A stretch of 64,000 nt of DNA from Oxalobacter aliiformigenes (GTDB taxonomy: Bacteria > Pseudomonadota > Gammaproteobacteria > Burkholderiales > Burkholderiaceae_D): assembly GCF_027116575.1 (NCBI RefSeq), contig NZ_CP098252.1:1984001-2048000 (forward strand), read 5' to 3'. The translations under genes and the position numbers were made by a program. The stretch's first letter is position 1, and every line of letters begins with the position of its first letter. This document shows positions 1 through 64,000 of this stretch, piece by piece. Under the pieces are notes generated by a model. That model was not told the DNA's origin. It ran no database searches and worked only from the letters and a program-made list of their open reading frames with translations.

Positions 1-997
1 ATGAGTCGATATCGCCTTTGGCCTTGAGCAATTCGATCAGACGCTCGACACCCATGGCAAATCCGCAAGAAGGTGTGTATTTGCCCCCGAACATCTCGAA
101 CAGTGGATCATAGCGACCGCCGCCACATACGGTTCCCTGAGCGCCCAACTCTTCGCTGATCCACTCAAAAACGGTCCGGTTGTAATAGTCCATCCCTCTG
201 ACCAGTCTCGGATTGACTGTGTATGGCACATTGTTTCTGCGCAGGATTTTCTGAACCCCCTCAAAATGCTCAAGTGATTCCTGACTCAGATAATCAAGGA
301 GCTTGGGCGCGGCATTGACCATATCCTGCATATGCGGATTTTTGGTATCCAGTATACGCAACGGATTACTGTACAGTCGCCTTTGTGCATCCTGATCCAG
401 CAAATCCTTGTACTGTTCGAAATAGGCGATCAGATCGGCCCGATGACGATTCCGTTCTTCAGCATTGCCGATCGAATTCAGTTCCAGCCGGATATTGTCA
501 AGTCCGAGATCATCCCACAAACGCCGGCACAACAGGATGAGTTCCGCATCAATATCCGGCCCCGGATAACCGACAGCCTCCGCACCGATCTGGTGAAACT
601 GTCGATAACGCCCTCGCTGCGGCCGTTCATGCCTGAACATGGGCCCGGTATACCACAACCGTTTCGGTCCGTTATAAGTAAGATTATGCTCGAGAACGGC
701 ACGAACGACCCCTGCCGTACATTCCGGTCTTAACGTCAGCTGGTCACCGTTTAACGAATCCTCGAAAGAATACATTTCCTTTTCAACGATATCGGTCACG
801 GCTCCCAGACCGCGGGCGAACAGGGATGTTTCCTCAACAATAGGTGTCCTGATCCGCTGGTAACCATAGCTTTTCAATACTGACTCGACGGTATTCTCAA
901 GCAATTCCCAAACAGGCGATTCATCGGGAAGAATGTCGTTCATTCCCTTGATCCCCAGAATTTTCCTGATTCTTTTCGTCTTGTTTTCTTCAGACAT
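1..997 (-). CDS. hisS: Histidyl-tRNA synthetase (partial, 3' end outside window)
   Basis: HisS charges tRNA-His with histidine in the cytoplasm. The frame opens at an ATG at 997-995 and stays open to the window edge, giving about 332 residues of a protein that is usually about 430. The N-terminus reads [18 protein letters not shown] and leads into the class II motif-1 region. Motif 2 is seen as [20 protein letters not shown], followed by QIGAEAVG. The histidine-specific stretch [15 protein letters not shown] and the [18 protein letters not shown] region (start of motif 3) follow. It is the last gene seen of a minus-strand run ndk-rlmN-rodZ-ispG-hisS and starts 32 nt after ispG ends. This order is common in betaproteobacteria. 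Missing residues lie beyond the edge; there is no sign of damage. Confidence 0.95.
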
Positions 998-1029
998 GCT
1001 TTTTATCTATCTCTTTCGTATCAATTCAT

Positions 1030-2292
1030 TCAATATCCGTTACCGTAGCGGGTTTCGACATATTCCAGAATGATTTCCTGAAATTGTCCGGCAATATTAT
1101 CCCCTCTTAAAGTCGTGACCTTTTTTCCATCTACAAAAACGGGAACAGCAGGAGATTCCCCGCTCCCCGGCAAACTGATGCCGATATTGGCATGACGGGA
1201 TTCTCCAGGCCCATTTACGATACACCCCATAACTGCCACACTCATTTTCTCAACCCCCGGAAAACGCCGTTTCCAGAACGGCATCTGCTCACGAAGGAAA
1301 TCCTGGGTATGAGCGGCCAGTTTCTGAAACAAATCGGAAGAGGTACGGCCACATCCCGGACACGATACGACAAGCGGAACGAAACTGCGCATGCCCATCG
1401 TCTGCAACAGTTCCTGGGCGACAATGACTTCCCGCGTTCTCGCTTCACCGGGCCCGGGTGTCAGTGAAATGCGGATTGTATCGCCAATTCCTTCCTGCAA
1501 CAACACGGACAGGGCCGCCACCGATGCGACAATCCCCTTGCTGCCACCTCCAGCTTCGGTCAGGCCGAGATGCAGTGCATACTGACACCGGCAGGACAAT
1601 TCCCGATAGACTGCCACCAGATCCTGCACATCGGATACCTTGCAGGACAAAACGATATGGTCCTTCGGCAACCCCAGCTCAACAGCCTTGTCGGCGCTTT
1701 CAATCGCCGAGGAAACAAGCGCTTCATACATGACGCTTTTTACAGGCCATGGATCCATACGCCGGGAATTTTCATCCATGAGTCTTTCAAGCAATCCCTG
1801 ATCAAGACTTCCCCAGTTGACACCGATACGTACCGGTTTGTCATATCGGCAGGCAACGGAGATCATCTCGGCAAAATGCACATCCCGTTTCGCACCTTGT
1901 CCCACATTACCGGGATTTATCCGGTACTTCGAAAGCGCTTGGGCACATTCCGGAAATTGTGTCAGCAGGAGGTGTCCATTGTAATGAAAATCCCCGACAA
2001 GAGGCACATCACACCCGGATTGATCAAGTTGCTCGCGAATTGCCGGTATCGCTTTTGCTGCTTCAGGTGTATTGACGGTCACGCGTACCAGCTCGGACCC
2101 GGCCTTTGCCAATTCCCTCACCTGAACAACCGTCGCTTCAATATCGGATGTATCGGTATTGGTCATGGATTGCACGACAACCGGTGCATTATTTCCAATG
2201 CAAACCGCATTATTCCCGTTTTTCACCGCAACGCCATATGTCTGCTTCCGGATTATGGAAGCTGCTGTCACAGGTTTCATCTGAGCATTCAT
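1030..2292 (-). CDS. ispG: 4-hydroxy-3-methylbut-2-enyl diphosphate synthase (flavodoxin)
   Basis: IspG (GcpE) is a 4Fe-4S enzyme of the MEP isoprenoid pathway. It converts methylerythritol cyclodiphosphate to HMBPP. The 420-residue product has the N-terminal [17 protein letters not shown] region. The cluster-binding cysteines lie in [14 protein letters not shown] and, further on, in [18 protein letters not shown]. It is about 50 residues longer than the E. coli enzyme, which matches the long form known in many betaproteobacteria. The ATG at 2292 lies 7 nt after the rodZ stop, so the two are probably co-transcribed. A second in-frame ATG four codons later is possible. The family assignment is secure from the paired cysteine motifs. 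Confidence 0.96.
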
Positions 2293-2299
2293 GCCGATA

Positions 2300-3370
2300 T
2301 TACTTCAAGCTTATCCGCGCAACGGAATTAACGGTATTCGGTGCCAGATCAACCGGATTTCCCCTGAATGCCATAGTGACGCCAGGCGCAAATCCGACAA
2401 TGATTGTAACGGGTTCATTTATTTCAAGCTGACGTTGTTCTCCCGGCTTGCCGATATACTCGGCTATAACGGAACCGTCTTTTTTCTGGACCTTAATCCA
2501 TGACTTTTCCCTGAAATCCATCGTCAACAGAGACGATTTGTCTCCCGCAACAGCTGCAACACTTCCAGCTGGTTCCTTTTGTGTCATGCCGGAAACAGGT
2601 ACTGTCTGGTTATTTTTGTCCACAACCGGTTGGACAACACCTTCATTCTGATTGTTCGTGCTCGTATTTCCGGCACTGGCATCAACCGGCTGTGCTGTTT
2701 TCGGAACATCCGAATTTTGAGGCAAATTGCCCTGCCCCCCCTGTTCTTTGACATCGGCGGACATTCTGACTGCCGGCAAAGGCTGGGACAATGGCTTCGG
2801 CAAATTCATTTCCGTTGTCTCTTTTTTACCCTGTTTGTTTTCGAAAGAAAACAGTTTCATATTCCAGGCGACAACGGCGGCAACGACCAGAACGATCAAT
2901 GCAATGAGCAGTTTTCCCGCAATATTGCTTTTTTTCCGGAAAGGTACCCGGTTCTGCACAAAACGCTCATTTGTTTTTTGTGATGACACCTTGTTCCGGG
3001 AAGACGGGGATGGAATCGTCCGGTCACCGAACAGAGCGACAAGAGGTTCAGGATCAATTTTCAGGACCCGGGCATACGCCCTGACGAATCCCCGTGAAAT
3101 GGCAATACCATGCAAGGCGTCATAATTGTCGGTTTCGAGATAATGAACCTGACGCAAAGTCATTTTGAGACGAGTCGCTATCTGCTCCTCACTAATACCG
3201 GCTTCGATTCGTCTGGCTGCCAATATGGCGCCCGGTTTTTTCTCGGTAACATCATCCCGGATACTGTCATTTCCATCCACCGGCATTTCCTGACGGATAT
3301 TTTCCGATGACGCATCTTTTCCGGTTGGGAGAGAATTTTTTTCCATACCATTGCCATGTTCGTCGTTCAT
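2300..3370 (-). CDS. rodZ: RodZ-like membrane helix-turn-helix protein
   Basis: RodZ is a bitopic inner-membrane protein that links MreB to the cell-wall elongation machinery. The 356 residues show a cytoplasmic Xre-type helix-turn-helix at about 45-115 ([19 protein letters not shown], then LETDNYDAL and [16 protein letters not shown]). One membrane segment follows at about 150-170 ([16 protein letters not shown]), then a long Ser/Thr/Gln-rich periplasmic linker. A C-terminal DUF4115 beta domain at about 275-356 contains [22 protein letters not shown]. It sits between rlmN and ispG as usual, but the TPR protein PilF/PilW gene often found between rlmN and rodZ is absent. A direct gene-regulatory role is less likely than a morphology role. 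Confidence 0.88.
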
Positions 3371-3463
3371 TCAAAACCCCATCATAGAAAAAAGCACTCG
3401 CGTCAGCCGTGAGAAAGTTCAAACTGTCATCCTGCCGTCAGTCACCAGGTACTTTCAACCGCT

Positions 3464-4627
3464 TCAGCAGTTATTCTGAAACCGGTAATTTTCAACGACC
3501 GATACCGGAAAAATTCCGCTTTCCGCCATCCGTTCCCGAACCCGTGTCCTGTCCTTGATTTCTCCTGCCAGCAAGCCGCAGGCCGCGTCGATATCTTCGC
3601 CCCTTGTCTTTCTGACGGTAGTGACGATACCAGCATCCAGAAGAAATTTTGCAAATGCGGTTATCCTTGCATCACTGGATCGTTTCAACCCGGGCATGGG
3701 AATGGAATTGAAAGGGATCAGATTCAGCTTGCATGATACCGGATCGGAACCGGATTTAACCAGCCTGATCAATTCTCTGGCATGCTCATCCGTATCATTT
3801 ATACCATCCAACATGCAATATTCAAACGTAATAAAATCGCGTGGAGCATATTCGAGATAGCGTCGGCAGGCCGCCATCAATTCAGACAACGGATGTTTCC
3901 GGTTCAACGGAACCAGCCTGTCACGCAATCTGTCATTGGGTGCATGCAATGAAACCGCCAGTGCGACCGGACATTCTTTTGCAAGCCGGTCGATCATGGG
4001 AACGACACCGCAGGTAGAAACCGTCACTCTTCTTCTCGACAGCCCATAAGCATTATCATCCAGCATCAGTTTCAGGGCATTGACACTGGCTTCAAAATTG
4101 AAAAGCGGTTCGCCCATCCCCATCATGACAACATTGGAAATCTGTCTTTCCGGTTTGCCTTCCGCGATGTCTCTGGACTGCCGAACAGCAAACTCGGCCA
4201 TCCAGAGCTGACCGATGATCTCATCTGTCGTCAGATTACGGCTGAATCCCTGTTTGCCCGTCGAACAGAAAAGACAATTGACTGCACACCCGGCTTGTGT
4301 GGAAACACATAAGGTACCCCGGTTTTCCTCAGGAATATAGACCGTCTCGATAGCATTGCCCTGACCGACATCCAGCAGCCACTTGCGCGTGCCATCCGCG
4401 GATGTATGGTCTTTGAGTACCTTCGGCGCCCTGATTTCCGCACACTTTTCCAGCTTGCCACGCAATGATTTTGCCAGATCCGTCATCTTTTCAAAGTCAC
4501 TCACTCCGAATTGATGAATCCATCGCTGAAGCTGCTTCGCACGAAACGCTTTTTCATCCAGTGTCTTGCAGTATTCGATCAGTTGAACGGGACTGAACCC
4601 CAATAAATTAGTTCGTGCACCAGTCAT
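3464..4627 (-). CDS. rlmN: Dual-specificity rRNA/tRNA adenine-C2 methyltransferase
   Basis: RlmN is a radical-SAM enzyme that methylates C2 of A2503 in 23S rRNA and A37 in some tRNAs. The 387-residue product has the CxxxCxxC cluster motif [16 protein letters not shown] (C114, C118, C121). The family's two mechanistic cysteines are at C107 (GTLCVSTQ) and near the C-terminus in [11 protein letters not shown]. The stretch [14 protein letters not shown] is typical. It lies 65 nt downstream of ndk and 93 nt upstream of rodZ in the same direction. The start [10 protein letters not shown] is the only good one and gives the normal family length. Confidence 0.96.
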
Positions 4628-4645
4628 GAAAGTACTCAGAGGAAC

Positions 4646-4682
4646 TTCCTGTATCCGTTTCAGACTTCAGCGGATACAGGAA
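4646..4682. repeat. Inverted repeat between ndk and rlmN
   Basis: Twelve bases (ttcctgtatccg, 4646-4657) pair perfectly with cggatacaggaa (4671-4682) around a 13-base loop. It lies in the 65-nt gap between ndk and rlmN. No U-run follows the stem on the minus strand, so it is not a classical terminator. It may act as an mRNA-stability or processing element; that role is inference. Confidence 0.55.
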
Positions 4683-4692
4683 AAAACGGAAA

Positions 4693-5118
4693 TCAGCGAA
4701 CGCAGATTTGCATGGAAGGGAAAAAGTAGGCGATTTCTACAGCTGCCGTTTCCGGTGCATCCGAACCATGAACCGCATTGGCATCGATCGAATCGGCAAA
4801 ATCGGCACGAATTGTTCCCTTTTCTGCTTTCTTGGGATCTGTCGCCCCCATCAGTTCGCGGTTTTTCGCAATGGCATTTTCACCTTCAAGAACCTGAACC
4901 ATGACCGGACCGGAAATCATGAACTCTACCAGATCATTGAAGAAAGGACGTTCCTTATGTACAGCATAAAAACCTTCCGCTTCAGGGCGGGATAACTGAA
5001 CCATGCGTGCGGCGACGATTTTCAGGCCTGCATCTTCAAAGCGGGAATAAATCTTGCCGATTACATTTTTTGCAACTGCATCCGGCTTAACGATTGATAA
5101 GGTACGTTCGACTGCCAT
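4693..5118 (-). CDS. ndk: Nucleoside diphosphate kinase
   Basis: Ndk transfers the gamma phosphate from ATP to other nucleoside diphosphates through a phosphohistidine. The 141-residue product has the N-terminal [20 protein letters not shown] and the active-site histidine H117 in [12 protein letters not shown]. The nucleotide-binding [18 protein letters not shown] is also present. Length is normal. It is the first gene of the ndk-rlmN-rodZ-ispG-hisS run. The 133-nt gap before mucD probably holds its promoter, but I could not fix one. Confidence 0.97.
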
Positions 5119-5251
5119 TTTGATAAAACTCCAATATAAAAATAAAAAAACTGGAAAAAAGACGAGCTTTTCATTTTAACATGGATGACCATCAAAACAA
5201 CGAAGCCGCCTTTACCGCCTCTTTTCCCGGTCGGCACCAGTGATGACGACA

Positions 5252-6712
5252 TCATTTACTGCCGACAGGCCAAACAGTGACATAAGAAATCATGTTGTTT
5301 CTCAACCTCAGCAATACGACGACCTTTTTCCTGTCGACTTTTGAAACCAGACGCTGAAAATCACTCCGGCTGGCAACATCGGTATTATTGATACGCAAAA
5401 TGATATCTCCCTTGCGAATGCCACTTGCCGCCGCGGGATTTTCGGAAACGGTTACCAGTACCCCCTGTTTTATTCCATAATGTTTTTTCTGGTCAGCATC
5501 CAGATCAGCGACAGTCAGCCCAAGCACCCTGGATGACATGTCCATTCCTTTTACGTTGTCCTTGCCCGATGATCCGGCTGCCCGTGTCTCTGCATTCATC
5601 GTGGAAACCGTCACCGGCAAAGAGATTGTCTTTCCTTTCCGCCAAACAGACAGTCTCACTGTCGTCCCCGGTGAAGTATCGCCGACAAGTCTCGGAAGTT
5701 CCGAAATTTTGTCAATCGTCTGATCATTGAATTTCAGAATAATGTCCCCAGCCTCCAGCCCCGCTTTTTCTGCTGCGGAACCACCTTCGACACGTACAAC
5801 CAGCGCTCCCTGTTTATTTGGCAGATTCAGTGCTGTAGCTGTTTCATCCGTTATCTCACCGACCTGTATTCCTATCTGGCCCCGAGTCACTTTTCCGTTC
5901 TTTTTCAACTGCTCCGTCACCCGAAGGGCTTCATCAATCGGAATGGCAAAAGAAATTCCCATATATCCTCCGGAACGGCTGTAAATCTGGGAATTGATCC
6001 CGATGGCCTCTCCAGCCATATTAATCAACGGACCGCCCGAGTTTCCCGGGTTGACAGCCACATCCGTCTGGATCAACGGCAAATAATCGCCGGTATCTCT
6101 CGCTTTGGCAGAAACAATCCCTGCCGTTACCGTATTTTCCAAGGCGAATGGCGAACCGATTGCAAGCACCCACTCACCAGCCTTGATATTGGCTGACTTG
6201 CCTGTCTTCAGATAAGGCAAGGCATCACCGTCAATTTTCAACAGTGCAACATCTGTCCGTTTGTCCGAACCAATCACTTTTGCCTTGAATTCCCTGTTAT
6301 CGGTCAATCTGACGAAAACCTCATCCGCATTGTCAATAACATGATGATTTGTCAGAACATAACCATTTGGCGTGATGATAAATCCGGAACCGAGTCCCCG
6401 CCTTATCTGTTCTTTTTGCTGAGGTTGTGCCTGGGAACTGTCAGGACGTGGAACACCGAAGAAACGGAACAAATATTCCTGGAAATTTTCATCCATTTCA
6501 TAAACCGGATTACGTCTTGCCTGTATTTTTTCAACTGTTCTGATATTGACGACAGCCGGTCCGACTTTTTCGACCAGAACGGTCAAATCCGGCAAGCTCC
6601 CTGCCATACTGGCAGATGAACAAAAAACTTTCCCTGCGGGAACCGCTATTAAGAAAACACTTAAAAACAGAAAAAACAGTTTTTGAAGAGAATTCTTGGC
6701 TTGTTGTTTCAT
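5252..6712 (-). CDS. mucD: Periplasmic Do-family serine protease (DegP/MucD)
   Basis: This is an HtrA/DegP-type protease-chaperone that degrades or refolds damaged envelope proteins. The 486-residue precursor starts with a Sec signal peptide (core LFFLFLSVFLIAVPAG). The trypsin-like domain shows the triad H124 (LTNHHVID), D154 (RTDVALLKID) and S225 (NPGNSGGPLIN). A Gln/Pro-rich LA loop lies at about 80-105. Two PDZ domains follow at about 275-365 and 395-480. Its place downstream of rpoE and rseA fits the betaproteobacterial mucD location. A gene-poor 524-bp gap separates it from rseA, where rseB would be expected. Confidence 0.93.
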   Translation of the reverse strand: MKQQAKNSLQKLFFLFLSVFLIAVPAGKVFCSSASMAGSLPDLTVLVEKVGPAVVNIRTVEKIQARRNPVYEMDENFQEYLFRFFGVPRPDSSQAQPQQKEQIRRGLGSGFIITPNGYVLTNHHVIDNADEVFVRLTDNREFKAKVIGSDKRTDVALLKIDGDALPYLKTGKSANIKAGEWVLAIGSPFALENTVTAGIVSAKARDTGDYLPLIQTDVAVNPGNSGGPLINMAGEAIGINSQIYSRSGGYMGISFAIPIDEALRVTEQLKKNGKVTRGQIGIQVGEITDETATALNLPNKQGALVVRVEGGSAAEKAGLEAGDIILKFNDQTIDKISELPRLVGDTSPGTTVRLSVWRKGKTISLPVTVSTMNAETRAAGSSGKDNVKGMDMSSRVLGLTVADLDADQKKHYGIKQGVLVTVSENPAAASGIRKGDIILRINNTDVASRSDFQRLVSKVDRKKVVVLLRLRNNMISYVTVWPVGSK

Positions 6713-7236
6713 GACTCAGACTTTCAGGAAGTAATCGAATAATTTTTGAAATACCGTTTCATCCAGGATCATCCTGACGATAAAAAATTCGAAAGTATTG
6801 TAAACAAGTTCCGGAACCCATTTCAATTACCATCCGCTGTCTCTCCATTTTCCGGCAATCCATTCGTATTCGTTCTTCACTGACCGAATTAAAAAAGTTG
6901 ATCATGCGGATAATATATTGACTCACAACGGAAAATAAGGCATTTACAGGAAAACTCAGGAGCTTGCCATCCAGAAAGCAAACAGCCATGTCCTTTCATC
7001 TGACTGCCGATCCCGAACCATCCTCACTCCGTTTTCGAATGAAAGGCAAATGAATAAGCCTTAACCTTTTGACAACAAAGGGGATTATAGCAGTCGGAAA
7101 TCTGCCAATAGTCATAAAAAAAGAAACGTACCAATACGTAACCGGCCTTCACGCCACGCCGAAAGGGAAATCAATACACAGACATTCGATCCGGCTGACA
7201 AACAAAACAGAAACAGCGTTTCTCAGGCGATAAAAA
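6713..7236. other. 524-bp gap between mucD and rseA, no supported gene
   Basis: No coding region with recognisable family features was found here. A 76-codon minus-strand open frame at 6759-6989 has no motif and unusual composition. In related genomes rseB lies in this spot. The minus strand carries GGAACTT (6812-6806), 13 bases upstream of TCGAA (6792-6788). That looks like the two halves of a sigma-E promoter for mucD, but the spacing is shorter than the usual 16. No rseB-like protein could be read in any frame. Confidence 0.6.
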
Positions 7237-7530
7237 TCAGGCCGCTTCCGCTTTGTCTTTCGATACCTGTTTTCGATCCACTTCATCCGTATATGACTCA
7301 CCCTGTCTACACGATCGGTCATATTCGGACTGCAAACTTGTTCTCAACCTTGCCTGAAAAGACTTGGCAAGCTTTACATCGACATTTCCGGAACGTAAAT
7401 GCTTTCCTATCTCGTCATATACTTTCAGTAAATCTGCCGTTTCTTTCCGACCCAATCTTTCCTTCAGCCAGGAGAATTCTTCCGGCCCTGTTTCATTGTC
7501 ATAAAACGCTGAAATCAATTCTTTTTCCAT
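7237..7530 (-). CDS. rseA: Anti-sigma-E factor RseA, N-terminal domain only
   Basis: RseA proteins bind sigma-E with a cytoplasmic N-terminal domain and span the inner membrane, so envelope stress can release the sigma factor by proteolysis. This 97-residue product has the N-terminal domain pattern (ELISAFYDNETGPEEFSWL, then LLKVYDEIGKHLRSG and SFQARLRTSL). It stops after a charged tail (KQVSKDKAEAA) and has no membrane segment or periplasmic part. Usual length is about 180-220. It starts 33 nt after rpoE and is surely co-transcribed. No continuation with a clear membrane helix was found in the other frames downstream. Assignment rests on weak sequence pattern plus position. Confidence 0.72.
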   Translation of the reverse strand: MEKELISAFYDNETGPEEFSWLKERLGRKETADLLKVYDEIGKHLRSGNVDVKLAKSFQARLRTSLQSEYDRSCRQGESYTDEVDRKQVSKDKAEAA

Positions 7531-7563
7531 GTTCCTGACCTCATATACCTCTTTTTTGCCTTT

Positions 7564-8190
7564 CTACCACCTTTTATCCAGCGTTGTACCCAACAGGGGT
7601 CTCAATTTTGTCGCAATCGACTCACGAGCTCTGAAAATCCGACTTCGGACAGTACCAATCGGACAATCCATCACAGAAGCGATCTCATCATAACTCAATC
7701 CCTCGATTTCTCTCAACGACAATGCCATTCTCAAATCTTCCGGCAATTCATCCATGGCGGTGTTGACCGTCAATGCAATCTGCTTGGATGCCAGCATCGA
7801 TTCAGGTGTATCAATATCCCGCAAATTTTCTCCTTCTTCATAGGATTCCATCTGTTCGGCACTGGTATCAGTCGACGTAGGAACCCGACGTCCCTGATTA
7901 TCCAGGAAATTTTTCGCTGTATTGATACCTATTCTGTATAACCAGGTATAAAAAGCCGAATCTCCACGGAACTGATTCAAAGCCCTGTATGCCTTGATAA
8001 ACGTCTCCTGAACCACGTCTTCAGCCTCTGTCTGGTTGGTTACGAGTCGCAACACCAGCCTGAACAGCTTGCGCTGGTATTTGGTAACCAGTAAGTCGAA
8101 CGCCATTTTGTCTCCCTGTTGAACACGTTCGACGAGTCGCTTATCTATGTCACGTTCAGTTGTCAAAATTGGATACCTCATCTCAAGCAA
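7564..8190 (-). CDS. rpoE: RNA polymerase sigma-E (ECF) factor
   Basis: RpoE directs transcription of envelope-stress genes. The 208-residue product has sigma region 2 (LVERVQQGDKMAFDLLVTKYQ, split here by my quoting; then EDVVQETFIKAYRAL and FYTWLYRIGINTAKNFL). Region 4 follows (LPEDLRMALSLREIEGLSY, then GTVRSRIFRARE). The frame given uses a TTG at 8190, 10 nt after AGGAG. An ATG at 8181 (MRYPILTTERD) is the alternative. rseA follows by 33 nt. A sigma-E-type promoter lies just upstream, which implies autoregulation. Confidence 0.93.
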   Translation of the reverse strand: MLEMRYPILTTERDIDKRLVERVQQGDKMAFDLLVTKYQRKLFRLVLRLVTNQTEAEDVVQETFIKAYRALNQFRGDSAFYTWLYRIGINTAKNFLDNQGRRVPTSTDTSAEQMESYEEGENLRDIDTPESMLASKQIALTVNTAMDELPEDLRMALSLREIEGLSYDEIASVMDCPIGTVRSRIFRARESIATKLRPLLGTTLDKRW

Positions 8191-8205
8191 CTGTCCATAA
8201 CTCCT

Positions 8206-8235
8206 GTCCAGAGTTACTTTAGCGCAATAAGTTCA
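8206..8235 (-). promoter_or_regulatory. Sigma-E promoter upstream of rpoE
   Basis: On the minus strand TGAACTT (8235-8229) is followed after exactly 16 bases by TCTGGAC (8212-8206). The E. coli sigma-E consensus is GAACTT, 16 bases, then TCTGA. The match and spacing are very good and the site lies directly before rpoE, so rpoE is probably autoregulated. The -35 overlaps the stop of the upstream membrane-protein gene. The expected start of transcription (about 8202) falls on the AGGAG ribosome site, so the leader would be very short. Confidence 0.75.
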
Positions 8236-8730
8236 ACGAATGATCATCTTTTTTCCATGAGCGTCGATCCATCTGCAAGTGGCATACAATGTCCTGAATT
8301 CATCGCGTTCCATCGAATCGAAGAAAATCAGAACCCTGAAAGTATTTCCCGAATCAGACTCAAGACATAAAATCACCAGCCATGGCCAGATTGTTGAATT
8401 TTCCGCCATTGTCAATGTGTCATCCTCATCGGTGTTGAAACTTTTTCCAGATGTCCCATACTCATACCCTTTATATTCCTTCAAGCGTATTTGTCCGTTA
8501 CCAGAAATATCAATCCGAAGCGTTTTTCTCCCCCTGAAATAGCTGAAAGCCAGAAGGATGCCGGCCGACAGAAAAACCGCCACCAATCCCCATTTTCCGT
8601 AGAAAGTGAATGAGCCAACACAATTTTCAAGAACCAATATGCCCGTCATCAGAAAAAAAAGGGCAAACCCCATCACAAGAAAAGCATGACATCTGGAAGG
8701 TCTGACAAGTACAGATACTGCTATTGACAT
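8233..8730 (-). CDS. YgfX-like membrane protein, function unknown
   Basis: The 165-residue product has two predicted membrane helices at about 17-37 (FLVMGFALFFLMTGILVL) and 47-65 (WGLVAVFLSAGILLAFSYF). A soluble beta-rich part ending in FDSMERDEFRTLYATCRWID follows. The DExFRxLxxxxRW ending and the two N-terminal helices resemble the YgfX (CptA) group of small inner-membrane proteins. A hypothetical gene of this kind is usual between fabF and rpoE in betaproteobacteria. The ATG at 8730 was preferred to a TTG three codons upstream; neither has a strong ribosome site. I do not assert a toxin function. Confidence 0.5.
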   Translation of the reverse strand: MSIAVSVLVRPSRCHAFLVMGFALFFLMTGILVLENCVGSFTFYGKWGLVAVFLSAGILLAFSYFRGRKTLRIDISGNGQIRLKEYKGYEYGTSGKSFNTDEDDTLTMAENSTIWPWLVILCLESDSGNTFRVLIFFDSMERDEFRTLYATCRWIDAHGKKMIIR

Positions 8731-8749
8731 AGGATTCAAGGTTTATCGA

Positions 8750-8788
8750 TAAAAAACAAAAGCCACATTCACCTGCGTGAATGTGGCT
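8750..8788 (-). terminator. Rho-independent terminator after fabF
   Basis: AGCCACATTCAC (8761-8772) pairs perfectly with GTGAATGTGGCT (8777-8788) around a 4-base loop. On the minus strand the stem is followed by a T-rich run (8760-8750). It separates the fab cluster from the YgfX-like/rpoE unit. Confidence 0.85.
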
Positions 8789-8807
8789 CTGCCAAAACGC
8801 TGAAGTC

Positions 8808-10055
8808 TTAAATCTTGCCGAATATCAGTGAACCATTGGTACCACCAAAACCAAATGAGTTTTTCAACGCATAATTGATACGCATATCTCTTGCGGTATT
8901 GGCACAATAGTCCAGATCACATTCAGGATCCTGATTGAAGATATTGATCGTAGGAGGAGCGACCTGATTGTAAATGGCAAGAGCGGTAATAACCGATTCC
9001 AAACCTCCGGCGCCACCCAGCAAATGGCCTACCATCGATTTCGACGAACTCATCACTATATTTTTCGCATGAGCCCCCAGCGATCTCTTGACCGCAACCG
9101 TTTCGGCCTTATCACCCAATGGAGTCGAAGTGCCATGCGCATTGATATAATCGATCTGGTCCGGATTTATTTGCGCGTCATTGATTGCAGCGCTCATGCA
9201 TTTGCTTGCTCCGCTACCGTCTTCCAGAGGAGCGGTCATATGGTTGGCATCCGCGCTCATGCCGAAACCGACAATTTCAGCGTAAATTTTCGCTCCGCGA
9301 GCCTTGGCATGCTCATATTCTTCCAATACAAGCACGCCGGCACCTTCACCCAGAACGAATCCATCCCTGTCTTTGTCCCAAGGTCTGGAAGCAGTGGCAG
9401 GATCATCGTTTCTTGAAGAAAGGGCCCGTGCGGAAGCAAAGCCTCCAATACCCAATGGAGAAACAGTCGATTCGGCTCCCCCTGCCACCATAACATCCGC
9501 ATCACCATAAGCAATAATGCGTGCAGCAAAGCCGATGGAATGCAACCCTGTCGAACATGCCGTGACGATCGACAGATTGGGTCCCTTGAATCCGTAACGG
9601 ATCGAAAGAAAACCCGAAATCATGTTGATAATCGAAGACGGCACGAAAAACGGACTGATTCGGCGCGGACCGCGTTTTTCCAGTTCCGCATGTGTCCTTT
9701 CGATCATGGGCAGACCACCAATACCCGATCCGATATTGACACCGATACGGTCTGCATTGTCTTCGGTCACGACCAGACCACTGTCTTCAATTGCCTGAAT
9801 ACCTGCTGCCATTCCATAATGAATGAAAGTATCCATGTGGCGAGATTCTTTGCCTGGAATATAATCTTCCAGCTGGAAGTTTTTAACCTCACCGGCAAAA
9901 GTTGTGCTAAAAGCGGAAGCATCAAACCGGGTAATGGGTCCAATACCGGATTTACCCGATGTTACTGCATTCCACATATCAGCTACATTATTGCCTACAG
10001 GCGAAATACATCCCAGTCCGGTAATAACGACCCGGCGTTGTCCCATACGGCTCAA
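8808..10055 (-). CDS. fabF: 3-oxoacyl-ACP synthase II
   Basis: FabF performs the elongation condensations of type II fatty-acid synthesis and is needed for unsaturated chains. The 415-residue product has the thiolase fold with active-site C167 ([12 protein letters not shown]). The two histidines are in [14 protein letters not shown] and [12 protein letters not shown], and the C-terminal [14 protein letters not shown] is present. A TTG start at 10055 sits 6 nt after GGGAG; the ATG at 10046 lacks a well-placed ribosome site, so TTG was preferred. It lies 27 nt after acpP and ends the fatty-acid cluster. Confidence 0.96.
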
Positions 10056-10082
10056 GCTGTTCTCCCTGTCTCAGTATGTTTA

Positions 10083-10322
10083 TCAGGACTGCATATTGGC
10101 TTTGGCATAATCAACGGCCTGCTGAACGGTCGTGATTTTTTCAGCCTGTTCGTCCGGAATTTCAATTTCGAATTCGTCTTCAAGTGCCATGACGAGTTCT
10201 ACAGTATCAAGCGAATCGGCACCCAGATCATCTACGAAAGACGATTCCAGCTTGATTTCATCTTCAGCAACTCCCAATTGCTCAGCAACGATTTTTTTCA
10301 CACGTTGTTCGATATCGGACAT
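10083..10322 (-). CDS. acpP: Acyl carrier protein
   Basis: AcpP carries growing acyl chains on a phosphopantetheine arm. The 79-residue acidic protein starts [18 protein letters not shown] and has the modification site S37 in [19 protein letters not shown]. The ATG at 10322 has GGAG 7 nt upstream; an upstream in-frame extension adding 10 residues is not used. It lies between fabG and fabF, the classical place. Confidence 0.98.
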
Positions 10323-10475
10323 TTCTTGGCTCCAGTTATTTAAAAAACACAAATTTTCAGAAAAAGTGCGCGCATTTTAGCAGGTTTGCGCAAAAAAATT
10401 CACTGCACAGGTTAAGTTCCGGCTCAAGTGAAAATAATTATAGTCAAAAATCCCGTTACAAACGATCTTTCCCGT

Positions 10476-11231
10476 TCAGTTCATAAACATGCCGCCGTTT
10501 ACATGCAACACGGTTCCTGTAATGTAAGCTGCCTGTGGTGAGGCCAGAAAAGCGGCAGCGGCGGCAATATCTTCAGGACGTCCGAAACGGGCCAGCGGAA
10601 TCTGTTTCAAAAGATTGGCCGTCACCTCATCGCTCAGCGATTTCGTCATATCGGTATCGATAAATCCGGGTGCAATACAGTTCACGGTGATATTGCGACT
10701 GCCGACTTCACGTGCCAGAGCACGGCTCATGCTTTCAACTCCGGCCTTGGATGCGGCATAATTCATCTGGCCTGCATTCCCGATAGAGCCGACAACCGAC
10801 GTAATATTGATAATACGTCCTTCCTTGGCCCTCATCATGCCACGCAAGACTGCTCGCGACAAACGGGCAACTGCGGTCAGATTGACAGCAATAACCTTGT
10901 CCCATTCTTCATCTTTCATACGCATGGCAAGCTGATCCTGGGTAATTCCGGCGTTATTCACGAGAATATGGATGGCGCCAAATTCTTTCTGTATTTCATC
11001 GACGACCTGGCGGGAGCGGTCAGCATCACTGACATCCAGGACAATGCCTTTACCGGCCCCTGAACGGATCATATCAAGATCCCGGGTGATACGCTCAGCA
11101 CCGGAATCCGATGTTGCCGTACCGATTACGGTTGCGCCACGAGTGGCCAGCTCCATTGCGATAGCATGACCGATTCCACGAGACGCCCCTGTTACCAAAG
11201 CGATCTTGCCACTCAGATCCTGTTCATTCAT
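10476..11231 (-). CDS. fabG: 3-oxoacyl-ACP reductase
   Basis: FabG is the NADPH-dependent reductase of the fatty-acid elongation cycle. The 251 residues form a short-chain dehydrogenase. They show the Rossmann motif VTGASRGIGHAIA, NNAG at about 92-95, and catalytic S145, Y158 and K162 (MNYAASKAGVESM). Its start overlaps the fabD stop by 4 nt, indicating translational coupling. A 153-nt gap before acpP may hold an extra acpP promoter. Confidence 0.96.
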   Translation of the reverse strand: MNEQDLSGKIALVTGASRGIGHAIAMELATRGATVIGTATSDSGAERITRDLDMIRSGAGKGIVLDVSDADRSRQVVDEIQKEFGAIHILVNNAGITQDQLAMRMKDEEWDKVIAVNLTAVARLSRAVLRGMMRAKEGRIINITSVVGSIGNAGQMNYAASKAGVESMSRALAREVGSRNITVNCIAPGFIDTDMTKSLSDEVTANLLKQIPLARFGRPEDIAAAAAFLASPQAAYITGTVLHVNGGMFMN

Positions 11232-12160
11232 TTCAACGCCTCCAGTACCTTATCAAGCGAAGCCTGATCGACAATGGCTTCCCCTGTCAATGAATTATTG
11301 ATTCGTTTGCACAAACCGGCCAACACCTTGCCAGGACCGCATTCCACAATATGGGTAATACCCATCCCCGCCATTTTTTCAATGGTTTCAACCCAGCGGA
11401 CAGGGCTTGCCGCCTGACGGACCAGCGCATCCTTGATCGCTTGCGGATCGTTCAGGATAGCCACATCCACATTATTGATCAATGGTATCTGCGGAACCGA
11501 AAAGGTCAGATCAGCCATATATTCAGCAAGACGATCGGATGCAGGTTTTAGCAAAGAAGAATGGAATGGAGCAGAAACAGGCAACATCAATGCACGTTTT
11601 GCTCCCTTCGCCTTGGCCGCTTCACACGCACGGGCCAGTGCCGTTTTGTGGCCAGCAATCACAATCTGCGTGGGTGAATTGAAATTGGCCGGCTCGACCA
11701 CTTCGTCTTGTGCCGCTTCCTGGCAGGCCTGTTTCAAGGCAGTACTGTCAAGACCTATAATAGCGGCCATGCCGCCCACACCGACAGGGACGGCTTCCTG
11801 CATGGCTTGCGCACGGAAGCGGACCAACTTTACCGCATCCTTGAAAGGAATGACGCCGGCAGCGACCAGAGCGGAAAACTCTCCAAGGCTATGACCGGCA
11901 ATAACTTCAGGAACCGTACCGCCTGCCGCAATCCATGCCCGATAAAAAGCAACCGATGATGTCAACATGACCGGTTGGGTATTGGTCGTCAAATCCAGTT
12001 CCTCTTTGGGACCATCGGCTATCAGTTTTCCCAGATCGAAACCAAGCGCTTCAGACGCCTCGGAAACCGTTTCCTGTACAACGGCATTATCAGCGAAGCC
12101 GTTCAACATTCCCACGGCCTGGGACCCCTGTCCCGGAAAAACAAAGGCAAATTTAGGCAT
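11228..12160 (-). CDS. fabD: Malonyl-CoA:ACP transacylase
   Basis: FabD loads malonyl groups onto ACP. From the ATG at 12160 the product is 310 residues starting MPKFAFVFPGQGSQAVGML. The nucleophile is S91 in AGHSLGEFSALVA and the catalytic histidine lies in PVSAPFHSSLLKPAS. A TTG nine codons upstream (12187) would extend the frame but departs from the family N-terminus. It overlaps fabG by 4 nt and follows fabH by 37 nt. Confidence 0.95.
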   Translation of the reverse strand: MPKFAFVFPGQGSQAVGMLNGFADNAVVQETVSEASEALGFDLGKLIADGPKEELDLTTNTQPVMLTSSVAFYRAWIAAGGTVPEVIAGHSLGEFSALVAAGVIPFKDAVKLVRFRAQAMQEAVPVGVGGMAAIIGLDSTALKQACQEAAQDEVVEPANFNSPTQIVIAGHKTALARACEAAKAKGAKRALMLPVSAPFHSSLLKPASDRLAEYMADLTFSVPQIPLINNVDVAILNDPQAIKDALVRQAASPVRWVETIEKMAGMGITHIVECGPGKVLAGLCKRINNSLTGEAIVDQASLDKVLEALK

Positions 12161-12197
12161 AGATCCGTCTCTTCTATCAATCATCAAACAACAAATA

Positions 12198-13184
12198 TCA
12201 CATTCTTATTACTACGGCACCCCACGTCAGACCGCCGCCAATTGCGGCCAGCAAAATGTTCTGGCCAGATTTGATACGTCCATCACGAACACCCGCATCA
12301 ATGGCAAGAGGGATGGACGCAGCCGATGTATTGCCATGCTGGTCAACCGTCACAATAATTTTTTCCGACGGGATATCCAGTTTTTTTGCCGAACTCTGCA
12401 TGATCCTGAGATTGGCCTGATGCGGTACCATCCAGTCGATATCTGTATTTTTCAATCCGGCTTTATCCAATGCTTCCATACCCACTTTGTCGAGCCAGGT
12501 TACAGCCAGCTTGAAAACTGCCTTGCCATCCATATAAACAAAAGCCTTGCCTTCAATGGCACCATTATTCAGATGGCCGGGAAGACTCAGAATATCGCCA
12601 TAATGGCCGTCTGCATGCAAGGCAGTGGACAGAATACCGGGTTCATCCGATGCCGACAGTACGACAGCACCCGCCCCATCGCCGAACAGCACGCAGGTCG
12701 TTCTGTCGTTATAATCAATAATGCGGGAATAGGTTTCCGCGCCGACCACAAGCACTTTCCTGTAGACACCGGCCCGGATGAAACTGTCGGCCACTGACAA
12801 CGCATACAGAAAACCGCTGCATACGGCCTGCACGTCGAACGCGGCGCAATTGCTGGTGATACCCAGTTTTTTCTGTACCATGCACGCCGTACTCGGGAAA
12901 CCGCCAAAAAAATCGGATGTTGATGTCGCCACAATGATCAATTCGATATCATTGGCCTGGCAATTTGCCATTTCCAGAGCTTTTTCGGCTGCTCTGGCTC
13001 CCAGATCGCTTGATACGACACCCTGATCCGCATAATGACGTGCAAGAATACCGCTCCGGGTCCTGATCCATTCATCGGAGGTTTCAACCCCCTTTTCGGC
13101 GAGAATGCCTGCCAGTTCATCATTAGTTATACGTTTTGGGGGCAAGTAACTGCCAGTACCGATTATTTTGCCGTAGATGGTCAT
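12198..13184 (-). CDS. fabH: 3-oxoacyl-ACP synthase III
   Basis: FabH starts fatty-acid synthesis by condensing acetyl-CoA with malonyl-ACP. The 328-residue product has the Cys-His-Asn triad: C122 in [13 protein letters not shown], His in [11 protein letters not shown] and Asn in [13 protein letters not shown]. The C-terminal [13 protein letters not shown] is typical. Its ATG overlaps the plsX stop by 4 nt. Confidence 0.97.
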
Positions 13185-14335
13185 ACTGTTTCTTGTTCCT
13201 GTATCCCGTTTGCTTTTCTGATTTTTTCTGCTGCCTGATGATCTTTTGTTTTTTGAAGCAACTCTGCCATAGTAGTCGATATCCTCAACAGGACCGCACG
13301 CCTGACAGCCTCATGCGCACGCTTGATCGCGCACTCATAGGCATAGGCATCCGCACCGCCATGACTCTTGAATACCAGCCCGCGCAACCCAAGCATGCAT
13401 GCGCCATTGAACCGCGACGGATTCAGACGCTGACGAATGGTCTTGAGTGCCTTGCCAGCCAAAAGCGCTCCCAGTCCACTCAACAGGCTGCTCTTGAATT
13501 CCGAAACGAGGACATTACGGAAAAAACGCCCAAGTCCTTCAATCGCCTTGAGTGTGACATTACCGGTAAAACCGTCGCAGACGACGACATCACACGTGCC
13601 TTCGAAAATATCGTTGCCCTCGACGTTCCCACAAAAATTAAGTGTACCATTGTCATGTTCGGCATGGAGCAATTCACCGGCTTTTTTCACCACATCATTG
13701 CCCTTGATGGACTCCGTTCCGACGTTCAGCAATCCGATTCTCGGACGGGAATTTCCTTCGATATTGGCAAACAGGGCCGATCCCATCAAAGCAAACTGAT
13801 GCAGATGTTCCGCCTCACAATCGACGTTGGCTCCAAGATCAAGAACGTAAGTCGGCCCGTTTTTCTGATTGGGCAAAATGGCGCAAATCGCCGGACGATC
13901 CACTCCGGGCATCGTTTTCAGGAGATAGCGGGAAATCGCCATCAAGGCACCGGTATTGCCGGCCGAAACACATACATCCGCCTCACCGTCTTTCACCAGC
14001 TGAATGGCGACTCTCATGGATGAATCTTTTTTCCGGCGCATGGCTATTTCGATCGGATCATCCATGCGAACGACTTCTGACGCATGCTTTACCAGGATAC
14101 GCGGGTGATTTTCAACCCTGTTTTTTTTCAGCTCAGCTTCAATCAGATCCTTCTGACCGACCAGAACAAGTTGTACAGCCGGTTCCTGTCCAAGAAAAGA
14201 AAGAGAAGCGGGAATCGTAACACTCAACCCGTGATCTCCCCCCATGCAATCAATTGAAATTCTTACAGTTTTTGTTTCGTTCTCAAGCACGCTCAAACCG
14301 GATTTTTTGTCCGCCTCCCTACGATACCCAGTCAC
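13181..14335 (-). CDS. plsX: Phosphate acyltransferase PlsX
   Basis: PlsX makes acyl-phosphate from acyl-ACP, the acyl donor for PlsY in phospholipid synthesis. The product (384 residues at most) has [20 protein letters not shown] near the N-terminus. Further family stretches are [34 protein letters not shown] and [16 protein letters not shown]. The start is uncertain. The listed GTG at 14335 has no ribosome site; TTG 14296 and GTG 14290 would give an N-terminus nearer the usual length. It overlaps fabH by 4 nt. A terminator-like hairpin lies just upstream. Confidence 0.94.
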
Positions 14336-14349
14336 GCAAAAAAAATAGC

Positions 14350-14385
14350 AATAAAAAAGGCGCCAGGTACAAAACCTATTGCGCC
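14350..14385 (-). terminator. Terminator-like hairpin between rpmF and plsX
   Basis: On the minus strand GGCGCAATAGGT, a short loop, then ACCTGGCGCC is followed by TTTTTTATTG. The stem (14359-14385) contains a small internal mismatch. It lies only 15-70 nt before the possible plsX starts. It must be leaky, or plsX has a promoter overlapping it. Confidence 0.7.
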
Positions 14386-14411
14386 ATTGATTTCATCAGC
14401 ATTCTGGATGC

Positions 14412-14594
14412 TTACTGATCGTTTTTGGTATTCAGCACTTTCTTGCCACGATAAAAACCGCTCGGGCTGATATGATGGCGACGGTGTTTTTCACCGGAAG
14501 TCGGCTCGACAGACAGCTGGACTGCTTCCAGCCCGTCATGCGAACGGTGCATGCCGCGTTTCGAAGGCGATTTTTTATTTTGTTGGACTGCCAT
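14412..14594 (-). CDS. rpmF: 50S ribosomal protein L32
   Basis: L32 is a small protein of the large ribosomal subunit. The 60 residues start [20 protein letters not shown] and continue with the [17 protein letters not shown] stretch typical of proteobacterial L32. The zinc-ribbon cysteines of some L32 forms are absent, as in other proteobacterial forms. It sits between yceD and plsX, the conserved order. Confidence 0.97.
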
Positions 14595-14664
14595 AATTAC
14601 TCCTGAATCAAAATTTCGGAAATTCTAACACATCCATTCCGTTATATTGCTACAAAATGGAACG

Positions 14665-15183
14665 TCATTCATTTTTTTGACCGTCAACCTTTTTTGCCAG
14701 CTCTTTCAGAGCGGCAAAAGGCGACTCCCGTTTTTCTTTCCACCCGTCCATCGATGAATCCGGACAAATCCCATGCCTGGCCGACAGCGGCAACGCCAGA
14801 AGCGCTTCATCTTCCACCAGATCCATCACTTCGACCTTCCCGTCCGAAACGATGACTTCGACAGCTTCTTCATCTTCAAGCGATTCTTCTATCTCGTCCG
14901 CTTCTTCTTCCGTTTTCGCGACCATGACAGTCGTTGTGGAATCCAGCTCGTAAACCAGTGAATCCAGACACCGCTGGCAAACCAGATTGACACTTCCGGC
15001 CACCTTTAACAAAAGACACGGCCTTTGATGATTGTCCAGAGATCCCGATACCTTCCATATCAGCTCTCCGGACCGATCCGCACAAACAGAAGCCAGTCTT
15101 TCCAGTTCCGATACCGGCGTATGTCCACCAATGCTTTCACTGTTTTTGCAAAACCCGAATGGATCAATCAGATAAGAATTCAT
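14665..15183 (-). CDS. yceD: DUF177 (YceD) rRNA-maturation protein
   Basis: The YceD/DUF177 family is linked to 23S rRNA maturation and is nearly always encoded before rpmF. The 172-residue product has the CxxC-containing LVCQRCLDSLVYELD. An acidic middle follows (EEEADEIEESLEDEEAVEV) and then VDLVEDEALLALPLSARH. The C-terminal part reads SPFAALKELAKK, close to the family ending. It is divergent from maf with about 100 nt between the starts. Confidence 0.9.
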   Translation of the reverse strand: MNSYLIDPFGFCKNSESIGGHTPVSELERLASVCADRSGELIWKVSGSLDNHQRPCLLLKVAGSVNLVCQRCLDSLVYELDSTTTVMVAKTEEEADEIEESLEDEEAVEVIVSDGKVEVMDLVEDEALLALPLSARHGICPDSSMDGWKEKRESPFAALKELAKKVDGQKNE

Positions 15184-15282
15184 AGCTCGGCATGAGCGTA
15201 AAATTCATAATTTTAGCAACAATATTCCTTATACGTCAAAGCTTTAGTACACTATTTGTATTTTAGATACTTCAAAATCCAT

Positions 15283-15906
15283 ATGTTTTCCGACACTTCC
15301 GTCCCGATTGTTCTCGCTTCTTCATCACAATACCGCAAGGAATTGCTTGCCCGGCTTGGTCTGCCTTTCATCACGTGCAGTCCGGATATCGATGAATCCC
15401 CCCTGCCTGACGAAACACCTGGCGAAACAGGTTTGAGACTGGCTTGCCTGAAAGCCGTTACAGTCGGGAAACAATTTCCCGATGCAATCGTCATCGGTTC
15501 TGACCAGGTGGCCGAATGTGAGGGAGAGCAAATCGGAAAACCCGGCTCGTTCGGAAAAGCCCTGGAACAACTGAAAAAAATGCGCGGGAAAAAAGTGATT
15601 TTCCATACCGCTCTTTGTGTCCGGAACGGACATGACAGAAATCCGGATGATACGATACAAAAAGATATTGTGAAAACAACGGTCGTTTTTCGTGATCTGC
15701 CAGATGACGAACTTTCAGCATATCTGAAGATCGAGGAACCATACGACTGTGCAGGCAGCGCGAAAAACGAAGCGCTTGGCATTGTTTTACTTGAAAAAAT
15801 CGAAAGCGACGATCCCACGGCATTGACCGGATTGCCTCTGATCACCCTGACAACCATGTTGCGCCGTTGCGGCATCAATTTTTTTCCGGCAAACAAACAT
15901 GAATAA
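15283..15906 (+). CDS. yceF: Maf-family 7-methyl-GTP pyrophosphatase (YceF type)
   Basis: Maf proteins hydrolyse non-canonical nucleotides; the YceF branch prefers 7-methyl-GTP. From the ATG at 15283 the 207 residues begin MFSDTSVPIVLASSSQYRKE. They contain DIDESPLPDETPGE and VIGSDQVAECEGEQIGKPGS. The end, EEPYDCAGSAKNEALGI and DPTALTGLPLITLTTMLRR, closely follows E. coli YceF rather than YhdE. An upstream TTG (15256) is possible but not needed. No strong ribosome site is visible. It overlaps the next gene by 8 nt. Confidence 0.9.
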   Translation: MFSDTSVPIVLASSSQYRKELLARLGLPFITCSPDIDESPLPDETPGETGLRLACLKAVTVGKQFPDAIVIGSDQVAECEGEQIGKPGSFGKALEQLKKMRGKKVIFHTALCVRNGHDRNPDDTIQKDIVKTTVVFRDLPDDELSAYLKIEEPYDCAGSAKNEALGIVLLEKIESDDPTALTGLPLITLTTMLRRCGINFFPANKHE

Positions 15907-16651
15907 AGGCACCCTTTACCTGATTCCGAACACACTCGGAGGATCCTCCGACACAACACCGTTATCCTGTATCATTCCGGAATCATCGGGGCAAATAACG
16001 GCTTCGCTGGATTATTTCATCGCTGAAAATGCAAAATCCGCACGCGCCCATCTGAAAAGAATATCGGAAATCCATCCTTTGAAGAAACCGCTTCAGCAAA
16101 TAAGAATGGCCGAACTGAACGTCAGAACAGATAAAGCCGCTTTTCCTGAATTGTTGGCCCCTCTTCTGGAAGGACAAGATGCAGGCCTGATCTCGGAAGC
16201 AGGCGTACCCGCTGTCGCCGATCCAGGAGCCGGTCTTGTCAGACTGGCTCATGAAAAAGGCATTGCGGTCAAGCCACTTGTCGGCCCTTCCTCATTACTG
16301 CTTGCCTTGATGGCCAGTGGACTGAACGGGCAAAGTTTCGCCTTTAACGGTTATCTGCCAACCGACAGTGAACAGCGCCAGCGGCGGATACGTTCACTGG
16401 AAGAGCGGTCACGGCATGAAAAACAGACTCAGATATTCATTGAAACTCCCTATCGGAACGAGGCGCTTTTAAAAGCATTCTGCACGGCGTGTCGCCCCGG
16501 AACCCTGCTCTGTATCGCAACCGACCTGACCCTGGCAGGCGAATCAGTACGGACGTTACCGGTCTCGTCATGGAAGAAACGGCTTGAAAAGGGACAAATA
16601 CCGGATTTTCAGAGAAAACCCTCTGTTTTTCTGTTTCTGGCAGATAAATGA
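15899..16651 (+). CDS. SAM-dependent methyltransferase of the tetrapyrrole methylase (RsmI-like) family
   Basis: The 250-residue product has the TP-methylase fold: GTLYLIPNTLGG at the start, DAGLISEAGVPAVADPGAGL (SAM-binding loop) and VGPSSLLLALMASGLNG. These resemble RsmI, the 2'-O-methylase of C1402 in 16S rRNA. However, the RsmI-typical N-terminus is altered and the protein is shorter than classical RsmI (about 285). A second RsmI-like gene paired with maf is common in betaproteobacteria, so the substrate is left open. Its ATG lies inside the end of maf, so the two are translationally coupled. It converges on rlmJ. Confidence 0.82.
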   Translation: MNKGTLYLIPNTLGGSSDTTPLSCIIPESSGQITASLDYFIAENAKSARAHLKRISEIHPLKKPLQQIRMAELNVRTDKAAFPELLAPLLEGQDAGLISEAGVPAVADPGAGLVRLAHEKGIAVKPLVGPSSLLLALMASGLNGQSFAFNGYLPTDSEQRQRRIRSLEERSRHEKQTQIFIETPYRNEALLKAFCTACRPGTLLCIATDLTLAGESVRTLPVSSWKKRLEKGQIPDFQRKPSVFLFLADK

Positions 16652-16706
16652 ACGGACCGCATGTTTTTTGAATTCATCCGGACGACTCCGTCAGAATTCA
16701 CGATTG

Positions 16707-17600
16707 TCACGAGTTATTCTCTCCGGTTTCAACAGTGAAACACGCTCCCTGATCCTTGTGCAGCAAAGTGACAAGATATGGCAATGTCTCCCTCAGGGTC
16801 TCCGCCAGTTTCCAGGGCGGATTGACCACAAACATGCCACTTGAGACGAAACCCGAACCATCCGGCACCGGAGCCCCTGTACTCAATGTGACATTCAGCC
16901 ATTCCTGTGATATCGCACGCTTGAGCCTGCCGGCAAACCGTTGTGATTCCATCCTCTGAAGCAGCGGATACCATATCAGGTAAGTGCCCGTTGAAAAACG
17001 TTTCAGTGCATCTTTCAGCGCATCGGTTACCTTCTGATAGTCCGATTTGTCTTCATAAGGAGGATCCATCAGAATCACCGCCCTTCTCGAAGGAGGTGGC
17101 AACAACGATTTCAATGCGGAAAATCCGTCTTTTTTTTCAACAATCGTTCTTTTTCCACGAACCGGCAATGAATATCCTCCAGCCTGTTTTTTTCTGGCCA
17201 GCTGCAAAATATTCCTCTCCAGTATCTGTATTTCTGACGGATGCAATTCAAACAGACGCAACTTGTCATGATGGCGCAAAATGATATCGGCAATACAAGG
17301 CGACCCGGGATAAACATTCAGCGCCCCGTCCGGATTCATCGACCGGATCAGTCGCAGATAATCCTCAACGGGTTTCGGAGCGGCTTTTTCTTTCCACAAT
17401 TTGCCGATCCCGGACTGAAACTCGGCATGTTTTTTCGCTTCATGCCCCCGCAAGGAATATATTCCGCCACCTGCATGGGTATCGATATAAAAAAAAGGGG
17501 TTTCTTTCTGACAGGTATAAAGCAAAACCTGTATCAGCACGACGTGTTTCAAAACATCGGCATGATTGCCGGCATGAAAAGCGTGTCGATAACTGAACAT
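16707..17600 (-). CDS. rlmJ: 23S rRNA (adenine2030-N6)-methyltransferase
   Basis: RlmJ methylates N6 of A2030 in 23S rRNA. The 297-residue product starts MFSYRHAFHAGNHADVLKHV, the family signature. It has the catalytic DPPY motif in VILMDPPYEDKSDYQKV and the C-terminal SGMFVVNPPWKLAETL. Length is slightly above the E. coli protein (280). It lies 68 nt downstream of the LysR gene on the same strand and may be read from it. Confidence 0.95.
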   Translation of the reverse strand: MFSYRHAFHAGNHADVLKHVVLIQVLLYTCQKETPFFYIDTHAGGGIYSLRGHEAKKHAEFQSGIGKLWKEKAAPKPVEDYLRLIRSMNPDGALNVYPGSPCIADIILRHHDKLRLFELHPSEIQILERNILQLARKKQAGGYSLPVRGKRTIVEKKDGFSALKSLLPPPSRRAVILMDPPYEDKSDYQKVTDALKDALKRFSTGTYLIWYPLLQRMESQRFAGRLKRAISQEWLNVTLSTGAPVPDGSGFVSSGMFVVNPPWKLAETLRETLPYLVTLLHKDQGACFTVETGENNS

Positions 17601-17668
17601 AAAAGCCCTTGTTTGAACAGATTGAAAAAACGGTATTGTAACGTTCTTTCATTTCGACGAACCTGTTT

Positions 17669-18544
17669 CTAAAACAGTTCCAGAAAAAGTTTGGCCGCTC
17701 TGGACAGACGCTTTTCTTTTTTCCAGATAATGGCCGAGGCTGACTGAAGCAGACACCCGGCAATCGACATCTTGTGAAAATCTTCCGAAGGTCGTACCGA
17801 CAGGGTTGACTCCGGCAATATGGCGATGCCGAGTTCTTTCTCGACAAGTGCCAGAATGGCCGAAATATTGTCACTCTCACAAACAATATCGACGGAAATA
17901 CCCTTGGCTTTCATTTCATCGACAACCATATCATGACAATAGATACCGGCCTGGCGATGCATCAATATCAATGGAACATCGGAAAGTTCCTCCAGAACCA
18001 GACTGCTTTTATCCTGCCATTTCGGATCGTCTTTACGGGTAACGACAACCCACGACTCCGTCAGCAACGGCTTCATTTCGTAAGAGCCTGCCGGAACAGG
18101 CAACCTGACAATACCAAACTCAATAAGATCGGACTCCAGAAGTTCGAGTATCCTGAAAGTATTTCCTTCCCGCCATTGGAAACGGACATGAGGATAATCT
18201 TCATGGAAACGCCTGATTTTTTCCGGCATATACAAATTTCCGATCGCCGGCGGACTGCCGATCGCCAATACTCCGTTAACACCGAATTCAATATCCTTTA
18301 CTTCATCTGCTGCCGCATGCAACATTCCCAATATCTGTTCGGCCCGTTGATAAAAAATATGTCCGGCCCGGGTCAGAGACAGACTTCGTGTATTCCGGTC
18401 AATCAGCCTGACCCCCAGTTCTTCTTCAAGCAGCTTCAGCTGATAACTCAACGGTGGCTGCGCAATGTGCAATCTTTGTGCCGCCCGACTGATCTGCCCT
18501 TCTTCCGCAATAGCACAAAAATACCTGAGCTGACGAATGTCCAT
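17669..18544 (-). CDS. LysR-family transcriptional regulator
   Basis: The 291 residues have the LysR N-terminal helix-turn-helix (MDIRQLRYFCAIAEEGQIS, then AAQRLHIAQPPLSYQLKLLE). The linker helix and an effector-binding domain at about 90-291 follow. The gene is divergent from the panE-like reductase with 137 nt between the starts. LysR proteins often regulate such neighbours, so it probably controls it; the effector is not known. The AT-rich gap has no perfect T-N11-A palindrome that I could assign with confidence. Confidence 0.9.
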   Translation of the reverse strand: MDIRQLRYFCAIAEEGQISRAAQRLHIAQPPLSYQLKLLEEELGVRLIDRNTRSLSLTRAGHIFYQRAEQILGMLHAAADEVKDIEFGVNGVLAIGSPPAIGNLYMPEKIRRFHEDYPHVRFQWREGNTFRILELLESDLIEFGIVRLPVPAGSYEMKPLLTESWVVVTRKDDPKWQDKSSLVLEELSDVPLILMHRQAGIYCHDMVVDEMKAKGISVDIVCESDNISAILALVEKELGIAILPESTLSVRPSEDFHKMSIAGCLLQSASAIIWKKEKRLSRAAKLFLELF

Positions 18545-18681
18545 TTACTTCACCATATATATTCAAATTGTATTTATTCCAAACAAATAAAGTATTTTTT
18601 ATATAAATATTGACTGTGTATACTGTCATTAACACTTTTCTTTTTCAATATTTTCGGCAGGAAATACAAGGAGATGGAGTC

Positions 18682-19656
18682 ATGAAAATCTGTATATTCG
18701 GTGCAGGTGCAATTGGTGGTTATCTGGCTGTTGAACTGGCTCTGGCAGGAAACGATGTCTGCGTCATCGCACGTGGCGCCCATCTGGATGCCATCCGGAA
18801 AAACGGATTGACACTTCTGATCAACGGCCAGGAAAAAAACGCTAGAATTCCCGCAAGCGACAACCCGGCCGATTTCGGCCCGCAGGATTACGTCATTTGC
18901 GCCTTGAAAGCACACCAGTCATATGAATCAGCCGCTCAATTCGCCCCGCTTCTCGGACCGGATACCGCAATGGTGACAGCAATGAACGGGATTCCCTGGT
19001 GGTACTTTTACAAAGAAGGCGGCAAATTCGAAGGACGGCATCTTGAATCCGTCGATGCCGGTGCCAGACAATGGAATCTGATCGGACCTGAACGTGCGAT
19101 CGGTTGCGTCGTTGATCCGGCCTGTGAAGTCATTGCACCGGGCATTATTGAACACCATGAATTCAACCGTTTCATTCTCGGTGAACCGGACGGAAGCGAA
19201 TCGGACCGCGTCAAGACATTATCGGAAATCATGAAAGCCGCCCATTTCGATGCCCCGATCCGTAATGCCATCCGCTGGAACGTCTGGCTCAAACTGTGGG
19301 GAAACGTCTGTTTCAATCCAATCAGCGCATTGACTCATGCCACACTGGACCAGATCACCTCCGGCGCCTTGCGCGAAATCTGCAAAAAGGCAATTTACGA
19401 AACCAAAGCGGTAACAGAAGCACTGAATGTTTTCATTCCGGAGGAAATGATAGAAAGACGGCTAAATGTCGCGGGCAAGGCAATCGGTCACAAAATGTCG
19501 ATGCTGCAGGATCTTGAAAGACATCGTTCCATGGAAATTGACGCACTCGTCACAGCAGTACAGGAATTGGGACGTTTGACTGATGTACCGACACCAACCG
19601 TCGATATTCTCCTGGCACTCGTTCAGGAAAGAGGCAGACAGGCCGGTCTTTACTGA
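18682..19656 (+). CDS. 2-dehydropantoate 2-reductase family (PanE/ApbA)
   Basis: PanE reduces ketopantoate to pantoate with NADPH; the family also holds reductases for other keto acids. From the ATG at 18682 (preceded by AAGGAGATGGAG) the product has 324 residues. It starts MKICIFGAGAIGGYLAVELA with the GxGxxG dinucleotide motif. CALKAHQSYE, TAMNGIPWWYFYKEGG and NAIRWNVWLKLWGNVCFNP (the region with the catalytic lysine) follow. The divergent LysR gene suggests inducible catabolic use, so true pantothenate synthesis is not certain and no symbol is given. Confidence 0.85.
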   Translation: MKICIFGAGAIGGYLAVELALAGNDVCVIARGAHLDAIRKNGLTLLINGQEKNARIPASDNPADFGPQDYVICALKAHQSYESAAQFAPLLGPDTAMVTAMNGIPWWYFYKEGGKFEGRHLESVDAGARQWNLIGPERAIGCVVDPACEVIAPGIIEHHEFNRFILGEPDGSESDRVKTLSEIMKAAHFDAPIRNAIRWNVWLKLWGNVCFNPISALTHATLDQITSGALREICKKAIYETKAVTEALNVFIPEEMIERRLNVAGKAIGHKMSMLQDLERHRSMEIDALVTAVQELGRLTDVPTPTVDILLALVQERGRQAGLY

Positions 19657-19671
19657 TACCATCAATCGTAC

Positions 19672-19711
19672 AGGAATCTTCCGGATGAAAGCGGAACGGA
19701 AGATTCCTTTC
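19672..19711 (+). terminator. Terminator after the panE-like gene
   Basis: AGGAATCTTCCG (19672-19683) pairs perfectly with CGGAAGATTCCT (19697-19708) around a 13-base loop, followed by a short T stretch. It lies 16 nt after the reductase stop. Confidence 0.75.
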
Positions 19712-19915
19712 ACATTTACAAGGCATTGACCTGAATCGATACCGTTTCATCTCGTGCCAGATTCGTTTCTTTTTGATTTATTTGAACTTATTTGCGCTTA
19801 AGCAGACAAAAAAATCCGGAAATCGCATTATCAGCGCTTGCGATTGAAGCCGGATGCCTATTATCATACGTATGTGCGCCAAGACGCATATCCATTCTTT
19901 GAACGAGGCTACATC

Positions 19916-20389
19916 ATGCAAAAATTTCTGGCTGCCTTTTTCGTTATCGCGGGTTTCAGCGTTCCGTTAACGTATGGAGTCGCCCAGGCAACACCTGCAA
20001 GCAAGACAAAAACGGTCAAAAAACCTGTCAAAAAAACCGTTAAGAAAACACCGGTTTCCGAAAATTCCCAGAAGGAAACAGAAGTTGTCAACGTCGCAGG
20101 ATTGACAGGTTCGCACTATAACTGCGAGCTTGGCAATCAGTTTACCGTTTACAAAAAGTCCGACGATCCGAGTTACATCAATCTGCAATGGCGCAACAAG
20201 ATGCACCGTATGCTTCGTACCGCAACCACGACCGGTGCCGACCGTTACGAAGACCGGCAGACCGGACTGGTATGGATCAATATCCCGGCAAAGAGCATGC
20301 TGCTGGATATCAAAAAGGGAAGCCAACTGGCCAACGAATGCCGCAACCCAGAACAAAGAAAAGCGCTGGCAGCAGCAAAACCGAACTAA
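19916..20389 (+). CDS. Periplasmic MliC-like protein
   Basis: From the ATG at 19916 (GAGG 8 nt upstream) the product has 157 residues. It carries a signal peptide (KFLAAFFVIAGFSVPLTYGV, cleaved after AQA) and a Lys-rich linker (KTKTVKKPVKKTVKKTPV). A C-terminal domain of about 90 residues follows. That domain (HYNCELGNQFTVYKK, TTTGADRYEDRQTGL, ANECRNPEQ) has the layout of MliC/YdhA lysozyme inhibitors. It has two cysteines placed for the family disulfide. The conserved SGARY becomes TGADRY and the KGDEA lysine is not evident, so inhibition of lysozyme is uncertain. A hairpin follows before acnA. Confidence 0.6.
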   Translation: MQKFLAAFFVIAGFSVPLTYGVAQATPASKTKTVKKPVKKTVKKTPVSENSQKETEVVNVAGLTGSHYNCELGNQFTVYKKSDDPSYINLQWRNKMHRMLRTATTTGADRYEDRQTGLVWINIPAKSMLLDIKKGSQLANECRNPEQRKALAAAKPN

Positions 20390-20427
20390 CTTGTTATTTT
20401 ATAAACGTTTTTTGTCTCAGTATGAAT

Positions 20428-20458
20428 AACGAATGGCCCGTGACGGGCCATTCGTTTT
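20428..20458 (+). terminator. Strong hairpin directly before acnA
   Basis: AACGAATGGCCCG (20428-20440) pairs perfectly with CGGGCCATTCGTT (20444-20456) around TGA, followed by TT, then GGAG. It can end the upstream gene's transcript. Because the acnA ribosome site (GGAG, 20459-20462) touches the stem, it may also act on acnA in the 5' leader. Confidence 0.75.
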
Positions 20459-20467
20459 GGAGTTTCC

Positions 20468-23191
20468 ATGTCTCACGTCTTCAAGAATACCGTTAAAACA
20501 TTCCCCGTCCTCAATCAGAAACAAGGCCATTTTTATTCCATCCCTGCCTTGGGCAAGGAACTGGGACTGGATTTGTCCCGTTTACCTGTTTCCATCCGTA
20601 TCGTTCTTGAATCAGTTCTCCGCAATTGTGACGGCAAGAAAATCACGGAAGAACACGTTCGTCAGCTTGCGAACTGGAAACCCGAAGAAGAACGCAGTAA
20701 TGAAATTCCTTTTGTCGTTGCCCGCGTCATCCTGCAAGACTTTACGGGAATTCCACTGCTTGTCGATCTGGCAGCCATGAGAAATGTGGCGGTTCGTACC
20801 GGAAAAAATCCGAAAAAAATTGAACCGCTGGTTCCTGTTGATCTGGTCGTCGATCACTCTGTCCAGATCGATTATTTCCGCCGCGAAGACGCTCTTGACC
20901 TCAACATGAAACTGGAATTCGATCGTAATCGGGAACGTTACCAGTTCATGAAATGGGGAATGCAGGCCTTCGATACTTTCGGTGTCGTGCCTCCGGGATT
21001 CGGTATCGTGCATCAGGTGAACATGGAATACCTTGCACGTGGCGTCCACAGACGGGACTGTCCGGAGCTGGGCGAAATCTACTATCCGGACACACTGGTC
21101 GGTACGGATTCCCATACGACCATGATCAATGGCGTCGGTGTCGTCGGCTGGGGAGTCGGCGGTATCGAAGCGGAAGCAGGTATGCTTGGACAGCCGGTCT
21201 ATTTCCTGACACCTGATGTTATCGGTATGCACCTGACCGGAAAACTGAAGGAGGGCTGCACGGCAACCGACCTCGTACTGACCATTACCGAGCGGCTTCG
21301 CAAGGAAAAAGTCGTCGGTAAATTCGTCGAATTTTTCGGTGAAGGCGCGGCATCGCTTTCGGCCACCGATCGCGCAACGATCGCCAATATGGCTCCTGAA
21401 TATGGAGCGACCATCGGCTTTTTCCCTGTCGATGAAGCGACCATCAGTTACTTCCGCAATACCGGCCGTACCGACGAAGAAGTCTCCGCGCTGGAATCCT
21501 ATTTCAGGGCACAGGAAATGTTCGGCATACCGAAAGCGGGCCAGATCGATTACACCCGTGTTGTCGAACTTGATCTGGGAAGTGTCACCGCTTCTGTCGC
21601 CGGTCCAAGACGGCCGCAAGACCGTATAGAACTCGGCAACCTGAAAAGCCGCTTCACGGAGCTTTTCAGTCTTCCTGTATCCGACGGAGGTTTCAACAAG
21701 AAACCGTCCGATCTACCCAATACCTATAAAACATCCGACAATGTCGAATTGCATAACGGTGACATTCTGATCGCCGCGATTACTTCCTGTACCAATACCA
21801 GTAACCCCGCTGTTTTGCTGGCTGCCGGTCTTTTGGCCAAGAAAGCGGTCGAGGCAGGTCTCGGCGTTTCACCGCATATCAAGACATCACTCGCTCCGGG
21901 ATCGAGAATCGTAACAGGTTATCTGGAAAAAGCCGGTTTGCTGCCTTATCTGGAAAAACTCGGATTCAATGTTGCCGCTTATGGATGCACAACCTGTATC
22001 GGTAATGCGGGCGATCTGACTCCGGCAATGAATGAAGCCATCGTCAAAAACGATGTCGTTGCCGCAGCAGTCCTGTCCGGAAACCGGAATTTCGAAGCCC
22101 GTATCCATCCCAATATTCGCGCCAATTTCCTGGCTTCTCCGCCTCTGGTCGTCGCCTATGCAATTGCCGGAAACGTAATGCGCGATCTGACAACAGAGCC
22201 ACTTGGCAAAGGCAGCAACGGCAAGGATATTTATCTCAAGGATATCTGGCCGACCTCCCACGAGGTGGCGGAACTGGTTTCGCTTGCGCTTGACGCCACT
22301 TCATTCCGCAAGAATTACGGTGACATCAAAACAGCACCCGGTGAACTGTGGCAGAAAATTTCCGGTTTCGCTACCGGTGATGTATACGATTGGCCACAGT
22401 CGACCTACATTGCGGAACCACCATTCTTCAATGATTTCGTCATGGAAGCGGGCCCGGCCTCGGCTCACATCAACGGAGCGCGAGCTCTGGCCATTTTCGG
22501 CGACTCGATCACGACGGACCATATCTCCCCGGCCGGATCCATTCAGGAAAAAAGTCCTGCCGGACAATGGCTGCTTGAACATGGTATCTCCAGGCAGGAT
22601 TTCAACTCATTCGGTTCCCGTCGCGGGAACCACGAAGTCATGATGCGGGGTACTTTCGGTAATGTCCGTATCAAAAACCTGATGTTACCGATTGCGGCAG
22701 ACGGCAGTCGCAGGGAAGGCGGTTTTACCCTCTATCAGCCCGGAGGTGAGGTAATGCCGATTTTCGATGCCGCCATGCGCTATCAGCAGGAGAAAATCCC
22801 GACCATCGTGATCGGCGGCGAAGAATACGGTACAGGTTCTTCCCGTGACTGGGCGGCCAAAGGAACCCAGTTGCTGGGAGTCAGGGCCGTCATCGCACGA
22901 TCATTCGAGCGGATCCACCGATCCAATCTCGTCGGTATGGCTGTGTTGCCACTCCAGTTCACCGGTAACGACAGTGCCGCTACTCTGGAATTGCGCGGCG
23001 ATGAGACATTCGACCTGTTGGGACTGGATGACATCCAGCCTTTGCAAAATGTGACACTGGTCATTCACCGGGCCGATGGCAGTACCCGGAATGTCCCGTT
23101 GCTGCTTCGTATCGACACACCGATTGAAGTGGACTATTTCCGCCATGGCGGTATTCTGCCCTATGTTTTAAGGCAATTGCTGGCGAACTGA
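20468..23191 (+). CDS. acnA: Aconitate hydratase A
   Basis: AcnA interconverts citrate and isocitrate with a 4Fe-4S cluster; the AcnA/IRP1 type is the stable form. The 907-residue product has the usual length. Cluster cysteines are in [16 protein letters not shown] and in [14 protein letters not shown]. Other family stretches are [35 protein letters not shown] and [20 protein letters not shown]. The start follows GGAG by 5 nt and lies straight after a strong hairpin. A good terminator follows the stop. Confidence 0.97.
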
Positions 23192-23200
23192 AATCCTGGA

Positions 23201-23227
23201 AAAGGCAGCCTGACGCTGCCTTTTTTT
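23201..23227 (+). terminator. Terminator after acnA
   Basis: AAAGGCAGC, a 5-base loop and GCTGCCTTTTTTT form a textbook rho-independent terminator 10 nt after the acnA stop. Confidence 0.9.
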
Positions 23228-23466
23228 ACATCCTGTTATATTCTGTCAGGAATCTCCTGTCATGAAATGAACAACCTGCAATACATCCCCGTGAAACAGG
23301 AAGCGCTTACCTGTTTCATTTTTTCACCTGTCATGATTTTTTCGATGTCCGTTTCCGGTTCTTCCGAAACGGAAACCTCATTGCCGGATCAAAACAGGTG
23401 CATATCCAGACAACTTTTATATTAAAGTAATGGTATCCGCCTGCAATTTCTACAAGAGGTCATCCA

Positions 23467-24366
23467 ATGAACATCCCGACTGTTATCAAGGATCCGGACA
23501 TTCCCTTGCATTCCATAACACGAGCCTTTGTATCGATCGTTTTTTCTTTCGCCATAGCCTGTTTTGCGGGTGATTCATTTGCAGACGACTTCACCGATGC
23601 TGTCCGTTCCTTTAAAAACCAGCAATACCGGCAGGCGCTCTCTTTATTTGAAGAAGGCGCCAGCAAACAGGATCCCCGTTCGGAATATGCTCTCGGACTC
23701 CTCTATCAAAACGGTGTCATCGTCAAAAAAGACACCCGACATGGACTCGAACTTATCACAAAAGCGGCAAATCATGGTTTCGCCAGGGCTCAAAATTATC
23801 TGGGAGTTCTTTATTTTGAAGGAAATGGTGTCGAACAGAACCCGGAAACCGCTTTTAAATGGTACGGTAAGGCGGCTGTACAGAACCTTCCTGATGCCGA
23901 ATACAATCTGGGCGTGATGTACGCTCAGGGAAAGGGAACACGACAGGATTTCAGCGAAGCGATCAAATGGCTCCGCAAGGCGGCCATGCATCAACTGCCT
24001 GAAGCCCAATACGGTTTGGGTGTCATGTACAGCAGAGGTCTCGGCGTCGTCAAAAACGATGAACAATCCGCCTACTGGTTTGGCAAGGCTGCCAGACAGG
24101 GATATCTGAAAGCCGAAAATAAAATGGGTGTTCTTTATACTGAAGGCACAGGTGTCGAGAAAAATGATGCCAAGGCTGTTCACTGGTTCACGCGTGCCGC
24201 GGAAAAAGGATACGACAAGGCCCAATACAATCTGGGCATCATGTATGAAAGCGGAAAGGGAACGAAAGCTGATGAAGCCAGAGCAATTGACTGGTTCCGC
24301 AAAGCAGCAGCCCAAGGAAACAGCAATGCCCAGAAAAAACTGAAAACGCTGCGTGGAAGATCCTGA
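23467..24366 (+). CDS. Sel1-repeat (SLR) exported protein
   Basis: The 299-residue product begins with a possible signal segment (VSIVFSFAIACFAGDSFA at about 22-39). Seven or so Sel1-like tetratricopeptide repeats of about 36 residues follow. Each repeat has the pattern A.Y.LGVMY..G.GV..D...A..WF.KAA, for example AEYNLGVMYAQGKGTRQDFS and AQYGLGVMYSRGLGVVKND. Such proteins are scaffolds for protein contacts, often in the periplasm; no partner is evident. AAGAGG precedes the start. It is convergent with hemY, with only 9 nt between the stops. Confidence 0.85.
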   Translation: MNIPTVIKDPDIPLHSITRAFVSIVFSFAIACFAGDSFADDFTDAVRSFKNQQYRQALSLFEEGASKQDPRSEYALGLLYQNGVIVKKDTRHGLELITKAANHGFARAQNYLGVLYFEGNGVEQNPETAFKWYGKAAVQNLPDAEYNLGVMYAQGKGTRQDFSEAIKWLRKAAMHQLPEAQYGLGVMYSRGLGVVKNDEQSAYWFGKAARQGYLKAENKMGVLYTEGTGVEKNDAKAVHWFTRAAEKGYDKAQYNLGIMYESGKGTKADEARAIDWFRKAAAQGNSNAQKKLKTLRGRS

Positions 24367-24375
24367 TACCGGAAG

Positions 24376-25602
24376 TCATTCCTGCTGTCCGGCTATCAGA
24401 ACCGATTCGGTCTGAATGACCAGAGAGGATTCCCTGTAATGATAAGCTGCCTGTTCAGACTGCCCGCTTTTTTCACAAAGCTGCGCCAGCAAAAAATGGG
24501 TTCTCGACAACAAGAATGATTCCGGCTGTTTCTCCAATGTCCTTTCAAAATAAAATCGTGCCCGTTCAAAATCGTTCTGTCTGTAATACAACTCGCCAAG
24601 CGCAAGCATCCACTGCGGATGGATGGAATAATTTTCTTCCCACTGCAGGCAACATTCAATTCTTTTTTCCAGATCAACTGGATTTTTTTCTGAAGAAAAT
24701 TCGCTGTAGGCACACATCAGATCTGCATCCCAGTCTGCATGCAGCGCCCGGGTCATTATGTTTCTGCTCTCATCGAGCAATCCTGCATGATAAAAGATCC
24801 TGGCTGCACGAAGAGCAATTGATGGCTTCTTTTGCCAGTCCGCCGGAACAGCTTTCCAGATTGTCTTGACCGTTTCGATATCCTGTGCAGACACTGAAAG
24901 AATGTTTTCACAGGCCTGTTTTTCCAACAGTCCGGCGACCGTTTCCGGCAATATCCGACCGGGTTCAAGTGAATGGACAAGTTCCACGACTGCACTCCAG
25001 TTCCCTGCCAACCGGTTCGCTTCCAACGACATCTGTTGCAGATACAAATACTGTATCCCTTCAGCATTCAATCGGTCTATTACCTTCAAAGCATCAAGCG
25101 GTTTATGGTCATCAATCAGCCATTTCGCCTGCGTAACCCGACAAGCTGTCCCAAATAATGGGTCACGTTCAGCTGTTTCCAGAAACATATCGCGTCGACC
25201 GGGAAGCCGCAAGGCGTGAAAGGCATACGCAGCAATCATTGCGGCACAAGCCCTGTTATATTCCCATTCCATCGCTTTTTCGGCCATTTTCCCGGACTGT
25301 ATGAACTGACCTTCAAAAAATGCCTTAAGCGATTCCTTCAACGCCTGATTACTTTCACTTTCCTTTTTCCGGTTACGGTAAGCCGTTATTTCCGATGGAA
25401 ATTTACAGGCCAGATGAATTGCCTTGATGACGAGAAACAGAAGAACGTAAAAAAACAACAACAGCAACAGAAAAAAATTCAGCGATAAATCGATACGATA
25501 GGGCGGCCAGAAAAAAACGACATTTCCATAGCTGGAACGCACAACAACTGCCAGACCGACAGCAGAAACGAAAAGACCCAGTATCCAGAGAAGAAAACGC
25601 AT
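24376..25602 (-). CDS. hemY: HemY-like inner-membrane TPR protein
   Basis: Proteobacterial HemY (not the oxygen-dependent protoporphyrinogen oxidase) is a membrane protein of unclear function, encoded with haem genes. The 408 residues start with two membrane helices, about 1-22 (LLWILGLFVSAVGLAVVV) and 40-65 (LNFFLLLLLFFYVLLFLVI). A TPR-rich domain with the HemY_N pattern follows (SLNFFLLLLLFFYVLLFLVI, then RNRKKESESNQALKESLKAF). The end contains ALGELYYRQNDFERARFYFE. It follows hemX by 5 nt and is surely co-transcribed with it. Confidence 0.85.
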   Translation of the reverse strand: MRFLLWILGLFVSAVGLAVVVRSSYGNVVFFWPPYRIDLSLNFFLLLLLFFYVLLFLVIKAIHLACKFPSEITAYRNRKKESESNQALKESLKAFFEGQFIQSGKMAEKAMEWEYNRACAAMIAAYAFHALRLPGRRDMFLETAERDPLFGTACRVTQAKWLIDDHKPLDALKVIDRLNAEGIQYLYLQQMSLEANRLAGNWSAVVELVHSLEPGRILPETVAGLLEKQACENILSVSAQDIETVKTIWKAVPADWQKKPSIALRAARIFYHAGLLDESRNIMTRALHADWDADLMCAYSEFSSEKNPVDLEKRIECCLQWEENYSIHPQWMLALGELYYRQNDFERARFYFERTLEKQPESFLLSRTHFLLAQLCEKSGQSEQAAYHYRESSLVIQTESVLIAGQQE

Positions 25603-25607
25603 GATAT

Positions 25608-26684
25608 TCAGTTTTCCTGCCGATAACCTTGTATCGCCGCAAGGCTTTCCGTCAATTCAGGAATATCAACAGAAATATCGCTGGCCTCGATTTCTTTCAA
25701 GGCAACCTTGACAGTTTGCACCTGTTCTGAAGAAGCATCGAAATAACGATCCAGCATGACAATCATGGTTTCAATATCTTCTTTCAGGGAATAGGCAGAA
25801 CGGGAAAGAAGCGACAGACGTGAACTTAAAAGACGAAATTTCAGATTTTCTCTCACATAAACAGTTTGCGACGGAGAAAGCATCAAGGCATCGGGATTCG
25901 CGATTTTTTGAACCCGGACCAGCGTTTGCAATTCACGCCTTATATCGTCAACCCAGCTGTTCCATGCCGTTACTGTTGCCGGCCCCCAATCCGAAGGGGA
26001 AGCGGAGAATTCATACCGGTATAAAGTATTCTGTTTCGCCTTTTCCGGACAGTCTGGTGGCCGGCTATCGGAAACCAGAGGCAGACTGTCCACCTTTTCA
26101 ATAATGGCATCCAGTTTCAACACCTGCTCTGACACATCGACATCCGGAACAGATCTCAAGCGTTCAATATCTTTTTCGATAGCCCTCCGTATCGCACCAA
26201 ACCGGGGCTTTCCTGAACGTGCCAGCGTCCGGTCAGCATTTTCCAGCGCGATCAAAGCGCCACGGATATTCCCGGTCAATTGCAATTGCCGGTTTGCTGT
26301 AGTCAGAATCTGTTCGATTTCGATGAGAGACCAGTCATCCCTGCTGCGTGAAAGTTCCTGGTACATCTGTGAAAGAGACACCTGTTGGCTCTGCGTCTCC
26401 ATCTGCAGATTTTCCAGGGCATCAACTTTCGACTGCAAGCCTGCCACCATCTCCTGTGTCGTTTCCGCCACCATCTTCGCTTCCTTACTGATGTCATCCC
26501 CTGTTCGCAAACGGCGTGCCAACTCGGAGCGCAAGCCGTTTATTTCAGTATGGGAATACACAAGATGAACGATGAACAATATTCCGATCACCCCGGAAAT
26601 CCAGGCCAGAAAATGCAACCGTCGCTGCATTTTTATCAGCAACTCATGACTATCCTGCGGTACGGGATCAGTGGAAGAATTCAT
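25608..26684 (-). CDS. hemX: HemX-like uroporphyrinogen C-methyltransferase-family membrane protein
   Basis: HemX is a bitopic membrane protein named after Xr hemCDXY operons; a methyltransferase activity is doubtful. The 358 residues have a cytoplasmic start and one membrane helix at about 28-45 (FLAWISGVIGILFIVHLV). A long helical region then leads to the HemX core (IEQILTTANRQLQLTGN, then ALIALENADRTLARSGKPRF). The core ends with LRRELQTLVRVQKI-like helices (here IRRELQTLVRVQKI). In relatives hemC and hemD precede it, or hemD is fused to it; here neither is present and a 577-bp gap with no gene leads to ppc. Confidence 0.83.
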   Translation of the reverse strand: MNSSTDPVPQDSHELLIKMQRRLHFLAWISGVIGILFIVHLVYSHTEINGLRSELARRLRTGDDISKEAKMVAETTQEMVAGLQSKVDALENLQMETQSQQVSLSQMYQELSRSRDDWSLIEIEQILTTANRQLQLTGNIRGALIALENADRTLARSGKPRFGAIRRAIEKDIERLRSVPDVDVSEQVLKLDAIIEKVDSLPLVSDSRPPDCPEKAKQNTLYRYEFSASPSDWGPATVTAWNSWVDDIRRELQTLVRVQKIANPDALMLSPSQTVYVRENLKFRLLSSRLSLLSRSAYSLKEDIETMIVMLDRYFDASSEQVQTVKVALKEIEASDISVDIPELTESLAAIQGYRQEN

Positions 26685-27261
26685 TGAACGGACGGGAAAG
26701 GGATCATTATTTTCGACACATTATAGCCTTACAATCCGCCAGTGTTGGCTGGACATCGGTCCAATAAAGAAATTCACCTCTGAGATCGGGATAAGGCACT
26801 GTAATGCAAACCGACGTGATCATTATCCGTTGTCGGCTCGCCACAACAAATGCGTTCAATACCATCTGTTTACCCCAGACCGACTTCGCGATCCGGATAT
26901 TTCATCGTGTTTTCAGACAAACGAATTGGTCAAATTGAACATACTGGCCATTTTTCAAAGAAAAAATACAAGAATGCTAGGATAACTGATAAAAAAAGGT
27001 ATACTCTTTCGTTTGTGCAACGACATACAAAAACAGTCGATTCCGTTTTTTTACATTTTGTGCAGAAACAATCTTTCCGGTTGTTTTCCTTTTGAATATC
27101 AGTCGATGCAGCAACAAACACAATCTGTCCCGTTTACATTCAAAAGCTGCGCATGTCTGTTGGAATGTTTAACGTAACAACAAACAAAATCTTTCAGCAA
27201 TTTCAAAACCAGCCATTGAAAGTGGCCGGTTAATTCGTTTTACCTGACCCTATACATCACC
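26685..27261. other. 577-bp gap between hemX and ppc, no supported gene
   Basis: This AT-rich stretch separates the divergent hemX and ppc genes. In many Burkholderiales hemC and hemD lie between ppc and hemX. I read all frames and found no hydroxymethylbilane synthase or uroporphyrinogen synthase motif that I could defend. The stretch must hold the hemX and ppc promoters, but I could not place a good -35/-10 pair. Confidence 0.6.
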
Positions 27262-30108
27262 ATGGCAGATCAGTATCACCCCCAACAGGAAGCCCCTGAA
27301 AAAGAAGACATCCGTATGCTTGGCCGTATGCTTGGCGACGTGATTCGCGAAAAAGAAGGCATCGATATTTTCAATCTGGTCGAAAAAGTCCGCAGGACAG
27401 CTGTCAGCTTCAGGCGTAATCCCAATCTCTGTTCCGCAGATACCCTGAACAACCTGCTCAAGAACCTGAGCCGCAATCATGCTATTTCCGTCGTCAGGGC
27501 TTTTTCCTACTTTTCACACCTTGCCAATATTGCGGTCGACAAACATGCCAACCTTGGATACAGGGCAGCCAGAATAGCGGGCGAGGCTCCCGAAAAAGGC
27601 AGTCTGAATTATGCACTGAACATGCTCGACCAGGCAGGCGTATCCGGTGCGGAAATCAAGAAACTGTTGAGCGAAACGTTCATTTCACCGGTTCTGACAG
27701 CGCACCCGACCGAAGTCCAGCGCAAAAGCACTTTGGACAGCGAACGGGAAATAGCCCGCCTGCTGGCAGAACATGGCACCGCTCTGACACCGAAAGAACG
27801 CAAACACAATACGGAAATGCTTTATGCGCGCATCGCCGCGCTCTGGCAAACCCGCCTGCTGCGTTATACCCGTTTGTCTGTCGCCGACGAAATCAACAAT
27901 GCGCTTTCCTATTACCGCATTACGTTCCTGCGCGAATTGCCAGAGCTTTACCACTCCATACAGGAAGAGATCGGCGAACGTTATCCGGAAAGTGCCGACG
28001 GCATTCCTGCCCCGGGTTCGGAAAGCAAATATCTGCAAATGGGCAGCTGGATCGGAGGCGATCGTGACGGCAACCCGAATGTCAATGCCGATACCATGTT
28101 GCATGCGCTGGAAAGACAATCCCATCTGATCATGGAATTCTATCTGGAAGAAATCCACAATCTGGGCGCTGAACTGTCGATTTCATCCCTGCTGAACCAT
28201 GTCAGTCCGGAATTGCAGGAACTGGCCAATACATCATCGGATACTTCCCTGCACCGGGTTGACGAACCTTATCGGCGCGCTCTGATCGCCATTTATTCCA
28301 GACTGGCGGCCACAGCGCGGGATTACGGCATGACCAGTCTGGCACGCAGTGAAATCGGTGTCGGAGAACCTTATGCATCGCCTGATGAATTCGGTGCCGA
28401 TCTGCAAATCATGATCGATTCGCTGAACCAGAACGCCGGAGAACTCATTGTCAGAATCCGGTTGGGTTCACTGAAAGCCGCTGTCGATATCTTCGGTTTT
28501 CATCTGGCAACTCTCGACATGCGTCAGAGTTCAGACGTTCATGAACGGGTATTGACCGAAATTTTCGCGGCCGCCCAGGTCGAACCGAACTATGCGGCTC
28601 TTCCCGAAGAGAAAAAGGCCGAACTGTTGATCAGCGAGTTGAGCAAGCCCCGTCTGCTTTATTCCCCGTTTGCCGAATATTCGGAAGAAACCACATCCGA
28701 GCTCAAGATCATGCGAACCGCGCGTTACATCCGCGAACAATACGGAAAACGTGCGATTACCAATTACATTATCTCGCATACGGAAACGGTTTCGGATCTG
28801 CTGGAAGTCTATCTTCTGCAAAAGGAATCCGGTCTGCTTCATCCCAGACGAAACGGCAATTCCGAAATCAGTCACCAGTGGAAAGATGCGGAACTTGACC
28901 TGATGGCCATTCCGTTATTCGAGACTATTCCCGATTTGCGACTGGCCGCCACGATCATGAAGGAAGCCATGAGCATTCCCTTTATCCGTGAACTGATCAG
29001 AAAACAGGGTGACCTTCAGGAAGTCATGCTCGGTTATTCCGATTCAAACAAGGATGGCGGTTACACGACATCGAACTGGGAACTCTACAAGGCGGAAAAA
29101 CAGCTTGTCGCCCTGTTCAACCAGATGGGCGTCAAGTTGCGCCTGTTCCACGGACGCGGAGGTACAGTCGGTCGCGGTGGCGGTCCGACTTACGAAGCCA
29201 TTCTGGCACAACCGCATGGTACCGTGAACGGCCAGATCCGTCTGACCGAGCAGGGAGAAATGATCGCTTCCAAGTTCGCACATGCTGAAATCGGCAGCCG
29301 GAACCTTGAGCTGCTGGTAGCATCAACGCTGGAAGCCAGCCTGATGCCGGAAGACAAAAACAAGAAATATGCAGACAAGATGCATGATTTCGAAACGGCG
29401 CTTGAAGAAATTTCGACACTGGCCTACAAGGCCTATCGTCATCTGGTTTACGAAACACCCGGATTCACCGACTATTTCTTCCAATCGACGCCGATTGCCG
29501 AAATTGCGGAACTGAATATCGGTTCCCGCCCGGCTTCACGCAAATCTTCCCGACGGATTGAAGATCTGAGGGCTATTCCCTGGAGCTTCTCATGGGGGCA
29601 GTGTCGCGTTCTGCTTCCGGGCTGGTATGGTTTCGGTTCCGCCATTACCCAATGGCTGGATGAAAAAAATCCCGATATCAAGAAACGGAAAATTGCCTTG
29701 CTGCAATCCATGTACAAGGAATGGCCGTTCTTTGAATCCATGCTTTCCAATATGGATATGGTTCTGGCCAAGGCCGATCTGGCGATTGCATACCGTTACT
29801 CGGAACTGGTTACCGATCCCAATCTGCGGGACAGTGTTTTCTCGCAAATCTGTGCCGAGCACCAACGCACATTGGACAGTTTCGAAATCATCACCCATGA
29901 AAAGGAACGTCTGGTCAACAACCCGGCTCTTGCCCGTGCATTGCGGGACCGTCTGGCCTATATCGACCCGCTGAACCATTTGCAGGTGGAACTGATCAAG
30001 CGGCACCGCAACCCGGGCAATAACCCCGAAAATCTTGATGCACGTGCAACACGAGGAATCCATTTGACGATCAACGGTATTTCTGCCGGAATGCGCAATA
30101 CCGGCTGA
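27262..30108 (+). CDS. ppc: Phosphoenolpyruvate carboxylase
   Basis: Ppc adds bicarbonate to phosphoenolpyruvate to give oxaloacetate, an anaplerotic step. The 948-residue product has the conserved LTAHPTEVQRKST, WIGGDRDGNPNVN, LGYSDSNKDGGY and FHGRGGTVGRGGGPTYEA motifs. It ends NGISAGMRNTG as the family does. Length is somewhat above E. coli (883), as in other betaproteobacteria. The ATG at 27262 opens MADQYHPQQEAPEKEDIRML. A crotonase gene follows after 18 nt. Confidence 0.97.
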   Translation: MADQYHPQQEAPEKEDIRMLGRMLGDVIREKEGIDIFNLVEKVRRTAVSFRRNPNLCSADTLNNLLKNLSRNHAISVVRAFSYFSHLANIAVDKHANLGYRAARIAGEAPEKGSLNYALNMLDQAGVSGAEIKKLLSETFISPVLTAHPTEVQRKSTLDSEREIARLLAEHGTALTPKERKHNTEMLYARIAALWQTRLLRYTRLSVADEINNALSYYRITFLRELPELYHSIQEEIGERYPESADGIPAPGSESKYLQMGSWIGGDRDGNPNVNADTMLHALERQSHLIMEFYLEEIHNLGAELSISSLLNHVSPELQELANTSSDTSLHRVDEPYRRALIAIYSRLAATARDYGMTSLARSEIGVGEPYASPDEFGADLQIMIDSLNQNAGELIVRIRLGSLKAAVDIFGFHLATLDMRQSSDVHERVLTEIFAAAQVEPNYAALPEEKKAELLISELSKPRLLYSPFAEYSEETTSELKIMRTARYIREQYGKRAITNYIISHTETVSDLLEVYLLQKESGLLHPRRNGNSEISHQWKDAELDLMAIPLFETIPDLRLAATIMKEAMSIPFIRELIRKQGDLQEVMLGYSDSNKDGGYTTSNWELYKAEKQLVALFNQMGVKLRLFHGRGGTVGRGGGPTYEAILAQPHGTVNGQIRLTEQGEMIASKFAHAEIGSRNLELLVASTLEASLMPEDKNKKYADKMHDFETALEEISTLAYKAYRHLVYETPGFTDYFFQSTPIAEIAELNIGSRPASRKSSRRIEDLRAIPWSFSWGQCRVLLPGWYGFGSAITQWLDEKNPDIKKRKIALLQSMYKEWPFFESMLSNMDMVLAKADLAIAYRYSELVTDPNLRDSVFSQICAEHQRTLDSFEIITHEKERLVNNPALARALRDRLAYIDPLNHLQVELIKRHRNPGNNPENLDARATRGIHLTINGISAGMRNTG

Positions 30109-30126
30109 TCCTTTCCATATCCACAC

Positions 30127-30951
30127 ATGTCCGTCTTTTCCTCCACCGGCTCTCATTCGTTGCAAGACGAAAGCGAGCCGGTGTACTCTGTCCATCAGGA
30201 TCACATCGCCACTATTGTCCTGAATCGTCCGGAAAAACTGAATGCCATCACATCCAGTATGTGGAAACGTCTGCATCAGGCCATAACCACCCTTTCCGGA
30301 GACGATTCATTGCGCTGCATCGTCATCAGAAGTTCGTGTGCAAAAGCTTTTTCTCCCGGCTGCGATATCGATGAATTTGCAAAATGCCGATCCGACAAAT
30401 CGCAGGCACAGGCATATGGCCGGCTGATGCACGACACGCTCAACGCGTTCTGGCATTGTCCGATTCCTGTTGTCGCGGAAATCCGCGGAATCTGTATAGG
30501 TGCCGGTCTGGAAATCGCATCAACCTGCGATTTCCGCATCGCCAGCGAAACATGCCGGTTGGGAGCACCTGTCAAAAATCTTGGTCTGGTCATGGCCTAT
30601 CCGGAACTGGAACCGCTTCTCCAGCTTGCAGGAAAAGATGTCGTACTGGAAATGTTGCTGGAAGGGAAAATTTTCAATGCGGACGAAGCCTTGCAAAAAC
30701 GGCTGCTCACCCGTGTCGTGCCTGACGATCAGCTTGCCGATACCGTCGCCAGGACAGTTTCAAATATCGTATCCGGCGCACCGCTTGCCGCACGCTGGCA
30801 CAAAAAATTCATCAGACGGCTGACAACCGATATTTCACCCATCACACCAGAAGAGTACGACGAATGTTTCGACTGCTTCGATACGGAAGACTTCAGAACA
30901 GGATGCCGGTCCTTTCTCCGGCATATTCATCCGGTCTTCAAGGGCAAATAA
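30127..30951 (+). CDS. Enoyl-CoA hydratase/isomerase (crotonase) family protein
   Basis: The 274 residues form a crotonase fold. The IVLNRPEKLNAITSSMWKRL start, the oxyanion-hole stretch KAFSPGCDIDEFAK and RGICIGAGLEIASTCDFRIA with the first acidic residue of the hydratase pair are visible. Where classical hydratases have the second Glu (GxPE), this protein reads LGAPVKNLGLV, so water addition may not be its reaction. It lies 18 nt after ppc and is probably co-transcribed. The substrate is unknown. It ends in a shared terminator facing yciB. Confidence 0.85.
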   Translation: MSVFSSTGSHSLQDESEPVYSVHQDHIATIVLNRPEKLNAITSSMWKRLHQAITTLSGDDSLRCIVIRSSCAKAFSPGCDIDEFAKCRSDKSQAQAYGRLMHDTLNAFWHCPIPVVAEIRGICIGAGLEIASTCDFRIASETCRLGAPVKNLGLVMAYPELEPLLQLAGKDVVLEMLLEGKIFNADEALQKRLLTRVVPDDQLADTVARTVSNIVSGAPLAARWHKKFIRRLTTDISPITPEEYDECFDCFDTEDFRTGCRSFLRHIHPVFKGK

Positions 30952-30982
30952 AAAAAGCGCGATAAAAAATCACGCTTTTTTA
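30949..30982. terminator. Bidirectional terminator between crotonase and yciB
   Basis: AAAAAAAGCGCGAT, a short A-rich loop, then ATCACGCTTTTTT form a stem with one G-A mismatch. It has A-runs on the left and T-runs on the right, serving both converging genes. Confidence 0.8.
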
Positions 30983-30997
30983 TATCCGACCGTCATT

Positions 30998-31621
30998 TCA
31001 TGCATTCTTGAGATACCGGGACAGATAGATACTTTGCCCGACGATGAAAACAAGCATGAGTCCCATACCTCCGAACAGTTTGAAACTGACCCATGTGGAC
31101 GTTTCAAAGCCTCCCCAGAATGCGACATACAGGTTGACAACCCCCATCAGTACAAAAAAAACTATCCATGCCACATTCAGTTTCTGCCATATGGAATCCG
31201 GCAAACGGATTTTCTTTTCCATCATGGCACGAACAAGATTTTTCCTGAAAACAACATGGGCAATCAACAACGCTCCACCAAACAGCCAGTACAGTACGGT
31301 CGGTTTCCATTTGATGAATTCCTCACTGCCGAAATAAATGGTCGCACCGCCGAAAATCGTGATGACTATCAATGATATCCATAATGTCGCCTCGATTTTC
31401 TTTCTTCGCAGAAACAGGTAAACAATCTGCAAGACACTGGCGACAATGGCAAACGCGGTCGCAAGCAAAATTGGCACCGACGACTCCGGAATACCCGGCC
31501 CGGCAACAAAAGCAGACAGATATTTGTCCGCTATGGATTGTGCTGTTCCAATATTGTTCTTGGCCCAGGAAAAGGAACCGAAAAACAGGATGACAGGAAA
31601 CAAATCAAAAAGAAACTTCAT
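30998..31621 (-). CDS. yciB: Septation protein A / inner-membrane protein YciB
   Basis: YciB (IspZ) is a small polytopic inner-membrane protein linked to septation and envelope synthesis. From the ATG at 31621 the product has 207 residues and starts MKFLFDLFPVILFFGSFSWA. Five or so membrane helices are visible (for example LLATAFAIVASVLQIVYLFL and FVLMGVVNLYVAFW). LIVITIFGGATIYFG, IKWKPTVLYWLFGGALL and WQKLNVAWIVFFVLMG are family hallmarks. It is longer than E. coli YciB (179), mostly through an insert at about 25-45. It follows msrB by 9 nt. Confidence 0.93.
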   Translation of the reverse strand: MKFLFDLFPVILFFGSFSWAKNNIGTAQSIADKYLSAFVAGPGIPESSVPILLATAFAIVASVLQIVYLFLRRKKIEATLWISLIVITIFGGATIYFGSEEFIKWKPTVLYWLFGGALLIAHVVFRKNLVRAMMEKKIRLPDSIWQKLNVAWIVFFVLMGVVNLYVAFWGGFETSTWVSFKLFGGMGLMLVFIVGQSIYLSRYLKNA

Positions 31622-31630
31622 TTTATTCAA

Positions 31631-32059
31631 TCACTTATCAGAAGGATGCATCGTTTCCGGCAAAGGCTCGAAACGCAAGGCGACCGAATTAATGCAATAA
31701 CGCAATCCCGTTGGTGGCGGCCCGTCATCGAATACGTGTCCGAGATGGGCATCACATATGGCACAAATAATTTCCGTGCGAACCATACCCAGCCGGGTAT
31801 CGATTCTTTCTTTTACATTTTGAGGATCGACAGGGGTAAAAAAACTGGGCCAGCCACAACCGGAATCAAACTTGGCATCCGACAAAAAAAGCGGAGTCCC
31901 ACAGCTGACACAATAATATACACCTGTTTCATGATGGTTCCAGTACTCTCCTGTAAAAGGATATTCGGTTCCCCCCTGACGGGTCACTTCATAGGCCAAT
32001 GGAGACAGCTGCGCTTTCCATTCGGCATCTGTTTTCTGAACTTTATTTCGCGAACCCAT
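31631..32059 (-). CDS. msrB: Peptide-methionine (R)-S-oxide reductase
   Basis: MsrB repairs the R form of methionine sulfoxide in proteins. From the ATG at 32059, 6 nt after AGGAG, the product has 142 residues. It has the zinc cysteines in [11 protein letters not shown] and [14 protein letters not shown], the [14 protein letters not shown] start of the fold and the catalytic Cys in [11 protein letters not shown]. An upstream in-frame extension of 8 codons is not used. It is followed closely by yciB. Confidence 0.96.
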
Positions 32060-32194
32060 AATACACTCCTCAATCATTTTCACACAGTTGACGGAAATAC
32101 AGCCAGATCCGGATCGTCAGTCTATTTTCAGATTTATTAAAAGGACATGAGTTCAATAACATACACCATTTTTGAAAAACGGGTACGGCACAAG

Positions 32195-33550
32195 CTAACT
32201 TATCCGTTCAAAAACAGCCATTGATTCCACGTGCGACGTATGAGGGAACATATTGACAACTCCGGCAAACGCGAGCCGGTATCGTCCTTGCGTTACAAGA
32301 ATTCCCGCATCTCTGGCCAAAGTGGACGGATTGCACGACACGTAAACAATCCGTTTCGGGCGAAAAGCATCTTGATCGTCGCCCAGATCGGCAATTGTCT
32401 GGCAGACTGCCGCCGCACCATCTCTCGGCGGATCGATCAACACCCTGTCAAAAGGCCCCAGAGCGACCCAGTCGCCTACTGTCATTTCAAACAGATTACG
32501 CGTCTCGAAACGGGTCTTCTCATGTACCCCGTTCAACAACGCTCCCTCTTTCGCACGCTGCGTCAGTGTTTTGCTCCCTTCGATACCGACGACTTCCCTG
32601 GCTTGCCGTGCAATCGGCAACGAGAAATTGCCCAGCCCACAAAACAGATCCGCTACCCGTTCATGACGTTCAATGCCCAGCATGCGGATGGCACGTGACA
32701 CCAGAACCTGATTGATGTGAGGATTGACCTGTGTAAAATCCCCGGGTTTGAAGGGCATTTCAACGGCAAACTCAGGCAAAACATATTTCAGCGTATTGAC
32801 GGCCGGATAAAAAAGAGAAATGGTATCCGGTCCTTTCGACTGCAACCACCATTGAACATGACGTTCATCCGCAAATTTTTTCAGCTTGCCTTCATCTTCA
32901 GACGTCAACGGAGCCATGATTCGCAACAACAATGCGGTAACTGGTCCATTTTCATCATTGCCGACCGCAACCTCAATTTGAGGGACCTGCTGAAAAACGG
33001 ACAGCGAACCGATCAATTCACGCAATGGAGCCAGCATGTCCGAAACATGTTCCGGCAAAACCGGACACTGTTTCATGTCCACAACATATCTGGACTGCTT
33101 TTCCCTGAAACCGACCAGTATTCCTCCCTTTTTGGGAACGTAATTGACCGAGAGACGGGCCCGGTACCGATAACGCCAATAAGGACCGTGAATCGGCCTC
33201 AATACATTTTCAGCCCTGATCCTTCCGATATGCCAGAGATTGTCTTCCAGCACACGTTGCTTGATCGCGACCTGGGCAGCCGGATCAAGATGTTGCATGG
33301 AACATCCTCCACAAATTCCGAAATACGGACATTCCGGTTTGACACGCAGGGATGATTCCCTGAGAAAAGATACCGTTCTTGCCAGTTCCCATTTGCTTTT
33401 TCTTTTCCAGGATTCACACTGAACCGTCTCTCCCGGCAAAGCGCCTTCGACAAATACCACTTTCCCCGGTGTTCCGTCATCGTTCGGCAAATGTCCGATA
33501 CCTCGACCTTCCGCATCGAGTGCCTTGATTGAAATAATATGTGTAGACAT
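32195..33550 (-). CDS. rlmD: 23S rRNA (uracil1939-C5)-methyltransferase
   Basis: RlmD (RumA) makes m5U1939 in 23S rRNA and carries a 4Fe-4S cluster. From the ATG at 33550 the 451-residue product starts MSTHIISIKALDAEGRGIG, the TRAM domain. Cluster cysteines are in PECPYFGICGGCSMQHLDP plus a later one. The methyltransferase part has ADLFCGLGNFSLPIAR, IDPPRDGA and the nucleophile in VYVSCNPSTLARD. It lies downstream of nlpD on the same strand, separated by a terminator. Confidence 0.95.
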   Translation of the reverse strand: MSTHIISIKALDAEGRGIGHLPNDDGTPGKVVFVEGALPGETVQCESWKRKSKWELARTVSFLRESSLRVKPECPYFGICGGCSMQHLDPAAQVAIKQRVLEDNLWHIGRIRAENVLRPIHGPYWRYRYRARLSVNYVPKKGGILVGFREKQSRYVVDMKQCPVLPEHVSDMLAPLRELIGSLSVFQQVPQIEVAVGNDENGPVTALLLRIMAPLTSEDEGKLKKFADERHVQWWLQSKGPDTISLFYPAVNTLKYVLPEFAVEMPFKPGDFTQVNPHINQVLVSRAIRMLGIERHERVADLFCGLGNFSLPIARQAREVVGIEGSKTLTQRAKEGALLNGVHEKTRFETRNLFEMTVGDWVALGPFDRVLIDPPRDGAAAVCQTIADLGDDQDAFRPKRIVYVSCNPSTLARDAGILVTQGRYRLAFAGVVNMFPHTSHVESMAVFERIS

Positions 33551-33564
33551 AAAAAATATTTGAA

Positions 33565-33597
33565 AAACAAACAACGCATATTGTTTCAATATGCGTT
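33565..33597 (-). terminator. Terminator between nlpD and rlmD
   Basis: AACGCATATTG (33573-33583) pairs perfectly with CAATATGCGTT (33587-33597) around TTT. On the minus strand GTTTGTTTTTC follows the stem. It ends the surE-pcm-nlpD unit. Confidence 0.8.
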
Positions 33598-33622
33598 ATT
33601 CATCATGAGTATCGGGAGATAA

Positions 33623-34459
33623 TTATTGTGCTGGCAAATACTTTACCGGATCCACCGGCTTACCCTGATAACGGATCTCGAAATGCAGTTTCACCCGATC
33701 GCTGTCTGTACTGCCCATTTCGGCAATTTGCTGCCCTCGCCTGATTTGCTGTTTTTCCTTGACGAGAATTTTGTCGTTATGTGCATAGGCGGAAAGGACA
33801 TTGTCACTATGTTTGATAATGACAAGATTTCCATAACCGTTCATGCTGCCTTTATGCAGAACGGTTCCATCAGCTGCCGACAATACTTTCTGGCCTCTGG
33901 TTCCGGCAATATCGATCCCTCTGTTTTTTCCTGCGGCAAAAGCCGCAATGACCTTGCCCTGAGCTGGCCAGCTCCAGCCGATACCATCCACTTCTTTTAT
34001 GTCACTGGCCGATGCCGGAACAGCAGAGGAAGAAACTGTTTCGGTTTTCCGGGTACTTTTCGGCGTTGCAGAGGCCGCCTGTGTTTCCTTTCTGGCCGTG
34101 TCAATTGATCTGACTTCCACATACGAAGCGGTTCCGACACTGGCAGTCTGGACTGCTGATGACTGACCGTCATCCGATGGCTTTACCCGAAGAACCTGTC
34201 CCACTTTCAGGTCATTCAGATCTTCCAGGTGATTCCAGGATGCCAGTTCGGCGACACTATGGCCGGAACGACGGGAAATCTGTGAAAGCGTATCGCCACT
34301 TTTAACCGTATAATGAACGACGTTCCTGTCGATAGGGGCCTCAATCGAAGAACTGGTAATGACCGACCGGTCGGTAATCGGTGCGGTCCTTTGCGGACTG
34401 CTGCACGCACACAAGCCAGCGCAAATAATCATCAGTAAAGGATAACCTGTCTTTTTCAT
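33623..34459 (-). CDS. nlpD: NlpD-like LysM/M23 lipoprotein
   Basis: NlpD-type lipoproteins activate cell-division amidases such as AmiC. The 278-residue precursor has a lipoprotein signal (LLMIICAGLCACSSP). A LysM domain follows at about 48-92 (YTVKSGDTLSQISRR, then DLKVGQVLRV). A linker leads to a C-terminal M23 domain at about 165-275 (KNRGIDIAGTRGQKVLSAAD, VIIKHSDNVLSAYAHNDKI). The zinc-ligand histidine before GIDI is replaced by N-R, and the end reads KLHFEI rather than HLHFEI. The domain is therefore probably inactive as a peptidase, as in known NlpD activators. It follows pcm by 34 nt. Confidence 0.9.
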   Translation of the reverse strand: MKKTGYPLLMIICAGLCACSSPQRTAPITDRSVITSSSIEAPIDRNVVHYTVKSGDTLSQISRRSGHSVAELASWNHLEDLNDLKVGQVLRVKPSDDGQSSAVQTASVGTASYVEVRSIDTARKETQAASATPKSTRKTETVSSSAVPASASDIKEVDGIGWSWPAQGKVIAAFAAGKNRGIDIAGTRGQKVLSAADGTVLHKGSMNGYGNLVIIKHSDNVLSAYAHNDKILVKEKQQIRRGQQIAEMGSTDSDRVKLHFEIRYQGKPVDPVKYLPAQ

Positions 34460-34493
34460 TTAAATTGTTCCAGTTTCTATAGGTACTCCGGTT

Positions 34494-35327
34494 TCAGACC
34501 GTCCCCCGCCGTAACGGTACGAAGTGGCAATCATCCAGAACCGTGCTTTCCCATTTATTTTCCGATACTCTTTCAACCAGCTGCAATGTCTGCCGTTCTA
34601 GGCCGATCGGGGCAACCAGTCTACCTCCTATCGCCAATTGATCCAGTAAGGCATCAGGAACCTGGACACCTGCCGCAGCGACGATAATACCGTCAAAAGG
34701 GGCTACCTGTGGCAATCCGAGCATTCCATCGCCGTAATGCAATCGCAAATTGGCAATTCTCAATGACCTGAGATTCCGACGTGCCAGTTCATGCAAGCTC
34801 TTTATGCGTTCAACAGAATAAACCTCATTCGCTATTTTAGCGAGAATAGCTGCCTGATAACCGCATCCGGTACCGATTTCCAGAATCTTTTTCATGCATG
34901 GTTGCCTGCTCCCCGCCCGCAACGCTTCCAGCATCTTGGCAATGGTAGAAGGTTTCGAAATCGTCTGATGTGCGCCGATCGGCAATGCGACATCCTCATA
35001 AGCCTGACCGGACAAACCAGGTTCGACAAAAAGATGTCGCGGGATCTGCCCGATCGCATTCAGGACGACCGTATCTGCTATACCGGCCCTGGCAAGACGT
35101 TCCGTCATGGAACGCAAGGTCTTCGAAGCGACCGGTCCGTTCAGGCCTGCCCCCTGAAACCGGACGGGTTTTGATTCAGGGACATCTGTCTTCCGCTTTC
35201 CCGGCCTCCCATCCACCGTTACACTGTCAAACCTGCTTCTGTTACCGAAATAATCCGGTTTCTCAAACGAAGACCGCCCCATCACACTGGATAACGGTAA
35301 AGGAAACGTTTTCGTTTTCTTGCTCAT
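34494..35327 (-). CDS. pcm: Protein-L-isoaspartate O-methyltransferase
   Basis: Pcm methylates abnormal isoaspartyl residues so that they can be repaired. The 277-residue product has an unusual Lys/Pro-rich N-terminal tail of about 65 residues. The core then shows RHLFVEPGLSGQAYEDVALP, IGAHQTISKPSTIAKML and the SAM-binding LEIGTGCGYQAAILAKI. The end reads LVAPIGLERQTLQLVERV. The start overlaps the surE stop by 4 nt, so the two are coupled. Confidence 0.94.
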   Translation of the reverse strand: MSKKTKTFPLPLSSVMGRSSFEKPDYFGNRSRFDSVTVDGRPGKRKTDVPESKPVRFQGAGLNGPVASKTLRSMTERLARAGIADTVVLNAIGQIPRHLFVEPGLSGQAYEDVALPIGAHQTISKPSTIAKMLEALRAGSRQPCMKKILEIGTGCGYQAAILAKIANEVYSVERIKSLHELARRNLRSLRIANLRLHYGDGMLGLPQVAPFDGIIVAAAGVQVPDALLDQLAIGGRLVAPIGLERQTLQLVERVSENKWESTVLDDCHFVPLRRGTV

Positions 35328-36061
35328 TCGAGTATTTTTTTCAGATCACTCAAAACGGAAGTATGTGTCCAATCCAGCTGAAGTGGAGTAACCGACACAT
35401 GACCGTTTCTGATGGCATGGAAATCCGTGCCTTCTCCGGCGTCCCTGACAGGTCCCGAAGGCCCGATCCAGAAAATTTCCCGATCAAACGGATCCTTTTC
35501 ACGAATGACGGCCTCCGATTCATGACGGCGTCCAAGACGGGTCGCACATATTTTCTTCAGCTCGGCATAGGGTTTGTTGGGAATATTCACGTTCAGCAGA
35601 AACGGTTTCGGCAAATTGTCGTACACACGCAAAATCACATCTCTGGCAATCAGGGCGGCACTCTCCAGTTCCGCCCACCCTTTGTCAACCTGTGAAAAGG
35701 CAATGGAAGGAATATCGAAAAGATATCCTTCCATTGCCGCCGCTACCGTTCCGGAATAAATGGTATCTTCTCCCATGTTCTGGCCATGATTGATTCCGGC
35801 GACGACAAGATCGGGACGCCAGGGCAAAACTCCCGTTACCGCAATATGAACGCAATCGGAAGGCGTTCCGGTGGTATACAGAAACCCGTTTTTGCCTTCG
35901 TAAACCGAAATGGGACGCTCCAGTGTCAATGAACTGGATGCACCTGAACGATTGCTGTCCGGAGCGACCACAGCAACCTCGGCAATCGGTTCCAATGCCT
36001 TTGCAAGCGCACTGATCCCGGGCGCCAGATAACCGTCATCATTACTGATCAATATACGCAT
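35324..36061 (-). CDS. surE: 5'/3'-nucleotidase SurE
   Basis: SurE removes phosphate from nucleoside monophosphates and acts in stationary-phase survival. From the ATG at 36061 the 245-residue product starts MRILISNDDGYLAPGISAL with metal-binding D8 and D9. It has APDSNRSGASSSLTL and VVAGINHGQNMGEDTIYSGT. An in-frame codon 9 nt upstream is possible. It is first of the surE-pcm-nlpD unit, the classical survival cluster. Confidence 0.95.
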   Translation of the reverse strand: MRILISNDDGYLAPGISALAKALEPIAEVAVVAPDSNRSGASSSLTLERPISVYEGKNGFLYTTGTPSDCVHIAVTGVLPWRPDLVVAGINHGQNMGEDTIYSGTVAAAMEGYLFDIPSIAFSQVDKGWAELESAALIARDVILRVYDNLPKPFLLNVNIPNKPYAELKKICATRLGRRHESEAVIREKDPFDREIFWIGPSGPVRDAGEGTDFHAIRNGHVSVTPLQLDWTHTSVLSDLKKILE

Positions 36062-36146
36062 CGGAACCAAACACCCTTCCAGACAGATTAATCCATACGT
36101 GCGGGCATCATGAATTTTTCATGTGCAGACACGAGATGCAACAGGC

Positions 36147-36560
36147 TCACTCCTTTTTCACGATAGTGAGCAAAGACCGTATTTCTTCCAGTTCCGAACG
36201 GATGCTCTCAATATCAATCGGAGGCGTCATGACACCGCTTTCTACCTCAGGAACCGTTTCTGCCACAATCACGTTGCGTGCCCCGCGTTCATTAAGTTTG
36301 TTACGGGCACCACTGATCGTAAACCCCTGCTCGTAGAGAAGTTCCCTGATCCGCCTTATCAACAATACTTCATGATGTTGATAATAACGCCGGTTGCCTC
36401 TGCGTTTGACCGGTTTGAGCTGGGTGAATTCCTGTTCCCAGTACCGCAATACATGCGGTTTCACTCCGCATAATTCACTGACCTCGCCAATGGTGAAATA
36501 ACGCTTGGCCGGTATGGGCGGCAAGACAACAGCCTCGGATTTGTGGACTCGTTCGTTCAT
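36147..36560 (-). CDS. MerR-family transcriptional regulator
   Basis: The product (137 residues from ATG 36560) has a MerR DNA-binding domain. It reads FTIGEVSELCGVKPHVLRYW, then KRRGNRRYYQHHEVLLIRRI and LLYEQGFTISGARNKLNE. No metal- or drug-binding C-terminal domain is seen; the tail is acidic and helical. A MerR gene of this type directly after ihfA is conserved in betaproteobacteria. Its target is not known. A TTG at 36602 would overlap ihfA by 17 nt; the ATG is preferred. Confidence 0.88.
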   Translation of the reverse strand: MNERVHKSEAVVLPPIPAKRYFTIGEVSELCGVKPHVLRYWEQEFTQLKPVKRRGNRRYYQHHEVLLIRRIRELLYEQGFTISGARNKLNERGARNVIVAETVPEVESGVMTPPIDIESIRSELEEIRSLLTIVKKE

Positions 36561-36585
36561 GGGAAAAGATACAATACTCGTCAAA

Positions 36586-36963
36586 TTATTCCGCTGATTC
36601 AACCATCGACTTCAATTTCTGACTGGCATGAAAAGTCACTACCCGTCTGGCCGTAATGGGAATTTCCTCTCCTGTCCTCGGATTACGTCCGGGACGCTGA
36701 GGTTTGTCTCTCAACTGGAAATTGCCAAATCCGGATAATTTGACCATTTCACCCCGTTCAAGCGCACAACAGATTTCTTCAAAAAACGTTTCAACCATTT
36801 CCTTGGCCTCGCGTTTGTTCAGACCGACCTGTTCATACAACAATTCCGTCAGCTCGGCCTTGGTCAAAGTCGAAGTGCTTTTCCCGGAATCCGGCAAAAC
36901 GTCTTTTTTGGCGGAAACGGATTCTGTCTTTCCTGTTAATTGAGAATCGGTGGATCGTGTCAT
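36586..36963 (-). CDS. ihfA: Integration host factor alpha subunit
   Basis: IHF is a DNA-bending heterodimer that shapes promoters and recombination sites. The 125-residue product has the HU/IHF fold from about residue 32 ([36 protein letters not shown]). [20 protein letters not shown] and the DNA-contact [17 protein letters not shown] follow. It carries about 30 extra residues at the N-terminus compared with E. coli IhfA (99). No internal start with a ribosome site was found, although a TTG near TLTKAE is possible. It follows pheT by 35 nt. Confidence 0.94.
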
Positions 36964-36998
36964 TGTTATTGTAAAAAAACAAACGTCTATTCGGGAAT

Positions 36999-39429
36999 TC
37001 AGGTACGCAATTTTGCACCCAAATCTTTTTCGACTGCAGCGACAAATGCACTGATGGCAGCTTCCACAACTTCATCCTGCAGAGTTCCATTGATATCTTG
37101 CAGAGTGAACCGGAATGCAAGACTCTTTTCATTGACCCCAAGGCCTTTTCCACGATAATCATCAAACAAAACAACGGTTTGCATGATATGGCAGAGAGGG
37201 TTATTATCTTTTTCCCCGTAAAATCTGTCAATGATTTCTTGAACCGGCATGGAAGAATCCACAACCAGCGCGATATCCCGGATGACCGGCTGATAACGCG
37301 ATATTTCCTGATAGACAGGAACATTGACTGCGCAAAGCGCGCTCACATCCACTTCAAACAATACAGGAGCATGCGGCAAATCATATTTGTGTTGCCATGA
37401 CGGATGCAATTCACCGATTATCCCGATTTCCCGACCGTTCAGTTCTAGGCGTGCACAGCGACCGGGATGCAATGCCGGATGACTGGTCTTGACAAACCGG
37501 AGCGACACAGGAGCGAACAAAGCCTCAAGATCGGCCTTGACATCATAAAAATCAACCTGCCGGTCAGGCAATCCCCACTGTTCCTCATCCGCCAGACCAT
37601 AGGCAATGGCAGCAAGCCTTTTAGGCTGGTCATATCCTGCAACGCTTGCCGGACCATCCTTTACTTCACTGTTTTTCAGAAACACCGCACCAATTTCAAA
37701 CAGACGGATTCTTGAAAATTTGCGATTCAGGTTGTACCGGACATTGGCTACAAGATTCCCGATCATGGTGGAACGCATGACACTCATCTGGCTGGCAATC
37801 GGATTCAGCAAGCGTATAGGATCTTCATTGCCGGCAAAATCTTTCTCCCATGCCTCTTCAACAAAACTGTAATTGACGACTTCCTGATAATCCAGATCGG
37901 CCATTTGCTGGCGGACAGAAAACAGCGACCGGAAATTTTCCGGTTTGATTCGCATGACATTCGATGCAACGGGAGGGAGTGCCGGAATATTTTCAAACCC
38001 ATAGACACGGGCAATTTCTTCAATCAGATCTTCTTCTATTTCGATATCGAAACGGTAAGACGGCGGAGTCACCGTAAACTCATCGCCATTCTGTACGAAT
38101 GGCAGTTTCAGACGGCTGAAAATATCCGCTATCTGTTCGTTGTTCAATGCAATACCGATGACTTTCTCCGCCCTGAAACGGCGAAGCGTAACGGGTTTGC
38201 GCACAGGCAGATTCACAATCTGGTCATCCACAGGTCCGACCACTGTCTTTCCTTCTGTCCCGCAAATCTGAAGAACCAGTTCGGTAATCCGTTCAATGGT
38301 TTCCACTGTTCTTGCAAAATCGACACCCCGCTCAAAGCGATGGGCGGCATCCGTTGTGAAATTGAACCGGCGGGCACGGCCACGAATGGCATCCGGCCAC
38401 CAGAAAGCGGCTTCAATGAAAATGTTTTCCGTATCCAGGGAAATGGCGGTCCGGTCTCCCCCCATGACCCCCCCCCAGCGACTCCACTCCATTTTCATCG
38501 ACGATGACTCCTACCCAGTCATCGACTTCAACCGTCATTCCGTTGAGAAGTTCGACGGTTTCACCTTTTTCGCCCCAACGGACATTCAATGGACCGGCAA
38601 TCCTGTCGAGATCATAAATGTGATTCGGTTGCCCGCATTCCAGCATGACATAATTGGAAATGTCGACCAATGCCGATACGGAACGCTGACCACTTCTTTC
38701 AAGACGTTGTTTCATCCATTCCGGGGTAGCCGCTTTCGCATTGATATTTCTGATCACCCTGCCCGAAAAACGGCCACACAAATCAGGAGCAAGAATATTC
38801 ACTTCCTGTCTGGCATCAGACGTGACTTTTGCCTTGGCGGCCTCATGAAACGCCAAAGGTGTGCCTGTCAGTGCAGAAACTTCACGTGCGACCCCCAGAA
38901 GCGACAGGCAATCCGCCTTGTTCGGCGTCAGCTTGATGTCGAAAATCGAATCTTCCAGTTGCAGATATTCCCGCAAGTCGCTGCCGACAGGCGCATCTTC
39001 CGGCAGATCCATAATCCCGGAATGATCCTCGGACAATTGCAGTTCCCTGAACGAACACAACATGCCATTCGATTCCACACCGCGCAATTTTCCTTTTTTG
39101 ATCGAAAAGGGTTTGCCGTCTTCACCCGGAGGCAGGACAGCCCCTACCAATGCACACCCCGTTTTCATACCGGGCCGCACATTCGGTGCGCCACACACGA
39201 TATTCAGGATCGTTCCGGTACCGGCATCGACCTGACAAACACTCAACCGGTCGGCATTCGGGTGTTTGGCCACTTCAATAACTTCTGCAACAACGATTTT
39301 CGAAAAAGGTTTCGCGACAGGAATAACCTCTTCCACTTCAAGTCCGGACATTGTCATCAGATGCGCCAGTTCATCCGTCGTCATGTCCGGATCAACCATC
39401 GTTCGAAGCCAGTTTTCAGAAAATTGCAT
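36999..39429 (-). CDS. pheT: Phenylalanyl-tRNA synthetase beta subunit, frameshifted in a G tract
   Basis: PheT is the large subunit that, with PheS, charges tRNA-Phe and edits mischarged tyrosine. Two overlapping frames cover it. 38413-39429 holds the N-terminal part ([20 protein letters not shown], the EMAP/tRNA-binding stretch [20 protein letters not shown]). 36999-38498 holds the rest ([20 protein letters not shown] through the C-terminal ferredoxin-fold anticodon domain, [20 protein letters not shown]). The break falls at nine Gs on the minus strand (38476-38468). With eight Gs the join would read [15 protein letters not shown], as the family requires, giving a normal 809 residues. It is either a sequencing indel, a slippage site or a real mutation. 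It lies between pheS and ihfA. Confidence 0.93.
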
Positions 39430-39469
39430 GATCAGCTTTCAACACAAAAAAACAGTGACAGAAAAACAC

Positions 39470-40486
39470 TTAATTGAATTGTTTCAGGAAGCGCAAATCG
39501 CCTTCATAAAACAGTCTCAGATCGTTAATGCCATAACGTAACATCGTCAGTCTTTCCAGACCGGAACCGAATGCGAAACCGATATATTGTTCCGAATCAA
39601 TCCCCATGTTTTTCAGTACATTGGGATGAACCTGGCCTGAACCGGAAACTTCCAGCCACTTTCCTTTCAGGGGACCGGAGCCGAAAGCGATATCGATCTC
39701 GGCAGACGGCTCGGTAAACGGAAAATAGGAGGGCCGGAAACGGACCTGAAGATTGTCTGTTTCGAAAAAGGCACGCACGAAATTCAGATAGACGCCCTTG
39801 AGATCGGCGAAACTGATATTTTTATCAATCCACAGACCTTCCACCTGATGAAACATCGGTGAATGGGTTGCGTCGCTGTCCACACGATACGTCCGTCCCG
39901 GAGCGATAACCTTCACGGGCAATTCATGAGAACGGGCATAACGGACCTGCATCGGACTGGTATGTGTGCGCAACAACAACGGTTTGCCCCGGGAATCATT
40001 GCCCTCGATATAGAAAGTGTCCTGCATGGAACGGGCCGGGTGGTTTTCCGGGCTGTTCAAGGCAGTGAAATTGGTCCAGTCCGTTTCGATCTCAGGCCCG
40101 TCAGCAACATCAAAACCGATGGAACCGAAAATTCTTTCAATACGCTCCCAGGTTCTCATGACAGGATGAATCCCCCCCCGGCGCCTTCCACGTCCGGGCA
40201 ATGTCACGTCAATTGCCTCGGCATTCAGTCTCGCCTGAAGTTTTTCATTCGCCAGCTCCTGTCGCCTTGCATTCAAGGCACCTTCAATCTGGGTTTTAGC
40301 CGCATTGATCATGGCGCCCTGCGTTTTCCGTTGGTCGGGTTCCATTTTCCCGAGCATTTTCATCTGTGCGGTAATCAACCCTGTCTTGCCGAGATATTTC
40401 GCTTTGGCATTTTCAAGCGAAACCGGGTCGGTAGCCCCCAGGAAATCCTGCTTTGCCAAAGAAATCAACTGTTCTAACGAATCCAT
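39470..40486 (-). CDS. pheS: Phenylalanyl-tRNA synthetase alpha subunit
   Basis: PheS is the catalytic subunit of the alpha2-beta2 synthetase. From the ATG at 40486 (AGGAA 9 nt upstream) it has 338 residues starting [21 protein letters not shown] coiled-coil N-terminus is followed by the class II core: [20 protein letters not shown], the [20 protein letters not shown] motif 2 region and [18 protein letters not shown] motif 3. The frame can be extended upstream by 25 codons, but that runs through a terminator hairpin. It is 40 nt upstream of pheT. Confidence 0.97.
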
Positions 40487-40511
40487 GCCACTTGTTCCTG
40501 TCAGACAACAG

Positions 40512-40552
40512 AAAAAATAAAAAAGCGGGGCAAGTCTAATCCTTGCCCCGCT
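40512..40552 (-). terminator. Terminator or attenuator between rplT and pheS
   Basis: On the minus strand AGCGGGGCAAG and CTTGCCCCGCT (40552-40524) pair perfectly around a 7-base loop, followed by TTTTTTATTTTTT. E. coli has a Phe-codon attenuator at the same place. No Phe-rich leader peptide with a ribosome site is visible here, so an attenuation role is inference. Confidence 0.85.
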
Positions 40553-40577
40553 CCGCTCCATGCATACTGCAAGACGA

Positions 40578-40937
40578 TCAAGCCGCGATAGCAGCCTTAA
40601 CCTGATTGACGATTGCAGCGAAAGCAGGTTTGTCTGCGACAGCCATATCGGCCAGTACCTTGCGGTCCAGTTCGATAGCGGCTTTCTTCAGACCATTCAT
40701 AAACACGCTGTAAGACATTCCCAGTTCACGGGTCGCAGCGTTGATACGGGTGATCCACAAAGCGCGAAATACCCGTTTTTTGTTACGACGGTCACGATAG
40801 GCGTACTGGCCCGCCTTCATGACGGCTTCTTTTGCTACACGATAAACCGAGCTGCGACGACCACGATAACCTTTGGCTTCAGCAAGCAGTTTTTTATGAC
40901 GGGCCCGTGCGGTGACCCCACGTTTTACTCTGGACAT
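40578..40937 (-). CDS. rplT: 50S ribosomal protein L20
   Basis: L20 is an early assembly protein of the large subunit. The 119-residue basic product begins [20 protein letters not shown]. It continues with [20 protein letters not shown] and [20 protein letters not shown], the family core. It follows rpmI by 29 nt and precedes the pheS terminator. Confidence 0.98.
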
Positions 40938-40966
40938 ATTCTTTCCTTGTTATTCGTGTTGAAGGA

Positions 40967-41164
40967 TCAGGCGCTTGGCATCATACGCAATACGGATGCG
41001 ACATCGCTTGCATTGACATTGGTCATTCCGCGCAACTGGCGTTTGACTTTGGTGGTTTTCTTGGTCAGGATATGACGCTTGAAGGCTTGTGCGCACTTCA
41101 CCGTACCACCCGGACGAACGCGAAAACGTTTTTTCGCGCTGCTTTTGGTTTTCATTTTTGGCAT
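40967..41164 (-). CDS. rpmI: 50S ribosomal protein L35
   Basis: L35 is a small basic protein of the large subunit. The 65-residue product reads [20 protein letters not shown] and ends with the [17 protein letters not shown] stretch. It lies between infC and rplT in the universal order. A structured 146-nt spacer precedes it. Confidence 0.98.
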
Positions 41165-41310
41165 ATAACTTTCCGTCCTTTCGGACAGCTCCTTTTTAAT
41201 ATGATCGCAGGTGACAGCACTCCTGCTGCACTTGTATGCCTGCTCACACTTGTTTTACAGCGGAGACCCGCTGCTCTTTTCCCGTCGCCTGACGACGACA
41301 GGAACAGATC
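41165..41310 (-). promoter_or_regulatory. Structured spacer between infC and rpmI, possible L20 operator
   Basis: The 146-nt spacer on the minus strand contains several small hairpins, including GCTGTCCGAAAGGACGG next to the rpmI ribosome site. In E. coli L20 represses rpmI-rplT by binding a pseudoknot in this same interval. Function here is inferred from position and structure only. Confidence 0.35.
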
Positions 41311-41832
41311 CTATTTTTTCTTTTTCGGCGCCAGCACCATCACCATCTGGCGCCCTTCCATTTTCGGGAACTGCTCAACCTGGCCATAAGGCTCCAGATC
41401 CTGCTTCAACCGTTCCAGCATCCGGAAACCAATATCCTGATGAGCCATTTCACGACCCCGGAAACGCAACGTGATCTTGCATTTGTCACCGTCTTCCAGG
41501 AATTTGACCAGATTGCGCAGCTTGATATTGTAATCTCCCTCATCCGTTCCCGGACGGAATTTGATTTCCTTGACGGAAATCACCTTCTGTTTCAGCTTCG
41601 CCTCATGAGCTTTCTTCTGTTCGGCATATTTGAACTTGCCGTAATCCATGAGACGACACACCGGCGGACGCGCATTCGGTGCAATTTCAACCAGATCCAC
41701 ATCCGCTTCTTCAGCCAGCCGGAAAGCTTCCTGAAGACTGACAATACCAATCTGCTCATTATCCACGCCCAACAGACGTACTTCCTGAGCCGTAATTTCG
41801 CCATTGATGCGATGAGACTTATCAGTAGCTAT
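41311..41832 (-). CDS. infC: Translation initiation factor IF-3, starting at ATA
   Basis: IF-3 keeps the ribosomal subunits apart and checks the start codon. Read from a usual start codon the frame gives only 153 residues and lacks the family N-terminus. Reading on upstream gives [20 protein letters not shown], the expected IF-3 start. It begins at ATA (41832-41830), 5 nt after AGGGAG (41843-41838). The full product is 173 residues, with [18 protein letters not shown] and the C-terminal [19 protein letters not shown] rare start codon is known to let IF-3 regulate itself. It follows thrS by 41 nt. Confidence 0.95.
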
Positions 41833-41873
41833 GTTGACTCCCTGCTTATCAAGTTATGCTGTTCATAACGGAT

Positions 41874-43781
41874 TTACTGCCTGGCCCTGATCTCGTTTTC
41901 CATTCGGACCATCAATTCATCCAAAGCCATGGCGCCCAGATCGACACCGCCACGGGCACGAACAGCGACAGTATTTCCATTTTTCTCCTTATCTCCCACG
42001 ATCAGCAGATAAGGCACTTTATTTACAGAATGATCGCGTATTTTATAGGTAATCTTTTCGTTTCGCAAATCGGCTTCAACCCGGAAACCGGCCTTTTTCA
42101 TCGTTTCGACAACACTTCTTGCATATTCTGCCTGACCATCCGAAATATTCAGGACGACGGCATGTACCGGAGCCAGCCACAAGGGCATCGCACCGGCATG
42201 ATTTTCAATCAGAATGCCGATGAACCGCTCCAGCGAGCCCAGAATGGCCCGGTGAATCATAACCGGAATCTTGCGGGTATTGTCTTCAGCGACATATTCG
42301 GCCCCAAGTCTTGTCGGCATGGAAAAATCGACCTGAATGGTACCGCATTGCCACATCCGGCCAATGGCATCTCTCAAGGTATACTCGATTTTCGGCCCGT
42401 AAAAGGCACCATCCCCCGGAGACAGTTCGAATTCACATCCGGAACGTCTCAGCGACTCGATCAGTGCGTTTTCCGCCTTGTCCCAGGCTTCGTCCGATCC
42501 CACCCGTTTTTCCGGACGGGTCGCGACCTTGTAAATGATATCGGTGAACCCGAAATCCTTATAGACCTTTTTCAACAGATCGGTGAATGCGACACACTCA
42601 TCCAGAATCTGGTCTTCCGTACAGAAAATATGCCCGTCATCCTGCGTGAATCCCCTGACACGCATCATGCCATGAAGAGATCCGGAAGGTTCATTGCGAT
42701 GGCACTGGCCGAATTCTCCATACCGGAGCGGCAATTCACGATAGGAATGCAGGCTGGAACGATAAATCTGGACATGTCCCGGACAATTCATCGGCTTGAT
42801 GGCATAAACACGATTTTCCGACTCCGTCGTAAACATGTTTTCCTTGTAATTGTCCCAGTGCCCCGATTTTTCCCACAGGGAACGATCCAGAATTTGCGGG
42901 CCTTTCACTTCCTGATAGCCATTATCCCGATAGACCTTGCGCATATATTGTTCGACTTGCTGCCAGATCGTCCATCCCTTGGCGTGCCAGAAAACAAGTC
43001 CGGGAGCTTCATCCTGAAAATGGAACAGATCAAGAGCACGCCCCAGACGACGGTGATCACGTTTTTCGGCTTCTTCAAGCATGTGAAGATAAGCATCCTG
43101 ATCTTCCTTCTTCGCCCAGGCAGTGCCATAAATACGCTGAAGCATTTCATTTTTGGAGTCACCCCGCCAGTACGCTCCGGCAACCCGCATCAGCTTGAAC
43201 ACTTTCAGCTTGCCGTTCGCCGGTACATGAGGGCCCCGACACAGATCGGTGAAATCACCGCTTGTATAAAGAGAGACCTCCTCATTTTGGGGAATCGATT
43301 CGATGATTTCCGCCTTGTAATCTTCTCCGATCGACTTGAAGTAGGCCACTGCCTCATCTCTCGGCAACACCTTGCGGATGACGGTTTCATTCTTGCGGGC
43401 AAGCTCCGTCATTTTCTTTTCGATCGCCTGCAAATCTTCCGGAGTAAAGGGACGTTTATAGGAAAAATCGTAGTAAAAACCGTTTTCAATGACCGGCCCG
43501 ATCGTCACCTGGGCATCCGGGAACAACTGTTTGACTGCATAAGCCAGCAAATGGGCCGTCGAGTGACGCAAAATATCGACTCCATCGGAATCCCGATCGG
43601 TAATGATCGACAGATCGGCATCCCTGTCGATGACATAGGAAGTATCGACCAGTTTATTGTCCACCTTACCTGCCAGGGCCGCCTTGGCCAAACCGCTACC
43701 GATAGAGGATGCCACTTCCGCAACCGTTACCGGCTTGCTGAATTCCCGTTTCGAACCGTCGGGAAGCCGAACTGAAATCAT
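41874..43781 (-). CDS. thrS: Threonyl-tRNA synthetase
   Basis: ThrS charges tRNA-Thr and edits serine. From the ATG at 43781 (GGAG 6 nt upstream) it has 635 residues beginning [20 protein letters not shown], the TGS domain. The editing domain has [19 protein letters not shown]. The class II core has the zinc ligands in [21 protein letters not shown] and PVHAVVLNI. It heads the thrS-infC-rpmI-rplT-pheS-pheT-ihfA-merR operon. A GATAAAATATTATA stretch about 130 nt upstream on the minus strand may be its -10 region. An upstream extension of 28 codons is not used. Confidence 0.97.
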
Positions 43782-44824
43782 CTTGATCTCCAAAACCAAC
43801 ACAAAAAGACGGCCCACGACCGCCTGCTCACAAAGAAAAAACGCGGAACGGCAACATCCGGACAATCCGGAGATACAGACAAGACACCCGTCCGCGAGAA
43901 ATATAATATTTTATCGCATTTGGCCCCAAACGGAGCACAAAGAGAAACGAAAAGCCCGAAACCCGCCACAATCCGGACCGAAACCGGATAAAAACACCAT
44001 CTGACGGAAAAACGGAATGGATGAATACGCACCGGCCATCCCCCGCAAACACACATGACCGCCATGACGGAACCATCCACACCGCCCCGCCATTCGACAC
44101 ATGCACCAACCCGTACATCCATCGCACGCGCCCATCCGCATGCCCTCTGGCTATGGCTATGGTTATGGCTATGGTTTGGTTCACGAAGCATGGCACCGTC
44201 ACCCGACCCGCCATGCACGGGAAACCGGACCGCCCCGGGATACGATCCGTGCAACCGAACCATCACGAACCGCAAGTCCGCATCCAGGATTTCAGGATAG
44301 CCTGAAACAACCGGCTGACCCCGTCTCCGGCAATACGGCAAGAAAAAGCCGGTTCACCCGGAACGCTTTCCGGAATTTTGCCCGCAACCCATTGTGTATG
44401 GGCCATAAATGGCAACAGACAGCACGGAAGAAAACGGCATGGTGCGCCTGCGGCCGGAAAGGAAAAGAGACACCCCCCCACAAGGAGTGGTGGAAAAAGA
44501 CAGAAAAAAGCCCGGGTGGCGGAACCATTCGAAGTGTTGTGTGAAAAACACACCGGCAGAAGCCGGCCAATATCCGGGAAAAAGTATTAGCGGACCTGAC
44601 CTTGTCTGCCGATACCACAGAAAGTACCGCCAACTCTATCAGAAATCAGGGAAAAACAGAAACGTCCCGGCGGCCTCCCGCCATGAACGTCCCCCGCATC
44701 CCGAGAAAGCTTGAAGAAAAAACACAATAAAAACAACATCCTGCAAATACATGACGTCCATTAATACTTTTTAACAGACTCAGGTTGCCGGAGAGAGCCG
44801 GCCAAACAATTAAAGAGGACGCAA
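43782..44824. other. 1.04-kb gap between thrS and the autotransporter, no supported gene
   Basis: This stretch has higher C content and different base use from its flanks. It contains several short open frames, none with a recognisable family. The left end must hold the thrS promoter and leader. The right end holds the autotransporter promoter and ribosome site (GAGGAC before ATG 44825), with a small GCCGG/CCGGC hairpin just upstream. A short GGCTAT repeat lies in the middle. It may be a decayed coding region, but I cannot name one. Confidence 0.5.
44149..44172 (+). repeat. Short tandem GG(C/T)TAT repeat
   Basis: Four consecutive 6-base units (ggctat, ggctat, ggttat, ggctat) lie in the gap before the autotransporter. 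They are too few and too imperfect to prove slippage-driven variation. Confidence 0.6.
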
Positions 44825-47800
44825 ATGAACAGGATATTCAAGGTAGTGTGGAACGAAATACGTGGTTCCTGGATGGTATGCGACGAGAACCGGGTAGCAC
44901 GGGGCAAGACGAAAAGCGTCAAGGCAGCCGTTGTGGTAGCGTCTGTTGCGGCCATGATGGGATTGTCCGGCATGGCAATGGCTCAGGAACAGACCGTTAC
45001 GAAAAAAATGGTCGAAAATGAAACCTTTGAAAACATCAATAAAACAGAAACCTCCAATTATCCATTACAGGCGATAGTATCTGCCACAAACGCGGATGCT
45101 TCCGCCTTGACAGTCAGTGGCTCCACATTTCAAAACAACCGGATGACGCTGGACAGTACCAGTGGCAATCCGGCAGCTGTGGCCGTGGCGGCGTCAGGTA
45201 TCGATGTAACGGTCAGCGGCTCGACCTTTACAAACAATGCCGTGTCGGTGGCAGCGGGCGGCAGTGACGGCAACGGTATTTACGGGTCCGCGATAGGTGT
45301 CAATACAGGCAACCTGACAGTGACGGGATCGAACTTTACGGGAAATACCGCCAGCAGCAAACGCCAGACACAAGGTTCGGCCATTTATCAGTCGGCCGGG
45401 CAAATCAATATCTCCGGTTCGGATTTTGTGAACAATGCCGGTAATTCGGCAGCTGGCGGTAACGTCACGGGAGGCGCCGTTTCGCTCTGGGGTGTCAGCG
45501 GCACGATTGACAATGCGCGCTTTGAAGGCAACACCGCATCCATTGAAAACGTCAGTGTGAGTGATGAAGCGGTATATGGCGGTGCGGTATATACCCGAAG
45601 CGGCATATGGGGCGGAGAAAAAAACACGCAGTTGACGGTTTCGAATTCAACGTTCACAGAAAACAGGGCGACAGGCAGTGCGGATGCAAAAGGCGGCGCG
45701 ATTTACGCCAAGGGTGACCCGGACAGCGATTTCAGCCACGCACTGAACGTGGAAAACAGCACGTTTGAAAAGAACCATGCCGATACGCAAGGTGGCGCAA
45801 TCTATGCACTGGATACGACCACAACCATCAGCGGGAAATCATCCTTTACCGGCAATACGGCTCAAAACGGCGGTGCCATCTACAATGACAAGGGTACACT
45901 CGTGGTCCAAGACGGCGTCAAATTCCAAGAAAATTTCTCAACTGCACAAAACTACGGCGGCGGTGCGATCTACAACAACGGAGGCAATATCACGATCGGT
46001 AACGATGTGCAATTTGTCGGGAACGGGCTGAACCAACCAGTAACGGATTCAGATAATCGCGAGATGCGTTCGGCAGGCGGTGCGATTGCCTCATGGAATG
46101 CAGGTTCTCTTGAAATCGGTGAAAACGTCGTCTTTGAAAACAATGGCTATAATTCATCGGGTAATGCTGCATGGGCCTCCGGTGGCGCCATTTATCTGGA
46201 TACAGATGGTACCAAAGTAACGGAAATGAACATCGGTACCGGTACCCGCTTTTCAGGCAATGTAGCCGGCTCTCTGGGTGGCGCGATTTATGCCGGAGAT
46301 TCCAAAACGGAAATCTCGGGAACGACTTTTGAAAACAACAAGGCGGGCAATTGGGGCGGTGCCGTGTTTGCCGGCCAATACTTTGTACTCAACGATCACA
46401 GTGTGACGATTTCCGGTTCGCAATTCAACGGGAATGAAGCCGGAAATTACGGTGGCGCCATCGCTTCGCAATACACGGTACTGAACGTGAAAGATACGGT
46501 GTTTAGCGATAACAAGGCGGGTATTGATGGCGGCGCACTGCATATCACCGGTAGTGAAGAAGCAGGATATGCAGCGTCGGCAACTATTGAGAATGTCCGT
46601 TTTGATCATAATGTCGCCGGAAACAACGGCGGTGCCATTTACAATACCGCCAACAGCGAAATCACCTTTACCGGGACCAACACATTCAGTGGCAATACCG
46701 CCAATGGCATTGCCAACGACATCCACAATGCCGGCACGATCACAGTCGCATCCGGGACGACCACACTGGACGGTGGCATTACCGGTGACGGTACAGTCGA
46801 TATTGACGGAGGCAAACTGGTCGCCCCGACCATCCACGCCAATGCCAACGCCATCAACCTGAAATCCGGCACCTTGCAAACCGGCTCGGAACAGGTCATG
46901 AAAACCGGTCTGAATGCGGAAGGAACGATAACCGATGCAAGCGGCCTGAAAGAAGATGCCAAAGTAGCATACACCGGCGGCGAACTGGCGTTGACCGACG
47001 CGAAATACAATCTGGACTATGCCAAATCGGTCGCCGGATACATCAATAATGATGGTGCGACAGCCGTAACCATGCTGGGTGAGCTGGTCGGACAGACGGG
47101 TCCGGTCACAGTCAGCGATCTGGAGGATACCGGAGTGGTACTGGCGACAGAAGATATCGTCGCCAATGAAGACAACAAGACTGGTCTGGTTATCGGTATC
47201 AAAGATGTCTCCGGACTGGATAATATCAACGGCAACAACTACACCGACGCCGAAACCCACAACAACAATCTGGGTGCCAAAACCCTGACACTGGCAAATG
47301 GCGGCGAAGCAGTACTGGTGACAAGTGGCAAAACGCTGACCCTGATCGGAGACGGAACCGATCTCATCAGGACGGACGACGGCAGCGTGAATGTCGATAT
47401 CGGGCATGACGGCCAGAGCGGGACTCTGAATCTGGGAACCGACAGCGCCGCCAACGGCGGGACATTGAGCGGTACGGTGACGGTCAGTGAAACCGGTACG
47501 GTCAATGTCAATGGTGCGGAATATGGCGTCAATGGCAAGCTCGACGTATCCGGAACTGTCAACGTCAACAATGGCGCAACACTGAACACCGATACCGTGA
47601 CCCTGAATAACAGCGGTACCGTCAATGTAGCCGGCACCATGAAGGCCGATACCCTGACAGCAGCAAAGGAAACAACCATCAACGTCGGCGACAGCACATC
47701 GGCAGGCAGCCTGTCGGCAAGTTCCCTGAGTCTGAACGGCGGCATGATGTTTCTGGATCCGGACTGGAGACCGGGCATCGGTATAGAAGGTGCATCGCGG

Positions 47801-49501
47801 GCAGCATTCGGTTCATTGCCAAACGGGATTGACGGTTCCCTTGTCGTCGGACGGAACTCACTGGCCGTACTGGGCGATACCACAACAGACTGGGCACAAA
47901 ACGAATTCGCCCGGAGCGGAAGAAACTGGGGCCCCGGCGACATCACCGCCGCCCTGGCCATCCAGGCACCCCAGACACTGAGTGCTGCCGATAATGGAGC
48001 CATCGTCGTGGATGGTTCGCTGACGGCACCCTCGCAAACTGTTACGCCAAACAGCGTCAGATTCGCCGACAACTCCATGCTCATCGTCGATGCCGCCGGC
48101 ATCGGCAGTGAAGCCGCGATCACCGGGAATGGTACAAGCCAAGCGACAGTGGCAGACAGCGCCGCCCTGCACATCGCCAACGCCAGAAACGGACAGGAAA
48201 TCGGCATCCTGAGAGGCTTTACTTCCGATAAAGCCATCAATGGCTGGCAGGGAGACAACCTGACCTCCAGTGACGCCATGATCTCCCTGAATGTGACAGA
48301 AGACGGCAGCAACGGCAACGTCACCGTTGCGGCAACCGCCAACAACGCCGCCGACATCTTCCCGGGAGCCATGCCCGTCAGCACCATGAACGCCATCTGG
48401 CAAAACGGCGAAAACGACGTCGATTCTGCCAACGGAGGCATCGCCTTCCTCTCCAGAGCGGCAGACAACCGGTACCTCAATCATCAGGACGCCGTCCGTA
48501 CGATCAATGGCGCCGCCCAGATGGCCGTTGCCGCCGGCGTCCAGCTCTCCAACCTGCAAGCGCTGGACAGCGTCACCGAAGCCCTGGAAAACCATGTCAG
48601 CCTGACCGCCAACACGCAGCAGGCCAATGCGCCACGCCTGCATGACGAAGGCGCCGACCTGTGGGCCGCCATGCTCTACCGGCATGATAGCGGAGACGGC
48701 ATGAAATCGGGAAGCTTCAACGCCGACATCAACAACAACTTCGGCGGCCTCATCGTCGGCAGCGACTACACCTGGAAACTGGCCGGAGACACCCAAACCC
48801 GCGTCGGCGCCGCATTATCCATCGGCAAAGGCGACAGCCACAGCGACGGAGACTACAACTACAGCAAAAACGACTACGACACCTACGGCATCAACCTCTA
48901 TGGCAGCTGGAACAACCGGAACGTCAATATCATGGCGGACATCGGTTACATGAAAGGAGACAACGAAGTCGAACAGCACCTCTCCCAAAACCTCGGCGGC
49001 AAACTGAAAGCCGACGTCGACACCGAAATGTGGACGGCCGGCATCAAGGGAGAATACCGTATCCGGACCAGTGCGCTGGACATCTCCCCCCATCTGGGAG
49101 TACGGTACACCCACCTCAAGACCGACAGCTTCAGCAGCCGCAACACCCTGGGAACCGTCTTCAATACAGACAGCGAAAGCTACAACATCTGGCAGATGCC
49201 ACTTGGCGTCACCCTGAGCAAGGACTACAAGTCCGCCAGCGGCTGGACCATCAAACCGAAATTCGACTTCAGCGTCATCGGAGCGGCCGGAGACACGGAA
49301 GCCGAAACCCGGGTACGGGTACCGGGAGTCAATGCGGCCGACAACGCCAGCGCCGACATGATGGACAGCGTCAGCTTCAGAGGCATCGTCGGCGTGGAAA
49401 TGCAGAAAGACGCCACCAGCGTCGGCCTGTCCGCAGGATACCAGCGATCTGCCACGATGAATTCCACGGGCTTCATGCTGAATATCGGCCATCACTTCTG
49501 A
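44825..49501 (+). CDS. Type V autotransporter with extended signal peptide and Pmp-like FxxN/GGAI repeats
   Basis: The 1558-residue product is a surface or secreted adhesin-like autotransporter. It opens with an extended signal peptide region (MNRIFKVVWNEIRGSWMVCD, residues 1-31) and a hydrophobic core ending AMA at about 53. Residues 95-625 carry about 17 FxxN motifs (e.g. STFEKNHADTQGGAIY) and about 13 GGA(I/V/L) motifs. This is the pattern of chlamydial polymorphic membrane proteins and of right-handed beta-helices. Residues about 700-1270 are Thr/Gly/Asn-rich passenger. Residues about 1290-1558 are a beta-barrel ending FMLNIGHHF with the aromatic terminal residue. The 3' part uses more C-ending codons than the repeat part. 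Ligand unknown. A terminator follows. Confidence 0.93.
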   Translation: MNRIFKVVWNEIRGSWMVCDENRVARGKTKSVKAAVVVASVAAMMGLSGMAMAQEQTVTKKMVENETFENINKTETSNYPLQAIVSATNADASALTVSGSTFQNNRMTLDSTSGNPAAVAVAASGIDVTVSGSTFTNNAVSVAAGGSDGNGIYGSAIGVNTGNLTVTGSNFTGNTASSKRQTQGSAIYQSAGQINISGSDFVNNAGNSAAGGNVTGGAVSLWGVSGTIDNARFEGNTASIENVSVSDEAVYGGAVYTRSGIWGGEKNTQLTVSNSTFTENRATGSADAKGGAIYAKGDPDSDFSHALNVENSTFEKNHADTQGGAIYALDTTTTISGKSSFTGNTAQNGGAIYNDKGTLVVQDGVKFQENFSTAQNYGGGAIYNNGGNITIGNDVQFVGNGLNQPVTDSDNREMRSAGGAIASWNAGSLEIGENVVFENNGYNSSGNAAWASGGAIYLDTDGTKVTEMNIGTGTRFSGNVAGSLGGAIYAGDSKTEISGTTFENNKAGNWGGAVFAGQYFVLNDHSVTISGSQFNGNEAGNYGGAIASQYTVLNVKDTVFSDNKAGIDGGALHITGSEEAGYAASATIENVRFDHNVAGNNGGAIYNTANSEITFTGTNTFSGNTANGIANDIHNAGTITVASGTTTLDGGITGDGTVDIDGGKLVAPTIHANANAINLKSGTLQTGSEQVMKTGLNAEGTITDASGLKEDAKVAYTGGELALTDAKYNLDYAKSVAGYINNDGATAVTMLGELVGQTGPVTVSDLEDTGVVLATEDIVANEDNKTGLVIGIKDVSGLDNINGNNYTDAETHNNNLGAKTLTLANGGEAVLVTSGKTLTLIGDGTDLIRTDDGSVNVDIGHDGQSGTLNLGTDSAANGGTLSGTVTVSETGTVNVNGAEYGVNGKLDVSGTVNVNNGATLNTDTVTLNNSGTVNVAGTMKADTLTAAKETTINVGDSTSAGSLSASSLSLNGGMMFLDPDWRPGIGIEGASRAAFGSLPNGIDGSLVVGRNSLAVLGDTTTDWAQNEFARSGRNWGPGDITAALAIQAPQTLSAADNGAIVVDGSLTAPSQTVTPNSVRFADNSMLIVDAAGIGSEAAITGNGTSQATVADSAALHIANARNGQEIGILRGFTSDKAINGWQGDNLTSSDAMISLNVTEDGSNGNVTVAATANNAADIFPGAMPVSTMNAIWQNGENDVDSANGGIAFLSRAADNRYLNHQDAVRTINGAAQMAVAAGVQLSNLQALDSVTEALENHVSLTANTQQANAPRLHDEGADLWAAMLYRHDSGDGMKSGSFNADINNNFGGLIVGSDYTWKLAGDTQTRVGAALSIGKGDSHSDGDYNYSKNDYDTYGINLYGSWNNRNVNIMADIGYMKGDNEVEQHLSQNLGGKLKADVDTEMWTAGIKGEYRIRTSALDISPHLGVRYTHLKTDSFSSRNTLGTVFNTDSESYNIWQMPLGVTLSKDYKSASGWTIKPKFDFSVIGAAGDTEAETRVRVPGVNAADNASADMMDSVSFRGIVGVEMQKDATSVGLSAGYQRSATMNSTGFMLNIGHHF

Positions 49502-49548
49502 AAAACCATACACGCACGGATTTCCGTCCGGTGCGGGTGGGTTTGCAT

Positions 49549-49583
49549 AAAAAGGGCGCCTCCCGAAAGGGGGCGCCCTTTTT
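49549..49583. terminator. Bidirectional terminator after the autotransporter
   Basis: AAAAAGGGCGCC, an 11-base loop, then GGCGCCCTTTTT form a strong stem. On the minus strand the same stem directly follows the stop of the UvrA fragment, so it can serve both. Confidence 0.88.
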
Positions 49584-49785
49584 ACGGGACCCTGTCCGTT
49601 TCCGGTAGCGGAATGTACGGGGATTGCCGTTTCTTTCGCGGCTTCAGCATGGCGCCCGGGTATTTCCCGGTAACGCTGACCGGATTCACGGCAATGTCTT
49701 CCGGTATCCCGGCGGCGATGATCCGCCCTCCTCCACCTCCTCCTTTCGGGCCAAGGTCAATTATCCAGTCCGCTGTCTTGATGTT
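49582..49785 (-). pseudogene. uvrA: Orphan C-terminal fragment of UvrA
   Basis: The minus strand has a 67-codon open frame without a start codon. From its second codon it reads [20 protein letters not shown], then [14 protein letters not shown] and [18 protein letters not shown], ending in TAA at 49584. This is the C-terminal end of the excinuclease ABC subunit A, whose consensus is close to [16 protein letters not shown] then IVAxGTPE. The match begins abruptly after a TGA and one Asn codon, at the point where the full protein would read EHNLDV. It has two non-consensus changes (E to K, acidic/small to G). No ATPase domain is present, so it cannot function. It looks like a leftover from duplication or rearrangement. 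Confidence 0.85.
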
Positions 49786-49822
49786 TCATGGAGGCTGAAG
49801 GGATGATCGGGAAATGAGAAAC

Positions 49823-49851
49823 AAAAAAGCACACTGAAAAGTGTGCTTTTT
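49823..49851. terminator. Terminator downstream of tRNA-Val
   Basis: AAAAAAGCACACT, a 3-4-base loop, then AGTGTGCTTTTT form a near-perfect stem 37 nt after the 3' end of the tRNA on the minus strand. It also faces the UvrA fragment side. Confidence 0.85.
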
Positions 49852-49887
49852 CATGCTATACCATTTCGATAATGGCAACAGGAATTC

Positions 49888-49964
49888 TGGTAGGCACGAT
49901 TGGACTCGAACCAACGACCCCTACCATGTCAAGGTAGTGCTCTAACCAGCTGAGCTACGCGCCT
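49888..49964 (-). tRNA. tRNA-Val (anticodon GAC)
   Basis: The 77-nt minus-strand sequence folds as a tRNA. The 7-bp acceptor stem is AGGCGCG/CGTGCCT with one G-T pair, and the D arm has AGCTCAGCTGGTTAGAGC. The anticodon stem is CTACC/GGTAG with loop TTGACAT (anticodon GAC), and the T arm has GGTTCGAGTCC. The CCA end is encoded. A TATAAT box lies 9 nt upstream. Confidence 0.97.
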
Positions 49965-49973
49965 AAAGACGTT

Positions 49974-49979
49974 ATTATA
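49974..49979 (-). promoter_or_regulatory. -10 box of tRNA-Val
   Basis: A perfect TATAAT on the minus strand lies 9 nt before the 5' end of the tRNA. No good TTGACA-like -35 is seen at 16-18 bases. Confidence 0.55.
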
Positions 49980-51088
49980 ACCTAAAAAAATCAGACTGGG
50001 CTACATTTTCAATATAACTACAGCAAAAAAACAACTCATCATACAGCCTGCCCCGTCATTTCAGGCGTCAGAGAATGCAAGAGTCATGCAAAATCAGGCG
50101 TATAACCATGATATTCAGAACAGTGAATTCGCAGCTCCGGTCGCAACTGTCAGCAATTTTTCAGAATCGCTTTCAATCTCCTGAAACAAGACCGAACCCG
50201 ACAAATGACATCCTGACAGACAGCATGCCTGTTTTTGATACAGACCTCGCCAACAGACAGGATTTCCAAATGATGAAAACCGGTCGATGCTCCCTTGAGC
50301 ATTGTGTACATCGTGGCAGGTTTATGACTTTTCCCTGTAATGACTCATGATTTATCAACCTGCATTCGATCACCTCATCGATTCTCTGCTCACAGGGCAA
50401 TTCTTTCCTGCGGCAATATAGGCCACCTTGAATCGGCACTGGCATAAACCGCTATGAAACCACGACTATACGGAAAATTTATGAGTCCCGTGTTTTCTCG
50501 TTTCAGCAATAGCTCAGTCCCCGGGCCCTCCGGTTCATACCCGAAAATATCCTGTCAAAGCAAGTCTGTGCAAAAACTGACAGATCAAACGACATTCGGC
50601 TGCCGATGATGTTGCCAGAACAATCACTGAATAACAGACGTCACGAAAAGCATGGAAAATTTTCTGACTGCATCGTGAATTTCATCACTTGCATCAGGTT
50701 TTTGCAAAAGCTCACTGCCGGAAAACATTGGTATCGCCAATTTCTCAAAAAACATGTAACGGCTTCCGGATGTCGCTATCTTTCAAGTTTCGCCATTTTC
50801 CTCAATCAGCGGGACAAGAATTTTTTCGGGCTTCTCCCGGATATTCAGCTCCGGATCGTGACCGGTCAATGTCACTGTTTGTATTGAAAGACCATTTACT
50901 CTCATATTGAGACAGCATGAATCCCCCTCCTTTACAGATCTGAAAAATTCACGATACATCAAATTTTGCGCATTCATAATCGTTTTCGGTGAAATCCGGT
51001 TTATAGTGTTGAGTGACAGAAAAATTGTTCCGTTCTGAATCTGTTTCAGTCTTTTCTCCCGTCGATTGTTTTTTATTTACGGTTTGCC
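49980..51088. other. 1.1-kb gap between tRNA-Val and pgi, no supported gene
   Basis: All frames are broken by stops and none of the short open frames shows a known motif. The stretch is more A/T-rich than the neighbouring genes and has no strong repeats. The right end must contain the pgi promoter. With the adjacent UvrA fragment and tRNA it may be a site of past insertion and decay; that is inference. Confidence 0.6.
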
Positions 51089-52732
51089 ATGAATCCAACC
51101 AATCTCGCCAATACGGCCGTTTTTCAAAAACTCAAAAAACACGCTGAAAAAGCCGGAAAATGGTCGCTGAAAGAACTGTTCCGGAATGATCCCGGCCGTT
51201 TTCCCGCCATGACATTGACAGCCGGGGGCCTGTTTCTGGATTTTTCGAAGAACTTCCTGACGAAAGAAACATTGCTGCTGCTTCTGGAACTTGCAAAAGA
51301 ATGTGATCTCGAAAAAATACGGGACCGAATGTTTGAGGGAGACAAAATCAATACCACAGAACACCGTGCCGTTTTGCACACGGCATTAAGGGCTCCCCGT
51401 TACGAGAAAGTTCTGGTCGATGGAAAAAATGTCATTCCCGACATTCAGGCCGTTCTTGATCAAATGCGCCGTTTCTCGGAGAAGATTCACTCCGGGGAAT
51501 GGAAGGGTTTCACCGGCAAGCCGATAACCGATATCGTCAATATCGGAATAGGGGGTTCCGACGTAGGGCCGAGAATGGTCTGTCAGGCAATGCGTCCTTT
51601 CCATATAAAAGAATTGAACGTTCATTTCGTCGCAAATGTCGATGGACATGATCTGGATATGGTTTTGAACAGGGCCCGTCCGGAAACGACTCTTTTCATC
51701 ATTGCGTCAAAAACCTTTACGACACTGGAAACCATGCTGAATGCCCATTCAGCCCGCAGCTGGTTTCTGAACCATGGAACCATCCGGGATATCCAAAAGC
51801 ATTTCGTCGCCATTTCAACCAACCGGGAAGCCGTTGAAAAATTCGGCATTCATCATGACAACCTGTTCCCCTTCTGGGACTGGGTAGGTGGTCGCTATTC
51901 CGTCTGGTCCGCTATCGGCCTGCCTGTCGTACTGGCTATCGGCTACAACCATTTCACGGAATTTCTGGCAGGTGCCCATGCGATGGATGTTCATTTCCGA
52001 TACGCACCTCTGGCATCCAACATGCCTGTACTTCTCGGCCTGACAGGTATCTGGAACCGGAATTTCCTGGGATGCACCTCTGTTTCCGTAGCTCCTTATT
52101 TGCAGGATCTCGTCAGTTTTCCAAGATACCTGCAACAGCTCGAGATGGAAAGCAACGGCAAGCAGGTACAGAAAAACGGCGAACCCGTCACTTATGGAAG
52201 CTGTCCTGTCATCTGGGGAAATGTCGGAACCAATGGGCAACATGCCTATTTTCAGTTACTGCATCAGGGAACCGAAATCATCCCTGTCGATTTCATCGTC
52301 GCCCTGTCTCCACACCATACTCTCGCAAAACATCATTCCGCCCTACTGGCAAACTGTTTCGCCCAGTCAGAAGCGCTGATGAAAGGCAAAACCGCCGATC
52401 AGGTCAGAGCCGATCTGGAAGCGTCCGGCATGAGTCCACAGGAAATAGAAACCCAGATACCCCAAAGAACTTTTCCGGGAAACCGTCCAAGCAATACGAT
52501 CCTTATGAACGTGCTCAGACCCGAAACGCTGGGCGCACTGATGGCACTATATGAACACAAGACATTCGTGCAAGGTGTCATCTGGAACATCAACAGCTTC
52601 GACCAATGGGGAGTCGAACTGGGAAAAGTGCTTGCGCAAACCATTCAGAAAGAACTGGAAAACAACATTTCCGAAGAACACGACAGTTCAACCAGCGGTT
52701 TGATTGCTCTGGCAAAAGCATCCCGCAAATAA
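51089..52732 (+). CDS. pgi: Glucose-6-phosphate isomerase
   Basis: Pgi interconverts glucose-6-phosphate and fructose-6-phosphate. The 547-residue product has the normal length. Family stretches are DIVNIGIGGSDVGPRMVCQA, FVANVDGHDLDMVL, FIIASKTFTTLETMLNA and FPFWDWVGGRYSVWSAIGL. The C-terminal GVIWNINSFDQWGVELGK is also present. Its last 45 nt overlap the convergent end of the DUF1254 gene. Confidence 0.97.
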   Translation: MNPTNLANTAVFQKLKKHAEKAGKWSLKELFRNDPGRFPAMTLTAGGLFLDFSKNFLTKETLLLLLELAKECDLEKIRDRMFEGDKINTTEHRAVLHTALRAPRYEKVLVDGKNVIPDIQAVLDQMRRFSEKIHSGEWKGFTGKPITDIVNIGIGGSDVGPRMVCQAMRPFHIKELNVHFVANVDGHDLDMVLNRARPETTLFIIASKTFTTLETMLNAHSARSWFLNHGTIRDIQKHFVAISTNREAVEKFGIHHDNLFPFWDWVGGRYSVWSAIGLPVVLAIGYNHFTEFLAGAHAMDVHFRYAPLASNMPVLLGLTGIWNRNFLGCTSVSVAPYLQDLVSFPRYLQQLEMESNGKQVQKNGEPVTYGSCPVIWGNVGTNGQHAYFQLLHQGTEIIPVDFIVALSPHHTLAKHHSALLANCFAQSEALMKGKTADQVRADLEASGMSPQEIETQIPQRTFPGNRPSNTILMNVLRPETLGALMALYEHKTFVQGVIWNINSFDQWGVELGKVLAQTIQKELENNISEEHDSSTSGLIALAKASRK

Positions 52733-54295
52733 GCGTTTCAAGAATTCAAATGTGAATCCTTCATGATTTTGCAAACAGTTTATTTTCCTGACCGGCAAGG
52801 CAGATACCGCATCGGTTGATGACATGTCGGGAAATCGGATTGGCTGATTGGTGACGTGTTTGATGTTCCGCGAAAATTGCCGGTTCATTTCCGGCGGAAG
52901 CCAATATCCCTCATTCACATCCTCACGGGGTTGATACAACTGCAACAATACATAGAAAGGACCTGATGGTACGGGAAGCCAATTCGATCTTTTTTCCTGC
53001 CCGGGTTCTTCCTGCTGAAGAGTTACGACAAGACTTCCATCATTATTCAGTTCCAGTATTCTTGACGCGGAATTGAGCACATAAGCATCGTCCGGCTTGA
53101 AAGACGGCCGCTTCACGAACGGATATGCCGTCAATGTCCAAAACGCATCGACCGGCGGTAACTGGTTCGCGTCAAATCGCAGCTCATACCGGTTACGTCC
53201 ATCGAGTACATTCTGCTCCACGGTTTCGTATACCAGCGTCAGGATTTCCCTTGATGAACCGCCGAAAGGATTTCTTGCGGACATATAAGCCCGGTAAGAA
53301 TAGTTTTTTTCCGTATCTTCCCCTGTCTCGCGAAAGACGACCGATTTTCCGACACCGGATCGCGCCAGCATTTTCAGTTCGGCCTGCCCCGCTGCCATTC
53401 CATCAATCAACGCTCTTTTTTCCGGTTCCGACATCGTCAAATGATCAAACGGTCTGCCGGGTTCAATACCGATCCTCGCAAACCGTCTCATCATTGCATT
53501 CTCATCACCGGATATTGAACAAAACTGCAACAAAAAATTCAGATAGGTAAAAAATTCCGGTGTCATCGTTTTTTCTGCACTGAACTCCGGATAATGGATA
53601 TCTCCGGCAGGCGAACCCGTTGCCGTCCCGTTATACCGGCTTAAAGGAATTATCCTGAACTGGCGTATCAATTTTTCCACCTGGCCGACATCCTCCTGAT
53701 TTTCAATGCGGATGCGGAAAAGTCCCGAAACAAAAGATGTGGAAGACGTGATGATTCGGGTCATTCCGGAAGGATTTTTCCCTTTCCATTCTGATGTCGC
53801 AATCAGAAAATGTCCCCCGTTGTTTCCGTCCCTGCGGTTACTGATGTATTCGAAAGGTTCTGAAAAAAGATCGATAAACTGAATGGAAAAATACCGTCCG
53901 GCCATGGTAGCGGGAACAGTCAGGACATACGGTTCATCCCGCAAATCAAACCATACACTGCCATAAGCCATTCCGGATTCTGGCTGCGCCTTTTCTGTAT
54001 CGTCAATCCGAAAGGTCTGCTCACGAGAATCTGATGCTATCTCCTTTGTACATCCGCGAACCGGGCTGGAAACTGCTCTCCAGGCCAGTTTGTTAAAAGA
54101 TGCAAGAAAACGGGAGTTATCCTTGTCGATCGCATGAATATACATATCGCGATAAAGCTCGACGACAGGAAAACCGTAGATATAGGCTTCCTTGGCGATC
54201 TGGGTAATTTCCACCTCGTCAAGCGGCTTTTTCTGATGACACGCAACAAGCAACAATACCGTCACCAACCCCATCAAAAAATGTATCAGTTTCAT
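52688..54295 (-). CDS. DUF1254/DUF1214 lipoprotein with extended C-terminus
   Basis: The 535-residue precursor has a lipoprotein signal (FLMGLVTVLLLVACHQ). The DUF1254 domain follows at about 30-170 (AKEAYIYGFPVVELYRDMY, EPYVLTVPATMAGRYFSIQF). A C-terminal DUF1214 domain lies at about 370-480 (DAFWTLTAYPFVKRPSFKP, NWLPVPSGPFYVLLQLYQP, EGYWLPPEMNR). The family's function is unknown. Proteins of this group normally end soon after the WxPP stretch. Here about 50 further residues follow and overlap the pgi 3' end on the other strand, suggesting loss of the original stop. Confidence 0.88.
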   Translation of the reverse strand: MKLIHFLMGLVTVLLLVACHQKKPLDEVEITQIAKEAYIYGFPVVELYRDMYIHAIDKDNSRFLASFNKLAWRAVSSPVRGCTKEIASDSREQTFRIDDTEKAQPESGMAYGSVWFDLRDEPYVLTVPATMAGRYFSIQFIDLFSEPFEYISNRRDGNNGGHFLIATSEWKGKNPSGMTRIITSSTSFVSGLFRIRIENQEDVGQVEKLIRQFRIIPLSRYNGTATGSPAGDIHYPEFSAEKTMTPEFFTYLNFLLQFCSISGDENAMMRRFARIGIEPGRPFDHLTMSEPEKRALIDGMAAGQAELKMLARSGVGKSVVFRETGEDTEKNYSYRAYMSARNPFGGSSREILTLVYETVEQNVLDGRNRYELRFDANQLPPVDAFWTLTAYPFVKRPSFKPDDAYVLNSASRILELNNDGSLVVTLQQEEPGQEKRSNWLPVPSGPFYVLLQLYQPREDVNEGYWLPPEMNRQFSRNIKHVTNQPIRFPDMSSTDAVSALPVRKINCLQNHEGFTFEFLKRLFAGCFCQSNQTAG

Positions 54296-54615
54296 ACACC
54301 CATGAAATGGAATTATCCCGCATGCAAAGTCAGTGGCACCATCAGCAAAACCGGAAAAATCCTGCCGACAACCCGAACAAATTTATGCCAGTAACTGGAT
54401 ATATCAATAAAATGTTCCCGCTGTTTCGCGTATACTGAATCCTGACATCGTCAATCGGTTCCTTTCATCCAAAGGGATTTCTACCGGCACAGGCCGATAT
54501 ATTGCTCTTTTTGTCTGTATTGAATATTGATCTTTCCGGAATCCGTCGTTTGCGTGTCGATAACATGTTTTAATATTTATCGTCTTTTTGTCCCCACCAC
54601 CGCGAGAGTAAAGAT
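54296..54615. other. 320-bp gap between the DUF1254 gene and tal
   Basis: No gene is seen. It lies between two divergent starts and should contain promoters for both. The tal start is preceded by GAGAGTAAAG, a moderate ribosome site. No strong hairpin or operator was found. Confidence 0.55.
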
Positions 54616-55551
54616 ATGAACCAACTGGAACAACTGAAACAATTCACGACTGTCGTAGCCGATACAGGCGATTTTCAATCCATCCAGCGCTACTCGCCAC
54701 AGGATTCGACAACCAATCCTTCCCTGATTCTGAGGGCTGTCCAGAAAGACACCTATCATGCACTCCTCGAAAAAACGGTCCGGGACAACCGGGACAAATC
54801 AACCGAAGCGATCATGGATCGTCTGCTTGTTGCGTTCGGTATCGAAATTCTGAAAATCGTTCCTGGCCGTGTTTCCACGGAAACCGATGCACGATTGTCA
54901 TTCGATACGGAAGGCAGCATAAAGAAAGGCCGTGAACTGATGGCGCTCTACAACAAGGCCGGGATTCCGAACGACCGCGTTCTCATCAAGATCGCCTCGA
55001 CCTGGGAAGGAATCCGGGCCGCCGAAATTCTCCAGAAAGAAGGAATCCGCTGCAACATGACACTCATGTTTTCCCTGCCACAGGCTGTTGCCTGTGCCGA
55101 AGCGAATGTCCAGCTGATTTCTCCTTTTGTCGGACGAATATATGACTGGTATAAAAAACAGACCGGAAATGAATACACCGGTGAAAACGATCCCGGCGTG
55201 CAATCCGTAAAGAGAATCTACAATTACTATCGCAAATTCGGATATCCGACAGAAGTCATGGGAGCAAGTTTCCGCAATACCTCTCAAATCATCGAGCTTG
55301 CCGGTTGCGATCTTTTGACAATCAGTCCTGAACTGTTACAGAAACTGTCTGATTCGGATATGCCGGTTACACGAAAACTGAACCAGGAAAATGCCAGACA
55401 GGATCCTGTCGAAAAAACAAGTTATGACGAGAAGGGATTCCGGCTTGCTTTAAATAATGATGCCATGGCAACGGAAAAACTGTCTGAAGGCATTCGGCTG
55501 TTTTGTGCCGATACGATAAAACTGGAAAAAATGATTGACGAACTTCGCTGA
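54616..55551 (+). CDS. tal: Transaldolase
   Basis: Transaldolase moves a dihydroxyacetone unit between sugar phosphates in the pentose phosphate pathway. The 311-residue product is of the TalB type. Family stretches are [49 protein letters not shown], the Schiff-base lysine K125 in [13 protein letters not shown] and [15 protein letters not shown] long perfect hairpin follows the stop. Together with pgi 2 kb away it serves sugar-phosphate interconversion. Confidence 0.97.
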
Positions 55552-55573
55552 TACAGCGTTACGACTCCTTCAC

Positions 55574-55612
55574 AGAATGGTGTTTTCTTCATAAAGAAGA
55601 AAACACCATTCT
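55574..55612 (+). terminator. Long perfect hairpin after tal
   Basis: Seventeen bases (AGAATGGTGTTTTCTTC, 55574-55590) pair perfectly with their complement (55596-55612) around a 5-base loop, 23 nt after the tal stop. No T-run of more than three follows, so termination efficiency is uncertain. Confidence 0.65.
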
Positions 55613-55681
55613 TGGTTTCGGGACACGGTATTCTGATTAAAACTCGTTCTCATTCTTCATGGTCCACACAGGCTCTCTGTC

Positions 55682-58270
55682 ATGATGTCTCGTCAACAGC
55701 ACACGAAAGAAAATACACAAGCCGCCTATTTTCCCGGACTGGACGAAAAACAGGTACAGGAAAGGCTTTTGAGAGATGGCCTCAATGAACTATCGTCCAC
55801 CAGGCCTCGTTCCGTTCTGTCCAAGGCATGGGAAGTCGTCTCCGAACCCATGTTTCTGCTGCTGATATCTTGCGGTATCCTGTACCTCATCATCGGCAAT
55901 ACCGAAGACGCTTTCATTCTTTTGGGATCAGTATGCCTCATCGTCACCATGAGCTTTCTGCAAGAAAGAAAAAGTGAACGGACACTGGAAGCGCTAAGGG
56001 AACTGACCAGTCCCAGGGCCCTTGTTTTAAGGGATGGCATTCGGAAACGAATAGCGGGAAAAGACGTCGTGTCGGACGATATCGTTTTTCTTTCCGAAGG
56101 TGACAGAATTCCCGCAGACGCCATTGTGCTCGAAGCACAGAATCTGTCTGTCGATGAATCCCTGCTGACAGGTGAATCCGTTCCTGTCAGAAAACAGAAA
56201 TGGGAACCGGGAAATTTTCCCGAAAACAAACCGGGCGGCGACGACTTGCCGTATCTTTTTTCAGGCACTCTCGTCGTTCAGGGAAAAGGTATCGCAAGAG
56301 TCACCGCTACAGGTGAAAAAACGGAACTGGGCAAGGTCGGAAAAGCGCTTTCCGCACAAAAAGAGGAAACAAGCCGTGTCCAGACAGAAACCCGCCATGC
56401 TGTCAAGGTAGTCGCCATAACCAGTACTATCCTGGTCGTTCTGCTGGTGATCTGGTATGGCCTGTCACGCCACGATTGGCTACACGGCCTTCTCGCCGGT
56501 CTGACGCTGGCAATGAGTATCATGCCGGCGGAATTTCCACTGGTTCTGGCAATATTCCTTGGGCTGGGTGCCTGGCGAATGGCCAAAAAAGAGGTACTGA
56601 CTCGCCGGATTCCAGCAATCGAAATGCTGGGTGCAGCCACAGTACTCTGTACAGACAAAACAGGTACACTGACCCAAAACCGGATGGTCCTTTCAAAAAT
56701 CATGGTTAACGGTGAAACGTACTCATTCGATCACGACGAATCACCCGATCATGACAGTTTCCCTGAACTGTTTCACGAAACCCTGGAATTCGCCATGCTA
56801 TCCAGCCAGCGTGATCCTTTTGACCCGATGGAAAGCGCCATCCAGCAAACCGGACGGCGGGTACTGGCCGGTTCGGAACATATACACGACAGCTGGAACC
56901 TGGTAGAAGAATACCCTCTCTCCCGTGAACTGCTGGCCATCTCCCGTGTCTGGCGCTCGCCCGACATGAGCCGGTATGTTATTGCCGCGAAAGGCGCTCC
57001 TGAAGCGATTATGGATCTTTGCCATCTTGATGCGCGAACAATGGAAATCATTTCAGCCCAGGTCAATTCACTGGCAGCACAGGGACTCAGAGTATTGGCA
57101 ACAGCCAAAGCAACATTCCGGCATGGCGAATTACCCTCGCAACAACATGATTTCCATTTCGAGTTCATTGGCATTATTGGTCTGGCCGATCCACTGCGTC
57201 TGACGGTCAAAACGGCAATCGAAGAGTGCCGTACCGCGGGAATCCGGGTCATCATGATCACGGGCGATTACCCGGTAACGGCGGAAAAAATTGCCCGGGA
57301 AGCAGGTCTGGATACAAGCGGTCCCATTCTGACCGGACAGGAAATGGAAGCAATGCTTCCATCCGAATTGGGTGAGAGAATAAAAAAAGGAAACGTTTTC
57401 TGCCGTACGACGCCGGAACAGAAATTGAGGCTGGTCAACAGTCTGAAAGAAAACGGTGAAATTGTCGCCATGACCGGGGATGGTGTCAATGATGCCCCCG
57501 CATTGAAATCATCCCATATCGGTATCGCCATGGGCGAAAGAGGAACGGATGTCGCACGTGAATCGGCCGCACTGGTTCTGCTCAATGACGATTTCTCCTC
57601 GATTGTCACGGCTGTCCGTCTGGGACGGCGAATCTTCGATAATATCCGCAAAGCCGTGATTTTTATCGTGGCGGCCCATATTCCTATTGCAGGCCTGTCA
57701 CTCATTCCCGTCATGCTGGGCTGGCCGTTGATCCTTCTCCCCATCCATATAGTTTTTTTCGAATTGATGGTCGATCCGGTTTGTTCTGTCGCCTTTGAAA
57801 ACGAACCGGAAGAAACCGACGTCATGACACGTCCGCCCAGACCGACAAACGCCAGAATCTTCGACAAATCCATATTATGGCTCGGGGTCAGACAAGGACT
57901 GGCTCTTCTGGCATGGGTCATCTTCATTTACGGGTTCTCCCGGAAGCACGGCTTCGATACCGAACAGGCCCGAACGTTAACCTTTACCGCCATGATCGCA
58001 GGGGATATATGGCTGATTCTTGTCAACCGTTCATGGAGCCGCTCTCTCCTTGAATCGCTGAAGCAGAAAAACACCATCTTATGGTCTGTTCTGGCAATTA
58101 CCGTTTCCGTCCTGATGGCCGGAATTTTCCTGCATCCCGTTCAGAAACTTTTCCATTTCGGCCAGATTGACTGGCCATATACAATACTTGTTATCGGTGC
58201 CACTCTTTGTTTTACCGGATTGTTGTCGACAATCCGTTTTTTCAGGCAAAAAAAAGTGCAGACATCCTAG
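55682..58270 (+). CDS. P-type cation-transporting ATPase (P2-like)
   Basis: The 862-residue product has the order of a P-type ATPase: an N-terminal cation-ATPase domain and the actuator loop SLLTGESVPVRKQ. The phosphorylation site is VLCTDKTGTLTQNRMVLSK. The hinge is AMTGDGVNDAPALKSSHIGI, followed by GERGTDVARESAALVLLNDD. Membrane helix 4 reads IMPAEFPLVLAIFLGLGAWR. Close bacterial relatives usually have PEEFP there, so the ion site has one change. Helix 6 reads FFELMVDPVCSVAFENEPEE. Ca2+ or Mn2+ export is most likely but not proven. A second ATG (55685) is an alternative start. The ribosome site is weak. Confidence 0.92.
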   Translation: MMSRQQHTKENTQAAYFPGLDEKQVQERLLRDGLNELSSTRPRSVLSKAWEVVSEPMFLLLISCGILYLIIGNTEDAFILLGSVCLIVTMSFLQERKSERTLEALRELTSPRALVLRDGIRKRIAGKDVVSDDIVFLSEGDRIPADAIVLEAQNLSVDESLLTGESVPVRKQKWEPGNFPENKPGGDDLPYLFSGTLVVQGKGIARVTATGEKTELGKVGKALSAQKEETSRVQTETRHAVKVVAITSTILVVLLVIWYGLSRHDWLHGLLAGLTLAMSIMPAEFPLVLAIFLGLGAWRMAKKEVLTRRIPAIEMLGAATVLCTDKTGTLTQNRMVLSKIMVNGETYSFDHDESPDHDSFPELFHETLEFAMLSSQRDPFDPMESAIQQTGRRVLAGSEHIHDSWNLVEEYPLSRELLAISRVWRSPDMSRYVIAAKGAPEAIMDLCHLDARTMEIISAQVNSLAAQGLRVLATAKATFRHGELPSQQHDFHFEFIGIIGLADPLRLTVKTAIEECRTAGIRVIMITGDYPVTAEKIAREAGLDTSGPILTGQEMEAMLPSELGERIKKGNVFCRTTPEQKLRLVNSLKENGEIVAMTGDGVNDAPALKSSHIGIAMGERGTDVARESAALVLLNDDFSSIVTAVRLGRRIFDNIRKAVIFIVAAHIPIAGLSLIPVMLGWPLILLPIHIVFFELMVDPVCSVAFENEPEETDVMTRPPRPTNARIFDKSILWLGVRQGLALLAWVIFIYGFSRKHGFDTEQARTLTFTAMIAGDIWLILVNRSWSRSLLESLKQKNTILWSVLAITVSVLMAGIFLHPVQKLFHFGQIDWPYTILVIGATLCFTGLLSTIRFFRQKKVQTS

Positions 58271-58792
58271 AATGAAATACGCCATCAGGGCCGGCGATCG
58301 TACTGTCCGCAAGCGGTCCGGCCGATTCCATACCTTGCCCATCAAAGTATGGAACCCATCGGCATTTTCTCAGAATTTGTATTTAATCCCGAATTCCCCG
58401 GCATAACCCTCCCGTTCGCCAAAGTAGCCGCTGGCCTTGACATGGCGGGTCTTTTTCCCCGGCAGACAGAAAATGGGGCAAACGAGAACCGGAGACCATT
58501 CATCATTGCAACCTGACTCGGCCAAATACTGTTGGTATAGCCGGAATTGACTATCCCTATAAAAGGCACGCTTTGCAAGGCCAAACTGCCGGAATTGCCA
58601 ACAAAAGCAAAAATTGATCTCCGGCAAAAAAGGACATTTATTGTTCAACGGAAGAAAAACTTCATTTCCGCCCGGATTGATTAGCGGACATTTTTACGGC
58701 ATTTCGCCGTTTCATCCGTTTTATCACAGGAAATTTATGTCCAAACGCCCGGAAAAAGAGACAAGAAATGCATGTTCCGAAACGGACTCAAA
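58271..58792. other. 522-bp gap between the P-type ATPase and acrR
   Basis: No intact gene was found. The minus strand has two overlapping open frames between 58342 and 58648, one of which ends like an outer-membrane protein (listed separately). No clear terminator for the ATPase gene was seen. Confidence 0.5.
58370..58456 (-). pseudogene. Possible C-terminal remnant of an outer-membrane beta-barrel
   Basis: The minus-strand frame ends KTRHVKASGYFGEREGYAGE, then FGIKYKF and a stop. Alternating polar/apolar residues and a terminal phenylalanine are the hallmark of the last strands of outer-membrane barrels and autotransporter domains. Upstream of this point the same frame loses such a pattern (Cys-rich, no start), so only a fragment remains. 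The call rests on pattern alone. Confidence 0.3.
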
Positions 58793-59455
58793 TCATTTTT
58801 TCAGATGGGAACTCGACCTCATCAAGTCGAAAATGGCATCGTTCACTTTACGCGCACTCTTGATCAAATCGAAACTGTCCGGCATGAACAGCCAGTCGGC
58901 CAACAGTCCCTTGAAGACGAAACCGAGCAAGTTGTTAGCCAGTTCGATATCCAGATCGGCAGGCAACTGGTTCTTCATTTGCGCATTGACCAGAATCCTC
59001 TGAATGATTTTCTTGGAATAGGTCTGCCATGCTTTCTGCTGAATGACAATCTGGTCCGTTTCGCTGGTGAACTCGCATTTGTGAAACAGAATAGTCAGTA
59101 CTTTCCGGTAATGGGGATTTCCAATGACTTCCAGCATGATGAATTCATGTGTTTTACTCAACTGAGCAATAGGATCCGTGGCATCTTTTTCGACAATCTC
59201 CTCGATCATTTCCCCCATGGGTTGCCTCACACGGGAACACATGGCCTCAAACAGATCTTCCTTGTTCTTGAAATGCCAGTAAATGGCGCCACGGGTTACA
59301 CTGGCAGCCTCTGCGATCTCATTTAATGTGGTATTTGAATAACCTTTGTCGTAAAAAACGTCTTCGGCTGCATCCAGAATACGGTCACGGGTATCCAGCG
59401 TTTTTTTTCTGCTCGCAGTATCTTTTTCCATGACGCGCGCCATAACTCTTCCCAT
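58793..59455 (-). CDS. acrR: TetR-family repressor of the AcrR type
   Basis: AcrR-type repressors control RND efflux operons and respond to bound drugs. The 220-residue product has the TetR helix-turn-helix (TRDRILDAAEDVFYDKGYSN, TLNEIAEAASVTRGAIYWHF, KNKEDLFEAM). A ligand domain with the AcrR-like C-terminal region (LANNLLGFVFKGLLADWLF) follows. It is divergent from acrA with 204 nt between and an AcrR-like operator in that gap. In-frame ATGs at 59443 and 59431 are alternative starts. Confidence 0.9.
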   Translation of the reverse strand: MGRVMARVMEKDTASRKKTLDTRDRILDAAEDVFYDKGYSNTTLNEIAEAASVTRGAIYWHFKNKEDLFEAMCSRVRQPMGEMIEEIVEKDATDPIAQLSKTHEFIMLEVIGNPHYRKVLTILFHKCEFTSETDQIVIQQKAWQTYSKKIIQRILVNAQMKNQLPADLDIELANNLLGFVFKGLLADWLFMPDSFDLIKSARKVNDAIFDLMRSSSHLKK

Positions 59456-59526
59456 TTACAATATGTAACAAATTATCAAGTCTGTTGCATCAAAATTATA
59501 TCTGATCGATAATTTTCAAAAAAGAC

Positions 59527-59552
59527 TAACATACATTCATGATTGTATGTTA
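59527..59552. promoter_or_regulatory. AcrR-type operator between acrR and acrA
   Basis: TAACATACA, a central TCATGA-containing core, and TGTATGTTA form a 26-bp inverted repeat broken by only one non-pairing position in each arm. E. coli AcrR binds TACATACATT...AATGTATGTA, nearly the same arms. On the plus strand CTAACA and TTAGAT flank the repeat and may be the acrA -35/-10, so bound repressor would block the promoter. A TATAAT on the minus strand (59500-59495) may serve acrR. Confidence 0.85.
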
Positions 59553-59659
59553 GATTACAGTGCAAGTCATCCACATGACATTTTGTTTTTTACATGAATG
59601 AATATCCTTGGTTTCCCGGATGATCCGGGGAACCGGTCACTTTTTCTTCAAAGAAACTC

Positions 59660-60943
59660 ATGAGCTCCTTTCTTTCACTAAGAAATGCCGGTGCCATTTT
59701 TGCTATGGCTTCCCTTCTTGCAGCGTGCGGCGACAAGGCCGCTCCCCCGGCCCAGTTGCCGGAAGCTGCATTTGTCACTGTCACCCCGGAAAAGATGGTG
59801 GTCGAGAATGAATTGCCGGGACGTCTGGAATCCTATCGTACGGCCGAGGTTCGTGCCCGTGTCCCCGGCATTATTCTGAAAAGAGCTTTTGAAGAAGGTT
59901 CCTACGTCAAACAGGGACAACTTCTGTTCCAGATCGATCCACGCGATTACAAGGCTTCCGTCCAAAGCGCAAAAGCCTCGCTGGCCCGTGCAGAAGCCAA
60001 CAAGGTCCAGGCTGATCTGAAACTGAAACGGTACACGCCGCTTGTTGAAATCAATGCCGTCAGCAAACAGGAATATGACGATGCTGTCGCTGCCCAGAAA
60101 CAAGCCGCCGCCGATGTCGATGCGGCGAAAGCGGAACTGGTCAAGGCAAAACTCAATCTTGAGTATGCGACAGTGACAGCACCGATTTCCGGACGCATCG
60201 GTCGCCAGATGGTAACGGAAGGTGCGCTGGTCGGACAAAATGAAACAACCCTGCTGGCGACCATCCAGCAAATCAATCCGATTTATCTCAACCTGACACA
60301 ATCCAGTGCCGAATTGCTCAAGCTGCGTCAGAAAATGCAAAACGGCATGCTGAAAGGTACGGACAAAACGGGACTGAACGTCACCATGGTCATGGAAGAC
60401 GGTTCCATCTACCCACAAACAGGCAAACTGCTGTTCTCCGATATCTCCGTCGATCCCACGACCGGTGAGGTCACGATCAGAGCGTTATTCCCCAATCCGG
60501 ACAATATGATCCTTCCGGGCATGTTCGTGCGCGCGAGACTGGAACAGGCTGTTGATGAAAACGCCATTATCGTTCCTCAACAGGCTGTCCAGCATTCCAA
60601 TAACGGTTCGACAGTCTTGGTCATTAACCAGGAAGACAAAATCGAGACCCGTAATGTCAAAACAGGAGCGGCCGTAGGAAACCGCTGGCTTGTTACCGAA
60701 GGATTGCAGGCCGGTGACAGGGTAGTGGTGGAAGGTCTCCAGAAAGTCAGACCGGGATCACCTGTCCGGGCCGTACCATGGGAAGCTACTTCAAACAACA
60801 CCGGGTCAACAGAACAGCAGGTGCCCGTAGAATCTGCTGAAAAAGCCGAGACAACCGAACAGAAGGAAGCGACGGAAACATCTGGCGCAACGTCGCAGGC
60901 TGCCCCACAACAACCCGCCTCCTCTCCGGCAAAAGCTGAATAA
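59660..60943 (+). CDS. acrA: RND efflux periplasmic adaptor lipoprotein
   Basis: AcrA-type adaptors link an inner-membrane RND pump to an outer-membrane channel. The 427-residue precursor has a lipoprotein signal (FAMASLLAACGDK). Barrel-sandwich halves are at EVRARVPGIILKRAFEEGSY and VTAPISGRIGRQMVTEGALV, with the alpha-hairpin between them (about 95-165). Beta-barrel and membrane-proximal domains follow. The C-terminal tail of about 55 residues is rich in Glu, Ala, Thr, Gln and Pro. acrB follows by 20 nt. It is probably repressed by the divergent AcrR protein. Confidence 0.94.
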   Translation: MSSFLSLRNAGAIFAMASLLAACGDKAAPPAQLPEAAFVTVTPEKMVVENELPGRLESYRTAEVRARVPGIILKRAFEEGSYVKQGQLLFQIDPRDYKASVQSAKASLARAEANKVQADLKLKRYTPLVEINAVSKQEYDDAVAAQKQAAADVDAAKAELVKAKLNLEYATVTAPISGRIGRQMVTEGALVGQNETTLLATIQQINPIYLNLTQSSAELLKLRQKMQNGMLKGTDKTGLNVTMVMEDGSIYPQTGKLLFSDISVDPTTGEVTIRALFPNPDNMILPGMFVRARLEQAVDENAIIVPQQAVQHSNNGSTVLVINQEDKIETRNVKTGAAVGNRWLVTEGLQAGDRVVVEGLQKVRPGSPVRAVPWEATSNNTGSTEQQVPVESAEKAETTEQKEATETSGATSQAAPQQPASSPAKAE

Positions 60944-60963
60944 GCGAAAAGAAGGAATATCTT

Positions 60964-63900
60964 ATGGCTAGGTTTTTTATCGACCGCCCTATTTTTGCGT
61001 GGGTTATCGCAATTTTCATCACACTGGCAGGTATCTTGTCCATATTCAATCTGCCGGTTTCCCAATATCCGAACGTCGCACCTCCCCAGGTCACGGTTAC
61101 AGTGACCTATCCGGGTGCAACGGCCAAGACGGTTGAAGACAGCGTCATCCAGATCATCGAACAGGAAATGAACGGCGCAACAGGTCTCCAGTATTTCGAG
61201 TCTGAAAGCCGTACCGGTGCCGGGACCATCACCTTGTCTTTCACCCCGGAAACAGACGTCGAACTGGCCTCTGTTGACGTCCTGAACCGTCTCAAACGGG
61301 TGGAGTCCCGTCTGCCGGAAGCCGTGATGCAGCAAGGGGTCAATATCAACAAATCCCGAAGCAATTTCCTGGCGATCATTTCCCTGATTTCCACAGACGG
61401 CAGCATGACACCAATCGATCTGGGCGATTATGTCTACCGTAATGTTCTTTATGAAATCAAACGTCTTCCCGGCGTAGGGGATGCGACTGTGTTCGGTTCC
61501 GAAAAAGCGATGCGCATCTGGATCGATCCGATCAAGCTGACCGGTCTGAAACTGACCGCGGGCGACGTCGCCAATGCGATCAAGAACCAGAACGCGGTGG
61601 TAACTTCCGGTGCCATCGCCGACCCGCCCAACACCGGCTCGGAAACATTCACGGCTACCGTCAATGTCCACGGCCAGTTGCAGACGAAAGAAGAATTCGA
61701 AAATATCGTCTTGCGTGCCAATACCGATGGTTCGGTCGTTCGTCTCAAGGACGTTGCCCGTGTCGAACTGGGTGGACAGACTTATGAAACTTACGCCCGC
61801 CTGAACGGCAAGCCGATTTCCGGTTTCGGTGTCCAGCCGACGGCAACCGCCAATACCATGGCGACCATGCAATCGATCCGGAACAAAATGGAAGAACTGT
61901 CCAAATATTTCCCCGAAGGGGTCTCGTACAGTATCCAGAACGATACCTCGACATTCGTCAAGGCCTCAATCCATGAAGTGATCAAAACCCTGTTTGAGGG
62001 TATTTTCCTTGTCTTTGTCATCATGTATCTGTTTCTGCAGAATTTCCGTTATACGATCATTCCGACGATCGTGGTTCCAATTGCACTGATGGGAACATTT
62101 GCTGTCATGAAGGCACTGGGATTTTCGATCAACATGCTGACCATGTTCGGTATGGTGCTATCCATCGGTATCCTGATCGACGATGCTATCGTGGTGGTTG
62201 AAAACGTGGAGCGTATCATGGCCGAAGAAGGGCTATCGCCCCGGGATGCCACGTACAAGGCGATGGGACAGATTACCGGAGCCATCATCGGCATTTCGCT
62301 GGTTTTGACCGCTGTTTTTATTCCGATGGCTTTCTTCAGCGGTTCCGTTGGTGCCATTTACCGGCAATTCTCGATCACCATGGTCGCTTCCATGGTTTTT
62401 TCCGCTTTCCTGGCCCTGTCGTTAACGCCCGCGCTGTGTGCGACCATTCTGAAACCGATCGATCCCGACGCTCATGGCGAGAAGAAAGGCTTTTTCGGCT
62501 GGTTCAATCGGCGCTTCCATAATATGACGATGACATATGAACGCCAGGTTTCCAGAATGTTTAGCAAAACCATGCGTTATATGGCGATCTACGGCGCTAT
62601 CGTTTTATGTGCCGCGTTCATGTTCTGGAAATTGCCGACGTCATTTTTGCCGGATGAAGACCAGGGATATGTCTACACCAATATCCAGCTTCCTGCGGGA
62701 GCGACACAGGCCCGGACTCTGGAGACACTGAAGATTGTCGAAGACCAGTTCACGAAAGAACCGGGAGTTGAAGGCGTCATTACCGTTGTCGGTCACGGTT
62801 TCTCAGGAAACGGACAAAACAGCGGTCTGGCATTCGTCACGCTGAAAGACTGGGGTGAAAGGGATTCCGACAATTCGGCCAGCTCGATCATACAAAGAGC
62901 TTTCGGTCGCTTTTCCCAGATAAGGGATGCTATCGTTTTCCCCATGAATCCGCCCGCAATCCGTGAATTGGGTAATGAATCAGGATTTGTATTCCGCTTG
63001 CAGGATCGTTCCAGCAAGGGGAACGATGCACTGGTCGCTGCACGAAACCAGCTGCTCCAACTCGCCAGCGAAAGCAAGATTCTCAAGAACGTACGATTCG
63101 ACGGGATGGAAAATTCTCCCCAATTGTCGCTGGTCATCGATCGCGACAAGGCGAATGCATTGGGCGTTTCGTTCGAAGACATCAATACGACCCTGTCAAC
63201 CGCCTTTGGTTCGAATTACGTCAACGATTTTGACAGCAAGGGACGGCAACAGCGCGTCATCGTCCAGCTGGAGGCAAGCGAACGCATGACTCCGGAAGAT
63301 TTCAAGAACCTGTATGTACGCAATGCATCCGGAACCATGGTACCATTCTCGGCCTTCATATCAACCGAATGGAAAAACGGTCCAATCCAGCTGATCCGGT
63401 ACAATGGATATCCATCCATGCGTATTACCGGTTCTCCTGCTGACGGCTACAGTACAGGTGATGCCATGAATGAGATGGCAGCCCTGATGCAACAGCTGCC
63501 CGAAGGTTTCGGGTACGAATGGACAGGCCAATCCCTGGAAGAACTGTCTTCCGGCGCACAGGCTCCGATGTTATACGCCCTTTCATTACTGGCTGTCTTT
63601 CTCTGTCTGGCCGCTCTTTATGAAAGTACGTCTATTCCGGTTGCCGTGCTCCTCGTGGTCCCGCTGGGTGTCATCGGCGCCCTCATCGGCGTGTTCCTGC
63701 GCGACATGCCCAATGACGTGTACTTCAAGGTCGGTCTGATCGCCACGATCGGTCTGTCCGCCAAGAATGCGATTCTGATCGTTGAATTTGCCAAGGATCT
63801 TCAGGCTCAGGGTAAAGGACTCGTCCGTTCGACCCTGGAAGCTGTACGCCTGCGTTTCCGGCCGATTATCATGACTTCGCTGGCCTTCATTCTCGGTGTC

Positions 63901-64000
63901 GTACCGCTGGCTATCGCTTCCGGCGCCGGTTCCGCCGCACAGCGGGCTATCGGAACAGGCGTCCTGTTTGGCATGATTACAGCGACTATTCTGGCCGTAT
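60964..64000 (+). CDS. acrB: RND multidrug efflux pump AcrB-type (partial, 3' end outside window)
   Basis: AcrB-type pumps use the proton gradient to export drugs, dyes and bile salts. The visible 1012 residues start MARFFIDRPIFAWVIAIFIT. Helix 4 carries the proton-relay aspartates in GILIDDAIVVVENVERIM. The partner lysine of helix 10 is in GLSAKNAILIVEFAKDL. Two large periplasmic loops are present. The frame is open at the window edge, with only about 30-40 residues likely missing. An outer-membrane channel gene may follow outside the window. Confidence 0.96.
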   Translation, partial: MARFFIDRPIFAWVIAIFITLAGILSIFNLPVSQYPNVAPPQVTVTVTYPGATAKTVEDSVIQIIEQEMNGATGLQYFESESRTGAGTITLSFTPETDVELASVDVLNRLKRVESRLPEAVMQQGVNINKSRSNFLAIISLISTDGSMTPIDLGDYVYRNVLYEIKRLPGVGDATVFGSEKAMRIWIDPIKLTGLKLTAGDVANAIKNQNAVVTSGAIADPPNTGSETFTATVNVHGQLQTKEEFENIVLRANTDGSVVRLKDVARVELGGQTYETYARLNGKPISGFGVQPTATANTMATMQSIRNKMEELSKYFPEGVSYSIQNDTSTFVKASIHEVIKTLFEGIFLVFVIMYLFLQNFRYTIIPTIVVPIALMGTFAVMKALGFSINMLTMFGMVLSIGILIDDAIVVVENVERIMAEEGLSPRDATYKAMGQITGAIIGISLVLTAVFIPMAFFSGSVGAIYRQFSITMVASMVFSAFLALSLTPALCATILKPIDPDAHGEKKGFFGWFNRRFHNMTMTYERQVSRMFSKTMRYMAIYGAIVLCAAFMFWKLPTSFLPDEDQGYVYTNIQLPAGATQARTLETLKIVEDQFTKEPGVEGVITVVGHGFSGNGQNSGLAFVTLKDWGERDSDNSASSIIQRAFGRFSQIRDAIVFPMNPPAIRELGNESGFVFRLQDRSSKGNDALVAARNQLLQLASESKILKNVRFDGMENSPQLSLVIDRDKANALGVSFEDINTTLSTAFGSNYVNDFDSKGRQQRVIVQLEASERMTPEDFKNLYVRNASGTMVPFSAFISTEWKNGPIQLIRYNGYPSMRITGSPADGYSTGDAMNEMAALMQQLPEGFGYEWTGQSLEELSSGAQAPMLYALSLLAVFLCLAALYESTSIPVAVLLVVPLGVIGALIGVFLRDMPNDVYFKVGLIATIGLSAKNAILIVEFAKDLQAQGKGLVRSTLEAVRLRFRPIIMTSLAFILGVVPLAIASGAGSAAQRAIGTGVLFGMITATILAV

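Follow-up and report, generated by a model that had tools for sequence, protein, structure and literature searches.

An orphaned uvrA 3′ end between an autotransporter gene and tRNA-Val in Oxalobacter aliiformigenes

Introduction

Chromosomal rearrangements and partial duplications can leave partial pseudogenes behind, which form a general class. A functional UvrA protein has two ABC ATPase domains together with UvrB-binding and zinc regions.

The Oxalobacter species, O. aliiformigenes with its type strain Va3 among them, have been described (PMC9812493); uvrA, autotransporters and pseudogenes are not mentioned in the main text of that description. A literature search for a uvrA gene fragment at tRNA-Val found none.

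Here we describe such a fragment. The window, meaning the whole stretch of DNA analysed, is 64,000 nucleotides long, and the features around the fragment are as follows.

41874..43781, minus strand: thrS, left flank of the insertion (NCBIfam TIGR00418)
43853..49887, no strand: DNA from thrS to tRNA-Val without convincing homology to the gaps of sister genomes (edges approximate)
44825..49501, plus strand: type V autotransporter, 1558 aa (Pfam ESPR, Chlam_PMP repeats, Autotransporter beta-domain)
49548..49584, no strand: bidirectional terminator-like hairpin common to the autotransporter (plus) and the fragment (minus) (inverted repeat I8, fold z)
49582..49785, minus strand: 67-codon open frame holding the fragment, its last 14 codons probably read-through past the inferred former stop
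49619..49783, minus strand: uvrA 3′-end fragment, comprising the last ~45-53 codons and a few bases beyond the former stop (blastn, NCBIfam)
49821..49854, minus strand: terminator-like hairpin after tRNA-Val (fold z -5.0)
49888..49964, minus strand: tRNA-Val(gac) (ARAGORN, Rfam)

Results

The frame at 49785..49582 on the minus strand runs for 67 codons to a TAA, with an in-frame TGA directly 5′ of it. An earlier note on this DNA had read it as a start-less UvrA end that begins abruptly in mid-protein, and the comparisons bear this out. A protein search finds UvrA, at the C-terminal end only: NCBIfam NF001503 matches with E 5.4e-14 at profile positions 896-941 of 943 (about the last 45 codons), TIGR00630 with E 4.1e-10, likewise over only the last ~31-46 model positions, and NF001885 weakly (1.1e-4). 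Pfam returned no match for the frame. The earliest in-frame start codons are a GTG at residue 33 and an ATG at residue 46, and none lies ahead of the UvrA match.

At the DNA level, the fragment is 70% to 77% identical to the uvrA genes of relatives, and its longest match, to G006 uvrA, covers 49619..49783 (blastn, 70.5% over 166 columns). Among the relatives compared, homology ceases at 49782-49783. This edge is sharp, since the 25 and 40 bases beyond 49783 align with the uvrA genes of four relatives no better than shuffles do. The identification of the frame as an orphaned 3′ end of uvrA is thereby confirmed at the sequence level. With only profile positions 896-941 of 943 present, the fragment is not a functional UvrA; its significant homology to a parent, in truncated form, is that of a UvrA-derived pseudogene.

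Among 16 intact tails, that of P0004 is closest to both the window fragment (P0001) and a second short protein, P0002. The margins are narrow (210 vs 205 for P0001, 115 vs 114 for P0002), with P0007 close behind, and the stretch EDIAVNPVS is common to the fragment and P0007 and absent from P0004. P0004 has 957 aa and is 94% identical to UvrA of O. paraformigenes. We infer that it belongs to O. aliiformigenes, and it is likely the parent type of the fragment.

Where P0004 has its stop, the fragment reads CAA, and the frame continues for 13 more codons past the P0004-like end, up to the A-run of the hairpin. As the last 14 residues lie past the stop position of this closest intact tail and end in the A-run, the corresponding codons were probably added to the frame when the stop was lost. 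Beyond the former stop, the DNA from the fragment to the autotransporter matches the DNA after uvrA in six relatives no better than shuffles (in the best case, 143 of 1000 shuffles reach the score). A translated match to G013 and G014 that continued past the stop was rejected on this ground.

P0002, known as a protein sequence only, was the one candidate in a search for proteins of similar length sharing exact words. It has 47 aa and is encoded on another contig, of 871 bp. It carries the fragment's tail past the lost stop, plus Ala where P0004 has Thr, and differs from the fragment at 6 of 46 residues. We read the two as the outcome of a single event, passed down in two lineages or strains that have changed since.

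Three of 25 positions that are invariant in 20 UvrA rows are changed in the fragment (E to K, T to I and L to P). When each of the 20 rows was left out in turn, no changes were found except one in G006 and one in P0011; the rows are not independent, some being from the same species. Over 45 codons, pN between the window and eight relatives was 0.160-0.224, compared to 0.059-0.198 for intact pairs among those eight. The pN/pS was not clearly raised (0.165/0.719 for window-G006 vs 0.184/0.730 for G006-G005). The changed positions and the absent stop suggest that constraint on the fragment may be relaxed and, because pN/pS is not clearly raised, its decay would be recent or weakly recorded.

The TAA of the frame sits within an arm of the hairpin at 49548-49584, the bidirectional terminator of the autotransporter that the stop abuts in the earlier note. 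This hairpin folds far better than shuffles (z -5.2) and starts 39 nt downstream of the presumed old stop of uvrA; in G004, a hairpin follows the uvrA stop at ~45 nt, judged by eye. A pattern scan found two terminator-like sites with 1.0 expected. Promoter-like sites were at chance level (one found vs 0.6 expected), the single one lying at the fragment edge (49789-49760, minus strand). Rfam gave no RNA family match in the region except the tRNA.

The gap between thrS and tRNA-Val is 6106 bp in the window compared to 430, 371 and 394 bp in G004, G005 and G006, respectively. The extra ~5.7 kb contains the autotransporter, the shared terminator and the uvrA tail, and the gaps of the three sister genomes contain neither the autotransporter nor a uvrA piece. 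An ancestral uvrA cut at this very spot, which had also been proposed, gains no support from a site that is empty in the sister genomes. Convincing homology is lost on the left ~70 bp past the thrS start codon and returns on the right at the tRNA. The order thrS, tRNA-Val, GPI is that of G005, and three O. aliiformigenes proteins (P0133, P0157 and P0166) share 99% identity with the window's GPI; a 97%-identical GPI was also found. Further to the left, pheT (37002-39429, minus strand) is found as two overlapping frames split near a run of nine G at ~38465, and as one 809-aa frame in G006; either the sequence is in error there or this housekeeping gene carries a homopolymer frameshift.

The ~970 bp between thrS and the autotransporter (43853-44824) hold no recognised gene among the ORFs scanned. 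They have no convincing match in the loci of relatives searched, and a protein-level search of those loci gave none at E 0.01. On the other side, the gap between tRNA-Val and GPI (49965-51088, 1.1 kb) is without a gene cluster of 9.6-9.8 kb that G006 and G004 have there. G005 is also without this cluster, so the flanks of the tRNA have varied on both sides. In a search for remnants of the cluster in the window, only the stretch directly before GPI matched G006 convincingly.

Integration at the tRNA, with its 3′ end repeated, was considered and rejected: elsewhere in the window, the tRNA 3′ end and its flank recur exactly over 11 bases at most. Of the ORFs of at least 60 aa, the scan covered 6 of 14 on the stretch from thrS to the autotransporter and 4 of 5 on that from tRNA-Val to GPI; none has a Pfam match above cut-off and none looks like an integrase. 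No recombination signature was found at either edge. Two plasmid records match for ~60 bases each, inside the tRNA. The 30-mer across the junction is absent from the 164 loci searched. Exact patterns of the fragment had no hit in viral contigs, and none of 61 pattern matches there was confirmed as a protein relative.

The autotransporter has the signal region, passenger and beta-barrel of the type V class, given by its ESPR, Chlam_PMP and Autotransporter domains. Matches to it are found in 4 of 13 genus genomes. The G005 relative (71% over residues 1-638) is the gene after gdhA, and the contig ends inside it. G004 has a full gene adjoining a rarA-like gene. In G006, which is O. paraformigenes by its UvrA, the copy next to the rarA-like gene is a broken remnant; it is 59% identical over residues 1256-1558, and gdhA is ~4 kb away. 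Other copies match at 55%, 50% and 49% over longer C-terminal stretches. The G006 remnant (G006:C2:117074-118347) has the C-terminal autotransporter part in two frames.

A uvrA match is found in 12 of the 13 genus genomes, and we tabulated 10 neighbourhoods, leaving out G012 and G013 with their short contigs. In all 10, the convergent neighbour of uvrA is a gene of 659-670 aa on the other strand, with a similar N-terminus. The two stop codons are 3-486 bp apart, with an overlap between the genes in G003 and G007. The G006 neighbour, the only one scanned, has sub-threshold matches to KefC and CPA2 antiporter models. An autotransporter adjoins uvrA in none of the 10; the convergent place at the 3′ flank of uvrA, where the earlier note would look for one, is taken by this gene.

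None of the 30 uvrA matches in the 13 genus genomes is an orphan piece, all lying in frames of at least 741 aa. Across the family, 241 of 245 genomes have a UvrA match, with a few short frames (70, 225, 385, 473 and 495 aa) among the matches listed. For example, a second uvrA end is found in a 225-aa frame (G109:C4:5976-6128) of another family member whose genome also has a full-length match.

In G006 and G004, the autotransporter and uvrA lie 34 and 42 kb apart, in the same order and orientation as in the window, with the autotransporter pointing towards the 3′ end of uvrA. The region between them is collinear in the two genomes except for unmatched stretches, the largest being ~10 kb in G004. 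At E 1e-3, the window matches these intervals in the autotransporter, the uvrA tail (G006 only) and one stretch of 29 bases at 59527; the uvrA tail matched G004 only in a separate search with shorter words, and the comparison covered all but 200 bp of the G004 interval. The collinearity was noticed after the fact.

Discussion

Most likely the fragment is a gene remnant of an ordinary kind, left behind when the DNA was rearranged, and it probably marks a relocation of the autotransporter gene. On balance, we favour its being a relic without function, a partial pseudogene that derives from the uvrA of the host lineage itself and was carried here on a displaced autotransporter-uvrA segment. A segment of this neighbourhood would have been copied or moved into the gap between thrS and tRNA-Val. 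That segment would then have lost ~34-42 kb from its middle, along with the 5′ part of uvrA, with the autotransporter alone staying whole. Flanked by two strong hairpins, lacking a start codon ahead of it and with promoter evidence at chance, the uvrA tail would now be decaying. An intact uvrA presumably remains elsewhere in the genome.

The pattern in the window is the one expected of a displaced copy of the region after loss of its middle, which makes such a block plausible. The earlier suggestion that a block of autotransporter, terminator and uvrA 3′ end moved here thus holds in part: the absence of both pieces from the three sister gaps and the shared order and orientation at 34-42 kb speak for the move, and the block as first written, with the two pieces adjoining, has no counterpart among the 10 uvrA neighbourhoods. 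The left end lends the moved block no support, because the ~970 bp upstream of the autotransporter match none of the DNA upstream of the sister autotransporters.

A fair rival is the independent arrival of the two pieces, which we hold to be possible, if the less probable course. The autotransporter would have been inserted from the gdhA-rarA region, and a uvrA piece of ~165 bp would have been captured separately with its terminator when a break next to tRNA-Val was repaired illegitimately; this terminator would then have come to serve the autotransporter. The failure of the two genes to adjoin in any of the 10 neighbourhoods fits this course, as do the similar spacing of the hairpin from the former stop here (39 nt) and from the uvrA stop in G004 (~45 nt by eye) and the variable surroundings of tRNA-Val between species. 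Nevertheless, it requires two insertions at one spot and leaves the order and orientation in common with G004 and G006 to coincidence.

The two remaining explanations concern the fragment itself. It might be kept for a function, such as a transcribed spacer or a small peptide between the autotransporter and tRNA-Val: the tail frame is open in both P0001 and P0002, pN/pS is not clearly raised and one promoter-like site lies at the fragment edge. We regard this as very unlikely, given that no start codon precedes the UvrA match, that promoter-like sites stay at the chance level, that hairpins stand on both sides (z -5.2 and -5.0), that Rfam matches nothing except the tRNA and that conserved residues are changed. 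We see no sign of function, beyond perhaps the fragment's having supplied the shared hairpin. Alternatively, the contig could be misassembled and the frame be the true end of a uvrA from elsewhere, a doubt that the earlier note itself had raised. This is the least probable explanation of all and very unlikely, because P0002, from another contig, has the same tail past the stop; invariant positions are changed, the stop is absent, and thrS, tRNA-Val and GPI stand in the order of G005.

Returning to the displaced segment, the locus would document an autotransporter that apparently changed place in this lineage alone, in a human-gut oxalate degrader, with the origin of the accompanying piece suggested. 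The fragment serves mainly to mark the rearrangement and to caution against the annotation of a small UvrA protein at this place. More speculatively, and we think this improbable, the thrS/tRNA-Val/GPI region could be a recurrent landing and deletion site where surface-protein genes are brought from afar and core-gene scars are left. If so, scars such as the uvrA tail could trace the spread of autotransporter genes.

Compared to known systems, the insertion resembles genomic islands at tRNA genes in lying directly downstream of tRNA-Val; in contrast to tRNA-integrated islands, it has no integrase among the scanned ORFs, and the window has no exact repeat longer than 11 bases of the 3′ end of the tRNA or its flank. 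The ~45 matching codons correspond to the profile end of UvrA (excinuclease ABC subunit A), whereas ~95% of the protein, the stop and a start codon ahead of the match are missing. The likeness to partial pseudogenes from rearrangement or partial duplication lies in the sharp-edged truncation, the apparent degradation and the absence of the piece from this site in three sister genomes.
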